From Aquabacterium sp. OR-4 (GTDB taxonomy: Bacteria > Pseudomonadota > Gammaproteobacteria > Burkholderiales > Burkholderiaceae_C): a DNA stretch of 64,000 nt. The position numbers and the translations under genes were made by a program. The stretch covers positions 496,001 through 560,000 of the forward strand of contig NZ_JAOCQD020000003.1 of assembly GCF_025290835.2 (NCBI RefSeq), read 5' to 3'. The notes below the pieces were generated by a model. That model saw nothing but the letters and a program-made list of their open reading frames with translations. It made no database searches and had not been told where the DNA came from. Numbering within the stretch: position 1 is the first letter of the stretch; each line of letters begins with the position of its first letter. Shown here piece after piece: positions 1 through 64,000 of this stretch.

Positions 1-1
1 C

Positions 2-670
2 GAGGGCAACCTGTCGCGCTGCGACCACCTGGGCTGGGGCATGGACGGCGGCCGCATCCGGGTGCTTGGCCCGGTGGGCGATGGCGTGGGCACCGGCATG
101 CGCGCCGGCGAGCTGCGGGTGGACGGCAACGCCGGCGACCTGGCCGCCTGCGAGATGGCCGGCGGCCTGCTGCACATCGGCGGCGATGTCGGCCACTTTG
201 CCGCCAGCACCCTGCCCGGCAGCATCGACGGCATGCGCGGCGGCCTGCTGCGCATCGACGGCCATGCCGGCGACCGCCTGGCCGACCGCATGCGCCGCGG
301 CACCGTGCTGCTGCGCGGCGATGCCGGCGCCTACGCCGCCTCGCGCCTGGTGGCCGGCACCGTGCTGCTGGGCGGCCGCGCCGGCGCGCAGGTGGGCTAT
401 GGCATGCGGCGCGGCAGCGTGGTGTGCGCCGCCGGCCCGCAGGCCGTGACTGTGCCGGGCAGCTTTGTGCCGGCCGGCGCCGAGGTGCCGGTGTTCTGGG
501 CCCTGCTGTCGCGCAGCCTGGCGCGCCTGGCCGGCCCGCAGCCCGACGCGCCCTGGCCCGAGCGCGCCTTGGCCGAGCACCCCTTCGCCGGCCTTGGCCG
601 CCGGCCCATCCAGCGCCACCTGGGCGACCGTGCCCAGGGCGGCTTTGGCGAACTGATCCACCTGTGCTGA
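2..670 (+). CDS. fhcC: Formylmethanofuran dehydrogenase subunit C (FhcC/FwdC), 5' end missing
   Basis: Subunit C of the formyltransferase/hydrolase complex that releases formate from formyl-H4MPT in methylotrophic bacteria. The frame is open from the window edge, so the N-terminus lies upstream; about 222 residues are visible. The visible part begins EGNLSRCDHLGWGM and continues as tandem glycine-rich repeats (G-x-x-G-x-x-x-G/A-x-x-M, for example GDGVGTGMRAGELRVDG and GDRLADRMRRGTVLLRG). This is the parallel beta-helix pattern shared by FwdC and the glutamate synthase C-terminal domain. It is followed 20 bp later by a Fae-family gene, the expected neighbour in H4MPT-linked C1 clusters. The family call is from recognition of the repeats and the context. 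Confidence 0.85.
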   Translation, partial: EGNLSRCDHLGWGMDGGRIRVLGPVGDGVGTGMRAGELRVDGNAGDLAACEMAGGLLHIGGDVGHFAASTLPGSIDGMRGGLLRIDGHAGDRLADRMRRGTVLLRGDAGAYAASRLVAGTVLLGGRAGAQVGYGMRRGSVVCAAGPQAVTVPGSFVPAGAEVPVFWALLSRSLARLAGPQPDAPWPERALAEHPFAGLGRRPIQRHLGDRAQGGFGELIHLC

Positions 671-690
671 CCCATCCCCGGAGCCCCTGC

Positions 691-1233
691 ATGATCCCCG
701 AGACGCCCGACTACCTGTTCCACGCCGGCGAGGCCACCGTGCTGGCGCGCGAAGGCCAGTTCACCGACGCCATGCCCGAGATCCTGATCGGCCGCACCGA
801 CGGGCCGGTGGGCCATGCCTTTGCCAAGCTGATGGCGCAGAGCAAGGGCCACACCGCGATGTTCGTGATCCGCGCCTGCAACCAGCTGGTGCGGCCGGCC
901 ACGATCATGGTGCCCAAGGTCACCCTGAAGGACACGGCCAACATCGACCTGTTCGGCGGCGTGGTGCAGAGCGCCACCGCCGATGCGGTGGTCGACTGCC
1001 TGATCGAGGGCATCATCCCGCGCGAGCTGGCCAACCGCCTGTGCATCATCAGCCTGGTCTGGATCGACCCGCGCTGCGCCAAGCACGAGAATCTCGACAA
1101 GAAGGACATGTACCGCACCAACCACGAGGCCACCCGGCTGGCCATCCGGCGCGCGCTGTCCAACGAGCCCACGGTGGATGAGCTGATCGCGCGCCGCCAC
1201 AGCCTCAAGCACGACATGGACGACTGGTCCTGA
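691..1233 (+). CDS. fae: Formaldehyde-activating enzyme family protein (Fae-like, possibly a non-canonical paralogue)
   Basis: A 180-residue member of the Fae family, which condenses formaldehyde with tetrahydromethanopterin. Family landmarks are ILIG near residue 32, the central PATIMVPKVTLKD block, the GIIPRELAN segment and NHEATRLAIRRALSNEP near the end. The ATG at 691 is the only methionine consistent with the fold; an upstream in-frame extension would overlap fhcC. In characterised Fae a histidine lies just before the IDLIIG strand and is the proposed general base. Here the matching segment reads DAMPEILIG, with Met in the His position. It may therefore be a Fae2/Fae3-type homologue rather than the main enzyme. 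It lies between fhcC and pabBC in one orientation, probably one operon. Confidence 0.85.
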   Translation: MIPETPDYLFHAGEATVLAREGQFTDAMPEILIGRTDGPVGHAFAKLMAQSKGHTAMFVIRACNQLVRPATIMVPKVTLKDTANIDLFGGVVQSATADAVVDCLIEGIIPRELANRLCIISLVWIDPRCAKHENLDKKDMYRTNHEATRLAIRRALSNEPTVDELIARRHSLKHDMDDWS

Positions 1234-1315
1234 GCCCTTTTTCTTGCCCGCCTTGCCTGCCACCCCCACCGCTGCCCCCGCGGCCGCCCCCGCGGCCGCC
1301 ATCCTGCCGGCCCCG

Positions 1316-3412
1316 ATGGCCTGCTTTGCCCTGATCGACGACCCGGGCGCCGACACCAACGCGCCCGCCGACGCCCGCCCCGGCGCACGCCTGTACACCG
1401 GCCTGGCCGGCGAGCACCGCTGCACCGATGCGCCGGGCCTGGATGCCTTGTGCGCCGCGGTGGCGGCCGACCAGGCCCGCGGCCTGCACGCCGTGCTGCT
1501 GGCCGACTACGAATGGGGTGCCAAGCTGCAGCAGGCCGCGGCGGCGCGCCGGCCGGGCGACGAAGCCGCCGCGCTGCGGGTGCTGATGTTCCGCCAGCGC
1601 CAGCACCTGGACGCGGCCCAGGCCCAGGCCTGGCTGCGCGAGCGCATCGCCAGCGAGGCCCAGGCCGAGCCCGATGCCGAGCGCGATGCCGACGGCCACC
1701 GCGCCTGCGGCGTGATCAGGCTGCAGCCCAGCATCGACCGCGCGGGCTTCGGCCAGGCCATTGCCGCCATCCAGACGGCCATTGCCGAGGGCCAGACCTA
1801 CCAGGTCAACTACACCTACCGGCTCGAGGGCCAGGCCTACGGCTCGCCGCTGGCGCTCTACCAGGCCTTGCGCGCGCACCAGCCGGTGCGCCATGGCGCG
1901 CTGCTGGCCCTGCCGGCACGCAGCGCCCCGCCCTGGCAGGCGGGGGCCGCGGGCAGCGAGCCGCCGCCGGCGGTGGAGATGGTGCTGTCGTGCTCGCCCG
2001 AGCTGTTCCTGCAGCACCGCCAGGGTCTGGTGACGGCGCGGCCGATGAAGGGCACGGCGGCGCGCGGTGCCGGCCCCGAGGCCGACAGCGAGATCGCCCG
2101 CCAGCTCGCCGGCGACGTGAAGAACCGCGCCGAGAACCTGATGATCGTGGACCTGCTGCGCAACGATCTGGGCCGCGTGGCGATCACCGGCTCGGTGCAG
2201 GTGCCGGCGCTGTTTGCGGTGGAGCCCTATGCCACGGTGTTCCAGATGACCTCCACCGTGCAGGCGCGGCTGCGGCCCGGCGTGGGCCTGGCCGAGCTGC
2301 TGCGCGCCACCTTTCCCTGCGGCTCGATCACCGGCGCGCCCAAGCGCCACACCATGGGCCTGATCCGCCAGCTCGAGACCACGCCGCGCGGCCTGTACTG
2401 CGGCAGCATCGGCTGGCTCGATGCGCCGGCGCCAGGGGCGGCCTGCGGCGACTTCAGCCTCAACGTGGCCATCCGCACGCTCACGCTGGGGGCGCCCACG
2501 GCACGCGGCCTGCGCCCGCTGCGCCTGGGCGTGGGCGCCGGCATCGTGCAGGACAGCCGTGCCGCCGACGAGTTCGACGAGTGCCGGCTGAAGGCGCGCT
2601 TTCTCACCGCGCTCGACCCCGGATTTGCCCTGTTCGAGACCCTGCTGTGCACGGCCGGCGGCCAGCTGCCGCACCTGGCCCGCCACCTCGACCGGCTGCA
2701 GGCCAGCGCCGCGGCGCTGGGCTTCGGCCTCGACCGCGGGCAGGCGCAGGCCCTGCTGCTGGCGCGGGCGGCCACGCTGGCGCGCGGCATGCCGCACCGC
2801 CTGCGCCTGGCCTTGCGGCATGGCGGCCGGCTGCTGCTGAGCGATGCCGTGCTGGCCCCGCTGGTGGCTGCGGGCCCGGCCCCGCTGCTGGATGCCGGCC
2901 CGGCCGCACCGGCCGTGGCTATGCTGGCGCCGCCGGCTGCTGACGGGCTGGCGCTGCCGGCCGGCGCCGACCCGGCCCGGCCCGCTGGCGCGGTGCCGGT
3001 CAGCCTGCGCATCGCCAGCCAGGCGCTGCCGCTGGCCCGGCCGCTGGCCGGCCACAAGACCACGCTGCGCGCGCGCTACGACGCCGGCGTGCGCGAGGCC
3101 GAGCGCCACGGCGCCTTCGACACCCTGTTCTTCGACCGCCGCGGCCACCTGGTGGAAGGTGGCCGCAGCTCGGTGTTCGTGCGCCTGGACGGCCGCTGGT
3201 GGACGCCGCCGCTGAGCGATGGCGCCCTGCCCGGCGTGATGCGCGCGCTGCTGCTCGACAGCCCCGCCTGGCAGGCCGCCGAGCGCAGCCTCACCCGCGC
3301 CGATCTGCAGCGTGCCGAGGCCATCGTGGTGTGCAACGCGCTGCGCGGCGCCTTGCCGGCGCGGCTGGTTCAGCCAGCCACCGCGGCGCCGGCCGACGCG
3401 CTCAGCGCCTGA
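1316..3412 (+). CDS. pabBC: Fused aminodeoxychorismate synthase component I / aminodeoxychorismate lyase (PabB-PabC)
   Basis: A bifunctional enzyme of about 698 residues that makes p-aminobenzoate from chorismate. Residues 1 to about 435 are PabB: QTYQVNYTY near 160, SCSPELFL, the MKGT motif near 244, IVDLLRNDLGRVA, GSITGAPKRHTM near 337, and the GAGIVQDSRAADEFDEC end motif. Residues from about 436 are a class IV PLP lyase (PabC): FALFETLL, the Schiff-base lysine in GHKTTLRARYD near 580, then LVEGGRSSVF and LPGVMRALLL. The frame is open from a TTG at 1244, but that leader is Ala/Pro-rich. The ATG at 1316 (MACFALIDDP) matches normal PabB starts and is preferred. Its place beside fae suggests pABA supply for H4MPT or folate synthesis (inference). 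Confidence 0.93.
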   Translation: MACFALIDDPGADTNAPADARPGARLYTGLAGEHRCTDAPGLDALCAAVAADQARGLHAVLLADYEWGAKLQQAAAARRPGDEAAALRVLMFRQRQHLDAAQAQAWLRERIASEAQAEPDAERDADGHRACGVIRLQPSIDRAGFGQAIAAIQTAIAEGQTYQVNYTYRLEGQAYGSPLALYQALRAHQPVRHGALLALPARSAPPWQAGAAGSEPPPAVEMVLSCSPELFLQHRQGLVTARPMKGTAARGAGPEADSEIARQLAGDVKNRAENLMIVDLLRNDLGRVAITGSVQVPALFAVEPYATVFQMTSTVQARLRPGVGLAELLRATFPCGSITGAPKRHTMGLIRQLETTPRGLYCGSIGWLDAPAPGAACGDFSLNVAIRTLTLGAPTARGLRPLRLGVGAGIVQDSRAADEFDECRLKARFLTALDPGFALFETLLCTAGGQLPHLARHLDRLQASAAALGFGLDRGQAQALLLARAATLARGMPHRLRLALRHGGRLLLSDAVLAPLVAAGPAPLLDAGPAAPAVAMLAPPAADGLALPAGADPARPAGAVPVSLRIASQALPLARPLAGHKTTLRARYDAGVREAERHGAFDTLFFDRRGHLVEGGRSSVFVRLDGRWWTPPLSDGALPGVMRALLLDSPAWQAAERSLTRADLQRAEAIVVCNALRGALPARLVQPATAAPADALSA

Positions 3413-3442
3413 GTCTGAGCCTGAGTCCGGCAGGCAGCCGCG

Positions 3443-4138
3443 TCAGCGGCTGACGGCCGTGCGGCCCTGGCCGGGCTGCAGATGGGCCATCGGCTCGGGG
3501 GGCTCGGGCGGCAGCTCGCCGCGTTCGGCCGCGCGCAGCCAGCCCAGGCGCTTGCGCGTGCCGGGGTGGGTGGCGGTGTCGTTGTAGACGCCCATCTGCA
3601 TGAACACCGCGCGCGCCTCCTGCACCGAATGGCCCAGCGGCTGGATGATGCGCAGCGCAAAGGCGTCGGCGGCAAATTCCTGGTGGTGGGCCAGGGCCGA
3701 GGCATCGCGGCCGAGCATCGGCGCCACGGCATCCGATTCGGCCTGCACCAGATCACCGGGCAACCAGGCCTGGTAGAGCCGGGTCATCTGGCGCCAGTGG
3801 TTCAGGCTCACATGGCCCAGCTCATGGGCCAGCACGAACAGGCGCTCGCCCTCGCTCAGGCGGCCCAGGCGCTCGCTCACCACGATCACGTGGCCGTGCA
3901 GGGTTTCGGCCAGCACCGGCCCGTCCACCACGCGCAGGCTCACCGGGCGCGGCAACTCCAGGCGCGCGGTCAGCTGGGCAAAGCTCTCGTGCAGGCGCTG
4001 CACGCTGGGCAAGGCCGGATCGGCCACCGCAAAACCGGCCAGGCGCAGCTGCTGCGAGCGCTCCAGCACCTCGCCGATGCCTTCGCACCAGGCCTGACTG
4101 CAGAACATCCAGCTCAACAGCAGAAACCAGCGACGCAT
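3443..4138 (-). CDS. M48-family zinc metalloprotease, exported
   Basis: A 231-residue protein starting with a short hydrophobic signal segment (residues 1–18, MRRWFLLLSWMFCSQAWC). It carries the zinc motif HELGH at 105–109 and the third-ligand motif EFAADAFAL with Glu154, diagnostic of the M48 (HtpX/BepA/LoiP-like) peptidases. No TPR or large C-terminal region follows, so it is a minimal, probably periplasmic or membrane-tethered protease for envelope quality control. It is convergent with pabBC (30 bp between stops) and lies downstream of the xox operon on the same strand, but about 300 bp separate them. The substrate is unknown. Confidence 0.85.
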   Translation of the reverse strand: MRRWFLLLSWMFCSQAWCEGIGEVLERSQQLRLAGFAVADPALPSVQRLHESFAQLTARLELPRPVSLRVVDGPVLAETLHGHVIVVSERLGRLSEGERLFVLAHELGHVSLNHWRQMTRLYQAWLPGDLVQAESDAVAPMLGRDASALAHHQEFAADAFALRIIQPLGHSVQEARAVFMQMGVYNDTATHPGTRKRLGWLRAAERGELPPEPPEPMAHLQPGQGRTAVSR

Positions 4139-4316
4139 GGGGCACCCTCTTCCGGACCGGATCGACGCCAGAGACGGGCCGCCGCGACAAAAACAGTGGC
4201 CTCAGACTAGCATGACCTCGGGTTAACCCTGGGCGAGAGTTGGGTGGCAATCGGCCCCCATCTCGGTGGCTGGGGTGCTGTTTCGCGGCTTGATTGGTGG
4301 CTTGGCGGGCTGATGC

Positions 4317-4353
4317 TCAGAGGTTGCCTCTCATTTCGGGGACACCCTCTCAG
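4317..4353 (-). repeat. 37-bp dispersed hairpin repeat, copy A
   Basis: On the minus strand this reads CTGAGAGGGTGTCCCCG...GGCAACCTCTGA. It matches the repeat at 30161–30197 at 35 of 37 positions, in inverted orientation. The arms (AGAGGGTGTC-like and its imperfect complement) flank a loop with CGAAATGAG. The surrounding 4139–4438 holds no gene; the only other structure there is the hairpin at 4375. Confidence 0.8.
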
Positions 4354-4374
4354 ATCTTCACCGCGGCGCTGCAG

Positions 4375-4390
4375 GGCCCGTTTTCGGGCC
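4375..4390 (-). terminator. Perfect 6-bp-stem hairpin downstream of the xox operon
   Basis: GGCCCG-TTTT-CGGGCC forms a perfect stem with a 4-base loop, about 50 bp beyond the stop of the thioredoxin-like gene, which is the last gene of the xox operon. No T-run follows on the minus strand, so termination is plausible but not proven. Confidence 0.4.
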
Positions 4391-4438
4391 GTCAACTCGT
4401 TGTTGCCGGGACCTCGCAGCCGGGCGCGGCGGCCCCGG

Positions 4439-5083
4439 CTACTGCACCAGGTTCAGGATCTCGAGCTGTTCCGACACGGTCTCGAAGGTGCCGGTGCCGG
4501 CCGGCATCTGCATCAGCGGGCGGCCGCGCGCGTCGAGCAGCCAGACGCTGGGATACACCAGCAGGCGGGCGCGCTCATCGCCGATCTCGCGCATCCAGTC
4601 GGCATAGGCCAGCGTGCGCCCGCCCAGGCGCACCAGCAGCCGGTCGGCCTGCACCGCCAGGCTGGCCGGCAGCTCATACACCAGGTACTGGCGCGCGAAC
4701 TGCGGCGCCAGCTCGTCGGCATGGCGGGCCAGAAAGGCCTCGTAGCGCCGGCAGTAGGGGCAGTCACTGGCATGCAGGTAGAGGTACAGGCGCTTGCGCT
4801 GCTGCTGCGCGCGGCGCAGCGCGGGATCGAGGTCGAAAACATGGCGCGATGGCAGGCCGGTGGGCACCAGCGCCGTGGCGCCATAGGCCGCCGGCATGCC
4901 CCCGGCCCACGCGGCCTGCGGCGCCCAGGCCAGAAGCGCCAGCAGCGCCAGCAGCGCATGCAGCCATAGCGGCCCCGCCAGCGGCGCCAGCAGCGCCAGC
5001 AGCCACGGGCCGGCCCGCGCCAGGCCAGGCCAGGGCAGCTGCCGGCCCGGCCGGCACCGCCAGCGCTGCAGCGCGGCCGGCAT
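4439..5083 (-). CDS. Thioredoxin-like protein with a CPYC motif, last gene of the xox operon
   Basis: A 214-residue protein. Residues about 25–60 are strongly hydrophobic (one or two membrane segments or a long signal anchor ending AAWA). A thioredoxin-like domain follows, with the redox motif C108-P-Y-C111 in LHASDCPYCRRYE and the cis-Pro region YPSVWLLD. Its ATG overlaps the stop of the SoxYZ-like gene (ATGA), so the two are translationally coupled. Such thioredoxin-fold proteins accompany SoxYZ-like carriers in quinoprotein dehydrogenase clusters. A role in keeping the carrier cysteine or the cytochrome c cysteines reduced is inferred, not shown. Confidence 0.8.
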   Translation of the reverse strand: MPAALQRWRCRPGRQLPWPGLARAGPWLLALLAPLAGPLWLHALLALLALLAWAPQAAWAGGMPAAYGATALVPTGLPSRHVFDLDPALRRAQQQRKRLYLYLHASDCPYCRRYEAFLARHADELAPQFARQYLVYELPASLAVQADRLLVRLGGRTLAYADWMREIGDERARLLVYPSVWLLDARGRPLMQMPAGTGTFETVSEQLEILNLVQ

Positions 5084-6012
5084 CAGCCCACCGCCAGGCT
5101 GCCGCTGAAGCGCCGCTCTTTCGAGTCGAGCACCTCGGCCAGCAGCTCGCCCGGGCCCTGCGGCACGAAGAAGAAGCGCCAGGTCGGGTTCTCGCTGATC
5201 GAAAAATCGGTCTCGGCCTCGAACACCGGTCGGCCGCCATAGCTCACCCGGATGTGGCGCACAAAGTCGGGCGGGATGTACATCACCGTCACCTGGTTCA
5301 GCTCGAAGCCGGTGTCGTTGGGATGGATCACGGTCAGGTCCACCGGCACCGGCTGGCCCAGGCGCAGCTCGCCGGCCAGGCGCAGCACGGTCTTGCCGCG
5401 CAGGTGCAGGGTTTCGCGGTTGGGTGGCGCCGAGCAGCCGCCCGAGGTCTTGACGTAGCGCGAGTCGGTGTGCAGCTCGCCGTTGCTGAGCTCGGCCACC
5501 ACGCGCACATGGCTGTACTCGTCCACCCGCAGCCGGGTTTCCACATCGGCCTGGCCCGCGGCCACGCCCAGCTCGATGGTGGCGGCCAGCGGCGAGGGGT
5601 TCTTGTCCACCAGCAGGTGCAGGCGGCGCACGTGGCGCTCGTCGCGCTGCGCCAGATGGGTGGCCACCCGCACCGGCACCGAGGCGCCGTAAGCCGCGCG
5701 CAGCGGCGCCGTGAGCTGCACCGTGCCCTGCCCGGCCAGCAGCGGGCGCTGGCCGAACAGGCGCTGGCGCAGCGTCTCCCATTCGGGCGAGCTGTCGCCG
5801 TGCGCGGCATTGGGCAGGCCGCCGGGCGCCGCCAGCGCCGGCATGGCCAGCGGCCAGGCCAGCGCCGCGCCACTGGCCTGCCCCAGGTGCTGCAGACAGC
5901 GGCGGCGCGACAGCGGTGCCGCGGCGGGCCGGGCCGGGGCGTGGGCCGGGGCGTGGGCGTGGGCAGAGCCGGCTGGGTCGGCTGGGTCGGCTAGGTCGAC
6001 GGGGCGGGGCAT
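5083..6012 (-). CDS. Quinoprotein dehydrogenase-associated SoxYZ-like carrier protein
   Basis: A 309-residue fusion of a SoxY-like domain (about 75–200) and a SoxZ-like domain (about 205–309), as in the carrier family found beside PQQ dehydrogenases. The carrier cysteine is C193 in KTSGGCSAPP, internal here rather than C-terminal as in true SoxY. The N-terminus has a low-complexity stretch (ADPADPAGSAHAHAPAHAPA) and then SRRRCLQHLG with a hydrophobic run to LALAAPG, a possible twin-arginine signal. The start is backed by AAGGAG ten bases upstream. It overlaps the thioredoxin-like gene. The biochemical role in methanol oxidation is not established. Confidence 0.88.
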   Translation of the reverse strand: MPRPVDLADPADPAGSAHAHAPAHAPARPAAAPLSRRRCLQHLGQASGAALAWPLAMPALAAPGGLPNAAHGDSSPEWETLRQRLFGQRPLLAGQGTVQLTAPLRAAYGASVPVRVATHLAQRDERHVRRLHLLVDKNPSPLAATIELGVAAGQADVETRLRVDEYSHVRVVAELSNGELHTDSRYVKTSGGCSAPPNRETLHLRGKTVLRLAGELRLGQPVPVDLTVIHPNDTGFELNQVTVMYIPPDFVRHIRVSYGGRPVFEAETDFSISENPTWRFFFVPQGPGELLAEVLDSKERRFSGSLAVG

Positions 6013-6047
6013 GCTCGGTTCTCCTTCGGCGCGTGGCGGCGCCGGCG

Positions 6048-7097
6048 CTACTGCAGCAGGGCCTCGCGCTCGACGCGCAGGTAGGCGATCGAGGCGTTGC
6101 GGCGGTGGGTGGTCTCGTACTGGTCCCAGGCGGCGAACTCGGGCAGCTCGAGCGCCTCGCCGATGTTCATCAGCGCCGAGCCCTCGGCCACCAGCGCGCG
6201 GGCGCGCCGGGCCAGCTGCGTGAGGTAGCGATCGGTCTGTGCAATGGCCTGCGGCCCGGCCGCCGGGCCATGGCCGGGCACCAGCTGGCGCACCGGCAGG
6301 CGCGCCAGCGCGGCCAGCGCGGCGTGCCAGCCGGCCCAGTCGCTGTCCTGGATGTCGGGGATGCGGCCCACCGACACCAGGCCTCCGGCAAACAGGCTGC
6401 CGGTGTGGGTGTCGAACACGGCGATGTCGCCCGGCGTGCCGGCCGGCCCGGGGTACAGCAGCTGCAGCGGCCGGCCGATCAGCTGCAGCAGCTGGCCATC
6501 CGAAAACACCTGGTCGGGCCGGGCCAGCACCGTGCCCTGCAGCGGCGCCTCGCCGACCTGCTGGCGCAGCTGGCGCAGGCAGGTCTCGCAGCGCGCGGCC
6601 ATCAGGTTGGCGCCACGCTGGTGCATCAGCAGCGCGATGCCCCGCGCCTGGAACGCCGCCGCGCCAAACACGAACTCGGGCCGCACCTGGGTGAGCAGGG
6701 CCAGGCGCACCGGCTGGTCGGTGAGCTCGGCCACCGCCGCCAGCAGGGCCTCGCCGTGCTGGCGCGAGCTGCCGGTGTCGATGCACACCACGCCCCTGGG
6801 GCCGACGATGACGCCCGCATTGCCGATGCGGCCCAGGTTGGCCGCATCGGCCACGCCGGGCTGGCCGCGCGCCATGTAGACGCCTGGCGCCACCGCCTGC
6901 AACTGCACCGGCGGGCCTGGGGCCAGCATCGGCGCCGCACCGGCCGCCACCGGCGGGGCCGCTGGGGGTGGCAAGGCCGACCGCAGCGCGCAGCCGCCAG
7001 TGGCCAGGCACAGGCCGCCCGCCAGGCCCAGGCCGGCCAGCCCGCCCAGCGCCAGACGGCGGCGGGCGGGGTCGGGGCCGGCGGCGGCGGGGGTCAC
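6048..7097 (-). CDS. Quinoprotein relay-type metallo-beta-lactamase-fold protein with a degraded metal site
   Basis: A 349-residue exported protein. ARRRLALGG followed by LATGGC suggests a Tat and/or lipoprotein signal. The fold order is that of the quinoprotein relay zinc metallohydrolases (VAPGVYMARG, NAGVIVGPRGVVCIDTG, VPGHGP near 276). The HxHxDH zinc motif reads T-Q137-V-R139-P-E141-F142, so all four ligands are replaced. The usual His in GPxHTxGD is Gly220 (GPAGTPGDI) and the usual Asp in the GDLLF-type strand is Gly (FAGGLVS, 236–242). Only the last His (276) remains. The frame is intact, so this looks like a conserved pseudoenzyme rather than a pseudogene. Its GTG start overlaps the upstream SRPBCC stop (GTGA). 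Confidence 0.82.
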   Translation of the reverse strand: MTPAAAGPDPARRRLALGGLAGLGLAGGLCLATGGCALRSALPPPAAPPVAAGAAPMLAPGPPVQLQAVAPGVYMARGQPGVADAANLGRIGNAGVIVGPRGVVCIDTGSSRQHGEALLAAVAELTDQPVRLALLTQVRPEFVFGAAAFQARGIALLMHQRGANLMAARCETCLRQLRQQVGEAPLQGTVLARPDQVFSDGQLLQLIGRPLQLLYPGPAGTPGDIAVFDTHTGSLFAGGLVSVGRIPDIQDSDWAGWHAALAALARLPVRQLVPGHGPAAGPQAIAQTDRYLTQLARRARALVAEGSALMNIGEALELPEFAAWDQYETTHRRNASIAYLRVEREALLQ

Positions 7098-7657
7098 GGC
7101 GCCTCGGTCAGCTTCTTGAGCTGGGCCAGGCCCGCCTGGTAGACGGCGGTCACCGCGCGCACCGCGGCTTCGTCATTGCGGTCGGGCGGCGGGTCGTTGT
7201 TGGGGTGGCCGCGGTAGAAGGCGCCGCGCCATTCCACGGTGCTGCGGCCCTCGCCATCGGGCCGCACCTGCAGCGTGGCGGTGTAGTTGGTGACCGGCAG
7301 CGCACCGCCGTCGCGGGCGCGGTAGCTGTACTTCATCTGCTCGGCGCTGTAGCCCTCGAGCTTCTCGAACAGCTCGCCGCCGCCCTTCAGCCGCAGGTGG
7401 CGCACCGAACCTTCGGCATTGCCCTGGTCGGCCGGGCTCTCGGCCACGGCCGGATGCCAGTTCTTCAGGCCGTCAAAGGCCGCGATGCGTGCCCACACCT
7501 TGGCCGCCGGCGCGGCAATGCTGATGGTCTCGACCACCTTCTGCCGGGTCGGGCCATGGGCCTGCGCCGGCAGCGACAGCGCGGTGGCGGCCGCCAGCAG
7601 CGCGGCGGTGGTGACAAGGCGGCGCCGGTGGGCGCGGGGCTGGGGCTGGCAGGGCAC
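7094..7657 (-). CDS. SRPBCC (START/polyketide cyclase-like) exported protein
   Basis: A 187-residue protein with a signal peptide (RRRLVTTAALLAAATALSLPAQA) and an SRPBCC domain: KVVETISIAAPAAKVWARIAAFDGLKNWHPAV at its start and STVEWRGAFYRG later. The open frame runs to 7828, but that extension is encoded by short tandem repeats. The GTG at 7657, seven bases after CGGAGA, is the likely start. SRPBCC proteins are frequent in xoxF/exaF clusters, with no known reaction. It overlaps the metallo-beta-lactamase-fold gene by 4 bp. Confidence 0.82.
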   Translation of the reverse strand: MPCQPQPRAHRRRLVTTAALLAAATALSLPAQAHGPTRQKVVETISIAAPAAKVWARIAAFDGLKNWHPAVAESPADQGNAEGSVRHLRLKGGGELFEKLEGYSAEQMKYSYRARDGGALPVTNYTATLQVRPDGEGRSTVEWRGAFYRGHPNNDPPPDRNDEAAVRAVTAVYQAGLAQLKKLTEAP

Positions 7658-7697
7658 AGAGGTCTCCGTTTCAGGGCGGGGGAATCGGTTGAGGGGG

Positions 7698-7791
7698 CGG
7701 TTGACGGTGCGGTTGACGGTGCGGGTGCGGGTGCGGGTGGCTGGGGCGACGCTTGGCTGCGGGGGCTGCGGGGGCTGCGGGGGGCTGCGCA
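7698..7791. repeat. Short tandem repeats between two xox-operon genes
   Basis: Two copies of CGGTTGACGGTG, then about four of CGGGTG, then three of a CTGCGGGGG unit. They fill the gap between the beta-propeller stop and the SRPBCC start and inflate an open frame that should not be read as protein. Confidence 0.75.
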
Positions 7792-7793
7792 GC

Positions 7794-8753
7794 TCAAGGC
7801 GGCGTGGGCGCGCCGATGAACGCACCAAAGGCGCGGCTGTTGCGGCCGGTGGCCACGCGCCGCAGTTGCTGGCCCGAGGCGGCGTCGAGCACGCTCACAT
7901 CGTCGTCCATCCAGTTCACTACGTAGACCTTGTCGGCATGGGCGGCCACGCCCTCGGGGTAGCCAAAGCCGCGCAGCGTGCGCAGCGGCCGCAGCGTCTG
8001 CGCATCGATGACGCTGACGCTGTCGTCGTGCTGGTTGCTCACGTACAGCAGCCGGCCACCATCGGCCAGTGCCGCACCGTAGGGCGCCCGGCCCACGCCG
8101 ATGGTGGCCGTCACGGTGAGGCTGCGGGTGTCGATCACGCTGAGGTCGTTGCTCAGCACGTTCAGCGCATACAGGCGCTGGCGCGCGGCGTCGTGCAGCA
8201 GCGCAAAGGGGTGTTCGCCCACCGCCACGCGGCGCAGCACACGGCCGCTGCCGAGATCGATCTCGGCCACCTGGTTGTCGTCGCGCTCGGCCACCCAGGC
8301 GCTGCGGCCGTCGGGGTGGGCGGCCACGCCGGCCGGGGCGCGGCCCACGGCGACTTCGCGCGGCGCCGCCTGGCCGCGGCTGGGCAGCAGCAGCAGCCGG
8401 TTGCGGTACCAGTCGGCCACCAGCAGCCACTGGCCGTCGGGCGTGATGTCCAGGCCCACCGGGCCGTCGCCGGCGGGCAGCGTGGCCACCACCGCCTGGC
8501 GCCGCATGTCGATGACCGAGATGCTGCGGCTGTCGGGGTTGGACACGAACACCAGGCCGAGCCCGCTGGCCGCCACCACGCCGGCCGGCGAGCGCCCCAC
8601 CGGCACCGTGGCCACCACGGCCTGGCGCTCGAGGTCGATCACCGAGACATCGTGGCTGCCCTGGTTGGTGATGTAGGCAAAGGGTGCCGCCCCTGCCGCG
8701 CCGCAGGCCGCGGCCAGCGCCAGGCTGCTGGCCAGGCGGGCGCGCAGCGTCAT
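7794..8753 (-). CDS. PQQ-dependent catabolism-associated beta-propeller protein (YVTN repeats)
   Basis: A 319-residue exported protein (signal to about residue 24, ACGAAGA). It is built of six to seven YVTN-type blades such as AYITNQGSHDVSVIDLERQAVVATVPVGRSPAGV, VFVSNPDSRSISVIDM and LYVSNQHDDSVSVIDAQTLRPLRTL. This matches the beta-propeller family linked to PQQ alcohol dehydrogenases. The start is the ATG at 8753, overlapping the upstream stop (ATGA). Its role is unproven; a scaffold or binding protein for the periplasmic dehydrogenase is often assumed. Confidence 0.88.
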   Translation of the reverse strand: MTLRARLASSLALAAACGAAGAAPFAYITNQGSHDVSVIDLERQAVVATVPVGRSPAGVVAASGLGLVFVSNPDSRSISVIDMRRQAVVATLPAGDGPVGLDITPDGQWLLVADWYRNRLLLLPSRGQAAPREVAVGRAPAGVAAHPDGRSAWVAERDDNQVAEIDLGSGRVLRRVAVGEHPFALLHDAARQRLYALNVLSNDLSVIDTRSLTVTATIGVGRAPYGAALADGGRLLYVSNQHDDSVSVIDAQTLRPLRTLRGFGYPEGVAAHADKVYVVNWMDDDVSVLDAASGQQLRRVATGRNSRAFGAFIGAPTPP

Positions 8754-9175
8754 CGCGGCTGGATGAAGCAGCGTTGCGCCGCCTTGGCCTGCAGCTCGCG
8801 CAGGCGCTTGATCTGCGGCTTGATCGACTCGTTGTCGCGCAGCTCGCTGCCGCGCTCGCCACCGATGCTGATCGCGTTGGCCGCCGTGCTCATGCTCACA
8901 TAGGCCTCGTGCGGCACCTCGGCGGCCACCGCGTCGAGCGCGCAGGAGCACTTGCTCAGCATCTCGAACTGCGGCCCGGGGTTGGCGCGCATGCAGTCGA
9001 GCACATAGCGCACGCGCTCGGCGGTGGGGTAGTCGTTGGCCAGGGCCGGGGCATGGCCCGACAGGGTTGACAGGCCCGCCAGGCAGGCCAGCGCGATCCG
9101 GGCCAGGCCGTGCCCGCGCTGGCGGCCTTGCTGGCCGTGTGGAAGGCGGTGCCGGGGCGTGCTGCGCTGGGTCAT
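8750..9175 (-). CDS. Exported hypothetical protein of the xox operon, Cys-rich
   Basis: 141 residues with a signal peptide (LARIALACLAGLSTLSGHAPALA). The mature part begins NDYPTAERVRYVLDCMRANPGPQFEMLSKCSCALDAVA, with the cysteines in C-x(14)-C-x-C spacing and a fourth near the C-terminus (AQRCFIQPR). I do not recognise a named domain. It is coupled by ATGA to the beta-propeller gene and lies in the same operon as xoxF, so a role in periplasmic methanol oxidation is likely by context only. The ATG at 9175 is chosen because the signal peptide follows directly. Confidence 0.75.
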   Translation of the reverse strand: MTQRSTPRHRLPHGQQGRQRGHGLARIALACLAGLSTLSGHAPALANDYPTAERVRYVLDCMRANPGPQFEMLSKCSCALDAVAAEVPHEAYVSMSTAANAISIGGERGSELRDNESIKPQIKRLRELQAKAAQRCFIQPR

Positions 9176-9228
9176 GGGGTGTTCACGGTCGGGCGTGGGT
9201 AGGGCGGTGCGCGCTGGCTGGGTGGGCC

Positions 9229-10149
9229 TCAGGGCGTGCGCGTGGCCGGCGTGGGGCGTGCTGCGGCCGCTGCCGCAGCGCCGGCGGCCCCGCTGGCCCC
9301 GCTGGCGCCGGTGGTCCCGCTGGCCCCGGCGGCTCGGGTGTCGGCGCCGCCCAGCGTGGGCGTGGCGCCGTCGAGCCACAGCTCCTCGGCCAGCACCGGC
9401 GTGGCCGCACCCGGGGCGGCGGCCACCAGGCTGCGAATGGCGTACAGGCCGCCCGGCACGGCGTCGGACAGCACAAAGCTGTACTGCTTGCCGGCCAGCT
9501 GTTCGAAGCGGGCACGCAGCGGGTCGTCGTGGTAAGGCCTGATCACGATCTGCTGCGCGGCCACCGTCTTGCCGCGCCACGGCACCTGCAGCGTGCTGAT
9601 CTGGGCGCCCTGGTAGACCGCCATGCGGATGCGCTTGCGAAAGTAGTTGGCCTTGCCGCTGGTCAGGCGCTGCATCTCGGCGATCTCGCGCTCGAGAAAA
9701 AACAGCAGCGCGGGGTTCGACTCGGCCTGCTCGATCTCGGGCGTGGCCACCTTGTGCTTGCCGCTGAGAAAGTCGCCCTTGGCCGCGCAGCAGCGGCCGT
9801 CGGCGCGGGCCGTGAGCGCCAGCGAGAGCTGATCGTCGAAGTTCTCGGCCAGGCTGCCGCGGCGCGCGAACTGGTAGCGCAGCACCAGCGGCGGCTTCAG
9901 CGTGCCCAGGTGGTTCTGCATGAACAGCGCCCGCTCGGCTGGCGAGAAGTCTTCGGCGCCGGCCTTGGCGGGCGCTTGGGTGGGTTCTTTGGCGGGTTCT
10001 TTGCTGGCCGCCGTGGCCGCCCGGGCCGGCGGGCTGAAGGCCAAGCCACCCAGGCCGGCCAGCCCGCCCAGACCTGCCGAACTGGCCATCAGGGCCAGAC
10101 CGGCCAGCAGACCGGCGCCCTGCCGCACCCCGAGCCAGCGCGCGATCAC
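9229..10149 (-). CDS. Exported hypothetical protein of the xox operon with a Gly-Ala-Ser tail
   Basis: 306 residues starting at a GTG that overlaps the xoxJ stop (GTGA). A hydrophobic export segment (GAGLLAGLALMASSAGLGGLAGLGGLAF) is followed by a low-complexity linker (ASKEPAKEPTQAPAKAG). The globular region runs from FSPAERALFMQNHLGTLKPPLVLRYQFARRGSLAENFDDQLSLAL to LWLDGA and includes RCCAAKGDFLSGKH. The last 40 residues are GASGTTGASGASGAAGAAA-like. I do not recognise a named family. The layout (RYQFARRGS..., YHDDPLRARFEQLAGKQYSFVLSDAVPGGLYAIRS) suggests a beta-rich periplasmic protein. Confidence 0.75.
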   Translation of the reverse strand: MIARWLGVRQGAGLLAGLALMASSAGLGGLAGLGGLAFSPPARAATAASKEPAKEPTQAPAKAGAEDFSPAERALFMQNHLGTLKPPLVLRYQFARRGSLAENFDDQLSLALTARADGRCCAAKGDFLSGKHKVATPEIEQAESNPALLFFLEREIAEMQRLTSGKANYFRKRIRMAVYQGAQISTLQVPWRGKTVAAQQIVIRPYHDDPLRARFEQLAGKQYSFVLSDAVPGGLYAIRSLVAAAPGAATPVLAEELWLDGATPTLGGADTRAAGASGTTGASGASGAAGAAAAAAARPTPATRTP

Positions 10150-11003
10150 GGCCGTGTCGCCGAGAAGGTTTCGTCGACCAGCGGCACGTTGTACTCGGCC
10201 AGGATGGCCTCGATGGCGCCGCGCTGCGCGTCGATCAGGGCCTCGACCTGGGCCTTCCAGGCGCGCTCGCCATGGCGCACGCCCATTGCCATCTGGTAGT
10301 CGAACTGCACGCCGCGCTCGGACTTGAGCGGCACCACGGTCAGCCGGGGCTGGCTCACACGCTTGGCAAAGTAGCCGGCGATCGGGCCCCAGACGATGGC
10401 CACGTCGATCTTGCCCGCGGCCAGATCGCTCTCGATGATCTGGCCCGGGTACTGGTCGGGGTTGGCGTCGAGCGTGCGGTAGGGCACGCCGCTGTCGACC
10501 AGGCCGTGGCGGTTGAGCCATTCGGCGGCCGGTGAGCGGTCGTACACGCCAATGCGCAGCTGCGACAGCACACGCTTGTCGAGCGCCAGAAACTGCTCGC
10601 CGCTGCGCACGCCGTCCAGGCCCTTGCCGGACGCGTACACCAGCGCATAGGTCGAGCGGTAGTAGGGCTTGGTCACCGCCACCTGGTCAAAGCCGACCGG
10701 CACGCCGATGACGATGTCGCAAGGGTAGTCCTGCCCCGGCAGCTTGTAGCGCAGCGTGTTGCGGATGAAAGCCATGCGCTGCGGAAACGAGTAGTAGGTC
10801 ACCGGCAGGCCCATGGCCTTGCCCAGCACCTCGGCAATGCGGTTCTCGATGCCTTCGCCGCTGCGGTTGGAGAACGGCAGGTTGTTCGGGTCCTGGCACA
10901 CGCGCAGCGCGGTGCGCGGCTCGGCCGCTGCCTCCTGCGCGGCCACGGGGGGCTGGGCCAGCGCCAGGGTCAGGCCCAGGCATGCCGCGGCAAAGGGCCT
11001 CAT
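10146..11003 (-). CDS. xoxJ: XoxJ: quinoprotein dehydrogenase-associated periplasmic binding protein
   Basis: 285 residues with a Sec signal (LGLTLALAQPPVAAQ). The type II periplasmic binding fold is typical of MxaJ/XoxJ: LRVCQDPNNLPFSNRSGEGIENRIAEVLG at the start of the mature protein, then YYSFPQRMAFIRNTLR, CDIVIGVPVGFDQVAVTKPYYRSTY and IDVAIVWGPIAGYFAK. XoxJ is thought to help activate or load XoxF rather than import solute. ATG and the xoxG stop overlap (ATGA). The xoxF-G-J order matches the usual lanthanide methanol dehydrogenase operon. Confidence 0.92.
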   Translation of the reverse strand: MRPFAAACLGLTLALAQPPVAAQEAAAEPRTALRVCQDPNNLPFSNRSGEGIENRIAEVLGKAMGLPVTYYSFPQRMAFIRNTLRYKLPGQDYPCDIVIGVPVGFDQVAVTKPYYRSTYALVYASGKGLDGVRSGEQFLALDKRVLSQLRIGVYDRSPAAEWLNRHGLVDSGVPYRTLDANPDQYPGQIIESDLAAGKIDVAIVWGPIAGYFAKRVSQPRLTVVPLKSERGVQFDYQMAMGVRHGERAWKAQVEALIDAQRGAIEAILAEYNVPLVDETFSATRP

Positions 11004-11386
11004 GGCGAGATCGGCTCGACCTTGGAGCGGGTGATGGCGCCGTCGGAACGGCCCTTGAGGTAGGCATACAGCTGGTCGATGTTGTTCATCACCGCCTCGC
11101 TGGAGCCGAAGCTCTGCATGCCCTTGTCGAGGCGGCCGTCGCGCACCACCTTGACGAAATCGTCCTTGCTCAGGGTCTTGAGGCTGACCACCAGCGAGGG
11201 GCCGACCATGCCTTCCTGATTGGCACCATGGCAGCGGTCGCAGGCCGCCTGGCGCCAGGTGCGAAAGCCCTTCATGGTCTGGGGATCGACCTTGTAGCCG
11301 TCGACCACGGTGTACAGCGCATCGCCGGCCGCGGCATTGCAGGCGCCCACCAGGGCAAGGTTGAGCAGCAAAAACTTCCTGAGCAT
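11000..11386 (-). CDS. xoxG: XoxG: cytochrome c electron acceptor of XoxF
   Basis: A 128-residue single-haem cytochrome c with a short signal (MLRKFLLLNLALVGACNAAAG) and the haem motif C49-D-R-C52-H53. Possible axial Met residues lie in DKGMQSFG. It is the expected partner taking electrons from reduced PQQ in XoxF. It lies 131 bp after the xoxF stop and overlaps xoxJ by 4 bp. Confidence 0.92.
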   Translation of the reverse strand: MLRKFLLLNLALVGACNAAAGDALYTVVDGYKVDPQTMKGFRTWRQAACDRCHGANQEGMVGPSLVVSLKTLSKDDFVKVVRDGRLDKGMQSFGSSEAVMNNIDQLYAYLKGRSDGAITRSKVEPISP

Positions 11387-11517
11387 GGTGATGTGTGCGA
11401 GCTTGGGTTGCTGGTAGGTCAGGGCCCAGGCGGGCCGCGCGCTGCGCGCCGCCCGCCTGGCTTGGTGGGGCCGGGCGGCGGGTGTGGGCCACCCGCCGCC
11501 CGGCGCCCGCAGGCGCC

Positions 11518-13338
11518 TCAGTTGGGCAAGGCGAAGACGGTCAGCGAGCCACCGAGTTCGGTGTACTGGCTCAGTTCACGGTAGCCACCCACGGCACCCA
11601 GGCCGTCGGTGTCCTTCTCGAGGCCAGCGGCCATGCCGATGCCGGCCCAGCCACCGATGCCCGAGAACACGCCCAGGAACTGCTTGCCCTTGTGCTCGTA
11701 GGTGAACACGTTGCCGATGATCCCGGAGGGCGTCTTGAACTTGAACAGCTCCTTGTTGATGTCCTTCTTGTCCACGCACTTCAGGTAGCCCTCGAGCGTG
11801 CCGTAGCAGCTGAGACCGCCTGCGGTGTTGAGCGATCCGCTCCACACCGAGAACTTCTCGGCCTTGCTCTGCACGATCTTGCCGGTGCCGGCGTCCCAGG
11901 TGATGTAGTTGCCCATGCCGCCGTGGCTGGCCGGCGCCGGGAACATCGACAGCGTGGCGCCCACATACGGCTGGCCCGCGGTGTACTCGACCTTGAACGG
12001 CTCGTAGTCCATGCAGACATGGTTGGTCGGCACGTAGAAGAGCTTGGTTTCGGGGTCGAACGAGGCCGGCTGCTGGTCCTTGCTGCCCAGTGCGGCCGGG
12101 CAGATGCCCTTGGTGTTGACGTCGGGTCCGTTCTTGGCCGTGGAGTAGCGTGGCACCACCTGCGGCCGGCCCGACTTCATGTCCACATGGGTGGCCCAGT
12201 TCACCGCTGGATCGAACTTCTCGGCCACCAGCAGGGCGCCGTTGGTGCGGTCCATGGTGTAGCCGAAGCCGTTGCGGTCGAAGTGCACCAGGGCCTTGGT
12301 CATCTTGCCCTTGACCGGGATGTCGGCCAGGATCATCTCGTTGATGCCGTCGAAGTCCCACTCGTCGAACGGCGTCATCTGATAGACCCAGTTGACGCGG
12401 CCGCTGTCGACATCACGCGACCAGATCGACATCGACCACTTGTTGTCGCCCGGGCGCTGCGCCGGGTTCCAGGTGCTGGGGTTGCCGGTGCCGTAGAACA
12501 TGGCGTTGAGCGCCTTGTCGTAGCTGTACCAGCCCCAGGTGGTGCCGCCGCCGATCTTCCACTGGTCGCCCTGCCAGGTCTTGAGCGAGGAGTCCTTGCC
12601 CACCGGCTTGACCGCACCATCGGTCCAGGTGGTGGTGCGGTCGGGGTCGATCAGCATCTCGCTGTCGGGGCCCACGCTGTAGCCCTTCCAGGCCAGCTTG
12701 CCGTCGCTGAGGTTGTAGGCCGCGATAAAGCCGCGCACACCCCATTCGCCGCCGGAGATGCCGGTGATGACCTTGTCCTTGAACACGTGCGGCGCATTGG
12801 TGTTCACCGCGCCGAGCTTGGGCTCGCCGTTCTTCACGCTCCACAGCAGCTTGCCGCTCTTGGCATCGAGCGCGATCAGGTTGCTGTCGGCCTGCTGCAG
12901 GATGACCTTGCCTTCGGCATAGGCCAGGCCGCGGTTGACCGTGTCGCAGCACATCTGCGGAATCACGGCCGGGTCTTGCTTGGGCTCGTACTTCCACAGG
13001 ATCTTCTGCGTGTCGAGGTCGATCGCGAACACCTTGTTCGGGAACGGCGAGTGCAGGTACATCTTGCCGTCCACCACCAGTGGCGAGCCCTCATGGCCGC
13101 GCAGCACGCCGGTGGAGAAGGTCCATGCCACCTGCAGCTTGCCCACGTTGCTGGCGTTGATCTGCTTGAGCTGGCTGTAGCGCTGGTTGTACATGTCGCC
13201 AGCCTGCATCGCCCAGTTCTTGGGGTTGGCGATGTGTTTCTCGACATCGGCGTTGGCCAGTGCCAGGCCTGGCAGCGCCAGCAGCGCCAGGCCCACACAC
13301 GACCACACCGACCGATTGGATAGTCCCGTCCTTCGCAT
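11518..13338 (-). CDS. xoxF: XoxF: lanthanide-dependent PQQ methanol dehydrogenase
   Basis: 606 residues, periplasmic (signal ending ALA-NADVEK), oxidising methanol with PQQ as cofactor. The vicinal disulfide is C130-C131 ([12 protein letters not shown]). Metal-site residues are E198 (SGGEWGVRG), N286 ([10 protein letters not shown]) and D328 in [10 protein letters not shown]. The extra acid D330, two residues after the catalytic Asp, marks the Ln3+-dependent enzymes; calcium-type MxaF has Ala there. W-motif propeller blades run throughout. The ATG at 13338 follows an AAGGAG ribosome site. It heads a ten-gene operon (xoxF to the thioredoxin-like gene). No mxaF-type gene is visible in the window. 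Confidence 0.97.
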
Positions 13339-13378
13339 TGCTGTCTCCTTGTTGAGATGACCGGAGCCTTGCCGCGCC

Positions 13379-13397
13379 ATCACCACCCGGTGGTGAT
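13379..13397. promoter_or_regulatory. Perfect inverted repeat upstream of xoxF
   Basis: ATCACCAC-CCG-GTGGTGAT, 8-bp arms and a 3-bp centre, 41 bp upstream of the xoxF start codon. It could be an operator or a 5'-UTR hairpin. No known lanthanide-switch or MxbDM site is recognised. Confidence 0.5.
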
Positions 13398-14022
13398 CAA
13401 TGGCCTCGGATTGACGTACTCGGCACCCCCTTTCCGCAAAAAGCGGGCCCGATTCCGGGGGGGGGCCGGCCGGGCGGCTGGTGGCCAGCGGCGGCTCGCG
13501 GGGCCACGGCCGGGTAGCGGGTGCCGCCCACGATGGCAGGCAGGCCAGGCGGGCGCAAGCGCTGCGCGCCGAAGGCGGCAAGGGTTCAGGGATCGTCCCG
13601 ATAGGGTTACTACGGTTTGCCGGGCGCGGCCTGGCGGGCCGGCCGGCGGCGCCGGCCAGGGCCGCGCACAAGCTGCGCCAAAAGCGTGGCACCGGGGCCG
13701 GGACACAGTGTTGCAGTTGCCCGCTGGCAAGGGGCCTGGCCATGCAACGCTGACGCAAGGCGGGCATGGGTGAGCGGCGCTCAGCCACTCAGTCCAGCCC
13801 GCGCGGCCGCGCCGTCGCAGTCGCTGCCGAGACCGCCGGCTGGCGGTTGCCTGCTGATGCAGCCGCCAGCCAGCCAGCCAGCCGCGGCGTCCATACCGGC
13901 CGCACCAGCGTGCCGAGGCAAGCTCTGGCTGCGTCGCGGGCGCGCGGTCGCGCCGTGGCGCATACTGGCTGCATGAACACTGACTGGACAGCCCGGCGCC
14001 CTGGGGTGCCTGCGGCAGCGCG
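13398..14022. other. Long divergent intergenic region between xoxF and the transglutaminase gene
   Basis: No convincing gene is present; open frames on both strands lack start sites and family motifs. Visible features are a run of nine or more G after GATTCC near 13451 and a (CCAG)n microrepeat around 13867–13883. It should hold the xoxF promoter. Confidence 0.6.
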
Positions 14023-14955
14023 ATGATCCGCATCGAGTTGCAGATCGACCTGCGCTACGAGATCGACGAGTACGGCGCCGATTTCATCTTCAACATCCAC
14101 GCGGCGCACACGCCGGCCCAGGTGGTGTGCTCGGAACAGCTCACGCTGAGCCAGCCGATCGCCACCCGGCTGGACACCGACCCCGCCACCCGCAACCGCT
14201 ACCTGCGGCTGCGCGCGCTGCCGGGCACGCTGGCGCTGCGCTACCTGGCCACGGTGCAGTTGACGCACCAGTTTCTCGAGCCGGCGCAGTTGCCCGAGGT
14301 GCCGGTGGGCCGACTGCCGCCCGAGGTGATCGGCTACATCTACCCCAGCCGCTACTGCCAGAGCGACCGCCTGATCCGCCTGGCCACGCACCAGTTCGGC
14401 GCGCTCTTCACCGGCCACAGCCGGGTGATGGCCATCCAGGACTGGGTGCGCCGGCAGGTGCGCTTTACCTCCAACACCACCAACTCCAGCACCTCGGCGG
14501 TGGACACGGTGATCGAGCAGCAGGGCGTGTGCCGCGACTTCGCGCACCTGATGATCGCGCTGTGCCGGGCGGTCAACATCCCGGCGCGATTTGCCACCGG
14601 CACCGATTACGGCGCCGATCCGGTGCTGGGCCCGCCCGACTTCCATGCCTATGTGGAGGTGTACATCGGCGGACGCTGGGTCATCTTCGACCCCTCGGGC
14701 ACCGCCATCCCGATGGGTTTTGTGCGCCTGGGCACCGGGCGCGACGCCGCCGACGTGGCCGTGGCCACCATCTTCGGCAACGTGCAGTCGGCACCGCCGC
14801 TGATCCGCACCACCATCCTGCACGACCTGCCGGGCTGCGTGATGCCGGCGCACAGCACGCAGGCGCTCAGCACCGATGCCGGGCCGCCGCCGCTGCAGGC
14901 GCAGCCCCTGGCGCCACTGGCGCCTTACCAGCCGCTCGCGCCGCTGGCGCCGTAG
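14023..14955 (+). CDS. Transglutaminase-like cysteine protease family protein
   Basis: 310 residues. An N-terminal beta domain (IELQIDLRYEIDEYGADFIFNIHAAHT) is followed by a transglutaminase core with the catalytic triad Cys170 (QQGVCRDFAHL), His208 (PDFHAYVEVYIG) and Asp223 (WVIFDPSG). No signal peptide is seen, so it is cytoplasmic. The C-terminal 30 residues are Pro/Leu/Ala repeats (PLAPLAPYQPLAPLAP) that stop at a TAG inside the repeat tract. The ATG at 14023 fits the usual MIRI-type start of this family. Substrate unknown; often found near alpha-E and circularly permuted ATP-grasp genes, which are not seen here. Confidence 0.85.
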   Translation: MIRIELQIDLRYEIDEYGADFIFNIHAAHTPAQVVCSEQLTLSQPIATRLDTDPATRNRYLRLRALPGTLALRYLATVQLTHQFLEPAQLPEVPVGRLPPEVIGYIYPSRYCQSDRLIRLATHQFGALFTGHSRVMAIQDWVRRQVRFTSNTTNSSTSAVDTVIEQQGVCRDFAHLMIALCRAVNIPARFATGTDYGADPVLGPPDFHAYVEVYIGGRWVIFDPSGTAIPMGFVRLGTGRDAADVAVATIFGNVQSAPPLIRTTILHDLPGCVMPAHSTQALSTDAGPPPLQAQPLAPLAPYQPLAPLAP

Positions 14956-15003
14956 CTGGCGCTGGCGCCGCTGGCGCCGTAGCAGCCGCTGGCGCCGTAG
15001 CTG
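14907..15003 (+). repeat. GCGCCGCTGG-type tandem repeats at the transglutaminase 3' end
   Basis: Degenerate CTGGCGCC(G/A) units run through the stop codon and about 50 bp beyond it. Several later units contain in-frame TAG. On the opposite strand the tract reads as a GAS-rich pseudo-collagen frame, which I do not regard as a gene. Confidence 0.6.
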
Positions 15004-15111
15004 CCGCTCGTGCCACTGGCGCTGAAGCCGCCGGTCGAGCCGCCGCCGCTGCCCTGAACGCGGGCCGGCCGTGGCCGCCGGTGGCGGCCCGTGGGCCGCT
15101 GGCCGCCACCT

Positions 15112-15921
15112 ATGATGGCCGCCATGCCGGCCCCCACCGCCCTGCCCCGCCCCGCGCCGCTGCGTGCCGCGCAGCGCTGGCTGGCCAGCTGGTGGCAGAT
15201 CGTGCACCTGGGCGCGCTGGTGGGGGCGCTGCTGCTCAGCCCGTCCACCTACGGCCGTGCGCGCCGGCCGCTGCTGGCGCGGCAGGTGGTGGCGTCGGCG
15301 CTGCCGCTGCTGGGCTGGTTTGGCGTGGTGTCCACGCTGCTGAGCCTGGTGATCGCGCGCATCGTGCTGGTCACCGCCGCCAGCTACGGCCTCAGCCAGT
15401 ACGCGCTGGGCATGGTGGTGCGGGTGCTGGTGCTCGAACTCATTCCGCTGGTGGCGGCGCTGTTCGTGGCGGTGCGGGTCACCGTGCCGGCGGCGGCGCA
15501 ACTGGCCGCGCTGCGCCAGACCGGCGCGCTGCAGGCGCTGCGCCAGCGTGGCGGCGACCTGCTGCGCGACGAGGTGGTGCCGCGCGCCGCCGCGGCGCTG
15601 TTCTGCATGCTGCTGCTGGCCGCGCTCAGCAGCGTGGTCACGCTGGTGCTGGCCTATCTGCTGGCGCATGGCTTCACGCCCTGGGGGCTGGCGCGCTTTA
15701 CCCGCCAGGTGGGCCAGGTGTTCACGCCGGCCGTCTCGCTGATCTTTCTGCTCAAGACCCTGGGCTTCGGCGCCGCGGTGGCCATCATTCCGCTGGGCTC
15801 GGGCCTGCACGACCGCACGGGCAGCGCCAACCCGCTGCCGCTGGAGCTGCAGGGCCTGGTGCGGCTGTTTGCCGCCATCCTGCTGATCGAGGTGCTGTCG
15901 CTGATGGGCAACTACGCCTGA
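15112..15921 (+). CDS. MlaE/YrbE-type ABC transporter permease
   Basis: 269 residues with five to six hydrophobic segments, matching the MlaE permease family of MCE lipid transporters: IVHLGALVGALLLSPSTYG, VIARIVLVTAASYGLSQYALGMVVRVLVLELIPLVAALFVAVRV, VVPRAAAALFCMLLLAALSSVVTLVLAYLLAHGFTPWGL and FLLKTLGFGAAVAIIPLGSGL. The frame opens at a GTG (15091). ATGs at 15112 and 15124 are likelier starts and neither has a strong ribosome site. An MCE-domain gene follows after 60 bp. No ATP-binding partner is encoded between them, which is unusual. Confidence 0.85.
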   Translation: MMAAMPAPTALPRPAPLRAAQRWLASWWQIVHLGALVGALLLSPSTYGRARRPLLARQVVASALPLLGWFGVVSTLLSLVIARIVLVTAASYGLSQYALGMVVRVLVLELIPLVAALFVAVRVTVPAAAQLAALRQTGALQALRQRGGDLLRDEVVPRAAAALFCMLLLAALSSVVTLVLAYLLAHGFTPWGLARFTRQVGQVFTPAVSLIFLLKTLGFGAAVAIIPLGSGLHDRTGSANPLPLELQGLVRLFAAILLIEVLSLMGNYA

Positions 15922-15981
15922 CTCGCCTGACTCGCCCGATACGCCCCACGCCCGACACGCCTGCCCCCGCCCCCGCCACCG

Positions 15982-17058
15982 ATGACCGAGCCGTCCTCCA
16001 CCCCCGCCGCGCCCGTGCCGCCGGCGCCACCCGCGCCATCTGCACCACCCGCGCCGCCCACGCTGCCCCCGGCCATGCCGCCCGAGCACAACGCCGGCCT
16101 CGAGCGCCTTGCCGGCGGCCTGCTGCTGCTGCTGGTGGCCTTGCTGGCGGCCTCGGCCCTGTACCTGCTGTATGCGCGCGGCGCCTTCGAGCCCACCCAG
16201 CGCCTGGTGCTGCTGGCCGATGATTCCGAGGGCGTCACGGTGGGCATGGACCTCACCTTCTCGGGCTTTCCGATCGGCCGCGTGCGGCGCATCGAGCTGG
16301 CGCGCGACGGCAATGTGCGCATCCTTGTCGACGTGCCGCGCAGCGAGGCCCACTGGCTGCGCCAGAGCAGCGTGTTCACGCTGTCGCGCGGCCTGGTGGG
16401 CGGCACCGCGTTGCGCGCCTTCAGCGGCATCCTCACCGACCCGCAGCTGCCCGATGGCGCCGAGCGCCGCGTGCTGGCCGGCGACGCCAGCGCCGAGGTG
16501 CCCAAGCTGGTGGCCGCGGTGCGCGAGCTGGTGGCCAACCTCAGCGCCCTGACCGACAAAGACGCGGCGCTGGCCGGCATGCTGGCCAATGCCGCCACGC
16601 TGACCGGCCGGCTCAACGAGCCGCGCGGCGCGCTGGGCGTGCTGATGGGCAACCCGGCCGATGCCGACAAGGTGATCAGCGCGCTGAACCGCAGCAATGC
16701 GCTGCTGGCGCGCATCGATGGCCTGGCCCAGCGCATCGACGGCCTGGCCGCCAAGGCCGACAGCCTGGTGGGCCATGCCGATGCCCAGGTGTTCGGCCCG
16801 CAAGGCCTGGCCAGCGAAGCCCAGGCCACGGTGGTGCAATTGCGCGGCCTGCTCGGCGATGCCCGCGGCACGCTGCAGGGCGTGGACAAGCTGCTGGCCG
16901 AAGCCCAGGGCGTGGCCGCCAACACCCGCAGCGCCACCGCCGACCTGGGGCCGCTGCGCGCCGAGCTGGAGGCCAGCCTGCGCAAGCTGCAAGGCCTGGT
17001 GAACGAGCTGAACCGGCGCTGGCCGCTGGCGCGCGACACCGAGCTGAAGCTGCCATGA
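15982..17058 (+). CDS. MlaD-family (MCE domain) membrane-anchored lipid-binding protein
   Basis: 358 residues. A Pro/Ala-rich N-terminal tail (about 1–38) leads to one membrane helix (LAGGLLLLLVALLAASALYLLY, about 44–65) and an MCE domain (about 75–150: VLLADDSEGVTVGMDLTFSGFPIGRVRRIELARDG). A long alpha-helical region rich in small heptads follows (LIRI-type: LARIDGLAQRIDGLAAKADSLVGHAD). It would form the periplasmic ring that carries lipids for the MlaE-like permease. It overlaps the downstream lipoprotein gene by 4 bp (ATGA). Confidence 0.88.
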   Translation: MTEPSSTPAAPVPPAPPAPSAPPAPPTLPPAMPPEHNAGLERLAGGLLLLLVALLAASALYLLYARGAFEPTQRLVLLADDSEGVTVGMDLTFSGFPIGRVRRIELARDGNVRILVDVPRSEAHWLRQSSVFTLSRGLVGGTALRAFSGILTDPQLPDGAERRVLAGDASAEVPKLVAAVRELVANLSALTDKDAALAGMLANAATLTGRLNEPRGALGVLMGNPADADKVISALNRSNALLARIDGLAQRIDGLAAKADSLVGHADAQVFGPQGLASEAQATVVQLRGLLGDARGTLQGVDKLLAEAQGVAANTRSATADLGPLRAELEASLRKLQGLVNELNRRWPLARDTELKLP

Positions 17059-17810
17059 ACAGCGCCTCCACCCGAAGCGGGCTGCGCTCGCCTCCCCCCC
17101 AGGGGGGCGCCGCCAGTGGCCCGGCGAAGCCGCTTCCACGGCGGCTGCTGGGGTGGTTTGCTGCCGTGCTGGCGCTGGTGTCGGGCTGCGCCGGCACGCC
17201 GCCGCCCGACTGGCAGATGAACGTGCACGGTGCGCTGCAGCGCGCGGTGGAGGCCCAGCTCTCGGGCCACACCCGCGTAGCCGAGGCCGAGATGCGCGTG
17301 GTGCGCAGCGAAATCGCCCGCACCGGCCGCCCGGCCCTGCTGGCGCGCGCCGAGCTGCTGCGCTGCGCGGCCGAGGCTGCCGCACTGAACTTCGGCGCCT
17401 GCCCGGCCTTCGAGCCGCTGCGCGCCGATGCCGAAGCGCCCGAGCTGGCCTACGCCGCCTACCTGGCAGGCCGCGCCAGCGGCGGCGCCGATGCCGCGCA
17501 GCGCGCCCTGCTGCCCGCCGCCCAGCAGGCCATCGCCGCCGCCGCCACGGTGGACGCCGCGCGCCTGAACACCATTGCCGACCCGCTGGCCCGCCTGCTG
17601 GGCGCCGCCATGGCGCTGCGCGACAACCGCCTGGCACCCGAGGCCATCGCGCTGGCCATAGCCACCGCCTCCGCCCAGGGCTGGCGCCGCCCGCTGCTGG
17701 CCTGGCTGCAGCTGGCGCAGCAGCGCGCGCAGCAGGCCGGCGATGGCGAGCAGGCGGCGCGGCTGCAGCGGCGCATGGATCTGGTGCTGGGCGGGGCCGA
17801 CGGGCGCTGA
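17055..17810 (+). CDS. Predicted lipoprotein, helical, coupled to the MCE gene
   Basis: 251 residues as read from the ATG overlapping the MCE stop. Residues about 6–30 (SGLRSPPPQGGAASGPAKPLPR) are encoded by a dispersed intergenic-type repeat. They are followed by an export segment (LLGWFAAVLALVSGC) with a lipobox and lipidated Cys45. The mature protein is helical and Ala-rich with no recognised domain. The neighbouring MlaE and MCE genes suggest an outer-membrane accessory lipoprotein of the lipid transporter (inference). An alternative start inside the signal segment is not obvious, so the repeat may really have become the N-terminus. Confidence 0.75.
   Translation: MNSASTRSGLRSPPPQGGAASGPAKPLPRRLLGWFAAVLALVSGCAGTPPPDWQMNVHGALQRAVEAQLSGHTRVAEAEMRVVRSEIARTGRPALLARAELLRCAAEAAALNFGACPAFEPLRADAEAPELAYAAYLAGRASGGADAAQRALLPAAQQAIAAAATVDAARLNTIADPLARLLGAAMALRDNRLAPEAIALAIATASAQGWRRPLLAWLQLAQQRAQQAGDGEQAARLQRRMDLVLGGADGR
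17071..17153 (+). repeat. Dispersed repeat (CGAAGCG...CCTCCCCCC-AGGGGGGCGCCGCCAG...GCTGGG), copy 1
   Basis: Shares a long core (polyC/polyG inverted pair, then CGCCGCCAG-GGCCCGGC-AGCCG, then GGCGG-GCTGG) with 33946–34030. Here it lies inside the 5' coding part of the lipoprotein gene. Confidence 0.8.
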
Positions 17811-18173
17811 AGGCCTGTTCCGCGGCGGCGCATGGCCGGTGTGCCAATTGCACAAGCGCCCATTGCAGAATGGGCGCCAACACAATAGGCACCGGGCAGG
17901 GAGAAGGCCATGCAACGCACCCATGCCGCAGCACCTGGCCAGCGCGCAACATGAGCGGCGCCGCCGACGCGCTGGCCCAGTTGCGCCAGGCCCAGGCACC
18001 AGCCGGTGCTCACCCAGCGCTGCCGGAAGATGTTAGGACATCGGGCTGTCGGGCGACTCGGCCTGGATGCCATCGCCAGCAGAAGCGGCCACAGCAGGCC
18101 TGGGCTGGCGCTCGTGCGGCGCAGGCCTGGTTTGCGCCGTGCCGCGGGTGCGCGCCGCAAGAGTGCGCCAGCC
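17811..18173. other. Intergenic region with one strong hairpin and two overlapping tiny frames
   Basis: Holds the hairpin at 17856–17877. A 14-codon frame at 17910 is preceded by GGGAGA, and its TGA overlaps another ATG at 17951 (frame open to 18199 but without family motifs and running into the downstream convergent gene). I see no credible gene; it could be remains of one. Confidence 0.4.
17856..17877. terminator. Perfect 9-bp-stem hairpin after the lipoprotein gene
   Basis: GCGCCCATT-GCAG-AATGGGCGC. No T-run follows on either strand. It lies 46 bp past the lipoprotein stop and could terminate the MCE operon or be a leader structure for the small frame at 17910. Confidence 0.5.
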
Positions 18174-20165
18174 TCAGGGTTGGGAGACGGTACTGCTGAC
18201 CGTGAAACTCAACTGCACCGTGCCGCCGCTGTGCGCGCCGGGCGTGAGGATCAGGCCGTTGACGTTTTCGCCCTGGCTGGCCAGCGTGCCGCCGGCCACC
18301 AGGCTGTAGCTGGTGCCGGTGGTGATGGCCGGCGCACCCACCAGCACCGAGCTGCTGGCCTTGGGCAGCATGAACGAGAACGCCGCCAGGCCGCTGGCAT
18401 CGCGCAGCGTGTAGCTCTGGGCCTGCAGGCTGCGCAGGATCACCGTGTTCTGCGTGGTCACGCTGCGCGTGGGCGTGCTGTTGCGCCCGCCCGCGCCGAT
18501 GAAGATGCCGCCGGTGATGGTGAAGGTGTTGCTGTCGCAGTCCAGCCCGCCTTCGGCACCGTTGGCGCCATGGGCCACCACCACGCCGCCGGTGATGCTG
18601 AGCGTGCCGTTGGAATCGATGGCGTCGTTGGCGCTGGCCGCGGCGTAGATGCGCCCGCCGTTGATGACGATGGCGGTGCCGGCGTTCAGCGCGTCGTCGG
18701 TGCTGCGCACGTCGATGTTGCCGCCGTTGATGGTGAGCACCGACTTGGCCTCGATGCCCTCGGGGCTGAGCGAGCTGTCGCCGTCGGCGGTGTTGGTGTC
18801 TTCGAAAGGCGTGCCGGTGGTCACGATGGTGATCGTGCCGCCGTTGATGGTCACGCGCGGATCGGGGTCGTCGGCCAGGGTGGTGGTGCTGCCGTCTTCG
18901 GCCGACTCCCACGCGGCGGTGATCGCCTTGTCGTGGCTGGTGATGGTCAGCGTGCCGGCATTGATGGCGATGAAGCCCAGCGGCTGCACGCTGTCTTCCC
19001 GGCCCTCCACCTTCAGGCCCTTGCCGGCCGGCGTGGTGATGGCCAGCGCACCGCCGTCGATCACCACTGCGTTGTTGGCACGCAGGCCGTCCTTCTTGGT
19101 GGCGGCCAGCGTCAGTTGGCCTGAGCGCAGGCGCACATGGGCATCGCTGGCCAGCGCATGCTTGGCGGCCGATGTGACCGACAGGCTGCCGCTGCCCGAG
19201 AGCAAGATGGGCCCTTCGCCAAAGAACGCGGCCTTCAGGTCCATGGCCGTGCCATCGGCCAGCGTGCGGGCGCTGTAGCTGCTGGTGTCGCCCAGCGTGT
19301 TGCTGCTGCCGGCGGCCAGCACCACGAAGGCGCGCTGCTTCGACTGCAGGTTCAGCGCCGGGCCGTTGGCGCTGGCGATCGCCACGCCCTCCAGCGACAG
19401 CTTGTAGGCGCCACTGCTGAGCACCGTGACCGTGCGGCCATAGCTGCCGCTGAGCGCAAACTCGGGCAGCGTGCCGGCGGGCAGGCTGGCGTCGATGGTC
19501 AGGCCCAGGCTGTCTTCGGTGATCGTGACCACGGTGGCGCCGTCCAGCGTCACGCTGCGGGTGCTGCCGCTGCCGCTGCCGGTGATGGCCAGCGCGCTGT
19601 CGCTGCTGCTGACCGCCAGCGTGTCCAGCGCGATGGCGATGCGCCGGAAGCCGAGGCCTTCGTGCAGATCGGCCGGGTTGGCGCCGGTGCCGATGTTCCA
19701 GGTCTCGGCGGTGGTGCTGGTTCCAGAGCCGCTCCCACTGCCGCTGCCCGAGCCGCTGCTGGCGGCGCTGACGGTCAGCACCGCGGCGCTGCTGGTCACG
19801 CTGCCGGCGCTGTTGCTCACCGTCACGGTGTAGCTGCCGGCATCGGCCGTGGTGGTGGCGCTGAGGCTGTGGCTGGCGCCGGTGGCCGAGGCGATGGTGA
19901 TGCCGTCCTTCAGCCACTGGTAGCTCAGGCCGGTGCCGCTGGCCACCACGCTGAACGTGACCGCCGTGCCCGCCACCACGCTGGCCGATGCCGGCTGGGC
20001 GCTGATGGTGGGCGCGCTGACCGTGGTGGTGCCGCCGGTGCTGCCGCCGCTGGTGCTGTCACCGCTGCTGGTCGCCGGCTCAGCCGACCCGCCGCCCCCG
20101 CCACAGCCGCCCAGCAGCAACGCCGCCGCACACACCCCCAGCCCCATCCACGCACGCAGTCCCAT
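18174..20165 (-). CDS. Exported lipoprotein with Ig-like and Cthe_2159-type carbohydrate-binding domains
   Basis: 663 residues. Lipoprotein signal with C21 (LLLGGCGGGGGS), then a Ser/Gly/Thr linker. One Ig-like domain (about 50–130: PTISAQPASASVVAGTAVTFSVVASGTGLSYQWLKDG) is followed by a (GS)n linker (GSGSGSGSGSG). A long right-handed beta-helix region follows with repeated VTINGGTITI, LTINGGNIDV, IVINGGRIYA and LSITGGVVVAHG units, the pattern of the Cthe_2159 carbohydrate-binding family, where acidic residues bind calcium and acidic sugars. Outer surface location is inferred. It stands alone between a gene-poor gap and the regulator at 20272. Confidence 0.85.
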   Translation of the reverse strand: MGLRAWMGLGVCAAALLLGGCGGGGGSAEPATSSGDSTSGGSTGGTTTVSAPTISAQPASASVVAGTAVTFSVVASGTGLSYQWLKDGITIASATGASHSLSATTTADAGSYTVTVSNSAGSVTSSAAVLTVSAASSGSGSGSGSGSGTSTTAETWNIGTGANPADLHEGLGFRRIAIALDTLAVSSSDSALAITGSGSGSTRSVTLDGATVVTITEDSLGLTIDASLPAGTLPEFALSGSYGRTVTVLSSGAYKLSLEGVAIASANGPALNLQSKQRAFVVLAAGSSNTLGDTSSYSARTLADGTAMDLKAAFFGEGPILLSGSGSLSVTSAAKHALASDAHVRLRSGQLTLAATKKDGLRANNAVVIDGGALAITTPAGKGLKVEGREDSVQPLGFIAINAGTLTITSHDKAITAAWESAEDGSTTTLADDPDPRVTINGGTITIVTTGTPFEDTNTADGDSSLSPEGIEAKSVLTINGGNIDVRSTDDALNAGTAIVINGGRIYAAASANDAIDSNGTLSITGGVVVAHGANGAEGGLDCDSNTFTITGGIFIGAGGRNSTPTRSVTTQNTVILRSLQAQSYTLRDASGLAAFSFMLPKASSSVLVGAPAITTGTSYSLVAGGTLASQGENVNGLILTPGAHSGGTVQLSFTVSSTVSQP

Positions 20166-20271
20166 GATCCATCCTGGCCATGCCCGGCCGGCCGCGGCAT
20201 GCGGCCGGCATCACTGCAAAGATTTCACGCGGGCTGCGTTGCTGGCGTGTGTGCGTGTGTTGCCGCGCTGC

Positions 20272-23031
20272 TCAGGGGCCCGGCAAGGCCTGCAGCTCGC
20301 CCGTGACATCGGCCCGCGCAAAGGCCAGCCCGGCCACCTGCGCCACCGCCAGCGCATCACCGGCCAGGCGCGCGCCGTCATCCAGCGCCTGCTGCCAGGC
20401 CTGGGGCGACAGCCGCTGGCGGCACTGGCGCGCCTGCTCGGCGGCGCGCGCCTCGGTGTCGGGGCGCTGGCGGCCATGCGCGGCATACAGCGCATCGGCC
20501 AGGCCCAGCAGCCGGGCGGCACAGCGCGGGCGGTCTTCCAGCTGGCACAGGTGGGCCAGGTGGTCCAGCCAGTCGGGCTGCAGGCCGAAACGTTCGGCCA
20601 GCGGCCAGCCGCGCTGCGCCACGGCGCGTGCCTGGGCGGCATCACCGCGGGCCAGCCACACGGCGCACAGGTTGCGCCAGGCATGGAACTGGGTGAGCGG
20701 GCTGCCGCGGCCCTGCAGCCGGCGCTCCAGCTCCAGGCCGGTGCGCAGCGCCTGGTCGGTCTGGCCCAGCGACAGCTCCACCACCACCAGGTTCACCAGC
20801 GCGCGGGTGTCGGGGCAGCCGGCCATGTCGAGCAGGCCGATGCGCTGACGCAACCAGTGCGCGGCCTGCTCGACCTGACCATCGCCGTACAGCGCAAAGG
20901 TCTCGGCATTGGCGCGCACGGCACGCAGGATGGGCGGCCAGCCGCGATCGTCGATGGCACGCAGCCGGGCCAGGGCCTCGGCGCGTTCGGCCGCACCCAG
21001 CGCCGGGCCCGGCGGGCTGCACACCAGGTAGCCCAGCGCGCGGTACAGCGCCCGCGGCTCGCCCAGGGCATCGGCCAGCGCGGCGGCCTGGCGTGCATGG
21101 CCGGCGCCCACATCGGGCCGGGTGCGGCCGTAGGCCAGCGCGGCGGCCAGCAGCCAGCGCAGGCGCAGCGGCGCCGGGCAGTGCGGCGCGGCGGCCGCGG
21201 CCTGCGTGGCCTCGATGACCTCGCGCGCGCCCTGCGCCGAGGCTTCGTCGAGCTCGCGCGCCATGTCGGCGGCCAGGGCCACGGCGGTGTCGGGGTCGTG
21301 CGCCTGGGCCCAGGCCCAGGCGGCGCGGCCGTCGTCCAGATCGGGCACCAGGGTGCACCGCAGCGCATCGATGCGCTGGCCGCCGGCAAAGTAGGCCTCG
21401 GCCGCCTGCTCGAAGCGCTGGCGCATGGCCAGGGCGTGGCGGCGCTGGCAGTCGGCGGCCTCAGCAGCCGCGGCCAGGCGCTCGCGCGCGAAGGCCCGCG
21501 GCGTTTCCAGCAGCCGGTAGCGCAGGGCGCCGGCGGCGTCACCGGCCTGCACGGCGGCGCCGCCCGCGCCCGGGGCCGCCGGGGCGGCGGGGTTCTCCGG
21601 GGCGGGCACGGCGGCCACCAGCGCGCGGTCCACCAGTTCGGCCAGGGCATCCACCACGGCCCATTCGTCCAGCGAGTCGTCAGCCACCACCGCCACGGCC
21701 TGCTCCAGCGCAAAGCTGCCGGCAAACACGCCCAGGCGGCGGAACACGCAGGCCGCCGCCGGACCCAGCAGCGCGTGGCTCCAGCCCAGCGCGGCAGCCA
21801 GCGTCAGCTGCCGCGCCGGTGCATCGCGCCGGCCGCTCGACAGCAGCCGAAAGCGCGCGTCCAGCGCCGCCACCACCCGCGCCAGGCCCAGCGCGGGCAC
21901 GCGCGCGGCCGCCAGCTCCAGGGCCAGCGGCAGGCCATCCAGGCGGCGGCACAGCTCCACCACCGCCGGCAGGTTCTGCGCATCCAGGCGGAAGTGCCGG
22001 TCGGCCGCGCGCACGCGCTCCACCAGCAGGCGCACGGCACCATGGGACAGCGCGGCGTCGAGGGTGGCGGCCGTGGTGGCGTCAACGGCCGTGCTGGCGG
22101 TGCTGGCGGTGCGGGCGGACGCGTCCGGCACACCGGCATCGGCCCCCGCGGGCCAGGGCAGCGGCCCGAGCTGGAACACCTGCTCGCCGGCCAGCTTCAG
22201 CGGCGCCTGGCTGGTGACCACCAGGGCCAGGCCCGGCGCGCCCTGGTGCAGCAGGCTGGCCAGGCCGGCCACCTCGGCCAGCAGGTGCTCGGCGTTGTCC
22301 AGCACCAGCAGCATCTGCAGCGGTGCCATGGCGCGCAGCAGCGCGGCACCAGCCTGGCCACGGCCATCGAGCTGCACGCCAGCCGCCTGGGCCACCGCCG
22401 CCGCCAGGCCCGCGCCGGAGGCCAGCGCCGCCAGGTCCACCCAGGCCGCGCCATCGGGCAGGCCGGCGCCAAGGCGGGCCATCAGGTGCCGCGCCAGGCT
22501 CGACTTGCCGATGCCGCCCGCCCCGGTGATGCTCAGCAGCCCGCCGGGCACGGCCAGGCGCAGGGCTTGCACCAGATCGGCCTCGCGGCCGTAGAGCGGC
22601 GCGTGCGGCGCGGCCGGTGCGACCTGTACAGCCGTGACGGCCGGTACAACCGGCTCAGCCGCCGCAGCGGACGCCACAGCGACAGCCTCGGCCATCTCGG
22701 TCACCTCAGCCATCTCGGCCACCAGCGTGAAGCGGTAGCCGCGGCCGGGCAGGTTGCAGATGGCCTGCGGCCCCAGCAGCCGGCGCAGCGCCGCCACATG
22801 CACGTAGAGGTTGGCCTCCTCCACCACCCGGCCGGGCCACACCAGCTCGATCAGCTCGGCCTTGCCCACCACGCGATCACGGCGCTCGGCCAGCGCCAGC
22901 AGCAGATCAAAGGCGCGCGATCCCAGCGCCAGAGGCTCACCCGCCAGTGTGGCCAGGCGTTGCGCGGGCAGCAGCGTCAGCGCACCGAAGCGCAGGCAGG
23001 TGGCAGGGTCGGGCATGGCGGATGGCGACAT
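20272..23031 (-). CDS. Winged-helix (OmpR/PhoB-type) regulator fused to an NB-ARC/AAA ATPase and TPR-like C-terminus
   Basis: About 919 residues from the ATG at 23031 (MSPSAMPDP; 23016 also possible; the frame opens at 23175). Residues about 8–100 are an OmpR-type DNA-binding domain (FGALTLLPAQ...LGSRAFDLLLALAERRDRVVGKAELIELVWPGRVVEEANLYVHVAALRRLLG). An ATPase follows with Walker A GAGGIGKSS near 169 and Walker B LLVLDNAEHLL. The rest is an Ala-rich helical repeat region (TPR-like, SARP/MalT/LAL-type architecture). It is divergent from the PEP-CTERM gene at 23199, so it may control that gene; the ligand is unknown. No phosphoacceptor domain is present. Confidence 0.85.
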   Translation of the reverse strand: MSPSAMPDPATCLRFGALTLLPAQRLATLAGEPLALGSRAFDLLLALAERRDRVVGKAELIELVWPGRVVEEANLYVHVAALRRLLGPQAICNLPGRGYRFTLVAEMAEVTEMAEAVAVASAAAAEPVVPAVTAVQVAPAAPHAPLYGREADLVQALRLAVPGGLLSITGAGGIGKSSLARHLMARLGAGLPDGAAWVDLAALASGAGLAAAVAQAAGVQLDGRGQAGAALLRAMAPLQMLLVLDNAEHLLAEVAGLASLLHQGAPGLALVVTSQAPLKLAGEQVFQLGPLPWPAGADAGVPDASARTASTASTAVDATTAATLDAALSHGAVRLLVERVRAADRHFRLDAQNLPAVVELCRRLDGLPLALELAAARVPALGLARVVAALDARFRLLSSGRRDAPARQLTLAAALGWSHALLGPAAACVFRRLGVFAGSFALEQAVAVVADDSLDEWAVVDALAELVDRALVAAVPAPENPAAPAAPGAGGAAVQAGDAAGALRYRLLETPRAFARERLAAAAEAADCQRRHALAMRQRFEQAAEAYFAGGQRIDALRCTLVPDLDDGRAAWAWAQAHDPDTAVALAADMARELDEASAQGAREVIEATQAAAAAPHCPAPLRLRWLLAAALAYGRTRPDVGAGHARQAAALADALGEPRALYRALGYLVCSPPGPALGAAERAEALARLRAIDDRGWPPILRAVRANAETFALYGDGQVEQAAHWLRQRIGLLDMAGCPDTRALVNLVVVELSLGQTDQALRTGLELERRLQGRGSPLTQFHAWRNLCAVWLARGDAAQARAVAQRGWPLAERFGLQPDWLDHLAHLCQLEDRPRCAARLLGLADALYAAHGRQRPDTEARAAEQARQCRQRLSPQAWQQALDDGARLAGDALAVAQVAGLAFARADVTGELQALPGP

Positions 23032-23198
23032 CCAGGCGGGGCGCAAGGGCACGGGCAGCGAAGCGCCAGGTACCGGCAGCGCTGCACGCACCCGCGTGGA
23101 TTTAGAAAGATTCAGACCGCCTTCATTGTGGCGGGGCTCCTCAGCGGAAACCATGACAAGCGTCACCCCCCCCAAACCACACCCGGAGGAACCCCGCC

Positions 23199-24323
23199 AT
23201 GAACCCCAACGCCCGCCGCGCCACCAGCCACCGCTTGATCCGGCGCCCCAGCGCCGCCGTCGCCCTGTCCACGCTGGGCCTGCTGCTGGCCACGGCCGTG
23301 ACGCCCGCCCAGGCCGCCACCAACCATTACGACGTGCACCACGACTACGCCTTCTTCACCTCGAACTGGCTCAACCTGTGGGGCTGGAGTTCAGGCCCCG
23401 TGGGCTACAGCCGCTACACCAACTGGGCCACCGTGAACGGCCTCACCGATGTGGACAACGGCACCGAGTGGCTGCCCGCCAACAGCAGCACGCCGCACCA
23501 GGCCACGATGAGCACCGCCACCGGCCATGCCGTGGCCAATACCGAAGTGGTCAACCGCACGGCCTCCTTCAGCCTGCCCGGCTGGTGGGGCGGCTGGGCC
23601 GGCGTGAACTACATCTGGGGCAGCACCCATGCCTGGGGCAACACCTCGGCAACGCCCAACACCAACACGCGGGCCAGCGCCGTGAGCAGCGTGGCAGTCG
23701 ATTTCGGCCGCCGGCAATGGGGCTACACCGGCTGGTTCTACTGGCAGCCGCGTCTGAGCAGCAGTTCGTTCGGCAGCAGCGTCAGCACCGAGCGCTCGCG
23801 CCGCATGTTCGACCCCATCATCGTGCGCTTTGACGACATCGAACCCAACCCCCTGCCCGCGCCGCCCAAGCCACCGGTGGAGGTCAAGCTGCTGGACGTG
23901 CTGTGGGAACCCACCCTCAGCGACCCCGGCGCCGGCTACACCTGGGACGCCGCCGCCGGCACGCTGCGCCTGACCGCCAGCCAGCAGGCCCGCTTCACGC
24001 TGACGCTCGATGCGCGCTACGTGGCCGACCCGGGCACGCTGAGCATCAGCTTCGACGACGACGGCCAGGCCCAGTTCTCAGGCACCGGCCGCTTTGCCGG
24101 GCTGCAGGCGAATGTGGGCCAGGTGGGCATCGCCAGCCTCACGCTGCCGGCCATCAGCCTGCAGTACACGCTGCCTGTGGACACCTACGAGCTGAGCCTG
24201 AGCGGTGGCGTGGGCCCCATCCCCGAGCCCGGCACCTGGTGGCTGATGGGCGCCGGCACGGCGCTGCTGGCCGCCTTGCGCCGGCGCAAGCCCGCGATGG
24301 CGCACTTGTTGCACGCTGGATGA
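23199..24323 (+). CDS. PEP-CTERM sorting domain protein
   Basis: 374 residues with a signal peptide (AVALSTLGLLLATAVTPAQA) and a Trp/Gly/Asn-rich secreted body. It ends with the tripartite PEP-CTERM signal: PIPEPGTWW, hydrophobic LMGAGTALLAAL, then RRRK. The PEP-CTERM/exosortase system cleaves such proteins and is linked to exopolysaccharide export in betaproteobacteria. A proline-rich hinge (NPLPAPPKPPVEVK, about 210–225) separates two regions. AGGA lies 10–12 bases before the ATG. It is divergent from the large ATPase regulator. Confidence 0.88.
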   Translation: MNPNARRATSHRLIRRPSAAVALSTLGLLLATAVTPAQAATNHYDVHHDYAFFTSNWLNLWGWSSGPVGYSRYTNWATVNGLTDVDNGTEWLPANSSTPHQATMSTATGHAVANTEVVNRTASFSLPGWWGGWAGVNYIWGSTHAWGNTSATPNTNTRASAVSSVAVDFGRRQWGYTGWFYWQPRLSSSSFGSSVSTERSRRMFDPIIVRFDDIEPNPLPAPPKPPVEVKLLDVLWEPTLSDPGAGYTWDAAAGTLRLTASQQARFTLTLDARYVADPGTLSISFDDDGQAQFSGTGRFAGLQANVGQVGIASLTLPAISLQYTLPVDTYELSLSGGVGPIPEPGTWWLMGAGTALLAALRRRKPAMAHLLHAG

Positions 24324-24344
24324 GCGTCCACCGTCGGCGCATCC

Positions 24345-25157
24345 ATGCCCTTCAGAGCCACATCCATGACCCTGTACGACCTCCCCGCTCCATCACCCGC
24401 CGACATCGCGCCCGCGCCACGCCGGCGGCCCGGCCAGTCCAGCCTGCTGGCTGCCGTGCTGTACCTGTGCACCTGGGCCCCCGCCCAGGCCGCGCCACCG
24501 CTGGCCGCGGCGCGGGTGACGCTGGGCAGCCTGGTCACCGACATCGGCCTGCAATGGACCGGCCAGCGCTGGGTGACCCCCGGCCCGTTGGTGGTGAGCG
24601 GGCCCGATGTCAGCCTGACGATCAACGGCCTGTGGCTCGACCCCGATCCCGGCGCCGGCTTCGACATCGTGGCGCAGAACCTGTCAGGCACCGACCAGGC
24701 CTTCAGCCTGACGCTCAGCGCCGAACTGGCGCCGGTGCTGCCGCAGGTGGATGCCGGCAGCAGCCTGTGGGTGCACAGCGCGGTGGATGGCGCGGCCCAT
24801 GGCCTGGGCGGCGCGGCCGGCGTAACGCTGAACCCCACGGCCAGCCACCTGCTGCTGTCCAGCGGCCGCGACACGGCCCTGGGCACGCTGCCGGTGAACC
24901 TGGGCCTGGGCGAGGCGATGACCCTGCCCGATGGCGGCAGCAGCCCGATCATGGGCGCCGGGCAGGTGTTCACCCCCGCGCTGCCGATGCAGTGGATGGG
25001 CCTTACGCTGAGCTTCACGCTCTCGGCGCAGGACAGCGTGACGCTGATCGGTGACACCCAGCTCGCTCCGGTGCCCGAGCCGGCCCAGGCGGCGCTGTGG
25101 CTGCTGGGCCTGGCCGGGCTGGGGGCCTGGACGGCACGGCGCCGGGCCGCGCATTGA
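24345..25157 (+). CDS. PEP-CTERM sorting domain protein
   Basis: 270 residues (or 263 from the ATG at 24366). The N-terminal hydrophobic segment (LLAAVLYLCTWAPAQA) is preceded by an unusually long polar stretch. The body has SLTINGLWLDPDPGAGFDIVAQNLSGTDQAFSLTLSAEL. The C-terminus is PVPEPAQAA-LWLLGLAGLGAW-TARRR, a clear PEP-CTERM signal. It lies 21 bp after the previous PEP-CTERM gene, probably co-transcribed, and is followed by a strong terminator. Confidence 0.87.
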   Translation: MPFRATSMTLYDLPAPSPADIAPAPRRRPGQSSLLAAVLYLCTWAPAQAAPPLAAARVTLGSLVTDIGLQWTGQRWVTPGPLVVSGPDVSLTINGLWLDPDPGAGFDIVAQNLSGTDQAFSLTLSAELAPVLPQVDAGSSLWVHSAVDGAAHGLGGAAGVTLNPTASHLLLSSGRDTALGTLPVNLGLGEAMTLPDGGSSPIMGAGQVFTPALPMQWMGLTLSFTLSAQDSVTLIGDTQLAPVPEPAQAALWLLGLAGLGAWTARRRAAH

Positions 25158-25173
25158 CGCAAGACTGAAACGC

Positions 25174-25203
25174 CCGGGGCCGCATGCGCGGCCCCGGTTT
25201 CTT
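25174..25203 (+). terminator. Rho-independent terminator after the PEP-CTERM pair
   Basis: Perfect 10-bp stem CCGGGGCCGC-ATGC-GCGGCCCCGG followed by TTTCTT. It serves the plus-strand PEP-CTERM genes and sits between them and the convergent TRAP operon. Confidence 0.88.
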
Positions 25204-25237
25204 CGATGGTGCAGGTTCGGGGCTCACGCCCCGTGCA

Positions 25238-26257
25238 TCACTTGCCGCCGCGCAGCTTGGCCAGCTGGGCCTGCGTTTCGTTCCACAGGTCCATGCCCAC
25301 GTTGGCGGCGATGCTGGCGTTCACGCGGGTCAGCTTGTCGCGCATGCGGGCGGTCTCGGCCGCGCTCAGCTCGTTGATCTGCATGCCCTTGGCCTTGAGC
25401 TCGGCCACGGCCTTGGCGGCCTCTTCGCGGGTGTCCTTGCGCTCGAAGTCGCGGCTCTTGATGGCGGCGTCCATCAGCACCTTCTGCTCGTCCTTGGACA
25501 GGCCGTCCCACCACTTCTTGCTGACCGTCATGATCCACGGGCTGTAGACGTGGTTGGTGACCGAGAGGTACTTCTGCACCTCGTAGAACTTGGAGGACAG
25601 GATGGTGTTGAACGGATTCTCCTGGCCGTCCACCGTCTTGGTTTCCAGCGCGCCGAACAGCTCGCTGAAGGGCAGCGGCACGGCGTTGGCGCCCAGGCTC
25701 TTGAAGCTGCTGAGGAACACCTCGTTCTGCATCACGCGCAGCTTCACGCCGTCCAGGTCTTCCAGCTTGTGCACCGGGCGCTTGCTGTTGGTGAGGTTGC
25801 GAAAGCCGTTCTCCCAGTACACCAGGCCCACCAGGCCTTTTTCCTGCAGCTTGGCCATCACCTTCTGGCCCACCGGGCCGTCGAGCAGGGCGTCGGCCTC
25901 CTTGACGTTGTTCACCAGAAAGGGCGTGTCAAACAGCGCCATCTCCTTGGTGATGCCCACCAGCGTGGCGGTGCTGCCCACCATCATCTCCTGCGCGCCG
26001 CCAATCAGCGCCTGCTGCATCTGCGTATCGGGGCCCAGGGCGGCGGCGCCGATGGCGCGCACCTTCATCTTGCCGCCCGAGGCCTTCTCGACCTCGGCCG
26101 CGAACAGCTTGACCGCACGGCCCTGGTTGCTCTGCTCGTTGAGGCCGTAGCCAAAGCGGATCAGGCGCGGCTTGATGTCTTGCGCCAAGGCGGCGGTGGT
26201 GCTGGCCAGGGCCGCGATGGCGGCGGTGGCAACGAGGGCGCGACGGATCAGTTGCAT
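25238..26257 (-). CDS. dctP: TRAP transporter substrate-binding protein (DctP family)
   Basis: 339 residues with signal peptide MQLIRRALVATAAIAALASTTAALA. DctP landmarks include IRFGYGLNEQSNQGRAVKLFAAEVEKASGGKMKV, the carboxylate-binding region with LRVMQNEVFLSSFKSLGANAVPLPFSELFGALETKTVDGQENP, and YLSVTNHVYSPWIMTVSKKWWDGLS. It binds an organic acid in the periplasm for the DctQM membrane pair encoded upstream. The linked gluconokinase and LacI regulator point to gluconate or a related sugar acid. It is the last gene of a four-gene operon (gntK-dctQ-dctM-dctP). Confidence 0.92.
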   Translation of the reverse strand: MQLIRRALVATAAIAALASTTAALAQDIKPRLIRFGYGLNEQSNQGRAVKLFAAEVEKASGGKMKVRAIGAAALGPDTQMQQALIGGAQEMMVGSTATLVGITKEMALFDTPFLVNNVKEADALLDGPVGQKVMAKLQEKGLVGLVYWENGFRNLTNSKRPVHKLEDLDGVKLRVMQNEVFLSSFKSLGANAVPLPFSELFGALETKTVDGQENPFNTILSSKFYEVQKYLSVTNHVYSPWIMTVSKKWWDGLSKDEQKVLMDAAIKSRDFERKDTREEAAKAVAELKAKGMQINELSAAETARMRDKLTRVNASIAANVGMDLWNETQAQLAKLRGGK

Positions 26258-26296
26258 GGAAGTCTCCGGGATGAATGCAAAGAAGCGGGAACAGGC

Positions 26297-27589
26297 TCAG
26301 CGCAGCCAGGCCACCGGGGCCGTGACCAGCTGCGGAAAGGCGACAAACAGCGCCAGGATCAGCACATAGGTGACGAGGAAGGGGTTCACGCCCTTGACCA
26401 CCTGGTGCAGCGACAGCCGGCCCACGCCGGCCACCACGTTGAGCACCGTGCCTACCGGCGGCGTGATCAGGCCGATGGCGCCGTTGAGCACGAACATCAG
26501 GCCGAAGTACACCGGGTCGATGCCGGCCTTCACGGCGATGGGCAGCATCACCGGCGCAAAGATCAGGATGGTGGGCGTGAGGTCGAGCGCGGTGCCGATG
26601 AGCACCAGCGCCAGCATCATCACGGTCATCAGCAGGCGCGGGTTGTCGACCAGCGGGCCCAGCCAGCCGGTGAGCACGCCGGGCAGGTCGGCCAGCGTGA
26701 TCATGTAGCTGGCCACCTGGGCGCCGGCGCACAGGAACATCACGATGGCGGTGGTCTTGGCCGCGCGCACCAGCACGCCGCGCAGCTCGGCCAGGCGCAT
26801 CTCGCGGTGGATCAGCAGGGCCACGGCCAGGGCGTAGAAGGCGGCCACCACCGCGGCCTCGGTGGGCGTGAACACGCCGCTCTTCATGCCGCCGATGATG
26901 ATGATGGGCATCAGCAGCGCCCAGAAGGCCTTGGCCGTGGTGCGCAGCCGCTCGCGCAGCGGCAGCGGCGTGCCGGGCTGCAGATCGATGCGGCGCAGCA
27001 CCCACTTCCAGGCCACGATCAGGCCCAGGCCCATGATCAGCCCGGGCACGATGCCGGCAGTGAACAGCGCCGAGATCGAGGTGTTGGTGGTGACGCCGTA
27101 GATCACGAAGGGCATCGACGGCGGGATGATCGGCGCGATGATGCCGCCCGAGGCCAGCAGCCCGGCCGAGGTGGCCATGGGGTAGCCGGCCTGGCGCATC
27201 ATGGGCAGCAGGATGGTGGCCAGCGCGGCGGTGTCGGCCAGGGCCGAGCCGCTCATGCTGGCCATCAGCACCGCGGCGCCGATGGCCACATAGCCCAGGC
27301 CGCCGCGGATGTGGCCCACCCAGGCCTGCGCCATGCGGATGATGCGCTGGCTGATGCCGCCCGAGTTCATCAGCTCGCCGGCCAGGATGAAGAAGGGCAC
27401 GGCCAGCAGCGGAAAGCTGTCGATGCCGCCCACCAGGTTCTGCGCCAGCAGCTGGGTGTCCCAGAAGCCCAGCACCCAGGCCATGGCCGCGCCGGTGAGC
27501 ACCAGCGCCAGCGCCATGTTCATGCCGATGCCCATCAGCACCAGCATGCCGAGGCAGAAGGTGACGAAGGCTTGTCCTTCGGGGGTCAT
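26297..27589 (-). CDS. dctM: TRAP transporter large permease (DctM family)
   Basis: 430 residues with about twelve hydrophobic segments. Typical DctM stretches: FFILAGELMNSGGISQRIIRMAQAWVGHIRGGLGYVAIGAAVLMASMSGSALADTAALATILLPMM, ASGGIIAPIIPPSMPFVIYGVTTNTSISALFTAGIVPG, and LITPPVGTVLNVVAGVGRL. It drives Na+-coupled uptake of the substrate delivered by DctP. It is separated by 39 bp from dctP and 118 bp from dctQ. Confidence 0.93.
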   Translation of the reverse strand: MTPEGQAFVTFCLGMLVLMGIGMNMALALVLTGAAMAWVLGFWDTQLLAQNLVGGIDSFPLLAVPFFILAGELMNSGGISQRIIRMAQAWVGHIRGGLGYVAIGAAVLMASMSGSALADTAALATILLPMMRQAGYPMATSAGLLASGGIIAPIIPPSMPFVIYGVTTNTSISALFTAGIVPGLIMGLGLIVAWKWVLRRIDLQPGTPLPLRERLRTTAKAFWALLMPIIIIGGMKSGVFTPTEAAVVAAFYALAVALLIHREMRLAELRGVLVRAAKTTAIVMFLCAGAQVASYMITLADLPGVLTGWLGPLVDNPRLLMTVMMLALVLIGTALDLTPTILIFAPVMLPIAVKAGIDPVYFGLMFVLNGAIGLITPPVGTVLNVVAGVGRLSLHQVVKGVNPFLVTYVLILALFVAFPQLVTAPVAWLR

Positions 27590-27707
27590 GTCAGCGCCTC
27601 ATTCGACGGGTGCGATGGCCGATCGCCCGCGGGAATGCGGGCCGGCCGGGCTGCGGCCTGGCGCCGGGCCCGCCGGGTGGATCTGGGACTGCGGTCTTGC
27701 TGGAACA

Positions 27708-28241
27708 TCACTCCACCTCCACACCGTGGCCCAGGTGCAGCGGCTTGCGCGACACCAGCTCCCACAGCGCCACGCCGCCGATGGCCAGCGCGCACAGCAG
27801 CGCCGGCAGCGGCAGCAGCGCGGTGGGGTAGCCCATCACCACCGAATGGCTGCCCAGGCCCACCACCACCTGCTGCCAGGCGCCCCAGCCCAGCAGCACG
27901 CTGGCCAGCAGCACCAGCAGGCGGATCACCACCGTGGCCGCGGCCAGCGCCGCGGGGCGGCCGCGCAGCATCTGCAGCAGGCTGGTGAAGGCCATGTGCT
28001 CGCCCAGCGGATAGGCCGCCGCGGCGCCGATGAACACCAGCCACACGAACAGCAGGCGCGACAGCTCTTCACTGGCCGCGATGCCGCCGCCAAAGCCGTA
28101 GCGCAGCACCACGTTGATGAACACCGCCAGCGCCATGGCGCCCAGTGCGATGGCCATGGCGTTGTCGGCCAGGCGTTGCCAGGCCGGGACGGGGGCCGGG
28201 GCCTCGGCGGCCGGGCCGGTGGTGGAAGGGGGTGTGGTCAT
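27708..28241 (-). CDS. dctQ: TRAP transporter small permease (DctQ family)
   Basis: 177 residues with four membrane segments. The DctQ signature is SEELSRLLFVWLVFIGAAAAYPLGEHMAFTSLLQML, preceded by NAMAIALGAMALAVFINVVLRYGFG. It pairs with DctM. The 118-bp gap to dctM is longer than usual, with no gene in it. Confidence 0.9.
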   Translation of the reverse strand: MTTPPSTTGPAAEAPAPVPAWQRLADNAMAIALGAMALAVFINVVLRYGFGGGIAASEELSRLLFVWLVFIGAAAAYPLGEHMAFTSLLQMLRGRPAALAAATVVIRLLVLLASVLLGWGAWQQVVVGLGSHSVVMGYPTALLPLPALLCALAIGGVALWELVSRKPLHLGHGVEVE

Positions 28242-28340
28242 GGCGGGGCCCAGGCTGGGCGTGACAGGGGGCGTGACGGGAGGGGCGCGACGGGACGGGT
28301 GCGTGGCGTGGTGAAGGTGTAGTGACGGCGCCTGCCGCGC

Positions 28341-28877
28341 TCAGGGCCGGGCCGGCAGGCCGGCCTGCAGCCATTGCTGCACGGCCAGCACCAGCGCCGG
28401 CAGCGGCAGCGTGGCATCGAGCGCCAGCACGCGCGGCTCGCCCTCGGGCGGCTGCAGGGTGTCGAACTGGCTGTCCACCAGCGCGGGGTTGAAGTAATGG
28501 CCGCCGCGCCCGGCCACGCGCTCGCGCGCCTGCTCGCGGCTGAGCCGCAGGTGCACAAAGGCCAGGCCCGGTGCGGCGGCGCGCAGGCGCTCGCGGTAGG
28601 CGGCCTTGAGCGCCGAGCAGGTGAGCACCGCCTGGCCACCAGCGCCCAGCGGCGCGCTCTCGTGCGCCTGCAGCGCGCGGCCCAGCGCGTCCAGCCAGCC
28701 GGCGCGGTCGGCATCGGTCAGCGGCGTGCCGGCGCGCATCTTGGTCACGTTGGCGCCGGGGTGGTGGTCGTCGCCCTCCACCAGCGGCCGGCCCAGCGAT
28801 TGCGCCAGCGCGGCGCCCAGGCTGCTCTTGCCGCAGCCGGCCACGCCCATCACGACGATTGACGGCAGGAGGTTCAT
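28341..28877 (-). CDS. gntK: Gluconokinase (GntK)
   Basis: 178 residues, full length for the family. It phosphorylates gluconate to 6-phosphogluconate. The P-loop is GVAGCGKSS (11–19); the gluconate-site motif is EGDDHHPGANVTKMRAGTPLTDADRAGWL; then LTCSALKAAYRERLR and HYFNPALVDSQFDTLQPP near the end, all typical of GntK. First gene of the TRAP operon, divergent from the LacI regulator and preceded by the palindromic operators. Confidence 0.95.
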   Translation of the reverse strand: MNLLPSIVVMGVAGCGKSSLGAALAQSLGRPLVEGDDHHPGANVTKMRAGTPLTDADRAGWLDALGRALQAHESAPLGAGGQAVLTCSALKAAYRERLRAAAPGLAFVHLRLSREQARERVAGRGGHYFNPALVDSQFDTLQPPEGEPRVLALDATLPLPALVLAVQQWLQAGLPARP

Positions 28878-28882
28878 GGTTT

Positions 28883-28896
28883 GGACAGCGCTATCC
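28883..28896. promoter_or_regulatory. Palindromic LacI-family operator, copy 1
   Basis: GGACAGCGCTATCC, a near-perfect palindrome with the central AGCGCT typical of GntR (LacI-family) operators. It sits 6 bp upstream of the gntK start, a position suited to repression. Confidence 0.75.
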
Positions 28897-28990
28897 CAAT
28901 TGGGTGAAAAAAGACAGGCCCGCAGCCTGTGGTGTCGTGCCGGTGCGCCGCGCTTCCCGGGTCAGGGATACTGCGGTGGACCGGCGGCAA

Positions 28991-29004
28991 GGACAGCGCT
29001 ATCC
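28991..29004. promoter_or_regulatory. Palindromic LacI-family operator, copy 2
   Basis: An identical 14-mer 108 bp from copy 1 and 41 bp before the regulator start. Two identical sites bracketing the divergent promoters suggest looping repression and autoregulation. Confidence 0.75.
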
Positions 29005-29045
29005 TAAACATCCCAGCTCGCCAGCAGTATCAGGGTTTTTACTCA

Positions 29046-30164
29046 ATGAGCCGCGATCCCGCGTCGGACGACGACCCCAGCGCCACCTCGGCCGACAGCC
29101 CGGCCGTCCACCCGACAAACAACCCGGCCGACAGCCCGGCCCCGCGCCGCCGCCAGGCCAGCCGCGCCACCGGCCGCGTGACGCTGGACGACGTGGCGCG
29201 CGCCGCCGGCGTGAGTGCCATCACCGCCTCGCGCGCGCTGCGCGGCACGCGCGGCGTGGATGCCGGCCTGTCGCAGCGCGTGCACGAGGCCGCTGCACAA
29301 CTGGGTTATGTGCCTGACCCCGCCGCGCGCGCGCTGGCCTCGGCGCACAGCCAGCATGTGGCGGTGCTGATCCCGATGCTCAGCAACACGCTGTTCGTCG
29401 AGCTGCTTGAATCGGTGCAGCGCACCCTCACCCCGGCCGGTTACCAAACCCTGATCGGCGTCACCCACTACCGGGCCGACGAAGAAGAAGCCCTGCTGCG
29501 CAGCTACCTGGCCCACCGGCCGGCCGGCCTGCTGCTCACCGGCTTTGACCGCACGCCGGCCGCCCAGGCGCTGATCGACGGCAGCGGCCTGCCCTGCGTG
29601 CACATGATAGAGACGCGCGATGCGCCCGGCATCCACAGCGTGGGCTTCTCGCAGCAGGCCGCCGGCCGCGCCATCACCGAGCATCTGCTGGCGCGCGGGC
29701 ACCGCCGCATTGCCTACGTGGCCGGCCAGATGGACCCGCGCGTGCTGCAGCGCGCCGAGGGCTGGCGCGGCGCGCTGCGCGCCGCCGGCCGGCTCGACCC
29801 CGCGCTCGAGCTGCTCGACCCCACGCCCACCAGCATGGCGCTGGGCGCGCGCCTGTTTCGCGAGCTGATGGCCCGCCACCCCGATGTGGACGCCATCTTC
29901 TTCTGCAACGACGACCTGGCCCAGGGCGCGCTGCTGGCCGCGCTGCGCATGGGCGTGGCCGTGCCGCAGCAGGTGGCCATTGCCGGCTTCAATGACCTGG
30001 ACGGCAGCGACCAGATGATTCCGCCGCTGACCAGCGTGCGCACGCCGCGCGCCGAGGTGGGCGCCCAGGCCGCCAGCCTGCTGCTGGGCCTGATGCGCGG
30101 CCAGCAGCCGGCCCAGCCGCTGGTGGACGTGGGCTTCGAGCTGGTGGTGCGGCAGAGCAGCTGA
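29046..30164 (+). CDS. LacI-family transcriptional regulator (gluconate-operon type)
   Basis: 372 residues. After a polar 42-residue N-terminal tail rich in Asp/Ser/Pro comes the LacI helix-turn-helix (VTLDDVARAAGVSAITASRALRGTRGVDAGLSQRVHEAAAQLGYVPDPAARALAS). The type I periplasmic-binding-like ligand domain follows (VAVLIPMLSNTLFVELLESVQ, DVDAIFFCNDDLAQGALLAALRMGVAVPQQVAIAGFNDLDGS). Divergent from gntK, with two palindromic operators between. It most likely represses the gluconate operon and itself, released by gluconate or 6-phosphogluconate. Its TGA lies inside the hairpin repeat at 30161. Confidence 0.92.
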   Translation: MSRDPASDDDPSATSADSPAVHPTNNPADSPAPRRRQASRATGRVTLDDVARAAGVSAITASRALRGTRGVDAGLSQRVHEAAAQLGYVPDPAARALASAHSQHVAVLIPMLSNTLFVELLESVQRTLTPAGYQTLIGVTHYRADEEEALLRSYLAHRPAGLLLTGFDRTPAAQALIDGSGLPCVHMIETRDAPGIHSVGFSQQAAGRAITEHLLARGHRRIAYVAGQMDPRVLQRAEGWRGALRAAGRLDPALELLDPTPTSMALGARLFRELMARHPDVDAIFFCNDDLAQGALLAALRMGVAVPQQVAIAGFNDLDGSDQMIPPLTSVRTPRAEVGAQAASLLLGLMRGQQPAQPLVDVGFELVVRQSS

Positions 30165-30197
30165 GAGGGTGTCCCCGAAATGAGAGACACCCTCTGA
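30161..30197 (+). repeat. 37-bp dispersed hairpin repeat, copy B
   Basis: Arms AGAGGGTGTC and GACACCCTCT are perfectly complementary around a 12-base loop (CCCGAAATGAGA). It matches copy A at 4317–4353 (inverted) at 35 of 37 positions. It contains the regulator's stop codon and could act as its terminator. Confidence 0.85.
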
Positions 30198-30398
30198 GGG
30201 CGGCCGAAGACCTTGGCCGACGCGCTGCGGCCCGAAGGCGTGCGCACCCGCACTCACGCGCCCGCACCCACGCACCAGCCCCGAGCTTGGGCGCACCAGC
30301 ATCAGGCGCCACCGCCACCCACAGGGGCTGACACACCCCCGCCAGCCCCGGTTTGACCCCGCACAAACCCTGGCACGGTTTTGGCTACACCTCCTGCA

Positions 30399-30419
30399 AA
30401 CTGTCGACAGCCGACAGTT
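30399..30419. promoter_or_regulatory. Inverted repeat upstream of the aldolase/ABC transporter operon
   Basis: AACTGTCG-ACAGC-CGACAGTT, perfect 8-bp arms, 33 bp before the class II aldolase ATG. Candidate operator for the downstream catabolic genes. The rest of 30198–30398 shows nothing clear. Confidence 0.55.
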
Positions 30420-30452
30420 GACGAATCTCAAGCGTTTGGAGGGCCCCAGGCC

Positions 30453-31214
30453 ATGTCCGTTTCTGCTGCCGAGCGCCAGGTGCGCGAGGACCTTGCTGCT
30501 GCCTACCGGCTGGTTGCCCATTTCGGCATGGACGACAGCATCTACACCCACATCTCCGCGCGGGTGCCGGGCACGCAGGACCAGTTCCTGATCAACCCCT
30601 ACGGCATGCTGTTTCGCGACATCACGGCCTCGTCGCTGGTGAAGATCGATCTGGAAGGCCGCATCCTCGAGCCCACCGATTTCGACGTGAACCCGGCCGG
30701 CTTCACCATCCACAGCGCGGTGCACGCCGCCCGGCACGACGCCACCTGCGTGCTGCACACCCACACCGTGCCGGGCGTGGCGGTGTCGTCGCTGGCCTGC
30801 GGGCTGCAGCCCTGCAACCAGTGGGCGCTGCAGTTCCACAACCGGGTGGTCTATCACGCCTTCGAGGGCATTGCGCTGAACCATGCCGAGCGTGAGCGCC
30901 TGGTGGCCGATCTGGGCCCCACGGCCCAGGTGCTGATCCTGCGCAACCATGGCCTGGTCACGCTCGGCCGCAGTGTGGCCGAGGCGCTGATCCTGATGCA
31001 CAACCTCGATCGCGCCTGCCGCGTGCAACTGGCCATCCAGGCCAGCGGCCAGCCCATCCATCCGGTGCCGGACGAGGTGGCCGAACTCACCGCGCGCCAG
31101 TACGAGGGCGGCAGCAGCAACCGCGTGGCCGGCAACCCCAACCTGTATGCGCGCGAATGGCGCGCCATGCTGCAGCGCCTGCAGCCGGCCACCGCCAGCG
31201 ATTGGCGCGACTGA
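30453..31214 (+). CDS. Class II aldolase/adducin family protein
   Basis: 253 residues. Zinc-site motifs of the family are CVLHTHTVPGVAV (two His) and ILRNHGLVTLGRS (third His); the N-terminal region has HFGMDDSIYTHISARVPGTQDQFLINPYGMLF. The frame is open from a TTG at 30381, but the ATG at 30453, with GGAGG 12 bases upstream, is a better start. Family members cleave or epimerise sugar phosphates or act on hydroxy acids; the substrate is not predictable here. It heads a plus-strand run with a dipeptide-type ABC transporter. Confidence 0.85.
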   Translation: MSVSAAERQVREDLAAAYRLVAHFGMDDSIYTHISARVPGTQDQFLINPYGMLFRDITASSLVKIDLEGRILEPTDFDVNPAGFTIHSAVHAARHDATCVLHTHTVPGVAVSSLACGLQPCNQWALQFHNRVVYHAFEGIALNHAERERLVADLGPTAQVLILRNHGLVTLGRSVAEALILMHNLDRACRVQLAIQASGQPIHPVPDEVAELTARQYEGGSSNRVAGNPNLYAREWRAMLQRLQPATASDWRD

Positions 31215-31380
31215 CGGCCCGTGCCGCAGGTCGCGTTGATCTTCCGTTAGCTCCCCCGTTTCCCTCCCCTGCCCTGTTCCCCACCCGCCGGCAGCCGCCG
31301 CGGGTGCGGGCCGGGCTGCCGCATGGGCGGCGCAGCCGCCGCCACCGCCAATCCCACCGCAAGCAAGAAGGCTTTTCACC

Positions 31381-32955
31381 ATGCAACGACGCCAACTGAT
31401 TCAACTGGGTGCCACCGGGCTGGGCGTGTCCATCGCCGGCGTGCCGCTGGAACTGCTGGCCCAGGACAAGGACGCCAAGAAGGGCGGCACGCTCAATGTG
31501 CTGGTGCAGCCCGAGCCGCCGGGCCTGATGATGGGCCTGGTGCAGAACGGCCCCACGCAGCTGATCAGCGGCAACATCTACGAAGGCCTGCTGCGCTACG
31601 ACGACAAGCTCAACCCGCAGCCGCAACTGGCCAGCAGCTGGACGGTGAGCCCCGATGGCAAGACCTACACCTTCAAGCTGAAATCCGGCGTCAAGTGGCA
31701 CGACGGCAAGCCCTTCACCAGCGCTGATGCGGTGTTCTCGGTGGATGTGTTCCTGCGCAAGACCCACGCCCGCCTGCGCGGCAGCCTGGAGGCGCTGGAG
31801 TCGGTCAAGGCGACCGACCCGCTGACGCTGGAGTTCAAGCTCAAGTACCCGTTCGGGCCCTTCCTGGGCCTGTTCGAGAACGGCACCATGCCCATGGTGC
31901 CCAGGCACATCTACGAGGGCACCGATTTCGCCACCAACCCGGCCAACGCCACGCCCATCGGCACCGGGCCGTACAAGTTCAAGGAATGGGTCAAGGGCAG
32001 CTACATCCTGCTCGAGGCCAATGCGGCCTACCACGTGCCCAACCTGCCGCTGATCGAGAAGGTGTACTACCACGTGATCCCCGATGCGGCGGCGCGTGCG
32101 GCGGCCTTCGAGAGCGGCAAGATCGACATCGCGCCGGGCGGCTCGGTGGAGTACTTCGACGTGCAGCGCCTGGCCAAGCTGCCGGGTGTGGCCGTCACCA
32201 CCAAGGGCTGGGAATTCTTCTCGCCGCACTCGTGGCTGTGGATCAACCACCGCAAGGCGCCGATGAACAACGTCAAGTTCCGTCAGGCGCTGATGCACGC
32301 CATCGACCGCGAGGCCATGGCCAAGATCGCCTGGTACGGCTTTGCCAAGCCGGCCACCGGCCCGTTCAACAGCGCCATCAAGTACGCCAGCGCCGACGTG
32401 CCCAAGTACCCCAAGGACATGGCCAAGGCCAAGGCCCTGCTGGCCGAATCGGGCTACAAGGGCGAGACCATCCGCCTGCTGCCCCTGCCCTATGGCGAGA
32501 GCTGGCAGCGCCAGGCCGAGATGGTGAAGCAGGCGCTCACGCAGATCGGCATCAAGCTCGAGCTGGTGGCCACCGACGTGGCCGGCTGGAACCAGCGCCT
32601 CAACGAGTGGGATTACGACCTGGCCTTCACCTACCTGTACCAGTACGGTGATCCGGCACTCGGCGTGGCGCGCAACTACACCAGCACCAACATCGCCAAG
32701 GGCTCGCCGTTCAACAACGTGGAAGGCTATGTGAACTCGCGCGTCGATGCGCTGTTTGCCGCCGGCGCCCGCGCCACCGATCCGGCCTCGCGCCAGAAGG
32801 CCTACCTCGAGGTGCAGAAGCTGCTGGTGGAAGAGGTGCCGGTGGCCTGGCTGCACGAGATCACCTTTCCCACGCTGTACCGCGCCAAGGTGAAGAACCC
32901 GGTCAGCTCGGGCATCGGGTTGAACGACAGCATCGCGCGCGCCTCCTTGGCGTAA
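31381..32955 (+). CDS. ABC transporter substrate-binding protein, peptide/nickel (SBP_bac_5) family
   Basis: 524 residues. The N-terminus MQRRQLIQLGATGLGVSIAGVPLELLAQ carries a twin-Arg-like export signal. The mature protein has the DppA/OppA pattern: GGTLNVLVQPEPPGL, NIYEGLLRYDDKLNPQPQLASSWTVSPDGKTYTFKLKSGVKWHDGKPFTSADAVFSV, GTGPYKFKEWVKGSYILLEANAAYHVPNLPLIEKVYY, KFRQALMHAIDREAM. It captures a peptide or other amine-bearing solute for the DppBC/ATPase genes that follow at 18 bp. Confidence 0.92.
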   Translation: MQRRQLIQLGATGLGVSIAGVPLELLAQDKDAKKGGTLNVLVQPEPPGLMMGLVQNGPTQLISGNIYEGLLRYDDKLNPQPQLASSWTVSPDGKTYTFKLKSGVKWHDGKPFTSADAVFSVDVFLRKTHARLRGSLEALESVKATDPLTLEFKLKYPFGPFLGLFENGTMPMVPRHIYEGTDFATNPANATPIGTGPYKFKEWVKGSYILLEANAAYHVPNLPLIEKVYYHVIPDAAARAAAFESGKIDIAPGGSVEYFDVQRLAKLPGVAVTTKGWEFFSPHSWLWINHRKAPMNNVKFRQALMHAIDREAMAKIAWYGFAKPATGPFNSAIKYASADVPKYPKDMAKAKALLAESGYKGETIRLLPLPYGESWQRQAEMVKQALTQIGIKLELVATDVAGWNQRLNEWDYDLAFTYLYQYGDPALGVARNYTSTNIAKGSPFNNVEGYVNSRVDALFAAGARATDPASRQKAYLEVQKLLVEEVPVAWLHEITFPTLYRAKVKNPVSSGIGLNDSIARASLA

Positions 32956-32973
32956 GGACTTGGGCTGACCACG

Positions 32974-33945
32974 ATGAAACGCCTGCAGTACATGCTCACG
33001 CGCGTGGCGCAGGGCCTGCTGGCCCTGGTGCTGATTGCCACCGTCAACTTCATGCTGGTGCGCGCCGCGCCGGGTGACCCGGTGGCGGTGATCGCCGGCG
33101 AGGCCGGCGCGTCGGATGCGCAGTTCGTGGCCCAGCTGCGCGCGCAGTTCGGGCTCGACCAGCCGGTGTCCACCCAGCTCGGGCGTTACCTGGGCCATGT
33201 GCTGCAGGGCGATCTGGGCTTCTCGTACCGGCAGCAGCAGCCGGTGGTCGATCTGATCCTGCAGCGCCTGCCGGCCACGCTGCTGCTCACCGGCACGGCC
33301 TTCGCGCTGTCACTGCTGTTCGGGGTGACGCTGGGTGCGCTGGCCAGCCGGCGGGCCGGCAAGTGGCTCGACAGCCTGATCACCGTGGTGGCCCTGGTGT
33401 TCTATGCCACGCCGCTGTACTGGCTGGCGATGATGGCGGTGCTGCTGTTCTCGGTGCAGCTGGCCTGGCTGCCGGCCTTTGGCCACATGACGGTGGGCGC
33501 CGGCTACACCGGCTGGGCCGCGGTGCTGGACACCGGCCGCCACCTGCTGCTGCCGGCACTGACGCTGGCGCTGTTCTACATGGCCGTCTACGCCCGCATG
33601 ACCCGCGCCGCGATGCTGGACGTGGCGCAGATGGATTTTGTGAAGACCGCCCGCGCCAAGGGCCTGAAGCCCGGCCGCATCCTGCGCGCCCATGTGCTGC
33701 GCAATGCGCTGCTGCCGGTGGTCACGCTGGCCGGCATCCAGGCCGGCGGCATGATCGGCGGCGCGGTGCTCACTGAAACCGTGTTCGCCTGGCCCGGCAT
33801 CGGCCGCCTGATGTTCGATGCCCTGCTGCAGCGTGACTACAACCTGCTGCTCGGCTGCTTTCTCGTCACCGCGGCCATGGCGGTGCTGTTCAACCTGCTG
33901 ACCGACCTCGTCTACACGCTGGTCGATCCCCGAATTGAACTTTAG
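32974..33945 (+). CDS. ABC transporter permease (DppB/OppB family)
   Basis: 323 residues with six membrane segments. DppB landmarks: VNFMLVRAAPGDPVAVIAGEAGASDAQFVAQLRAQFGLDQPVSTQLGRYLGHVLQGDLGFSYRQQQPV near the start, the EAA loop DFVKTARAKGLKPGRILRAHVLRNALLPVVT, and LTETVFAWPGIGRLMFDALLQRDY. Second membrane gene of the transporter operon; an unusual repeat interrupts the spacing to the next permease. Confidence 0.93.
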   Translation: MKRLQYMLTRVAQGLLALVLIATVNFMLVRAAPGDPVAVIAGEAGASDAQFVAQLRAQFGLDQPVSTQLGRYLGHVLQGDLGFSYRQQQPVVDLILQRLPATLLLTGTAFALSLLFGVTLGALASRRAGKWLDSLITVVALVFYATPLYWLAMMAVLLFSVQLAWLPAFGHMTVGAGYTGWAAVLDTGRHLLLPALTLALFYMAVYARMTRAAMLDVAQMDFVKTARAKGLKPGRILRAHVLRNALLPVVTLAGIQAGGMIGGAVLTETVFAWPGIGRLMFDALLQRDYNLLLGCFLVTAAMAVLFNLLTDLVYTLVDPRIEL

Positions 33946-34030
33946 CCCCCCCCCCCGAAGCGCCTGCGGCGCCTCCCCCCAGGGGGCGCCGCCAGCGGCC
34001 CGGCAGAGCCGGTTTCGCGGCGGGCGCTGG
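33946..34030 (+). repeat. Dispersed repeat (polyC-GAAGCG...CCTCCCCCC-AGGGGGCGCC...), copy 2
   Basis: Begins with eleven C directly after the permease stop and carries the same core as copy 1 at 17071. The CCTCCCCCC/AGGGGGCG pair and CGCCGCCAGCGG can fold. It sits between two co-oriented ABC permease genes. Confidence 0.8.
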
Positions 34031-34055
34031 GTTTGATCCATACACGGAGTCCGTC

Positions 34056-34945
34056 ATGGCCAACTCTCTGTCCTCAACTGCCACGGTCGTCCTGACTCCT
34101 TCGAAGCGCTCGTCAGGTTTCTGGCGCCGCTTCGCGCGCAACAAGGGCGCGGTGGCCGGCCTGGTTGTGCTGGCGCTGGTGGCGCTGCTGGTGGCCTTCG
34201 GGCCGCTGCTGGCCGCCAACGACCCCTGGGACATGGTCGACCAGCCCTTTCTCGAGCCCGGCCAGACCGCCGGCCTGCCGATGGGCACCGACACCATGGG
34301 CCGCGACATCTTCTCGGGCGTGGTGCGCGGGGCGCGCATCTCGCTGCTGATCGGCGTGGTATCCACGGTGGTGTCGCTGATCATCGGCGTGGGCATCGGC
34401 GCGGTGGCCGGCTACTTCGGCCGCTGGGTCGATGCCACGCTGATGCGCTTCACCGAGCTGTTCCAGGCCGTGCCCAGCTTTGCGCTGGCCATCGTGCTGG
34501 TGGCCATCTTCCAGCCGTCCATCGACTCCATCGTGGCGGCCATCGCGCTGGTCAGCTGGCCGCCGGTGGCGCGCCTGGTGCGCGGCGAGTTCCTCACGCT
34601 GCGCCAGCGTGATTTCGTCTCGGCCGCGCAGCTGGCGGGCCTCTCTACGCCGCGCATCATCCTGGGTGAGATCCTGCCCAACGCCGCCTCACCGATCATC
34701 GTGATGGCCTCGCTGATGGTGGCCACGGCCATCCTGCTGGAATCGAGCCTGAGCTTTCTGGGCCTGGGTGACCCCAACCAGATGAGCTGGGGCTACATGG
34801 TGGGCGCCGCGCGCACCGTGCTGCGCCAGGCCTGGTGGATGGCGCTGTTTCCGGGCCTGGCCATCGTCTTCACGGTGCTGGCGCTCAACCTGGTGGGCGA
34901 GGGCCTGAACGACGGCCTGAACGCCCGCTCGGCCGGGAGAACCCG

Positions 34946-34949
<4 letters not shown>
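34056..34949 (+). CDS. ABC transporter permease (DppC/OppC family)
   Basis: 297 residues. N-terminal domain with FWRRFARNKGAVAGLVVLALVALLVAFGPLLA and the conserved HPLGTD-like motif as LPMGTDTMGRDIFSGVVRGARISLLIGVVS. EAA loop REFLTLRQRDFVSAAQLAGLSTPRIILGEILPNAASPIIV. Six membrane segments. The stop overlaps the ATPase start (ATGA). Confidence 0.93.
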
Positions 34950-36606
<1,657 letters not shown>

Positions 36607-36610
<4 letters not shown>

Positions 36611-37572
36611 CGCGGAACATGAGCGACCAACCCACGCTCGCGTTGCTGAGCGCCACCATCGACATGCGTTACCTGGTGCCGGCCTTCGAGGCCGCCTGCC
36701 CAGGCATCGAATTGCGCCTGTGGCCCGAGCTGGGCAACGTGGCCGAGATCGACGCAGCCGTGTGCTGGGAGCCGCCGCCCGGCGTGATCGCCACGCTGCC
36801 GCGGCTGAAGCTGATCCAGTCGCTGGCCGCCGGCATCGACCACCTGGTGCGCGACCCGGCCCTGCCGGCCAGCGTGCCGCTGTGCCGCATCGTCGATGCG
36901 CAGATGGCCAGCGGCATGGCGGCCTATGTGGCCTGGGCCGTGGTGCAGGGCCAGCGCCACATGGGCGCCTACCTGGCCCAGCAGCGCGCCGGTGAATGGC
37001 GCGAGCAGCCGGTGCAGCACCCGCCGCAGCACCGGGTGGGCATTGCCGGTTTCGGCACCCTGGGCCAGGCCTGTGCGCGCACCCTGCTGAGCATCGGCTA
37101 CGCGGTGCGCGGCTGGAAGCGCAGCGCGTCCGAGGTGGCCGCTGACCTGCACGGCGTGGCGCTGTTCCACGGCGATGCGCAGCTGGCCGACTTTCTCTCG
37201 GGCTGCGACACCCTGGTGTGCCTGCTGCCGCTCACCGAGGCCACGCGCGATCGCATCGACGCGCGCTTTCTGGCCGCCCTGCCGCGCGGCGCGCACCTGA
37301 TCAACGTGGGCCGCGGCGACCATGTGGTGGATGCCGACCTGCTGGCGGCGCTGGCCAGCGGCCAGCTGGGCGCGGCCACGCTGGACGCCTTTCGCACCGA
37401 GCCGCTGCCGGCCGGCCACCCGTTCTGGCAGCATCCGCGCATCACCGTCACGCCGCACATTGCCACGCGCACGCCCATCGCGGTGATCGCCGCGCAAACC
37501 CTGGCCAACCTGGCCAGCGCGCAGGCCGGCCGGGCCGCCGACGTGGCCATCGACCGCCGCCGCGGCTACTGA
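36607..37572 (+). CDS. D-2-hydroxyacid dehydrogenase, glyoxylate/hydroxypyruvate reductase A type
   Basis: 321 residues; ATG overlaps the ATPase stop (ATGA). NAD(P)-binding motif VGIAGFGTLGQACARTL (G-x-G-x-x-G variant), then CLLPLTEATRDRIDARFLAALPRGAHLINVGRGDHVVDADLLAALASGQLGAATLDAFRTEPLPAGHPFWQHPRITVTPHIATRT. The catalytic Arg (NVGRG region), Glu (RTEPLP) and His (TPHIA) are present. GhrA-like enzymes reduce glyoxylate or hydroxypyruvate; the real substrate of this copy is unknown. Coupling to the transporter suggests it acts on the imported compound. Confidence 0.9.
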
Positions 37573-37591
37573 CTTGCAAGGACACACCGAC

Positions 37592-39754
37592 ATGCCAAGC
37601 CGCCATCCTCGGACTGCCTTCGCTGTTGCCGCGCCCGGCTTCTGCGCGCCGGCACGGACACTGGCCGTGGGGGTGGCCGTGGCCCTGGCCAGCCTGCTGC
37701 CGGCCGTGCCGGCCCAGGCGCGGGTCACCCGCCTGGTGATCGACGCGCGCCAGCCCGTGGCGGCGCCGCCCGGCGCACCGGCCGGCATGGCCTACGAGCA
37801 GATCGCCGGCCGCGTCTTCGGCGAGCTCGACCCGGCCCTGCCCGGCAACGCCATCATCCAGGACATCCGCCTGGGCCTCGATGCCGATGGCAAGGCGCGT
37901 TATGTGGCCACCTTCCAGCTGCTCAAGCCGGTGGACAAGGCCCGGGCCAGCGGCCTGATGTGGCACGACGTGCCCAACCGCGGCCGCATCTTTGCCAACG
38001 CGGTGCAGGAGTTCGCCGCTGGCGACGTGATGCTGGCCAGCGCCTGGCAGGGCGACAACGCCGGCGCCACGGCAGTCAAGCCCACCGCCGCCATCGGCGC
38101 CAACCAATGGCTGCAACTGCCGGTGGCCCGTGGCCGGGATGGCGAACGCATCACCGGTGAGGTGTTTGCGCGCATCGTCAACCGCAGCGGGCCCGCCTCG
38201 CAGCCGCTGCTGGTGCAGACCAACCCGGTGCCCTATCGCCCGCTGAGCCTGGACACCACAAAGGCCCGGCTGGTGTCGCGCGGCGGCGAGCTGCAAAGCG
38301 GCGAGGTGATCGACGAGCGCGTGATCCCCGCGGCCGATTGGGCCTGGGCGCGCTGCGATGCCGACCACCCCTTCCCCGGCACGCCCGACCCGACGCAGAT
38401 CTGCCTGAAGGCCGGCTTCGATGCGAAGCGCCTGTACCAGGTGGTGTTCACCGCGGCCGACCCGCAGGTGCTGGGCATGGGCTTTGCGGCCTGGCGCGAC
38501 GTGGGCCAGTTCTTCAAGACCGCCCAGGCCGACGAGGCCGGCACGCCCAATCCGGTGGCCGGCTGGGTGAGCCACAGCATCGGCCGTGGCGTGTCGCAGT
38601 CGGGCAACTTCCTGCGCGGCTGGCTGCACCTGGGCTTCAACCAGGGTGAGGACGGCCAGGCCGTGCACGATGGCCTGTGGCCGATCATTGCCGGGCGCCG
38701 CATCGCGCTGAACCACCGCTGGGCCCAACCCGACGGCGTGCTGGAGCTTTACCAGGCCGGCAGCGAAGGCCCGCAGTGGTGGCTGCCGGCGCCCGACCCG
38801 CTGCGCGGCGGCCGGGTGTCGGGCATCCTGCAGCGCTGCCAGGCCACGCGCACCTGCCCCAAGGTGATCGAGCACTTCGGCGCGGCCGAGGTGTGGGCGC
38901 TCAAGCTCACGCCCGGCTGGGTGGGCACCGACGGCCAGGCCGACCTGCCGCTGCCGGCCAACGTGCGCCGCTACTACCTGGCCGGCAGCCACCACGGCGG
39001 CGGCGCCGGTGGCTTCGACACCAGCCTGCCCGGCGTGGGCCTGCCGGCCACCGGTGCCGCCTGCCCTGGCAACAACTTCGGCAGCGGCGTGCTGCCGGCC
39101 AACCCCATGCCGCACACCGAGACGGTGAATGCGCTGCGCCAGCACTTGCGCCACTGGGTGATGCAGGACCTGCCGCCCCCGCCCAGCCGCTACCCCACGC
39201 TGGCCGCCGGCCAGCTGGCGCGCGCCGACAAGGCCAGCCTGGGCCTGCCCACGCTGCCCGGCCTGCGCGCCAGCGTGCCCGAGCCCGACTTCATCATGCC
39301 GGTGCATGTGCTCGACCACGGCCCCGACTTCGACCCCGTGGACGGCAGCGGCATCGCCAGCCTGGCCCCGCCGCGCGTGCGCCAGGTGCTGCCGATGTGG
39401 GCGCCCAAGGTCGACGCCGATGGCAACGAGCTGGGCGGTGTGCCGGTGGTGCTGGCCCTGGCGCCGCTGGGCACCTACCTGGGCTGGAACATCACCGCCG
39501 CGGGCGACAAGCCCTTCCACGCCGGCCAGATCTGCAACTACGCGGGCGGCATGCTGCCCTTTGCCCGCACCCAGGCCCAGCGCGAGGCCACGCAAGACCC
39601 GCGCCCCTCGCTGGAAGAACGCTACGGCAGCCATGCCGGCTATGTGGCGGCCGTGCGCCAGGCCGCCGCCAGCGCGCAGAAGCAGGGCTTTCTGCTGCCC
39701 GAGGATGCCCAGGCCCTGATCCGCGCGGCCGAGGCCAGCCAGGTGCTGCGCTGA
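37592..39754 (+). CDS. Exported alpha/beta-hydrolase-domain protein (Abhydrolase_10 type)
   Basis: 720 residues with a signal peptide (TLAVGVAVALASLLPAVPAQA). Typical features: VTRLVIDARQPVA at the mature N-terminus, the nucleophile-like motif GRGVSQSGNFLRGWLHLGFNQGE (Ser in G-x-S-x-S-G), and WSHHGG-like YLAGSHHGGGAGG. A C-terminal segment reads LGTYLGWNITAAGDKPFHAGQICNYAGGMLPFARTQAQREATQDPRPSLEERYGSHAGYV. The frame opens at a TTG (37574); the ATG at 37592, with AAGGA 10 bases upstream, is preferred. Members are large periplasmic hydrolases of unknown substrate. Confidence 0.8.
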   Translation: MPSRHPRTAFAVAAPGFCAPARTLAVGVAVALASLLPAVPAQARVTRLVIDARQPVAAPPGAPAGMAYEQIAGRVFGELDPALPGNAIIQDIRLGLDADGKARYVATFQLLKPVDKARASGLMWHDVPNRGRIFANAVQEFAAGDVMLASAWQGDNAGATAVKPTAAIGANQWLQLPVARGRDGERITGEVFARIVNRSGPASQPLLVQTNPVPYRPLSLDTTKARLVSRGGELQSGEVIDERVIPAADWAWARCDADHPFPGTPDPTQICLKAGFDAKRLYQVVFTAADPQVLGMGFAAWRDVGQFFKTAQADEAGTPNPVAGWVSHSIGRGVSQSGNFLRGWLHLGFNQGEDGQAVHDGLWPIIAGRRIALNHRWAQPDGVLELYQAGSEGPQWWLPAPDPLRGGRVSGILQRCQATRTCPKVIEHFGAAEVWALKLTPGWVGTDGQADLPLPANVRRYYLAGSHHGGGAGGFDTSLPGVGLPATGAACPGNNFGSGVLPANPMPHTETVNALRQHLRHWVMQDLPPPPSRYPTLAAGQLARADKASLGLPTLPGLRASVPEPDFIMPVHVLDHGPDFDPVDGSGIASLAPPRVRQVLPMWAPKVDADGNELGGVPVVLALAPLGTYLGWNITAAGDKPFHAGQICNYAGGMLPFARTQAQREATQDPRPSLEERYGSHAGYVAAVRQAAASAQKQGFLLPEDAQALIRAAEASQVLR

Positions 39755-39795
39755 CGCCCTGTTTCGACGCCCCCTTTCAACCGCCCCCCATCGCG

Positions 39796-41184
39796 ATGAC
39801 CACCCCCTCCGACAGCATCCAGGCCCTGCGCCAGCTCGACACCCAATCGCACCTGCACGCCTACACCAACGCCCAGGCCCATGCCGAGATGGGCCCGCTG
39901 GTGGTGGTGCGCGGCCACGGCGTGGAGGTGGAAGACGACCAGGGCCGGCGCTACATCGAGGGCATGTCGGGGCTGTGGTGCGCGTCGCTGGGTTTCAGCC
40001 ACCCGCGCCTGGCCGAGGCCGGCGCCCAGGCGCTGCGCACGCTGCCGTACTACCACACCTTCAACCACCGCTCGAACCCGGCCGTGGCCCAGCTGGCGGC
40101 CAGGCTGCTGGCCCTGGCCCCGGTGCCGATGGCGCGCGCGTTCTTCGCCAACTCGGGCTCCGAGGCCAACGACAGCGCGGTGAAGATGGTCTGGTACCAC
40201 TTCAATGCCACGGGCCAGCCGGGCAAGAAGAAGATCATCGCCCGCCAGCGCGGCTACCACGGCGTGACGGTGGCCAGCGCCTCGCTCACCGGCCTGCCCG
40301 GCAACCACACCGATTTCGACCTGCCGCTGCCGCGCATGCTGCATGTGGACTGCCCGCACCACTGGCGCAACGCCTTGCCCGGTGAAAGCGAAGAGGCCTT
40401 CGCCACCCGCCTGGCCGATCAGCTGGACGCGCGCATCCAGGCCGAGGGCCCCGACACCGTGGCCGCCTTCATTGCCGAGCCGGTGATGGGCGCCGGCGGC
40501 GTGGTGGTGCCGCCGGCCACCTACTTCGACAAGATCCAGGCGGTGCTGCAAAAACACGGTGTGCTGCTGATCGCCGACGAGGTGATCTGCGGCTTCGGCC
40601 GCACCGGCAGCATGTGGGGCAGCCAGACCTTCGGCCTGCGGCCCGACATCCTGACCTGCGCCAAGGCCTTGTCGTCGGGCTATGTGCCGATCTCGGCGGT
40701 GATGGTCAATGAGCGCATCCACGCCAGCCTGGTGGCCAACAGCGGCCGGCTGGGCACCTTCGGCCATGGCTACACCTACTCGGGCCACCCGGTGGCCTGC
40801 GCCGTGGCGCTGGAGACCCTGCAGGTCTATGAGGACGAGCGCATCCTCGAACGCGTGGCGGCGCTGAGCCCGCGCTTTCTGGCCGCGCTGCACCAGCTGG
40901 GCGAGCGCGCGGTGGTGGGCGAGGTGCGCGGCGTGGGCCTGATCGGCGCGCTGGAGCTGGTGGCCGAGCGCGGCGGCAAGACAGCCTTCCCGCCCGCCGC
41001 CAAGGCCGGCCCGCGCCTGGCCCAGCTGGCGCTGGACGAAGGCCTGGTGGTGCGCGCCATGGGTGACACCCTCGCGCTGTGCCCGCCGCTGATCATCACC
41101 GAAGCCGAGCTGGACGAACTCTTCGCCCGCCTGGGCCGCGCCTTCGACCGCTTCGAGGCCGAGGCCCCGGCGCTGCGAAGCTAA
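39796..41184 (+). CDS. Class III PLP aminotransferase (omega-amino acid/polyamine-pyruvate type)
   Basis: 462 residues. Motifs: YIEGMSGLWCASLGFSHPRL, ANSGSEANDSAVKMVWYH, RQRGYHGVTVASASLTGLP, LIADEVICGFGRTGSMWG, and the PLP lysine in TCAKALSSGYVPISAV. The pattern fits putrescine/beta-alanine:pyruvate aminotransferases. The neighbours are two acetylpolyamine-amidohydrolase-like genes, so a terminal amine freed by deacetylation is a likely substrate (inference). It starts 41 bp after the hydrolase gene. Confidence 0.9.
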   Translation: MTTPSDSIQALRQLDTQSHLHAYTNAQAHAEMGPLVVVRGHGVEVEDDQGRRYIEGMSGLWCASLGFSHPRLAEAGAQALRTLPYYHTFNHRSNPAVAQLAARLLALAPVPMARAFFANSGSEANDSAVKMVWYHFNATGQPGKKKIIARQRGYHGVTVASASLTGLPGNHTDFDLPLPRMLHVDCPHHWRNALPGESEEAFATRLADQLDARIQAEGPDTVAAFIAEPVMGAGGVVVPPATYFDKIQAVLQKHGVLLIADEVICGFGRTGSMWGSQTFGLRPDILTCAKALSSGYVPISAVMVNERIHASLVANSGRLGTFGHGYTYSGHPVACAVALETLQVYEDERILERVAALSPRFLAALHQLGERAVVGEVRGVGLIGALELVAERGGKTAFPPAAKAGPRLAQLALDEGLVVRAMGDTLALCPPLIITEAELDELFARLGRAFDRFEAEAPALRS

Positions 41185-41275
41185 CACCACCGCAGCGCGA
41201 CATACCGGCCACCAGACTGCCAAGCCGCCAAGCCACCAAGGCATCAAGCCGCCACACGAGCCCCCGCCACCACCG

Positions 41276-42415
41276 ATGAGCCCCCTGCGCGCGTTTTTCT
41301 GCCCCGACCAGCTGCTGCACGAGCCGCAGCAGTTCATGCGCCTGGGCCGCATCCACCGGCCGGCCGATGTGCCGGCGCGCGCCGAGGCGCTGCGCGACAC
41401 GCTGCAGGCCCTGGGCCTGCCGCCCGAGGTGCCGGCCGAGCCGCCCGCGGCCAGCGCCCGCGCGGTGCTGGAGGCGGTGCATGCGCCGGCCTACCTCGAC
41501 TACCTGCAGCACGCCCACATGCGCTGGCAGGCGCTGGCCGTGCCAGGCCTGAGCCCCGGCCCCGAGGTGCTGCCCAACCTGTCGCCCTACCCGCACCCGG
41601 CCGGCCATGCGCTGGCCACCGGCCCGGGCGGCGTGCGCCCGCCCTGCCCGTCGCAGGCCCTGGTGGCCCAGACCGGCTGGTTCATCAGCGACCTGTCGTG
41701 CCCGATCGGGCCGCACACCTGGCGTGCGGTGCTGCGCGCCGCCCACACCGCAGCCGCGGCGGCCGCGGCGGTGGTGGCGGGCGCGCCGCTGGCCTATGCG
41801 CTGTGCCGGCCCTCGGGCCACCATGCCCACCGCGACCGCGCGGGCGGCTTCTGCTACGTCAACAACAGCGCCGTGGCGGCGCAGCAGCTGGTGCAGGCCT
41901 TCGGCCGCGTGGCGGTGCTGGACGTGGACGCCCACCATGGTGATGGCACGCAGCAGATCTTCTATGACCGCGGCGACGTGTTCACCGTCAGCACCCATGC
42001 CGACCCGGCCAGCTACTACCCGTTCTACACCGGCCATGCCCACGAGCGTGGTGCCGGTGCCGGCGAAGGCTGCAACCTGAACCTGCCGCTGGCCCATGGC
42101 AGCGGCCTGCCCGAGTTTGCCGCCGCGCTCGACCAGGCCGCGCTGGCCATCGAGCGTTTTGCGCCGCGTGCACTGGTGCTGGCGATGGGCTTCGACAGCC
42201 ACCGCGACGACCCGATCAGCGTGCTGCGCTTCGACCACCCGGCCTACCGCCTGGCCGGCGAGCGCGTGCGCCGCCTGGGCCTGCCCACCGTGGTGGTGCA
42301 GGAGGGCGGCTACCGGGTGGATGTGCTGGGCCCCGGCCTGCGTGCGCTGCTCGAGGGGCTGGGCGGCCTGGGCCGCGTGGATGCTGCCGGCCCGCGCCAG
42401 GGAGGCCCGGCGTGA
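41276..42415 (+). CDS. Histone deacetylase/acetylpolyamine amidohydrolase family protein, copy 1
   Basis: 379 residues, zinc hydrolase. Motifs: CRPSGHHAHRDRAGGFCYVNNSAVAA (His pair), VLDVDAHHGDGTQQIFY (Asp and His zinc ligands), ALVLAMGFDSHRDDP (second Asp) and the catalytic Tyr in QEGGYRVDV. N-terminal FFCPDQLLHEPQQFMRLGRIHRPADVPARAEAL is like polyamine deacetylases. It should remove acetyl groups from small amines. Its stop overlaps the DMT transporter start (GTGA). It is clearly related to, but distinct from, the copy at 44460. Confidence 0.92.
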   Translation: MSPLRAFFCPDQLLHEPQQFMRLGRIHRPADVPARAEALRDTLQALGLPPEVPAEPPAASARAVLEAVHAPAYLDYLQHAHMRWQALAVPGLSPGPEVLPNLSPYPHPAGHALATGPGGVRPPCPSQALVAQTGWFISDLSCPIGPHTWRAVLRAAHTAAAAAAAVVAGAPLAYALCRPSGHHAHRDRAGGFCYVNNSAVAAQQLVQAFGRVAVLDVDAHHGDGTQQIFYDRGDVFTVSTHADPASYYPFYTGHAHERGAGAGEGCNLNLPLAHGSGLPEFAAALDQAALAIERFAPRALVLAMGFDSHRDDPISVLRFDHPAYRLAGERVRRLGLPTVVVQEGGYRVDVLGPGLRALLEGLGGLGRVDAAGPRQGGPA

Positions 42416-43347
42416 GCGGCAGCGCCGCCCCCGCGCTGCCGGCGCCGGGCGCCGCCGCGGGCACCGGCCGTGGCGTGGCGCTGTTCCTGCTGGCCCTGCT
42501 GTGTTTTGCCGGCTACGACGCCTTTGCCAAGGCCATGGTGGCGCGGCATCCACCGGCGCTGGTCAACCTCAGCCGCTACATCGCCGTCAGCGGCATCGCA
42601 CTGGCCTGGCTGCTGCAGGCGCGCAACCTGCGGCCCTGGCGCCAGCCGCACCAGGGCCTGCTGCTGCTGCGCTCGGTGATGCTGGCCATCACCGCCACCA
42701 GCTTCATGACCGCACTGGTCACCATGCCGCTGGCCGAGGCCACGGCCATCTACTTTGCCGCGCCGCTGGTGATGGTGGCGCTGTCGCCCTGGCTGCTGGG
42801 CGAGCAGCCCACGCGGCGCCAGTGGGCCGCCGTGCTGGCCGGTTTTGCCGGCATGCTGCTGATCGTGCGGCCGGGCTCGGCGCTGCCGCTGGCCGGCACC
42901 GCGCTGATGGCCGTTGCGGCGCTGTGCTACGCGCTGTTCCAGGTGCTCACGCGCAAGCTGTCGGGCCGGGTGGCGCCGTCCACGCAGTTTGCCTACATGG
43001 CCTCGCTGTGCCTGGTGATCACCTACCTGCCGGCGCTGCTGGGCCCGCCGCCGGCCTGGCCCGGCTGGCCGGCCATGGCGCTGCTGCTGGCTGGCGGCGT
43101 GCTCAGCGGCATGGCCCAGCTGCTGCTGCTGGCGGCCTTCCGGCGCGCGCCGCTGGCCACGCTGGCGCCGCTGAACTACCTGCAGCTGCTGCTGGCGGTG
43201 CTGATCAGCAGCTTCTGGTTCCAGCGCCCGCCCGATGGCCTGGCCCTGGCCGGCATGGCGGTGATCGCCGTGGCCGGCGTGAGCCTGGCGCGTGCGGCGC
43301 GGCGCCCCGGCGCGGCCTCGGGCGCCAACCACACCCCGCCACGCTAG
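42412..43347 (+). CDS. EamA/DMT-family transporter
   Basis: 311 residues with ten hydrophobic helices in two EamA halves (ALLCFAGYDAFAKAMVARHPPALVNLSRYIAVSGIALAWLL; MAVAALCYALFQVLTRKLSGRVAPSTQFAYMASLCLVITYLP). It probably exports an amino-compound or metabolite. The GTG start overlaps the deacetylase stop. Its TAG stop lies within the CTAG end of the inverted-repeat element at 43344, so the last codons border that element. Confidence 0.9.
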   Translation: MSGSAAPALPAPGAAAGTGRGVALFLLALLCFAGYDAFAKAMVARHPPALVNLSRYIAVSGIALAWLLQARNLRPWRQPHQGLLLLRSVMLAITATSFMTALVTMPLAEATAIYFAAPLVMVALSPWLLGEQPTRRQWAAVLAGFAGMLLIVRPGSALPLAGTALMAVAALCYALFQVLTRKLSGRVAPSTQFAYMASLCLVITYLPALLGPPPAWPGWPAMALLLAGGVLSGMAQLLLLAAFRRAPLATLAPLNYLQLLLAVLISSFWFQRPPDGLALAGMAVIAVAGVSLARAARRPGAASGANHTPPR

Positions 43348-43615
43348 TCCAGTGAAACGGAGAAATCGGATGTGCGTGGGTACCTGTCAGGGGCGCCATC
43401 TAGGCGCCGGGCGCAGCCGGGTTGGACACCCGGCGAGCACCGGCAACGACGAGGGCTCCCCTGACAGGTGCCCACCCTGCGGGCAGGGGTCTGGCAGGGC
43501 ATGCGCCGGTGTTGCAACCCTTGCCCAGGCGTTCAGCCTGGGCTGCGGGCCGCGCCTTGTCGCCTGCCCTGCCAAACCCCTGCGCACATCCGATTTCTCC
43601 GTTTCACTGGACTAG
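43344..43615. mobile_element. 272-bp element with 33-bp perfect terminal inverted repeats and nested hairpins
   Basis: Ends 43344–43376 and 43583–43615 are perfect 33-bp inverted repeats, each bounded by CTAG. Inside: arms 43378–43393 / 43458–43473 (15 of 16 pair), containing GGCGCC-ATCTA-GGCGCC and CCGGGT-TGGAC-ACCCGG hairpins; then arms 43481–43500 / 43566–43585 (18 of 20), containing GCCCAGGC-GTTCA-GCCTGGGC (43523–43543). No coding frame is credible. It resembles a MITE or a structured RNA. It also provides the stop codon of the upstream transporter and could terminate it. Confidence 0.8.
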
Positions 43616-43690
43616 GGAATCCACGGCCCGCCGCCGCCCGCGCACGCTGACACCATCCGCGCTCCCCGCCACCCCTGCATTTGCCGCCCC

Positions 43691-44428
43691 ATGTCTGCCC
43701 GCCCCCTGCCGCCCGCTGAAACCCCGCCCGCTGCCCCGCTGCCCGCCCCGGCGCCCGGCTTCCAGGCCATCGAGGTGCCTGACCTGGTGGCCCGGGTGGA
43801 GGCGCAGCTGCGCGACGCCATCCTGGACGGCCGCATCGGCCCGGGCGAGCGCATCGTCGAGGCCGAGCTGGCGCGCCAGATGGGCATCAGCCGCGCCCCG
43901 GTGCGCGAGGCCGCGCGCAGGCTCGAAAGCGCCGGCCTGCTGCTGGCCCGGCCGCGCCACGGCTTTGCGGTGCGCGAGTTCACCGCGCGCCAGGTGGAAG
44001 ACCTGTACCGCGTGCGCATCACCCTCGAGCTGATGGCCTGCGAGCTGGTGTGCGCCCAGGCCAGCGAGGCCGAGCTGGCCGCGCTGCTGCCGCAGGTGGA
44101 TGCCATGGTGGCCCGCGCCGCCACGCTCACCCGCGCGCAGCGGGTGGCCATGGACATCGGCTTTCACCAGCACCTGGTGGCGCTGTCGGGCAATGCCTGC
44201 CTGCAGCGCCTGTACCTGCAGCTGAGCCACGAGGTGCAGCTGTTTCTGGCGCTCACCGAAGACACCTACGGCGACATCGCCGCGCTGGCCGACACCCACC
44301 GCCCCATCGCCCAGGCCCTGGCCCGCCGCGATGCACCTGCCGCCTGCGCCGCCCTGCGCCACCACCTGGAGGTGGCGCTCGACCATGTGCGCGCGCTGGC
44401 CGAGCAAGGCAGCGCACGCAAGCCCTGA
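43691..44428 (+). CDS. GntR-family regulator, FadR/FCD subfamily
   Basis: 245 residues. Winged helix about 25–90 (VEAQLRDAILDGRIGPGERIVEAELARQMGISRAPVREAARRLESAGLLLARPRHGFAVREFTARQVEDLYRVRITLE) and an all-helical FCD ligand domain with metal-binding His residues (GFHQHLVALSGN, LRHHLEVALDHV). It lies between the two deacetylase genes and is the best candidate for local control of the 39.8–49.3 kb catabolic genes. The structured element lies just upstream and may carry its promoter. Confidence 0.9.
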   Translation: MSARPLPPAETPPAAPLPAPAPGFQAIEVPDLVARVEAQLRDAILDGRIGPGERIVEAELARQMGISRAPVREAARRLESAGLLLARPRHGFAVREFTARQVEDLYRVRITLELMACELVCAQASEAELAALLPQVDAMVARAATLTRAQRVAMDIGFHQHLVALSGNACLQRLYLQLSHEVQLFLALTEDTYGDIAALADTHRPIAQALARRDAPAACAALRHHLEVALDHVRALAEQGSARKP

Positions 44429-44459
44429 GCCTCGAACCTCACCCGTTCACCGCCCGCCC

Positions 44460-45488
44460 ATGCACGTCGTCCACACCCCCCAGCACCGCGGCCACGATCC
44501 GCAGCAGTTCATCGTGCGCGGCCGCTTCCAGCGCAGCAACGAGCAACCCGAGCGGGCCGACCGCCTGCTGGCCGCGGCCCGGGCCGAGGGCCTGGTGGCG
44601 ATGGAGCCGGCTGACTTCGGCCCCGGCCCGCGCGCGGCCATCCACACGCCCAACTACCTGCGCTTTCTGCAAACCGCCTGGGCGCGCTGGCAGGCCCTGC
44701 CCAACGCCAGCGACGAGGTGCTGCCCAATGTGCACCCCTTTCCGGGCCAGCCCGCCAGCTACCCCGACAGCCTGGTGGGCCAGGCCGGCTGGCACCTGGG
44801 CGACATGGCCTGCTCGGTGGGCCAGCACACCTGGCAGGCGGCGGTGTGGTCGGCGCACTGCGCCACGCAGGCCGCGCAGCTGCTGCTGGATGGCGAGCGC
44901 GCCGCCTATGCGCTGTGCCGCCCGCCCGGCCACCACGCCTATGCCGATCGCGCCAACGGCTTCACCTACCTCAACAACGCCGCCATCGCCGCGCAGCACC
45001 TGCGCCAGCGGCATGCCCGCGTGGCGGTGCTGGACGTGGACGTGCACCACGGCAACGGCACGCAGGGCATCTTCTGGCGCCGGCGCGATGTGTTCACCGT
45101 CTCGCTGCATGGCGACCCGCATTTCTGCACGCCGTTCTTCACCGGCCATGCGCACGAACACGGCGAGGCCGAGGGCGAGGGCTTCAACCTCAACCTGCCG
45201 CTGGCGCGCGGCACCGGCGATGCCGACTACCTGCGCACATTGGATGTCGCGCTCGAGCAGACCGCCCGCTTCGCCCCCGGCGCGCTGGTGGTGGCCCTCG
45301 GCCTCGATGCCCACGAGCGCGACCCCTACCAGGCGCTGGCCCTCAGCACACCGGGCTTTGCCGCCATCGGCCGCGCCGTGGCGCAGCTGCAGCTGCCCAC
45401 TGTGCTGGTGCAGGAGGGCGGCTACCTGTCCGACGACCTGGGGGCCAACCTGCGCAGCTTCTTGCGCGGCTTCGGCGCGGGGGCCTGA
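44460..45488 (+). CDS. Histone deacetylase/acetylpolyamine amidohydrolase family protein, copy 2
   Basis: 342 residues. N-terminus VVHTPQHRGHDPQQFIVRGRFQRSNEQPERADRLLAAARAEGL is typical of acetylpolyamine amidohydrolases. Catalytic set: CRPPGHHAYADRANGFTYLNNAAIAAQ, VLDVDVHHGNGTQGIFW, VVALGLDAHERDP, QEGGYLSDDLG. The ATG at 44460 is chosen because this conserved N-terminus starts there, although the frame is open further up inside the GntR gene. It is followed after 3 bp by the kinase gene, so deacetylation and phosphorylation are probably consecutive. Confidence 0.92.
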   Translation: MHVVHTPQHRGHDPQQFIVRGRFQRSNEQPERADRLLAAARAEGLVAMEPADFGPGPRAAIHTPNYLRFLQTAWARWQALPNASDEVLPNVHPFPGQPASYPDSLVGQAGWHLGDMACSVGQHTWQAAVWSAHCATQAAQLLLDGERAAYALCRPPGHHAYADRANGFTYLNNAAIAAQHLRQRHARVAVLDVDVHHGNGTQGIFWRRRDVFTVSLHGDPHFCTPFFTGHAHEHGEAEGEGFNLNLPLARGTGDADYLRTLDVALEQTARFAPGALVVALGLDAHERDPYQALALSTPGFAAIGRAVAQLQLPTVLVQEGGYLSDDLGANLRSFLRGFGAGA

Positions 45489-45491
45489 GGC

Positions 45492-46568
45492 ATGGCACCG
45501 GCCTTCGACACCCTGCCCGAGGCGGCCGTGCTCACCGCCGGGCCGGCCCCGGTGCCGCCCGACTGGGCCGCCACCGTGCTGCGGGTGCACTGGGGCGTGG
45601 CCGGCAACCTGGTGCCGCTGTCGGGCGAGCGCGATGCCAACTTCCGGGTCGATGCCGACGACGGCGCGCGCTGGCTGTTCAAGGCCGCGCACCCGATCGA
45701 GCCGGCCGAGGTCACCGACTACCAGACCCAGGCGCTGGCCCACCTGGCCCGCCATGCGCCCGCACTGCCGGTGCAGCGCCTGCGGCCGACCTGGGGCGGC
45801 GCCTTGTCGCTCACGCTCACGGCACCCGATGGCCGGCCGCGCGTGCTGCGCCTGATCAGCTGGCTGGAGGGCGTGCCCGCACCGCAGGCCCCGCGCAGCG
45901 CCGCGCTGCGCGACGACGTGGCGCGCATGCAGGCGCGGCTGCACCGTGCACTGGCCACGCTGCGCCACCCGGCCGAGGCGCGCCAGCTGCCCTGGGACCT
46001 GCAGCGCGCCGAAGTGGTGGACAGCCTGCTGCCGCACCTGCCGCAAACCGCCGGCCAGCCGCAGCGCCTGGCCATGGCGCGTGGGGTGCTGCGCCAGCAT
46101 GTGGCCCAGGTGAGCGGCGCGCTGGCCGCGCTGCCGCGCCAGGCCATTCACAACGACTTCAACCTCTACAACCTGCTGGTGCAGCCCGATGCGCCGCAGC
46201 GCGTGAGCGGCGTGCTCGATTTCGGCGACATGCTGGCCGCGCCGCGCATCTGCGACGTGGCGGTGGCCGCCTCGTACCAGCTCGACGACGCCGACGGCGC
46301 CGCCAGCCTGGCCAGCGTGGCGCAGTTTGCCGCCGCCTACCATGCCGAAAGCCCGTTGGCGGCGCCCGAGCTCGACCTGCTGTGGCCGCTGGTGCAGGCC
46401 CGGCTGGTGATGGTGGTGGCCACCAGCGGCTGGCGCGCGCAGCGCCAGGCGGCCCAGGCCGACTACCTGCTGCGCAACAACGCCATCTCGTGGCAGCGCC
46501 TGGCCGCCACGCAGCAGGTGGCGCCCGGGGCCGCGCGCCAGGCCCTGCAACAGGCCTGCGGTGTCTAG
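45492..46568 (+). CDS. APH-family small-molecule kinase (hydroxylysine/homoserine kinase-like)
   Basis: 358 residues of the aminoglycoside phosphotransferase fold. ATP-site region NLVPLSGERDANFRVDADDGARWLFKAAHP, catalytic loop IHNDFNLYNLLV (Brenner-type H-x-D-x-x-x-x-N), metal motif GVLDFGDMLAAPRICDVA. Bacterial relatives next to AGXT2-like phospho-lyases phosphorylate hydroxy-amino compounds such as 5-hydroxylysine. Here it lies directly before such a gene, so the same kinase/lyase pairing is inferred. True antibiotic resistance is unlikely from context. Confidence 0.85.
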   Translation: MAPAFDTLPEAAVLTAGPAPVPPDWAATVLRVHWGVAGNLVPLSGERDANFRVDADDGARWLFKAAHPIEPAEVTDYQTQALAHLARHAPALPVQRLRPTWGGALSLTLTAPDGRPRVLRLISWLEGVPAPQAPRSAALRDDVARMQARLHRALATLRHPAEARQLPWDLQRAEVVDSLLPHLPQTAGQPQRLAMARGVLRQHVAQVSGALAALPRQAIHNDFNLYNLLVQPDAPQRVSGVLDFGDMLAAPRICDVAVAASYQLDDADGAASLASVAQFAAAYHAESPLAAPELDLLWPLVQARLVMVVATSGWRAQRQAAQADYLLRNNAISWQRLAATQQVAPGAARQALQQACGV

Positions 46569-46609
46569 CAGCACCCGGCAGCCCATCGACGCAAGCAAAT
46601 GACCCCCGC

Positions 46610-47926
46610 ATGACCAGCCCTCCCGCCGACCTGCAGGCCCGCCGCGCCCGCCTGCTGGGCCCTGCCTACCGCCTGTTCTATGACGAGCCGCTGCACCCGG
46701 TGCGCGGCGACGGCGTGTGGCTGTTCGACGCCGATGGCCGGCGCTACCTCGACGCCTACAACAACGTGGCCTCGGTGGGCCATTGCCGGCCCGAGGTGGT
46801 GCAGGCCATCGCCGCCCAGGCGGCTGTGCTCAACACCCACACCCGCTACCTGCACGAGGGCGTGCTGGCCCTGGCCGAGCGCCTGCTGGCCACCCTGCCC
46901 GCCGGACTGCAGGCCGGTGAGGGCCAGGCCATGTTCACCTGCACCGGCAGCGAGGCCAATGACCTGGCGCTGCGCATCGCCCAGGCCCACACCGGCGGCA
47001 GCGGGCTGATCATCACGCAGTGGGCCTATCACGGCGTGACGGCGCCGCTGGCCGGCGCCTCGCCGTCACTCGGGCCGCAGCAGCCGCTGGGCGACAACGT
47101 GGCCACGGTGGCGCTGCCGCTGCGCGCGCCGCACGGCGAGATCGGCCCGCGCTTTGCCGAGGGCGTGCGCCAGGCCATCGCCAGCCTGCGCCAGCGCGGC
47201 CTGCGCCCGGCCGCGCTGCTGCTCGACACCGTGTGCTCCAGCGACGGTGTGCTCACCCACACGGCTGGCTGGCTGACCGAGGCCGTGGCCGCGGTGCGTG
47301 CCGAGGGCGGCGTGTTCATCGCCGACGAGGTGCAGCCCGGCTTCGGCCGCACCGGCGAGGCCTTCTGGGGCTTTGCGCGCCACGGCACGCCCGCCGCGCC
47401 GCTGGTGCCCGACATCGTGACCCTGGGCAAGCCCATGGGCAACGGCCACCCGGTGGCCGGCCTGGTGGCGCGCGCCGAGGTGCTGGCCGCCTTTGGCCGG
47501 CAGTGCCGCTACTTCAACACCTTTGGCGGCAACCCGGTGGCCATGGCCGCGGCCAACGCGGTGCTCGATGTGATCGCGCGCGAAGGCCTGCAGGCCAACG
47601 CGCTGCGCACCGGTGCGCTGCTGCGCGAGCAGCTGGCCGCGCTGGGCCGGCGCCATGCCGCCATCGGCGCGGTGCGCGGCGCGGGCCTGTTCATCGGGCT
47701 GGATCTGGTGGATGCCACGCAGGGCCACGCGGCCTTTGCGCCGGCCCCGGCCCTGACCCAGCGCGTGGTCAACGGCCTGCGCCAGCGCGGCGTGTTGATC
47801 AGCGCCACCGGCCCCGAGGCCAGCACGTTGAAGATCCGCCCGCCGCTGGTGTTTGCCGAGGCCCACGCCGCGCTGCTGGTGGAGACGCTGGACGCCGTGC
47901 TCACCGATCTGGAGAACGCCGCATGA
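46610..47926 (+). CDS. PLP enzyme of the class III aminotransferase fold, phospho-lyase (AGXT2L) type
   Basis: 438 residues. Features matching ethanolamine-phosphate / 5-phosphohydroxylysine phospho-lyases: LFYDEPLHPVRGDGVWLFDADGRRYLDAYNNVASVGHCRPEVVQAI with LNTHTRYLHE, TCTGSEANDLALRIAQAHTG, FIADEVQPGFGRTGEAFWGF, and the PLP lysine in TLGKPMGNGHPVAGLV. These enzymes eliminate phosphate and ammonia from a phosphorylated hydroxy-amine to give an aldehyde. Coupled to the M20 deacylase gene (ATGA). Confidence 0.87.
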   Translation: MTSPPADLQARRARLLGPAYRLFYDEPLHPVRGDGVWLFDADGRRYLDAYNNVASVGHCRPEVVQAIAAQAAVLNTHTRYLHEGVLALAERLLATLPAGLQAGEGQAMFTCTGSEANDLALRIAQAHTGGSGLIITQWAYHGVTAPLAGASPSLGPQQPLGDNVATVALPLRAPHGEIGPRFAEGVRQAIASLRQRGLRPAALLLDTVCSSDGVLTHTAGWLTEAVAAVRAEGGVFIADEVQPGFGRTGEAFWGFARHGTPAAPLVPDIVTLGKPMGNGHPVAGLVARAEVLAAFGRQCRYFNTFGGNPVAMAAANAVLDVIAREGLQANALRTGALLREQLAALGRRHAAIGAVRGAGLFIGLDLVDATQGHAAFAPAPALTQRVVNGLRQRGVLISATGPEASTLKIRPPLVFAEAHAALLVETLDAVLTDLENAA

Positions 47927-49293
47927 GCCCCGCCCCTGCCTCCGCCGCCGCCCCCGCGATCAGCACCGAGGCCCTGGCCGCCGCGGTGGCCGCGCTGCAG
48001 CCCTGGATGATCGACACGCTCAGCGCGCTGGTGGCCGCGCCCAGCCTCTCGGGCGCCGAGCAGCCGGCGGTGGCCGTGTTCGAGCAGCAGCTGCGCGATC
48101 TGGGCCTGGCGCCCGAGCACATTGCGCAAGACAGCGCGGCGATTGCCGGCTCGCCGCTGTTCAGCTGCCCCTGCACGCCCGATGGCGGCCGCCACAACCT
48201 GCTGGCGCGGCACCTGCCGCCCGAAGCGGCAGGTGGCGTGAACGGCGGCCGCTCGGTGCTGTTCAACGGCCACCTCGATGTGGTGCCCACCGGGCCCGAG
48301 GCGCTGTGGAGCCACCCGCCCTTTGCGCCGCGCGTGGCCGACGGCTGGCTGTACGGCCGTGGCGCCGGCGACATGAAGGGCGGCCTGGTGTGCGCGCTGC
48401 TGGCCTACAAGGCCTTGCAGCAGCTGGGCTGGCAGCCGGCCGGCATCGTCGGCTTCAACGCCGTGGTCGACGAAGAGAACACCGGCAACGGCACGCTGGC
48501 CACCGTGGCCGCGCTGCAGCAGCGCGGCGCGGCCAGCGGCTTCGGCCGCGCAATGGCCCAGGCCCGTCTGACCGACTTTGACGCGGTGATCATCCCCGAG
48601 CCCTTTGCCGAGACGCTGATGAGCGCCCAGGTGGGCGTGCTGTGGCTCACCGTCACGCTCACCGGCCGGCCGGCGCATGTGGGCTACATGCGCAGCGGGC
48701 TGAACCCGATCGAGGCCGCCCAGGCGCTGATGGCCGAGCTGAAGCTGCTGCAGGCCGAATGGAACGCCCCCGCGCGCCGCCACCCGGCCTTTGCCGACGT
48801 GGCCCAGCCGATCAACATCAACCTGGGCCGGCTGCAGGGCGGCGAGTGGCATTCGTCGGTGCCCTGCACCGTCACCATGGGCCTGCGCGTGGGCTTCTAC
48901 CCCGATGAAGACCCCGACATCGTGCGCACCGCGGTCGAGGCGCGCATCCGCGCCGCAGCGGCGGCCATCGATGCCGAGCTGGGCGTGGCCATCACGCACG
49001 AGGGCTTCAAGGCGCCGGGCTGCGTGTACGACCTCGAGGCCCCAGCCATGCGCGCGCTGGCCACGGCCCACCAGGCCGTGCATGGCCGTGCGCCCGAGCG
49101 CCTGGCCTGCACCGCCACCACCGATGGCCGGCACTTCCGGCTGCTGACCGACATCCCGGTCACCAACTACGGCCCCGAGGCACGCCACATCCACGGCCTG
49201 GACGAATGCGTGAGCCTGGCCAGCATGCAGCGCGTGGCCACGGTGATGGCGCGTTATATGGTCGACTGGTGCGGCGTGTTGGCACGGCCCTGA
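47923..49293 (+). CDS. M20-family metallo-deacylase (ArgE/DapE type)
   Basis: 456 residues. Two-zinc site: NGHLDVVPTGP (His, Asp), GRGAGDMKGGL (bridging Asp), AVVDEENTGNG (Glu pair), CTATTDGRHFRL (Asp) and a late His in EARHIHGLDE. A dimerisation domain sits between (GRPAHVGYMRSGLNPIEAAQALM). Members remove acyl groups from N-acyl amino acids or diamines. As the last gene of the island it may act on an N-acyl intermediate; the exact substrate is not predictable. Confidence 0.9.
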   Translation: MSPAPASAAAPAISTEALAAAVAALQPWMIDTLSALVAAPSLSGAEQPAVAVFEQQLRDLGLAPEHIAQDSAAIAGSPLFSCPCTPDGGRHNLLARHLPPEAAGGVNGGRSVLFNGHLDVVPTGPEALWSHPPFAPRVADGWLYGRGAGDMKGGLVCALLAYKALQQLGWQPAGIVGFNAVVDEENTGNGTLATVAALQQRGAASGFGRAMAQARLTDFDAVIIPEPFAETLMSAQVGVLWLTVTLTGRPAHVGYMRSGLNPIEAAQALMAELKLLQAEWNAPARRHPAFADVAQPININLGRLQGGEWHSSVPCTVTMGLRVGFYPDEDPDIVRTAVEARIRAAAAAIDAELGVAITHEGFKAPGCVYDLEAPAMRALATAHQAVHGRAPERLACTATTDGRHFRLLTDIPVTNYGPEARHIHGLDECVSLASMQRVATVMARYMVDWCGVLARP

Positions 49294-49294
49294 A

Positions 49295-49347
49295 CGGCCT
49301 GGCGCCCGGCGGGCTGGCGCCGGCCGGCCTGGCGCCTGGCGGGCCGG
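49295..49347. repeat. Two 23-bp direct repeats between convergent genes
   Basis: CGGCCTGGCGCC(C/T)GGCGGGC-(T/C)GG at 49295–49317 and 49325–49347, separated by a self-complementary CGCCGGCC segment. They fill the gap between the M20 gene and the sensor kinase stop, and the tract can fold on either strand. Confidence 0.6.
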
Positions 49348-49348
49348 C

Positions 49349-52546
<3,198 letters not shown>

Positions 52547-52587
52547 GCGCGATCGTGGAAGCGCCGCGGCAGCCACGGCAGGGCGCG

Positions 52588-53679
52588 TCAGAAGCGGAAC
52601 TGGTCGACGTTGTCGCGGGTGAACTGCAGGGTCGGCAAGACCAGCTCGGCGTTGACCTTGTCGCGGCGCGGCAGCACCTGGCCCATGCGGCCGGCCTGGA
52701 AGGCCGTGCCGGCCTGGATGCCGCCGTTCAGCAGCTGCCAGGCCGCGTGCACCGTGAGGTAGCCGTGGTCGCGTGCATTCCAGCCCAGCGCGGTGTTGAA
52801 GGTGCCGTCCAGCAGGTACTCGCGCACCGCGTTGGGCGTGCTGTTGCCGGTGAGCGCGGGCAGGGCCCGGGCCGGCTCGGCGCGGCGCAGCTCGCGCAGG
52901 GCCTGGGCTGCGCCGGGCAGGTTGGGCGCGCCCAGCACGATCAGGCCCTTGAGCGCCGGATGGCTGCGCAGCAGATCGCGCGTGACGCGTGCGGCTTCTT
53001 CGGTGCTTTCGCCGGCCGGGCGGGTGTCGATCAGGCGCAGGCCCGGGTGGCGGGCGTACAGGGTGCGCTTGATGGCCTCGATCCAGCGGGTCTGGTTGGG
53101 TGCGCTGAAGCTGGTGGTGATGATGGCGATGTCGCCGCGGCTGCCGGCATCGGCCACCAGGGCCTGCACCAGGCGCTGGCCGAACTCGTCGAAATCGACC
53201 AGGTTGACGAAAAACTCGCGCGGCGTGACATCGGCGTCCCAGGCCATCACCCGCACACCGGCCTGCACCGCGCGGGCCAGCACCGGCGACAGCGTGACCG
53301 GATCATTGGTCGCCACCGCCACCAGCGCCGGCCGGGTGGCGATGATGCGTTCCAGCAGCGCCGCCTGGGCGTCGGCGCGGTCTTGCTCGGTGCCCTGCCA
53401 CTGCACGCGCAGATCGGGCCGCTCGGCCGCGGCCGCCTCCACGCCCTGGCGCACGGCCTCGTAGTAGCCGATGCCCACCAGCTTGGGCACCACCACCACC
53501 CGCCTGGGCGCCGCTGTGGCGGTTGTGGCGGGTGTGGCCGCGGTGGCTGGTGTAGCCGCTGTGGCGGCTGTCCAGCCCGACGGCAGCAAGGCTGCGGCGG
53601 CCAGTGCGCCCAGGCAGCGGCGGCGCTCGGCAGGTGCAGTGGTGGCGACTTGCTGGGCAGGCGTGGGGGGCTGGCGCAA
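52588..53679 (-). CDS. Periplasmic sugar-binding-like (TorT/RbsB type) protein
   Basis: 363 residues. N-terminal export region (RRRCLGALAAAALLPSGWTAA, twin-Arg-like) and a low-complexity ATPATAATPATTATAA linker. The type I periplasmic binding fold follows: RVVVVPKLVGIGYYEAVRQGVEAAAAERPDLRVQWQGTEQDRADAQAALLERIIATRPALVAVATND, VMAWDADVTPREFFVNLVDFDEFGQRLVQALV. It has no ABC permease or ATPase neighbour but a hybrid kinase next door, so it probably senses a solute and presents it to that kinase (inference). Confidence 0.87.
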   Translation of the reverse strand: MRQPPTPAQQVATTAPAERRRCLGALAAAALLPSGWTAATAATPATAATPATTATAAPRRVVVVPKLVGIGYYEAVRQGVEAAAAERPDLRVQWQGTEQDRADAQAALLERIIATRPALVAVATNDPVTLSPVLARAVQAGVRVMAWDADVTPREFFVNLVDFDEFGQRLVQALVADAGSRGDIAIITTSFSAPNQTRWIEAIKRTLYARHPGLRLIDTRPAGESTEEAARVTRDLLRSHPALKGLIVLGAPNLPGAAQALRELRRAEPARALPALTGNSTPNAVREYLLDGTFNTALGWNARDHGYLTVHAAWQLLNGGIQAGTAFQAGRMGQVLPRRDKVNAELVLPTLQFTRDNVDQFRF

Positions 53680-53811
53680 TGGATGGGTCTCCCGGCGGCG
53701 ATTGTGTGGCCCGGCGCTGCCGCGCCTGCCGCCATCTGCATCCGTACAAACGCGCAGGTGACGCGGCCTGGCGCGCCAGCCGCAGGCCTGAGGTCGGCAC
53801 CATCCCTATGT

Positions 53812-53826
53812 TGAGAATCATTCGCA
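53812..53826. promoter_or_regulatory. Fur-box-like palindrome
   Basis: TGAGAAT-C-ATTCGCA matches the 7-1-7 Fur consensus (TGATAAT-N-ATTATCA) at 12 of 14 positions. It lies 80 bp before the TIGR03118 gene and in the divergent region with the binding-protein gene. Confidence 0.5.
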
Positions 53827-53905
53827 TTCGTAAAGCGGATGTAATTCCACGATGCCGACCGGGCCGCTGTCTGCCCGGCGGCGCGTTCACCCAGGAGTTG
53901 CGCAC

Positions 53906-55147
53906 ATGACCTTCCGCCCCGCCCATCGCGTCCGTCTGGCCGCCACCGCCCTGGCCCTGGCGGCCAGCACGCTGGCCCAGGCCAGCTATCTGCAGACCCA
54001 TCTGGTGGCCAGCTCCGACGCCTATGGCGCCGCGGTGGTCGACCCCACGCTGGTGAATGCCTGGGGCATCGCCATCCGCCCGGCCGGCCTGGGCGGGCAC
54101 TTCTGGGTCACGGCCAATGGCACCGGCCTGTCCAGCCAGTGGGTGGGCGACGTGGCCGGCCTGCCGCTGTACCAGGACGATCTGCGTGTGGTCAGCGTGC
54201 CCGGCCCGGTGCTGGGCAGCGGCGCCACGCCCAGCCAGCCCATGGTGGCGGTGGGCACGCCCACCGGCGTGGCCTTCTACGGCGGCAGCCAGCACTTCCG
54301 CATCACCCAAGGCTCGATCCAGGACGCGTCGGCGCGCTTCCTGTTTGCCACCGACAACGGCGTGCTGTCGGCCTGGACCGAGCGCCGCAACGCCGATGGC
54401 AGCTACGACCGGCCGTTCAATGCCAAGGCGGTGGTCGACCGCTCGGCCGACGGCGTGCAGTTCTTCGGCATCGGGGTCGACGAGGCCGGCGGGCGCGTGT
54501 ATGCCGCCAACTTCGGCAGCCATCCAGGCATGTTGGTCTACGACGGCCAGTTCAACGACATCAGCGCCAGCGCCGGTTTTGCCAACCCCTTCGTGCAGGA
54601 CGGCTACCAGCCCTTCAACGTGCAGGTGCTCGCGCAAGACCGCGTGTTCGTCACCTACGCACGCTGGGGCTCGGCCGGCGAGGAGGAAACCGGCAACGGC
54701 TTCGGGCGCGTGGTCGAGTTCAACACCGCCGGCCAGCAGGTGCAGGTGTGGGGCGACGGCGCCGGCCTGAACGCGCCCTGGGGCCTGGCCATCGCGCCCG
54801 ACAGCTTTGGCGAGCATGCCGGGCGCCTGCTGGTGGGCAATTTCGGCGATGGCAGCATCGCCGCCTTCGACGCCGGCACGCATGCCTTTGTCGACCTGCT
54901 GCGCGATGCCAGCGGCACGCCGATCCTGATCGACGGCCTGTGGGGCCTGCAGTTCGGCAACGGCGCCAGCCTGGGCCAGAGCGACCGGCTGTACTTTGCC
55001 GCCGGCCCGCAAGACGAGACCGCCGGCCTGTTTGGCCACATCGCCGCAGTGCCCGAGCCGGCCGCCGCCTGGCAGTGGCTGGCCGGGCTGGGGCTGGGGG
55101 CGGCGCTGTGGCGCCAGCGCCGGCTGATCCGGCTGCGCCGGGTGTGA
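53906..55147 (+). CDS. TIGR03118-family protein with PEP-CTERM sorting signal
   Basis: 413 residues. Signal peptide (LAATALALAASTLAQA), then YLQTHLVASSDAYGAAVVDPTLVNAWGIAIRPAGLGGHFWVTANGTGLS, TGVAFYGGSQHFRI, GVDEAGGRVYAANFGSHPGMLVYDGQFN and APWGLAIAPDSFGEHAGRLLVGNFGDGSIAAFD. These are beta-propeller-like units typical of TIGR03118 proteins. The C-terminus AVPEPAAAWQWLAGLGLGAALWRQRR is a PEP-CTERM signal. Its stop is 13 bp from the first (degenerate) CRISPR repeat. Function unknown. Confidence 0.9.
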   Translation: MTFRPAHRVRLAATALALAASTLAQASYLQTHLVASSDAYGAAVVDPTLVNAWGIAIRPAGLGGHFWVTANGTGLSSQWVGDVAGLPLYQDDLRVVSVPGPVLGSGATPSQPMVAVGTPTGVAFYGGSQHFRITQGSIQDASARFLFATDNGVLSAWTERRNADGSYDRPFNAKAVVDRSADGVQFFGIGVDEAGGRVYAANFGSHPGMLVYDGQFNDISASAGFANPFVQDGYQPFNVQVLAQDRVFVTYARWGSAGEEETGNGFGRVVEFNTAGQQVQVWGDGAGLNAPWGLAIAPDSFGEHAGRLLVGNFGDGSIAAFDAGTHAFVDLLRDASGTPILIDGLWGLQFGNGASLGQSDRLYFAAGPQDETAGLFGHIAAVPEPAAAWQWLAGLGLGAALWRQRRLIRLRRV

Positions 55148-55160
55148 TCACGGTCGTGTC

Positions 55161-58100
55161 GCTTGCATGAGGCGGGGCAGGAAGCCCTGGATCGCAACCG
55201 CCAACCCGCCCACCATCTCCCAACAGCCTCGGCTTCGATGAGGCCGGGGCAAGAAGCCCCGGATCACCAACCTCAGCCCGGGCGCCTTTCGCAGCATCGC
55301 CGATGCTTCAATGAGGCCGGGGCAAGAAGCCCCGGATCACGTCGCATAGGTCATGTGACGTATCCCCCGTGCACCCTGCTTCAATGAGGCCGGGGCAAGA
55401 AGCCCCGGATCACATGGCGCTGGCGCTGGGGGCCGTGTTTGCTGCTGTAGCTTCAATGAGGCCGGGGCAAGAAGCCCCGGATCACCATGCTGACCCCGCA
55501 ATTCGGCTTGCCGCTGCACGACGCTTCAATGAGGCCGGGGCAAGAAGCCCCGGATCACGGCGTCCCGGGCGGCGAACATGCCGGGGATGGCCGAGCTTCA
55601 ATGAGGCCGGGGCAAGAAGCCCCGGATCACCTCTGCCGCCCCGACAACAAGCAGAACCGAGCGCGGCGCTTCAATGAGGCCGGGGCAAGAAGCCCCGGAT
55701 CACCACGATGATGTCGCGCGACAGGCGGGCCATCTTGGGGCTTCAATGAGGCCGGGGCAAGAAGCCCCGGATCACCCGGTCAAATTGACGGCCGACGAGC
55801 ACCGAGCGCTGCTTCAATGAGGCCGGGGCAAGAAGCCCCGGATCACGTGGTGGTGGCGGATCAGCCCGAAATCGCGTACCGCGCTTCAATGAGGCCGGGG
55901 CAAGAAGCCCCGGATCACATCGGCAACGGCACCCTCGTGGATGGGCTGACCCTCGCTTCAATGAGGCCGGGGCAAGAAGCCCCGGATCACGCGGCTGCGG
56001 GGCCGGCATGCCCTTGGGGTCAGTCCAGCTTCAATGAGGCCGGGGCAAGAAGCCCCGGATCACTAACCGGAAGCACCACGGCCGTCGCTGACTACGTTGC
56101 TTCAATGAGGCCGGGGCAAGAAGCCCCGGATCACCTGTGCAAGGCATTCGTTGCTTCGGCGCGATCAAGGAGCTTCAATGAGGCCGGGGCAAGAAGCCCC
56201 GGATCACGCCGGACGAGACGGCCATAGCGGCGCCAGTCCAGTAGCTTCAATGAGGCCGGGGCAAGAAGCCCCGGATCACGGCAAACGCCGGGCCCACGTA
56301 GCCGGCGGCGGCCGTGCTTCAATGAGGCCGGGGCAAGAAGCCCCGGATCACGATTCTCGACCCAGGGCGGCGGCTGACCACGCCCACGCTTCAATGAGGC
56401 CGGGGCAAGAAGCCCCGGATCACCAGCGCGGCATCGATGTGGCAAGCGTCAGCGCGTCCGCTTCAATGAGGCCGGGGCAAGAAGCCCCGGATCACGTGGC
56501 GGTGATGTACTCCGTGCACATCGGGTCAATGCTTCAATGAGGCCGGGGCAAGAAGCCCCGGATCACGCGCCGAACCCCACGATCTTCGGCAGCGACCAAG
56601 ACCGCTTCAATGAGGCCGGGGCAAGAAGCCCCGGATCACCTGCCGTACTAGCATCGCCGATGGACTCCAGGTTGAGCTTCAATGAGGCCGGGGCAAGAAG
56701 CCCCGGATCACCGCTGTAGGTGGCGCGGTGGAACGGTTCCACCCCACGCTTCAATGAGGCCGGGGCAAGAAGCCCCGGATCACACGGCTCCAGCAGCTAC
56801 CTTCCGACTCGTATCGTCGCTTCAATGAGGCCGGGGCAAGAAGCCCCGGATCACCAGCAGACCGTCTACACACCACCCGCGGTGATCCCGGGCTTCAATG
56901 AGGCCGGGGCAAGAAGCCCCGGATCACCCCGTACCGAGCAGCGACCCGAGCGACCTGCAGTTGCTTCAATGAGGCCGGGGCAAGAAGCCCCGGATCACCT
57001 GTGCACACTGCAGCGCATCAGGCCCCCACAAAGCAGCTTCAATGAGGCCGGGGCAAGAAGCCCCGGATCACGAGGCTCCGGCCCAACCCCCCGCCCCGCT
57101 GCGCAGGCTTCAATGAGGCCGGGGCAAGAAGCCCCGGATCACCCCCAGCCCGAGGCCTGACCCACCATGCCGCGCATCGCTTCAATGAGGCCGGGGCAAG
57201 AAGCCCCGGATCACATGTCCAGTGATCAGTCCAACGCCGAGGCAGTCGGCGCTTCAATGAGGCCGGGGCAAGAAGCCCCGGATCACCCCACCCGCCGTCA
57301 GTTGCAGGGGCCGCGGTAGGCCAGCTTCAATGAGGCCGGGGCAAGAAGCCCCGGATCACCCGCCGACACGGCCCAGCTGCAGCACTGGGAACAGGCTTCA
57401 ATGAGGCCGGGGCAAGAAGCCCCGGATCACAAGGCACTCAATCCGCATTCCCGAGCACTCTCCAAGCTTCAATGAGGCCGGGGCAAGAAGCCCCGGATCA
57501 CGGCGGCGGCGCTCAAGTCCCGGTTGGCTGCCGTTTCGCTTCAATGAGGCCGGGGCAAGAAGCCCCGGATCACGATGTCGCTCGACGCCTGCCCCGTCGC
57601 CTTGGCTAGCTTCAATGAGGCCGGGGCAAGAAGCCCCGGATCACTACCGCCCCGGCACCGCCGTGATGCTCACCCTGGTGGCTTCAATGAGGCCGGGGCA
57701 AGAAGCCCCGGATCACGCGAAGTAAGGCCCGGTGTAGTGCGCGTAGATCTCGCTTCAATGAGGCCGGGGCAAGAAGCCCCGGATCACCTCCCATACGCGC
57801 CTCGGGCTGCCTTCCTGCCCTACGCTTCAATGAGGCCGGGGCAAGAAGCCCCGGATCACCACCTGGCCACCCGGCGCGGCCGGCGCCTGCCCCGGCTTCA
57901 ATGAGGCCGGGGCAAGAAGCCCCGGATCACGCCGGATTGCGTCACCCGGCCGTACTCGTTGCCGTTGCTTCAATGAGGCCGGGGCAAGAAGCCCCGGATC
58001 ACTGGGGGGTTCCATCATGGTTTGGCTCAGTGATTCTGCTTCAATGAGGCCGGGGCAAGAAGCCCCGGATCACGCAGCATGCGCTCCAGGGTGGAGTGGG

Positions 58101-59010
58101 GCTTCATCTCGCTTCAATGAGGCCGGGGCAAGAAGCCCCGGATCACGGTAACGCGCCCGACACGGCGCGCACCGAGTAGCCGCTTCAATGAGGCCGGGGC
58201 AAGAAGCCCCGGATCACCCGCTCCGTGGGCGGTCTCGTCGGTGGTGACGGGCAAGCTTCAATGAGGCCGGGGCAAGAAGCCCCGGATCACCCGATCAGCA
58301 GCGAGCGGGCCGCGCCGGGGTCGTCGCTTCAATGAGGCCGGGGCAAGAAGCCCCGGATCACGCCATGCCCATGGTCGAGATGCTGCAGCGGATGAAGGAG
58401 CTTCAATGAGGCCGGGGCAAGAAGCCCCGGATCACCTTGTCAAAGAGCTGACCGATAGCCGGTTCAGCGCGCTTCAATGAGGCCGGGGCAAGAAGCCCCG
58501 GATCACAAGCATCCGCCTTCGCGCCAGTGCCGCCAATGTCCACGCTTCAATGAGGCCGGGGCAAGAAGCCCCGGATCACGACGATATCAAGGCGGCAAAG
58601 GATAAGGGCCGGAACGCTTCAATGAGGCCGGGGCAAGAAGCCCCGGATCACATGGTGTGGGGCACGTTCTCCGCGGGAGAGACGATGCTTCAATGAGGCC
58701 GGGGCAAGAAGCCCCGGATCACGCCGTCTGCTGTTCAACGATGGCACCGGCCTGAGCTGCGCTTCAATGAGGCCGGGGCAAGAAGCCCCGGATCACCAGA
58801 GTGCGAAAAACTGTGGAGACGACAGAGACTCGCTTCAATGAGGCCGGGGCAAGAAGCCCCGGATCACGCTTCTGCGCTCGGGAAGATGGCTGGCATCGCC
58901 GGGCTTCAATGAGGCCGGGGCAAGAAGCCCCGGATCACTGGATCAAAGCCGAAATCCCCCGACCGCAGCACCTTGCTTCAATGAGGCCGGGGCAAGAAGC
59001 CCCGGATCAC
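55161..59010 (-). CRISPR. Type I-G CRISPR array, 54 repeats of 36 bp, 53 spacers
   Basis: The plus-strand repeat starts GCTTCAATGAGG and ends CCCCGGATCAC, with the inner arms CCGGGGC-AAGAA-GCCCCGG. Read on the minus strand it ends ATTGAAGC, like the ATTGAAAC handle of many type I repeats, so transcription is most likely minus and the leader is at the right. Repeats begin every 71–73 bp; spacers are 35–37 bp. All copies from 55305 on look identical. The one at 55232 has one change (TTCGATG). The first unit, 55161–55195, is 35 bp and carries several changes, as expected for the trailer end. Open frames across the array (peptides like MRPGQEAPDH) are artefacts of the repeat. Confidence 0.99.
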
Positions 59011-59283
59011 GGCCCCCTCGCGGGAGCTGTATTGGTGCGGATTGTGGCGCATGTGTGCGAGCGCTGCGGTGCACAGGCACGGTTTTCAGTGCCGCTGATC
59101 CGCTGGTCGGGCGGGTACCGCGTGCAAGTGCTTGATTGTTAAGGAGCGATCCGTGTGCGAGCGCTGTCCACCGGCAACGGCGCCACCTCAGCGCTCGCGC
59201 GGCAAGGGCAGCCGAACCAGCGCAGCAGTTTGCGCCTGGAGCGGCCGCGCTCATGATGCCTGAGCGGCCACGCCACGCTTGCG
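59011..59283 (-). promoter_or_regulatory. CRISPR leader region
   Basis: The stretch between the last intact repeat and cas2, on the side predicted as leader. It is less GC-rich than its surroundings near 59121–59150. It contains an exact 14-bp direct repeat, GTGTGCGAGCGCTG, at 59053–59066 and 59153–59166, exactly 100 bp apart. Each copy begins a small plus-strand frame (GTG start, VCERC): 59053–59142 (29 residues) and 59153–59263 (36 residues). The second has AAGGAG at the right distance, overlapping the first stop. I treat these as unproven; the array promoter must also lie here, on the minus strand. Confidence 0.7.
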
Positions 59284-59580
59284 CTACACCACCACGGCCA
59301 TGCGTTCCACGGGCTCGAAGCGGCGCTTGCCCAGGCTTTGAACACGCGGTGTCACGCCATCGGCCGGGCCCACGTCGATCAGCATCACATGGTCTTCGCC
59401 CATGTGCATCGCGGCACTCAGCGATGCCTGCAGCTCGGCGCGTCGCGCCCGGCTCAGCCGGCACTGAAACACCGACAGCTGCAACCATTCGCCATAGCCG
59501 TGCATCAGCTTGAAGATGCTGCGCCAGCGGCGGTCGTCGGCAATGTCGTAGGTGACGATGTAGAGGTGCTCGTCGGTCAT
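59284..59580 (-). CDS. cas2: CRISPR-associated endoribonuclease Cas2
   Basis: 98 residues with the ferredoxin-like Cas2 fold: LYIVTYDIADDRRWRSIFKLMHGYGEWLQLSVFQCRLSRARRAELQASL, with the usual Asp in TYDI and the SVFQC strand. It forms the Cas1–Cas2 integrase core for spacer acquisition. It follows cas4-cas1 after 21 bp on the same strand and is the last cas gene before the leader. Confidence 0.96.
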   Translation of the reverse strand: MTDEHLYIVTYDIADDRRWRSIFKLMHGYGEWLQLSVFQCRLSRARRAELQASLSAAMHMGEDHVMLIDVGPADGVTPRVQSLGKRRFEPVERMAVVV

Positions 59581-59601
59581 GGCGTGGCCTGGGGCTGGGG
59601 G

Positions 59602-61446
59602 TCAACGGGTGATGAAGGGCGGCCAGCGGTCGATCTCGCCCAGCATGTGCCGGCCCAGCAGCCGGCACTGAATCTCCACGATCTGCCGGTACTGCGCGGC
59701 ATAGCCGAACAGCGGGTGCGTGATCTCCTGGCCGAGACGCCGCTCGAATGCGGTGATGAAGCTGCGGCGGCCGCGCTCGTTCAGGTTCACGGCATCGCCC
59801 GCGCTGACGAAGTCGCCCAGCCCCACCTCGCCGTTGTTGATCACCGTCAGCACCACTGAATCGGCCAGCAGGGGCCGAAAGGGCTCCATCATGTCGAGTG
59901 CCAGCGCCGGCCGCCCATAGCGTGACTGGTGGTAGACGCCGCGCAGCGCATCAAAGCCCACTGCCGTGAGCGCCACCGCCAGTGTGCGCGCCAGCATCGA
60001 GTAGCCATACGACAACAACGCGTTCACCGCATCGGTGGGCGGCCGGCGGGTGCGGCGCTCGAAATCAAAGCCCCACATCGCGCCATCCGGTCCGGCACCC
60101 GGCCGGCGCTCGGGCGAGATCATCTGGCGAAAGTGCCTGAAGTAGCGGGCGGCGGCATTGCCTTCGATGCCCAGCAGCGCCTCGAGGCTGCGCGCGCGCT
60201 CGGCGGCGTCGATGTCTTGCCTGAACTGGCCGAGCAGTTCTTCAGGCATGGCCTCGGGTTCACCGGCAGCCGCCTTCCAGTTGCGACGCAGCAGCGTGCG
60301 CTGGTTGCGGATCTTGGCGGCCACGATGTCGCGCGCCAGGCGCAGGCAATGCGCATCGTCGAAGCTGGCGCGGTACTGGGCGGTGCGCAGCTCGGCGTTC
60401 TTGTGCCCCAGCCCCACGGTGTGGCCCAGAAACCAGCCGCCATGCGACAACCATGTCACCGGGATCTGGCGCGCCATCAGCTCGTGCAGCGCAGGCGCGG
60501 TGAGGTACACGCCGCCCTGCAGCACCAGTTGCGACACCTCGGCCAGCCGCGCAGTGGCGGCCGGCTCGTCGTCGAGGCTGACCTCCAGCACGTCGCCCTT
60601 CTTGGCCACCTTGGCGCCACGCGCCTGCACATACATCGGCAGGCTGGTGCTGCCGGCCACGGCCAGCGGGCGCGGTGGTGTCTGCCCGGCGCGCAGGTAG
60701 TGCAACTCGTCGGGCAGGCAGATCGGCGCCAATGAGCAGCGCGGGCATTTGGGGCTGTTCTCCAGCGGCGGTGGAATCTGGCCTCCGGTGGCAATCAGGC
60801 GCAAACCCGCAGCGGCCGATCGGGTGGCCGCGCGCAGATCATCGTCAAGCACCACCGGCACCCGCTCACGCGAGGCCACGAAATACAGCACGCCCTCGGG
60901 CACGTCATAGCCATGCTCTTCGAGCAACAGCGCCTGGGCACACAGCTGCACACGCTCGGGCTCGTAGGCGCCGCGGGCCACGTGCGGGCGCTTGCCGCGC
61001 TTGTAGTCCACCGGCACGGCGCGTGTGCCTTCGATCTCGGCCAGGTCCAGCTTGGCCACCAAGCCGAGCGCCTGCGACGACAGCTCGAGCGAGCGCACAT
61101 GGATGCGTGGCTCGGGTTCCACCTCGGCATCGGTTGAATCCTTGGACGCGTCCTTTGACCGTTTGGGTGGCGCAGGCCTTAGCGATGGCTTGTCGACCCG
61201 CTTATGTGCGATGCGGCCTTCAACAGTGTCGGCTGACTCGGCCCACTCGCCCTGCACCCACTCCAGATACGCCAGGCGTGGGCAGTAGCTGAACTCGTTG
61301 ACCATGCGCGCGGGCAACAGCGGCACACCTTCGGGCAGGGGTGGCGCATCCAGCGGAAGAGGCGCCTGCGCGGGCGCATCCGCGGGGTCGACAACTGCCG
61401 GCGCAACCGGCCCAGGCGCTGGATCAGGTGATCGATCATCGGTCAT
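59602..61446 (-). CDS. cas4-cas1: Cas4-Cas1 fusion protein
   Basis: 614 residues; this fusion is typical of subtype I-G. The Cas4 part (about 40–250) has C55 ([13 protein letters not shown]), H81, D134 ([10 protein letters not shown]), D147-x-K149 (VDYKRGK) and the Fe-S cysteines C234, C237, C243 ([11 protein letters not shown]), so the nuclease is complete. The Cas1 part (from about 265) has Glu in [13 protein letters not shown], His in [16 protein letters not shown] and the acidic pair in [11 protein letters not shown]. It trims, checks PAMs and integrates new spacers with Cas2. The start is 58 bp from the divergent antitoxin gene. A 40-residue Pro/Asp-rich tail precedes the Cas4 core. Confidence 0.97.
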
Positions 61447-61457
61447 GGTGGTCTACA

Positions 61458-61471
61458 ATTGCGTACGCAAT
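61458..61471. promoter_or_regulatory. Perfect 14-bp palindrome in the cas4-cas1 / antitoxin divergent promoter
   Basis: ATTGCGTACGCAAT, perfect dyad, centred 18 bp from the cas4-cas1 start and 40 bp from the antitoxin start. Phd/YefM-type antitoxins usually bind such sites to autoregulate. Its position could also cover the cas4-cas1-cas2 promoter. Confidence 0.7.
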
Positions 61472-61504
61472 CCTGTATCGAATGGACGAAAAGGAGCCGC
61501 AGCG

Positions 61505-61855
61505 ATGGACTACGTCACCGTGCGCGAGCTGCGCGAAAAGTCAGGCGAGATCTGGCAACGCGTGGAAGACGGCGAAGAGTTCGTCGTCACGCGCAACGGC
61601 AAGCCGATTGCGCTGCTGGTGCACACCGCGCCGGCCGAGGTGGAAGCGCGCCTGCGCGCGCTGCGGCTGGGCCGCCTGGGCAGCCTGGTGGCGACCATCC
61701 AGACCGATGCCCAGGCCAGCGGCGCCAGCACGTTGACAGAAGAACAGATCCAGGCCGAGATCAACGCAGCCCGGCGCGAACGCCGCGGGGGTCAGGCGCC
61801 CGCGCCGGCCATGGCAGCCGAGCCGCCTGCCAAGCCGTATGCGCGCCGTCGTTGA
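61505..61855 (+). CDS. Phd/YefM-family antitoxin
   Basis: 116 residues from the ATG at 61505, with AAGGAG ahead of it. The N-terminal Phd/YefM DNA-binding fold is clear: MDYVTVRELREKSGEIWQRVEDGEEFVVTRNGKPIALLVHTAPAEVE. The C-terminal part is charged and probably disordered (EEQIQAEINAARRERRGGQ), the usual toxin-wrapping segment. It overlaps the PIN toxin gene by 17 bp. It is likely to repress its own promoter through the palindrome at 61458. Confidence 0.9.
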   Translation: MDYVTVRELREKSGEIWQRVEDGEEFVVTRNGKPIALLVHTAPAEVEARLRALRLGRLGSLVATIQTDAQASGASTLTEEQIQAEINAARRERRGGQAPAPAMAAEPPAKPYARRR

Positions 61856-62243
61856 CACCAATGTCCTGGTATCGGCCCTGATGTCGGCCGGCGGCGCCCC
61901 GGCACAGGTGATGTCCAGCATCGCGAGCGGGCAGTTGCGGCCCGTGGTCTGCGCCGACATCCTGGCTGAATTGCAGGCCGTGCTGCCGCGCCCGCGCTTG
62001 CACCTTCGCGCCGACCGCGTGGCCGAACTGCTGAGCCTGATCGAGCTGACCGCCGAATGGGTGCTGGTGCCCCGATACACCGGCATCCCACCCCTGCCCG
62101 ACCCCGACGACTGGCCTTTCATCGGCGCCGCGCAAGCGGCTGCCTGCCCGTTGATCACAGGCAACCTGAAGCACTTTCCGCCGGGGTTGGGGGTGAGGGT
62201 CATGACGGCGAGGGAGTGGGTGGACTCAATCGGCGCTGTCTGA
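61839..62243 (+). CDS. PIN-domain toxin (VapC-like ribonuclease, TIGR00305 type)
   Basis: 134 residues. PIN acidic residues: Asp in MRAVVDTNVLVSALMS, Glu in CADILAELQAVL, the acidic cluster PDPDDWPFIGAAQAA, and LITGNLKHF near the end. The family consists mostly of RNases held by their cognate antitoxin. It overlaps the antitoxin gene (17 bp) and, convergently, the 3' end of csb2 (18 bp). The pair is thus tightly packed between cas genes without remnants of a mobile element. Confidence 0.92.
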   Translation: MRAVVDTNVLVSALMSAGGAPAQVMSSIASGQLRPVVCADILAELQAVLPRPRLHLRADRVAELLSLIELTAEWVLVPRYTGIPPLPDPDDWPFIGAAQAAACPLITGNLKHFPPGLGVRVMTAREWVDSIGAV

Positions 62244-64000
62244 ATCCATGGCCGGCACCGCCAAGGCGCCGATGCCGGCGAACAGCCCCCCACCCAGCAA
62301 GCTGCTGCGACCCAGCGCCACGGGGCCTGCAATTGGCGTGGGGAACGCGAGCCGCAGGCGTGCCTGCAGCCCACGGCCAGGCACGCCGCACGCGCTCAGC
62401 ACCGTCACCTGCGGCCGGGGCAGGTGGCAGCGCATGCACTCGGCCAGCACATCCGCCGCCAGCGCCTCGGTGGCACTGGCCTTGCGCCGATGGCGCGTAA
62501 CGTCGTACGGCGTGACCGATTCCCAAACGCTGGCGGCGGCAAGCAACGGGTCGTCACCGCGTGCCAACACACCGGTTTGCACGGCATGGCGGCCCGCGGC
62601 GCCGGCGCGCAGGTCAGTCAGCCCTTGCAGCGCCTGTTGCAGAACCACCAGATGCTCACGCTCGCGTGCGAACGCGTGCCGCCGCTCCAGCCTGTGCGGC
62701 GCCAACACCACCCAACGTTGCCGTGGGCCGTCCCAATGAAAGGCCAGATGCCGTGAGGGTTCAGCATCGGGCGCGGTGCTGTCCGAAGCATGGCCGCTGA
62801 AGTAGGCGTTCAAGGCAGCCCGAGCGGACGAACCCAGCACATCGCTGACCCGCGCCATCACCGCGCGGCGCAGGGCACGGGCCAGGTCCAGCGCAAGCTC
62901 CGGCGGCGCGCCGGCCGCTCCTTCGGCCAGCTGCACCACGGCGATGCCGTCGCTCACAGCGCCAGTCCAGGCGGCCGGATCGGTGAGCAAGCCTGCAACC
63001 CGATTCGACGGTGCCAACACGCCCAGGCCCAGGAAGCGTCCGTCACCAATGGCCAATGGCCCGCTGACCGGGCGGTCAAAGCACAAGGCCACATGCCACA
63101 GGCGCTCTTTGGCAAAGCGCGAGCCTTCGGCAAAGGGCTCGGAACGTTTGCCGTGCGCGGTGAACGGCTCGCGCTGCACGCGCACCTGCACGGCCAGGGC
63201 CGGCACGCCCGCATGGCGCAAGGCGCGGTGCACCGCGGCCACGGCGCGGCCTTCCTCGGCCAAACGCTCGTCGGCGCGCTTGGCCTCGGCTGCGTCCTTG
63301 TGCCGAGCCGGGTCGATGCGTCGGCGGGCGGCTGCCTCGGGCAGGGCCAAGGGCGTGACAGACTGCCAGTGCTGAGAGGGCACGGTGTAGTGCGCCAACA
63401 TGACGGCCTGGTCGGATCGCGTCAGCATCCAGGGGGCGACCTCACCGGTGTCGCCATCGATGGCTTGCAGCCCCGAAAACGCCCAATCCAGGTCCTCAGC
63501 CGCCAGCGGGCAGCCGCCGGGAATCTCGACCAGCACCCTGCGGATGGCCTGATCGGCATGCACCGAGCCGATGGATGGCAGCGGCACGATGTGCACCCGC
63601 TGCGCCAACGGTACCCCTCCGCTGCCATCCGCAGCGCGCCCGATCAGGCTGCGCTCGATGGCTTCGGCAGCATCGGGCAAGGCTTGGCGCAGCCGGTCGG
63701 CCGCGGCATCCCGCACGTTCTCCACCAAGGCCGCAGCGCGATGCTGGGGCCAAGGCCAAGGCCAGGGCTTGGTGGTGCCGTGCGCGCGCAGGTCGTACAG
63801 GGCCAGCCGTCGTGACGGGGCGTAGCTGACCGATGCAAAGCGCGGCTTGGGCGCGTTGGTGAACAGCACGCGGGCCTTCTTGCCCACGCCCTCCACGCGC
63901 AGCCGTGGGGCGCGATGCCGCAGCACCAGACTGTCCAGCGCGCCAGGCATCGGACACGGCAAGTTGCGTCCCGCCCTTGTGTCGGACGAGGGTTGGTGCA
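62226..64000 (-). CDS. csb2: Type I-G CRISPR protein Csb2 (fused Cas5/Cas6-type), 5' end beyond the window
   Basis: 590 residues are visible and the frame is open to the window edge, so the N-terminus is missing. Csb2/GSU0054-family stretches: ERSLIGRAADGSGGVPLAQRVHIVPLPSIGSVHADQAIRRVLVEIPGGCPLAAEDLDWAFSGL, KERLWHVALCFDRPVSGPLAIGDGRFLGLGVLAP, SVWESVTPYDVTRHRRKASATEALAADVLAECMRCHLP, and the C-terminal GPVALGRSSLLGGGLFAG (Gly-rich RAMP loop). In I-G systems it processes crRNA and forms part of Cascade. The remaining effector genes (csb1, csx17, cas3) would be to the right, outside this window. Confidence 0.9.
   Translation of the reverse strand, partial: HQPSSDTRAGRNLPCPMPGALDSLVLRHRAPRLRVEGVGKKARVLFTNAPKPRFASVSYAPSRRLALYDLRAHGTTKPWPWPWPQHRAAALVENVRDAAADRLRQALPDAAEAIERSLIGRAADGSGGVPLAQRVHIVPLPSIGSVHADQAIRRVLVEIPGGCPLAAEDLDWAFSGLQAIDGDTGEVAPWMLTRSDQAVMLAHYTVPSQHWQSVTPLALPEAAARRRIDPARHKDAAEAKRADERLAEEGRAVAAVHRALRHAGVPALAVQVRVQREPFTAHGKRSEPFAEGSRFAKERLWHVALCFDRPVSGPLAIGDGRFLGLGVLAPSNRVAGLLTDPAAWTGAVSDGIAVVQLAEGAAGAPPELALDLARALRRAVMARVSDVLGSSARAALNAYFSGHASDSTAPDAEPSRHLAFHWDGPRQRWVVLAPHRLERRHAFAREREHLVVLQQALQGLTDLRAGAAGRHAVQTGVLARGDDPLLAAASVWESVTPYDVTRHRRKASATEALAADVLAECMRCHLPRPQVTVLSACGVPGRGLQARLRLAFPTPIAGPVALGRSSLLGGGLFAGIGALAVPAMDSDSAD

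Follow-up and report, generated by a model that had tools for sequence, protein, structure and literature searches.

A Phd–PIN toxin–antitoxin (TA) pair lies in the middle of a type I-G CRISPR–Cas locus of Aquabacterium sp. OR-4, which raises the question of what, if anything, it does for that locus. Coordinates below refer to the window, the whole stretch of 64,000 nt that was analysed, unless a locus handle is given; L008 is the window's own locus. The initial annotation placed the pair between cas4-cas1 and csb2 on the opposite strand, with 58 bp on one side and an 18-bp overlap on the other, and all of these positions and strands proved exact. The antitoxin gene phd (61505..61855, plus strand) is followed by the toxin gene pin (61839..62243, plus strand). 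The 58 bp (61447-61504) separate phd from the cas4-cas1 fusion gene, hereafter cas4-1 (59602..61446, minus strand; NF049935 cas4g_cas1g, 766 bits; Cas1g in PADLOC), and pin overlaps (62226-62243) csb2, which encodes a Cas5-Cas6 fusion on the minus strand. The 3ʹ part of csb2 lies in the window (62226..64000; TIGR02165, 165.8 bits on this part), and the full gene, Cas56g in PADLOC, spans L008:8226-10526.

The minus strand reads WYL regulator, cas3g, cas8g, csb1 (cas7), csb2, the pair on the opposite strand, cas4-1, cas2 (59284..59580, minus strand; PF09827, 60.1 bits) and the CRISPR array (55232..59010, plus strand; 53 copies of a 36-bp repeat, the last from 58975). The genes for Csb1/Cas7g, Cas8g, Cas3g and the WYL regulator are just past the window end. 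The components by which type I-G is defined, namely the Cas4-Cas1 fusion, Csb2, Csb1, Cas8g and Cas3g, were all found with NCBIfam and PADLOC models. The gene of the WYL-domain regulator, upstream of cas3, lies at L008:15253-16404 (minus strand), equivalent to 69253-70404 in the numbering of the window.

Judged by its domains and gene order, the pair belongs to the ordinary type II TA modules of the Phd–PIN_3, VapBC-like kind. The 116-aa product of phd matches the Phd/YefM family PF02604 at 32.5 bits (Pfam cut-off 29.8) and TIGR01552 of NCBIfam, also above cut-off. The 134-aa product of pin, with a VapC-like ribonuclease fold, matches PF13470 (PIN_3) at 66.4 bits (Pfam cut-off 27) and TIGR00305 of NCBIfam. 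A Phd/YefM domain gene followed by an overlapping PIN gene is the arrangement that defines a type II Phd–PIN module, and the overlap between the phd stop and the pin start is 17 bp both in the window (61839-61855) and in a related locus, L012. The acidic active site of PIN is intact in the alignment: D6 is kept in 117 of 120 aligned sequences, E44 and D88 in 120 of 120 each, and D91 in 118 of 120. When compared with the copies in L012, phd gave dS 0.51 and dN 0.15, and pin gave dS 0.62 and dN 0.26. The dN/dS of about 0.3-0.4, being below 1, indicates that both genes are under purifying selection. The pair looks functional, and we presume that PIN is toxic and Phd labile. Among solved structures, relatives of phd were found at weak E-values only (VapB46, 1.5e-4; Phd, 0.028) and none close to PIN at E up to 1; no PADLOC model was matched by either protein at E up to 0.001. 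The pair resembles known VapBC and Phd–PIN_3 modules (PF02604 + PF13470, TIGR00305) in gene order, overlap, domains and catalytic residues, and the palindrome in its presumed antitoxin promoter region may be a further likeness. Unlike them, it is located inside a cas locus and is divergent from cas4-1.

The 58-bp gap contains a perfect 14-bp palindrome, ATTGCGTACGCAAT (61458..61471), which is centred on GTAC and located 11 bp from the cas4-1 start codon. None of 100 shuffles of the gap equalled it. Operators of Phd/YefM proteins are typically centred on GTAC, and ATTGCGTACGCAAT is likely to be the operator of this module, at which Phd would bind. The 14-mer CTACAATTGCGTAC, overlapping the left part of the palindrome, recurs in L012 and upstream of a phd gene outside CRISPR loci (L217), and it was found in no other searched locus, even when one mismatch was allowed. 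In the pair-less sister loci L009, L010, L011 and L013, the sequence at this place is, by eye, unrelated. Since the half-site stands near a non-CRISPR phd and is absent from pair-less sisters, the element appears to be the TA's own, brought next to cas4-1. CAATTGTAG stands equally far from the cas4-1 start in the window and in L012, suggesting that the two pairs probably derive from one insertion.

L012 has one half-site only, and 83 of 100 shuffles reach the score of its best inverted repeat; that of L217, which has the half-site in common with the window, is likewise weak (92 of 100). A possible -10 box of the phd promoter, TACAAT (61454..61459, plus strand), was noticed by inspection and is conserved in L217. 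Since a sigma-70 consensus scan of 61350-61620 gave no promoter, the phd promoter here is one that we infer. Strong inverted repeats, reached by at most 1 of 100 shuffles, were found in four of 18 other divergent gaps (L017, L027, L064 and L066). The other 14, L012 included, were reached by more than 1 of 100, and the idea that a palindrome is common to the TAs at this position was rejected; several of the other divergent gaps exceed 200 bp.

The pair had been proposed as a dedicated guard of the locus, a view that would suffer if related genomes lacked it at this position or if it were as common outside cas loci. Both were found to hold in part. On the tree of cas4-1 proteins, the window groups with six other loci (SH-aLRT 100); of these seven, two, the window and L012, have the Phd–PIN_3 pair. 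L009, L010 and L013 have no TA at this position, L014 has a decayed piece of pin at the same place, and in L011 the end of Csb2 is fused to a Fic domain (PF02661, E 1.3e-9), which stands in place of the pair. This absence or decay in sister loci indicates that loss is tolerated and that the TA is dispensable. The effector genes of L011 are the closest to those of the window (59-77%). In L012, the TA (69-79%) and cas4-1 (77% identical) are close to the window, but the effector genes are only 25-38% identical, which indicates an exchange of effectors in which the TA and the adaptation module remained together. The fused gene of L011 (L011:5298-8285, plus strand) encodes Csb2 with a C-terminal Fic/Doc domain at residues 844-944 of 995, where the window has phd-pin.

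A PIN match with an E-value no higher than 1e-15 was present in seven of 399 genomes of the order, the window's own included. For the other six copies, the cas proteins of the window, the only queries used for cas neighbours, had no match in the surrounding sequence, which comprised some 1.5 kb to either side or, for two copies, totals of 4.7 and 9.4 kb. All six have an adjacent phd match, a weak one (26%) in L226. The pair's family is thus no rarer outside cas loci than inside in these 399 genomes, and a Phd–PIN family dedicated to CRISPR was rejected, since relatives live outside cas loci (six of the seven order-level matches, as far as the sequence around them reaches). Neither the PIN nor the cas4-1 was found in any further genome of the genus among 149 relatives sampled. 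In L217, the relative of the pair stands beside a divergent MazE-PIN-like pair, making two adjoining TA modules, and its 4.7-kb contig has no cas match.

The same gene order was then sought in other I-G loci, and TA pairs antisense between the effector genes and cas4-1 were found there as well. TA genes, in at least eight family combinations, were present within about 2 kb upstream of cas4-1 (hereafter the slot) in 39 of 91 I-G cas4-1 loci, 28 of the 39 being antisense to cas4-1; for the other 52 loci no TA was labelled in the slot. The I-G sample was the best 80 of 261 loci with a cas4-1 relative. A class-wide draw of 14 I-G loci, five of which are also among the 80, had a TA in the slot of five (L119, L121, L125, L129 and L132). 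In 79 loci, 130 small ORFs from the 2 kb upstream of cas4-1 were compared with Pfam, and TA families led the matches, with PIN 14, RHH 14, PemK 8, Phd 6, MazE 4, HepT 2, MNT 2 and HTH 2, and no transposase was among the 25 of 39 families listed; one ORF can match two families in these tallies. HipA was found in the slots of L048 and L057, and AbiEii in that of L087.

As a control, 97 flanking 2-kb segments of the same loci, 6.6-9 kb from cas4-1 (194 kb, 122 ORFs), gave PIN 3, BrnA 3, BrnT 2 and FitA-like RHH 1 among the 25 of 36 families listed; the top of this flank list was WYL/WCX, with 7-8 of the 122 ORFs. Counting the listed families, TA-family matches per 100 kb were about 33 in the slot and 4.6 in the flanks (9 in 194 kb), an excess of about 7-fold that would drop to about 3-fold were all 11 unlisted flank families TA. 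In a position profile made with HMMs, 49 of 68 TA-like ORFs lay within 1 kb upstream of cas4-1; this profile is partly circular, the HMMs having been built from slot members, and its independent counterpart is the Pfam slot and flank counts. We also tallied 50 host genomes, selected by hand from the 80 loci with a bias towards those bearing a TA: 10 of 89 PemK matches coincided with slot genes against 0.045 expected in 2-kb windows, and four of 356 Phd matches were in slots against 0.18 expected. Chance placement of the TAs was rejected by these tallies and the flank control.

The history of the slot was traced on a tree of 91 cas4-1 proteins (quick LG+G4 search) with slot labels assigned by hand. 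The label of L065 is weak, L011 is the Fic fusion, and L014 and L045 hold remnants for which an assembly error is possible; without L011, L014 and L045, 36 of the 91 rows bear a TA. L077, with Phd 1.4 kb upstream, was scored as no TA, as were L028, L071 and L074, which together with L065 have little upstream sequence. The rows left out were L044 (a copy of L043), seven near-identical duplicates, L008 (the window itself), and L133 and L134 (not I-G), and L130 was left out of the tree only. The presence or absence of a TA required at least 29 changes, and the minimum by family was 15 for PIN (17 rows), 10 for PemK (12 rows) and 7 for Phd (7 rows). An earlier labelling with 38 TA rows required 28 changes, 19 of them forced by well-supported branches, compared with a mean of 29.2 for shuffled labels; TA presence is no more clustered on the tree than shuffled labels. 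These many changes indicate that the modules come and go often. Slot TAs have been gained or lost repeatedly, gain and loss not being separable on this tree.

The slot is not peculiar to I-G. TA-family genes were present at the junction upstream of cas1, or close to it, in at least seven of 20 I-E loci of the same class (of 29). These seven, in which the genes are co-directional throughout, have PIN in L184 (about 0.8-1.2 kb upstream), HTH_37 in L187, UPF0175 in L189, ParE in L190, UPF0175 and PIN in L194, MazE in L199, and DUF433 with DUF5615 in L201. HTH_37, UPF0175 and the DUF433/DUF5615 pair are regarded as TA parts. One further nucleotidyltransferase match and one RHH match came from I-E loci without assignment to a particular locus. 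Among 20 of the 31 I-C loci over the cut-off, two had a slot TA, namely HicA in L183 and a nucleotidyltransferase in L172. I-G specificity was rejected on the I-E result, and samples of this size do not allow the subtypes to be ranked.

The initial annotation considered that a protein Phd–PIN guard in I-G would be new, which is not quite the case. In Sulfolobales, cas cassettes are often interspersed with vapBC pairs, which the authors proposed to help maintain CRISPR-Cas (PMC4390879). Those are also protein TA pairs within CRISPR-Cas cassettes, but in archaea, with a type III-D example named and no fixed slot described in the part of the paper available. A figure legend names two TA systems between Csb2 and Cas4-1 in the I-G locus of Thioalkalivibrio sulfidiphilus HL-EbGr7 (PMC9638904). 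The subtype and the position are those of the window, whereas there are two TA systems and an xpf-like gene, and the excerpt gives this single locus with no analysis. PIN, HicB and MazE genes were listed as loosely CRISPR-associated in the excerpt of another report (PMC1462988). In searches of the literature open without subscription, no paper surfaced that systematically surveys TA genes between effector and adaptation modules.

We consider, with a probability of about 0.5, that the pair is a TA captured at a recurrent junction between effector and adaptation modules, where it would work as a cassette for linkage (addiction) under its own control. Phd, which would be labile, would neutralise the PIN RNase, and at the palindrome centred on GTAC it would repress its own promoter. 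On deletion or silencing of the segment, Phd would decay first and the RNase would arrest the cell. Deletions taking the junction and neighbouring cas genes would then be counter-selected, and the pair may in this way stabilise the cas locus, no Cas protein or crRNA being required for its action. Bound to an operator so near the start codon of cas4-1 (11 bp), Phd would probably also damp cas4-1 transcription; such damping via a shared predicted operator is plausible. The guard idea stands only in part: the gene order is found in other I-G loci and many TA families recur at the junction far above background, and a dedicated Phd–PIN guard is unsupported in view of the pair-less sisters and the relatives outside cas loci.

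The rival hardest to set aside holds that the junction of two separately transcribed modules merely tolerates insertions, so that hard-to-lose selfish TAs pile up there and do nothing for CRISPR. A selfish TA in such a permissive gap would give the same pattern as addiction, and the occurrence of the pair's family outside cas loci, the fast turnover (decayed copies occur in L014 and L045), the shuffle-like scatter on the tree, the slot TAs of I-E loci and the losses that show the TA to be dispensable are all consistent with it. A neutral gap should, however, gather all kinds of cargo, yet TA families lead the slot list with no transposase among the families listed, and the segments 6.6-9 kb away hold far fewer of the listed TA families. 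We regard this explanation as possible, though we would not favour it. That the main function is regulatory coupling, with Phd or Phd-PIN repressing the divergent cas4-1-cas2 promoter and acquisition rising when stress or infection depletes the antitoxin, seems unlikely to us. The perfect palindrome in a short divergent gap, the spacing kept in L012, the strong palindromes in four other gaps, the predominance of antisense slot TAs, and the antitoxin gene being nearer cas4-1 in the antisense pairs inspected would fit it. Against it, the operator appears to be the TA's own, L012 has a single half-site, most of the other gaps have no strong palindrome and several are long, and the I-E TAs are co-directional.

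A guard that depends on Cas, as in CreTA, would have Cascade or a Cas protein hold the toxin off and the loss of cas genes free it, and the position inside a cas locus is the sole point in its favour. CreTA (PMC8730458, PMC9458426 and PMC10097628) likewise couples a TA to a type I cas locus and involves the idea of addiction, but it is RNA-only and repressed by Cascade via ectopic repeats, whereas the window has a protein TA with its own predicted operator. No CRISPR-repeat-like element was found near the pair (best 19 of 36 in the slot against 20-22 in shuffles of the wider region, a score at which a strongly degenerate one is possible). Another 27 labelled slots, compared with their own repeats, gave nothing beyond shuffles (lowest 7 of 100, in L027). 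With no ectopic repeat near it, the pair is not CreTA, and CreTA-like control was rejected for the window and the 27 other slots. The module also brings its own antitoxin, and no trace of a link to Cas or crRNA was found; we consider a Cas-dependent guard highly improbable.

The guard idea gains partial support and becomes a more general one, its most interesting part, in our view, being that many TA families recur at the same junction. Extending the addiction reading, the type I effector/adaptation junction might generally be a site at which protein TA guards dock interchangeably, where unrelated families are recruited repeatedly as a TA in mid-locus stabilises both modules, and where divergent ones put spacer acquisition under stress control through the antitoxin operator. 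We offer this as a tentative and rather doubtful generalisation. Were the slot to function in addiction, ordinary protein toxins, and not only RNA-based CreTA, would widely help bacteria to retain CRISPR-Cas, and adaptation genes may respond to the proteolytic stress that frees toxins. The slot pattern also provides dozens of natural replicates with and without a TA, in which the persistence of CRISPR loci can be compared.

Other kinds of genes were observed at the same place in individual I-G loci. Genes for AAA_14/DUF4143 ATPases lie antisense directly upstream of cas4-1 in L016 (L016:7533-8975, minus strand) and L058 (L058:7674-8930, minus strand), and the slot of L036 encodes a protein with Schlafen AlbA_2, HATPase and Fic-like C-terminal regions (L036:7369-8751, plus strand).
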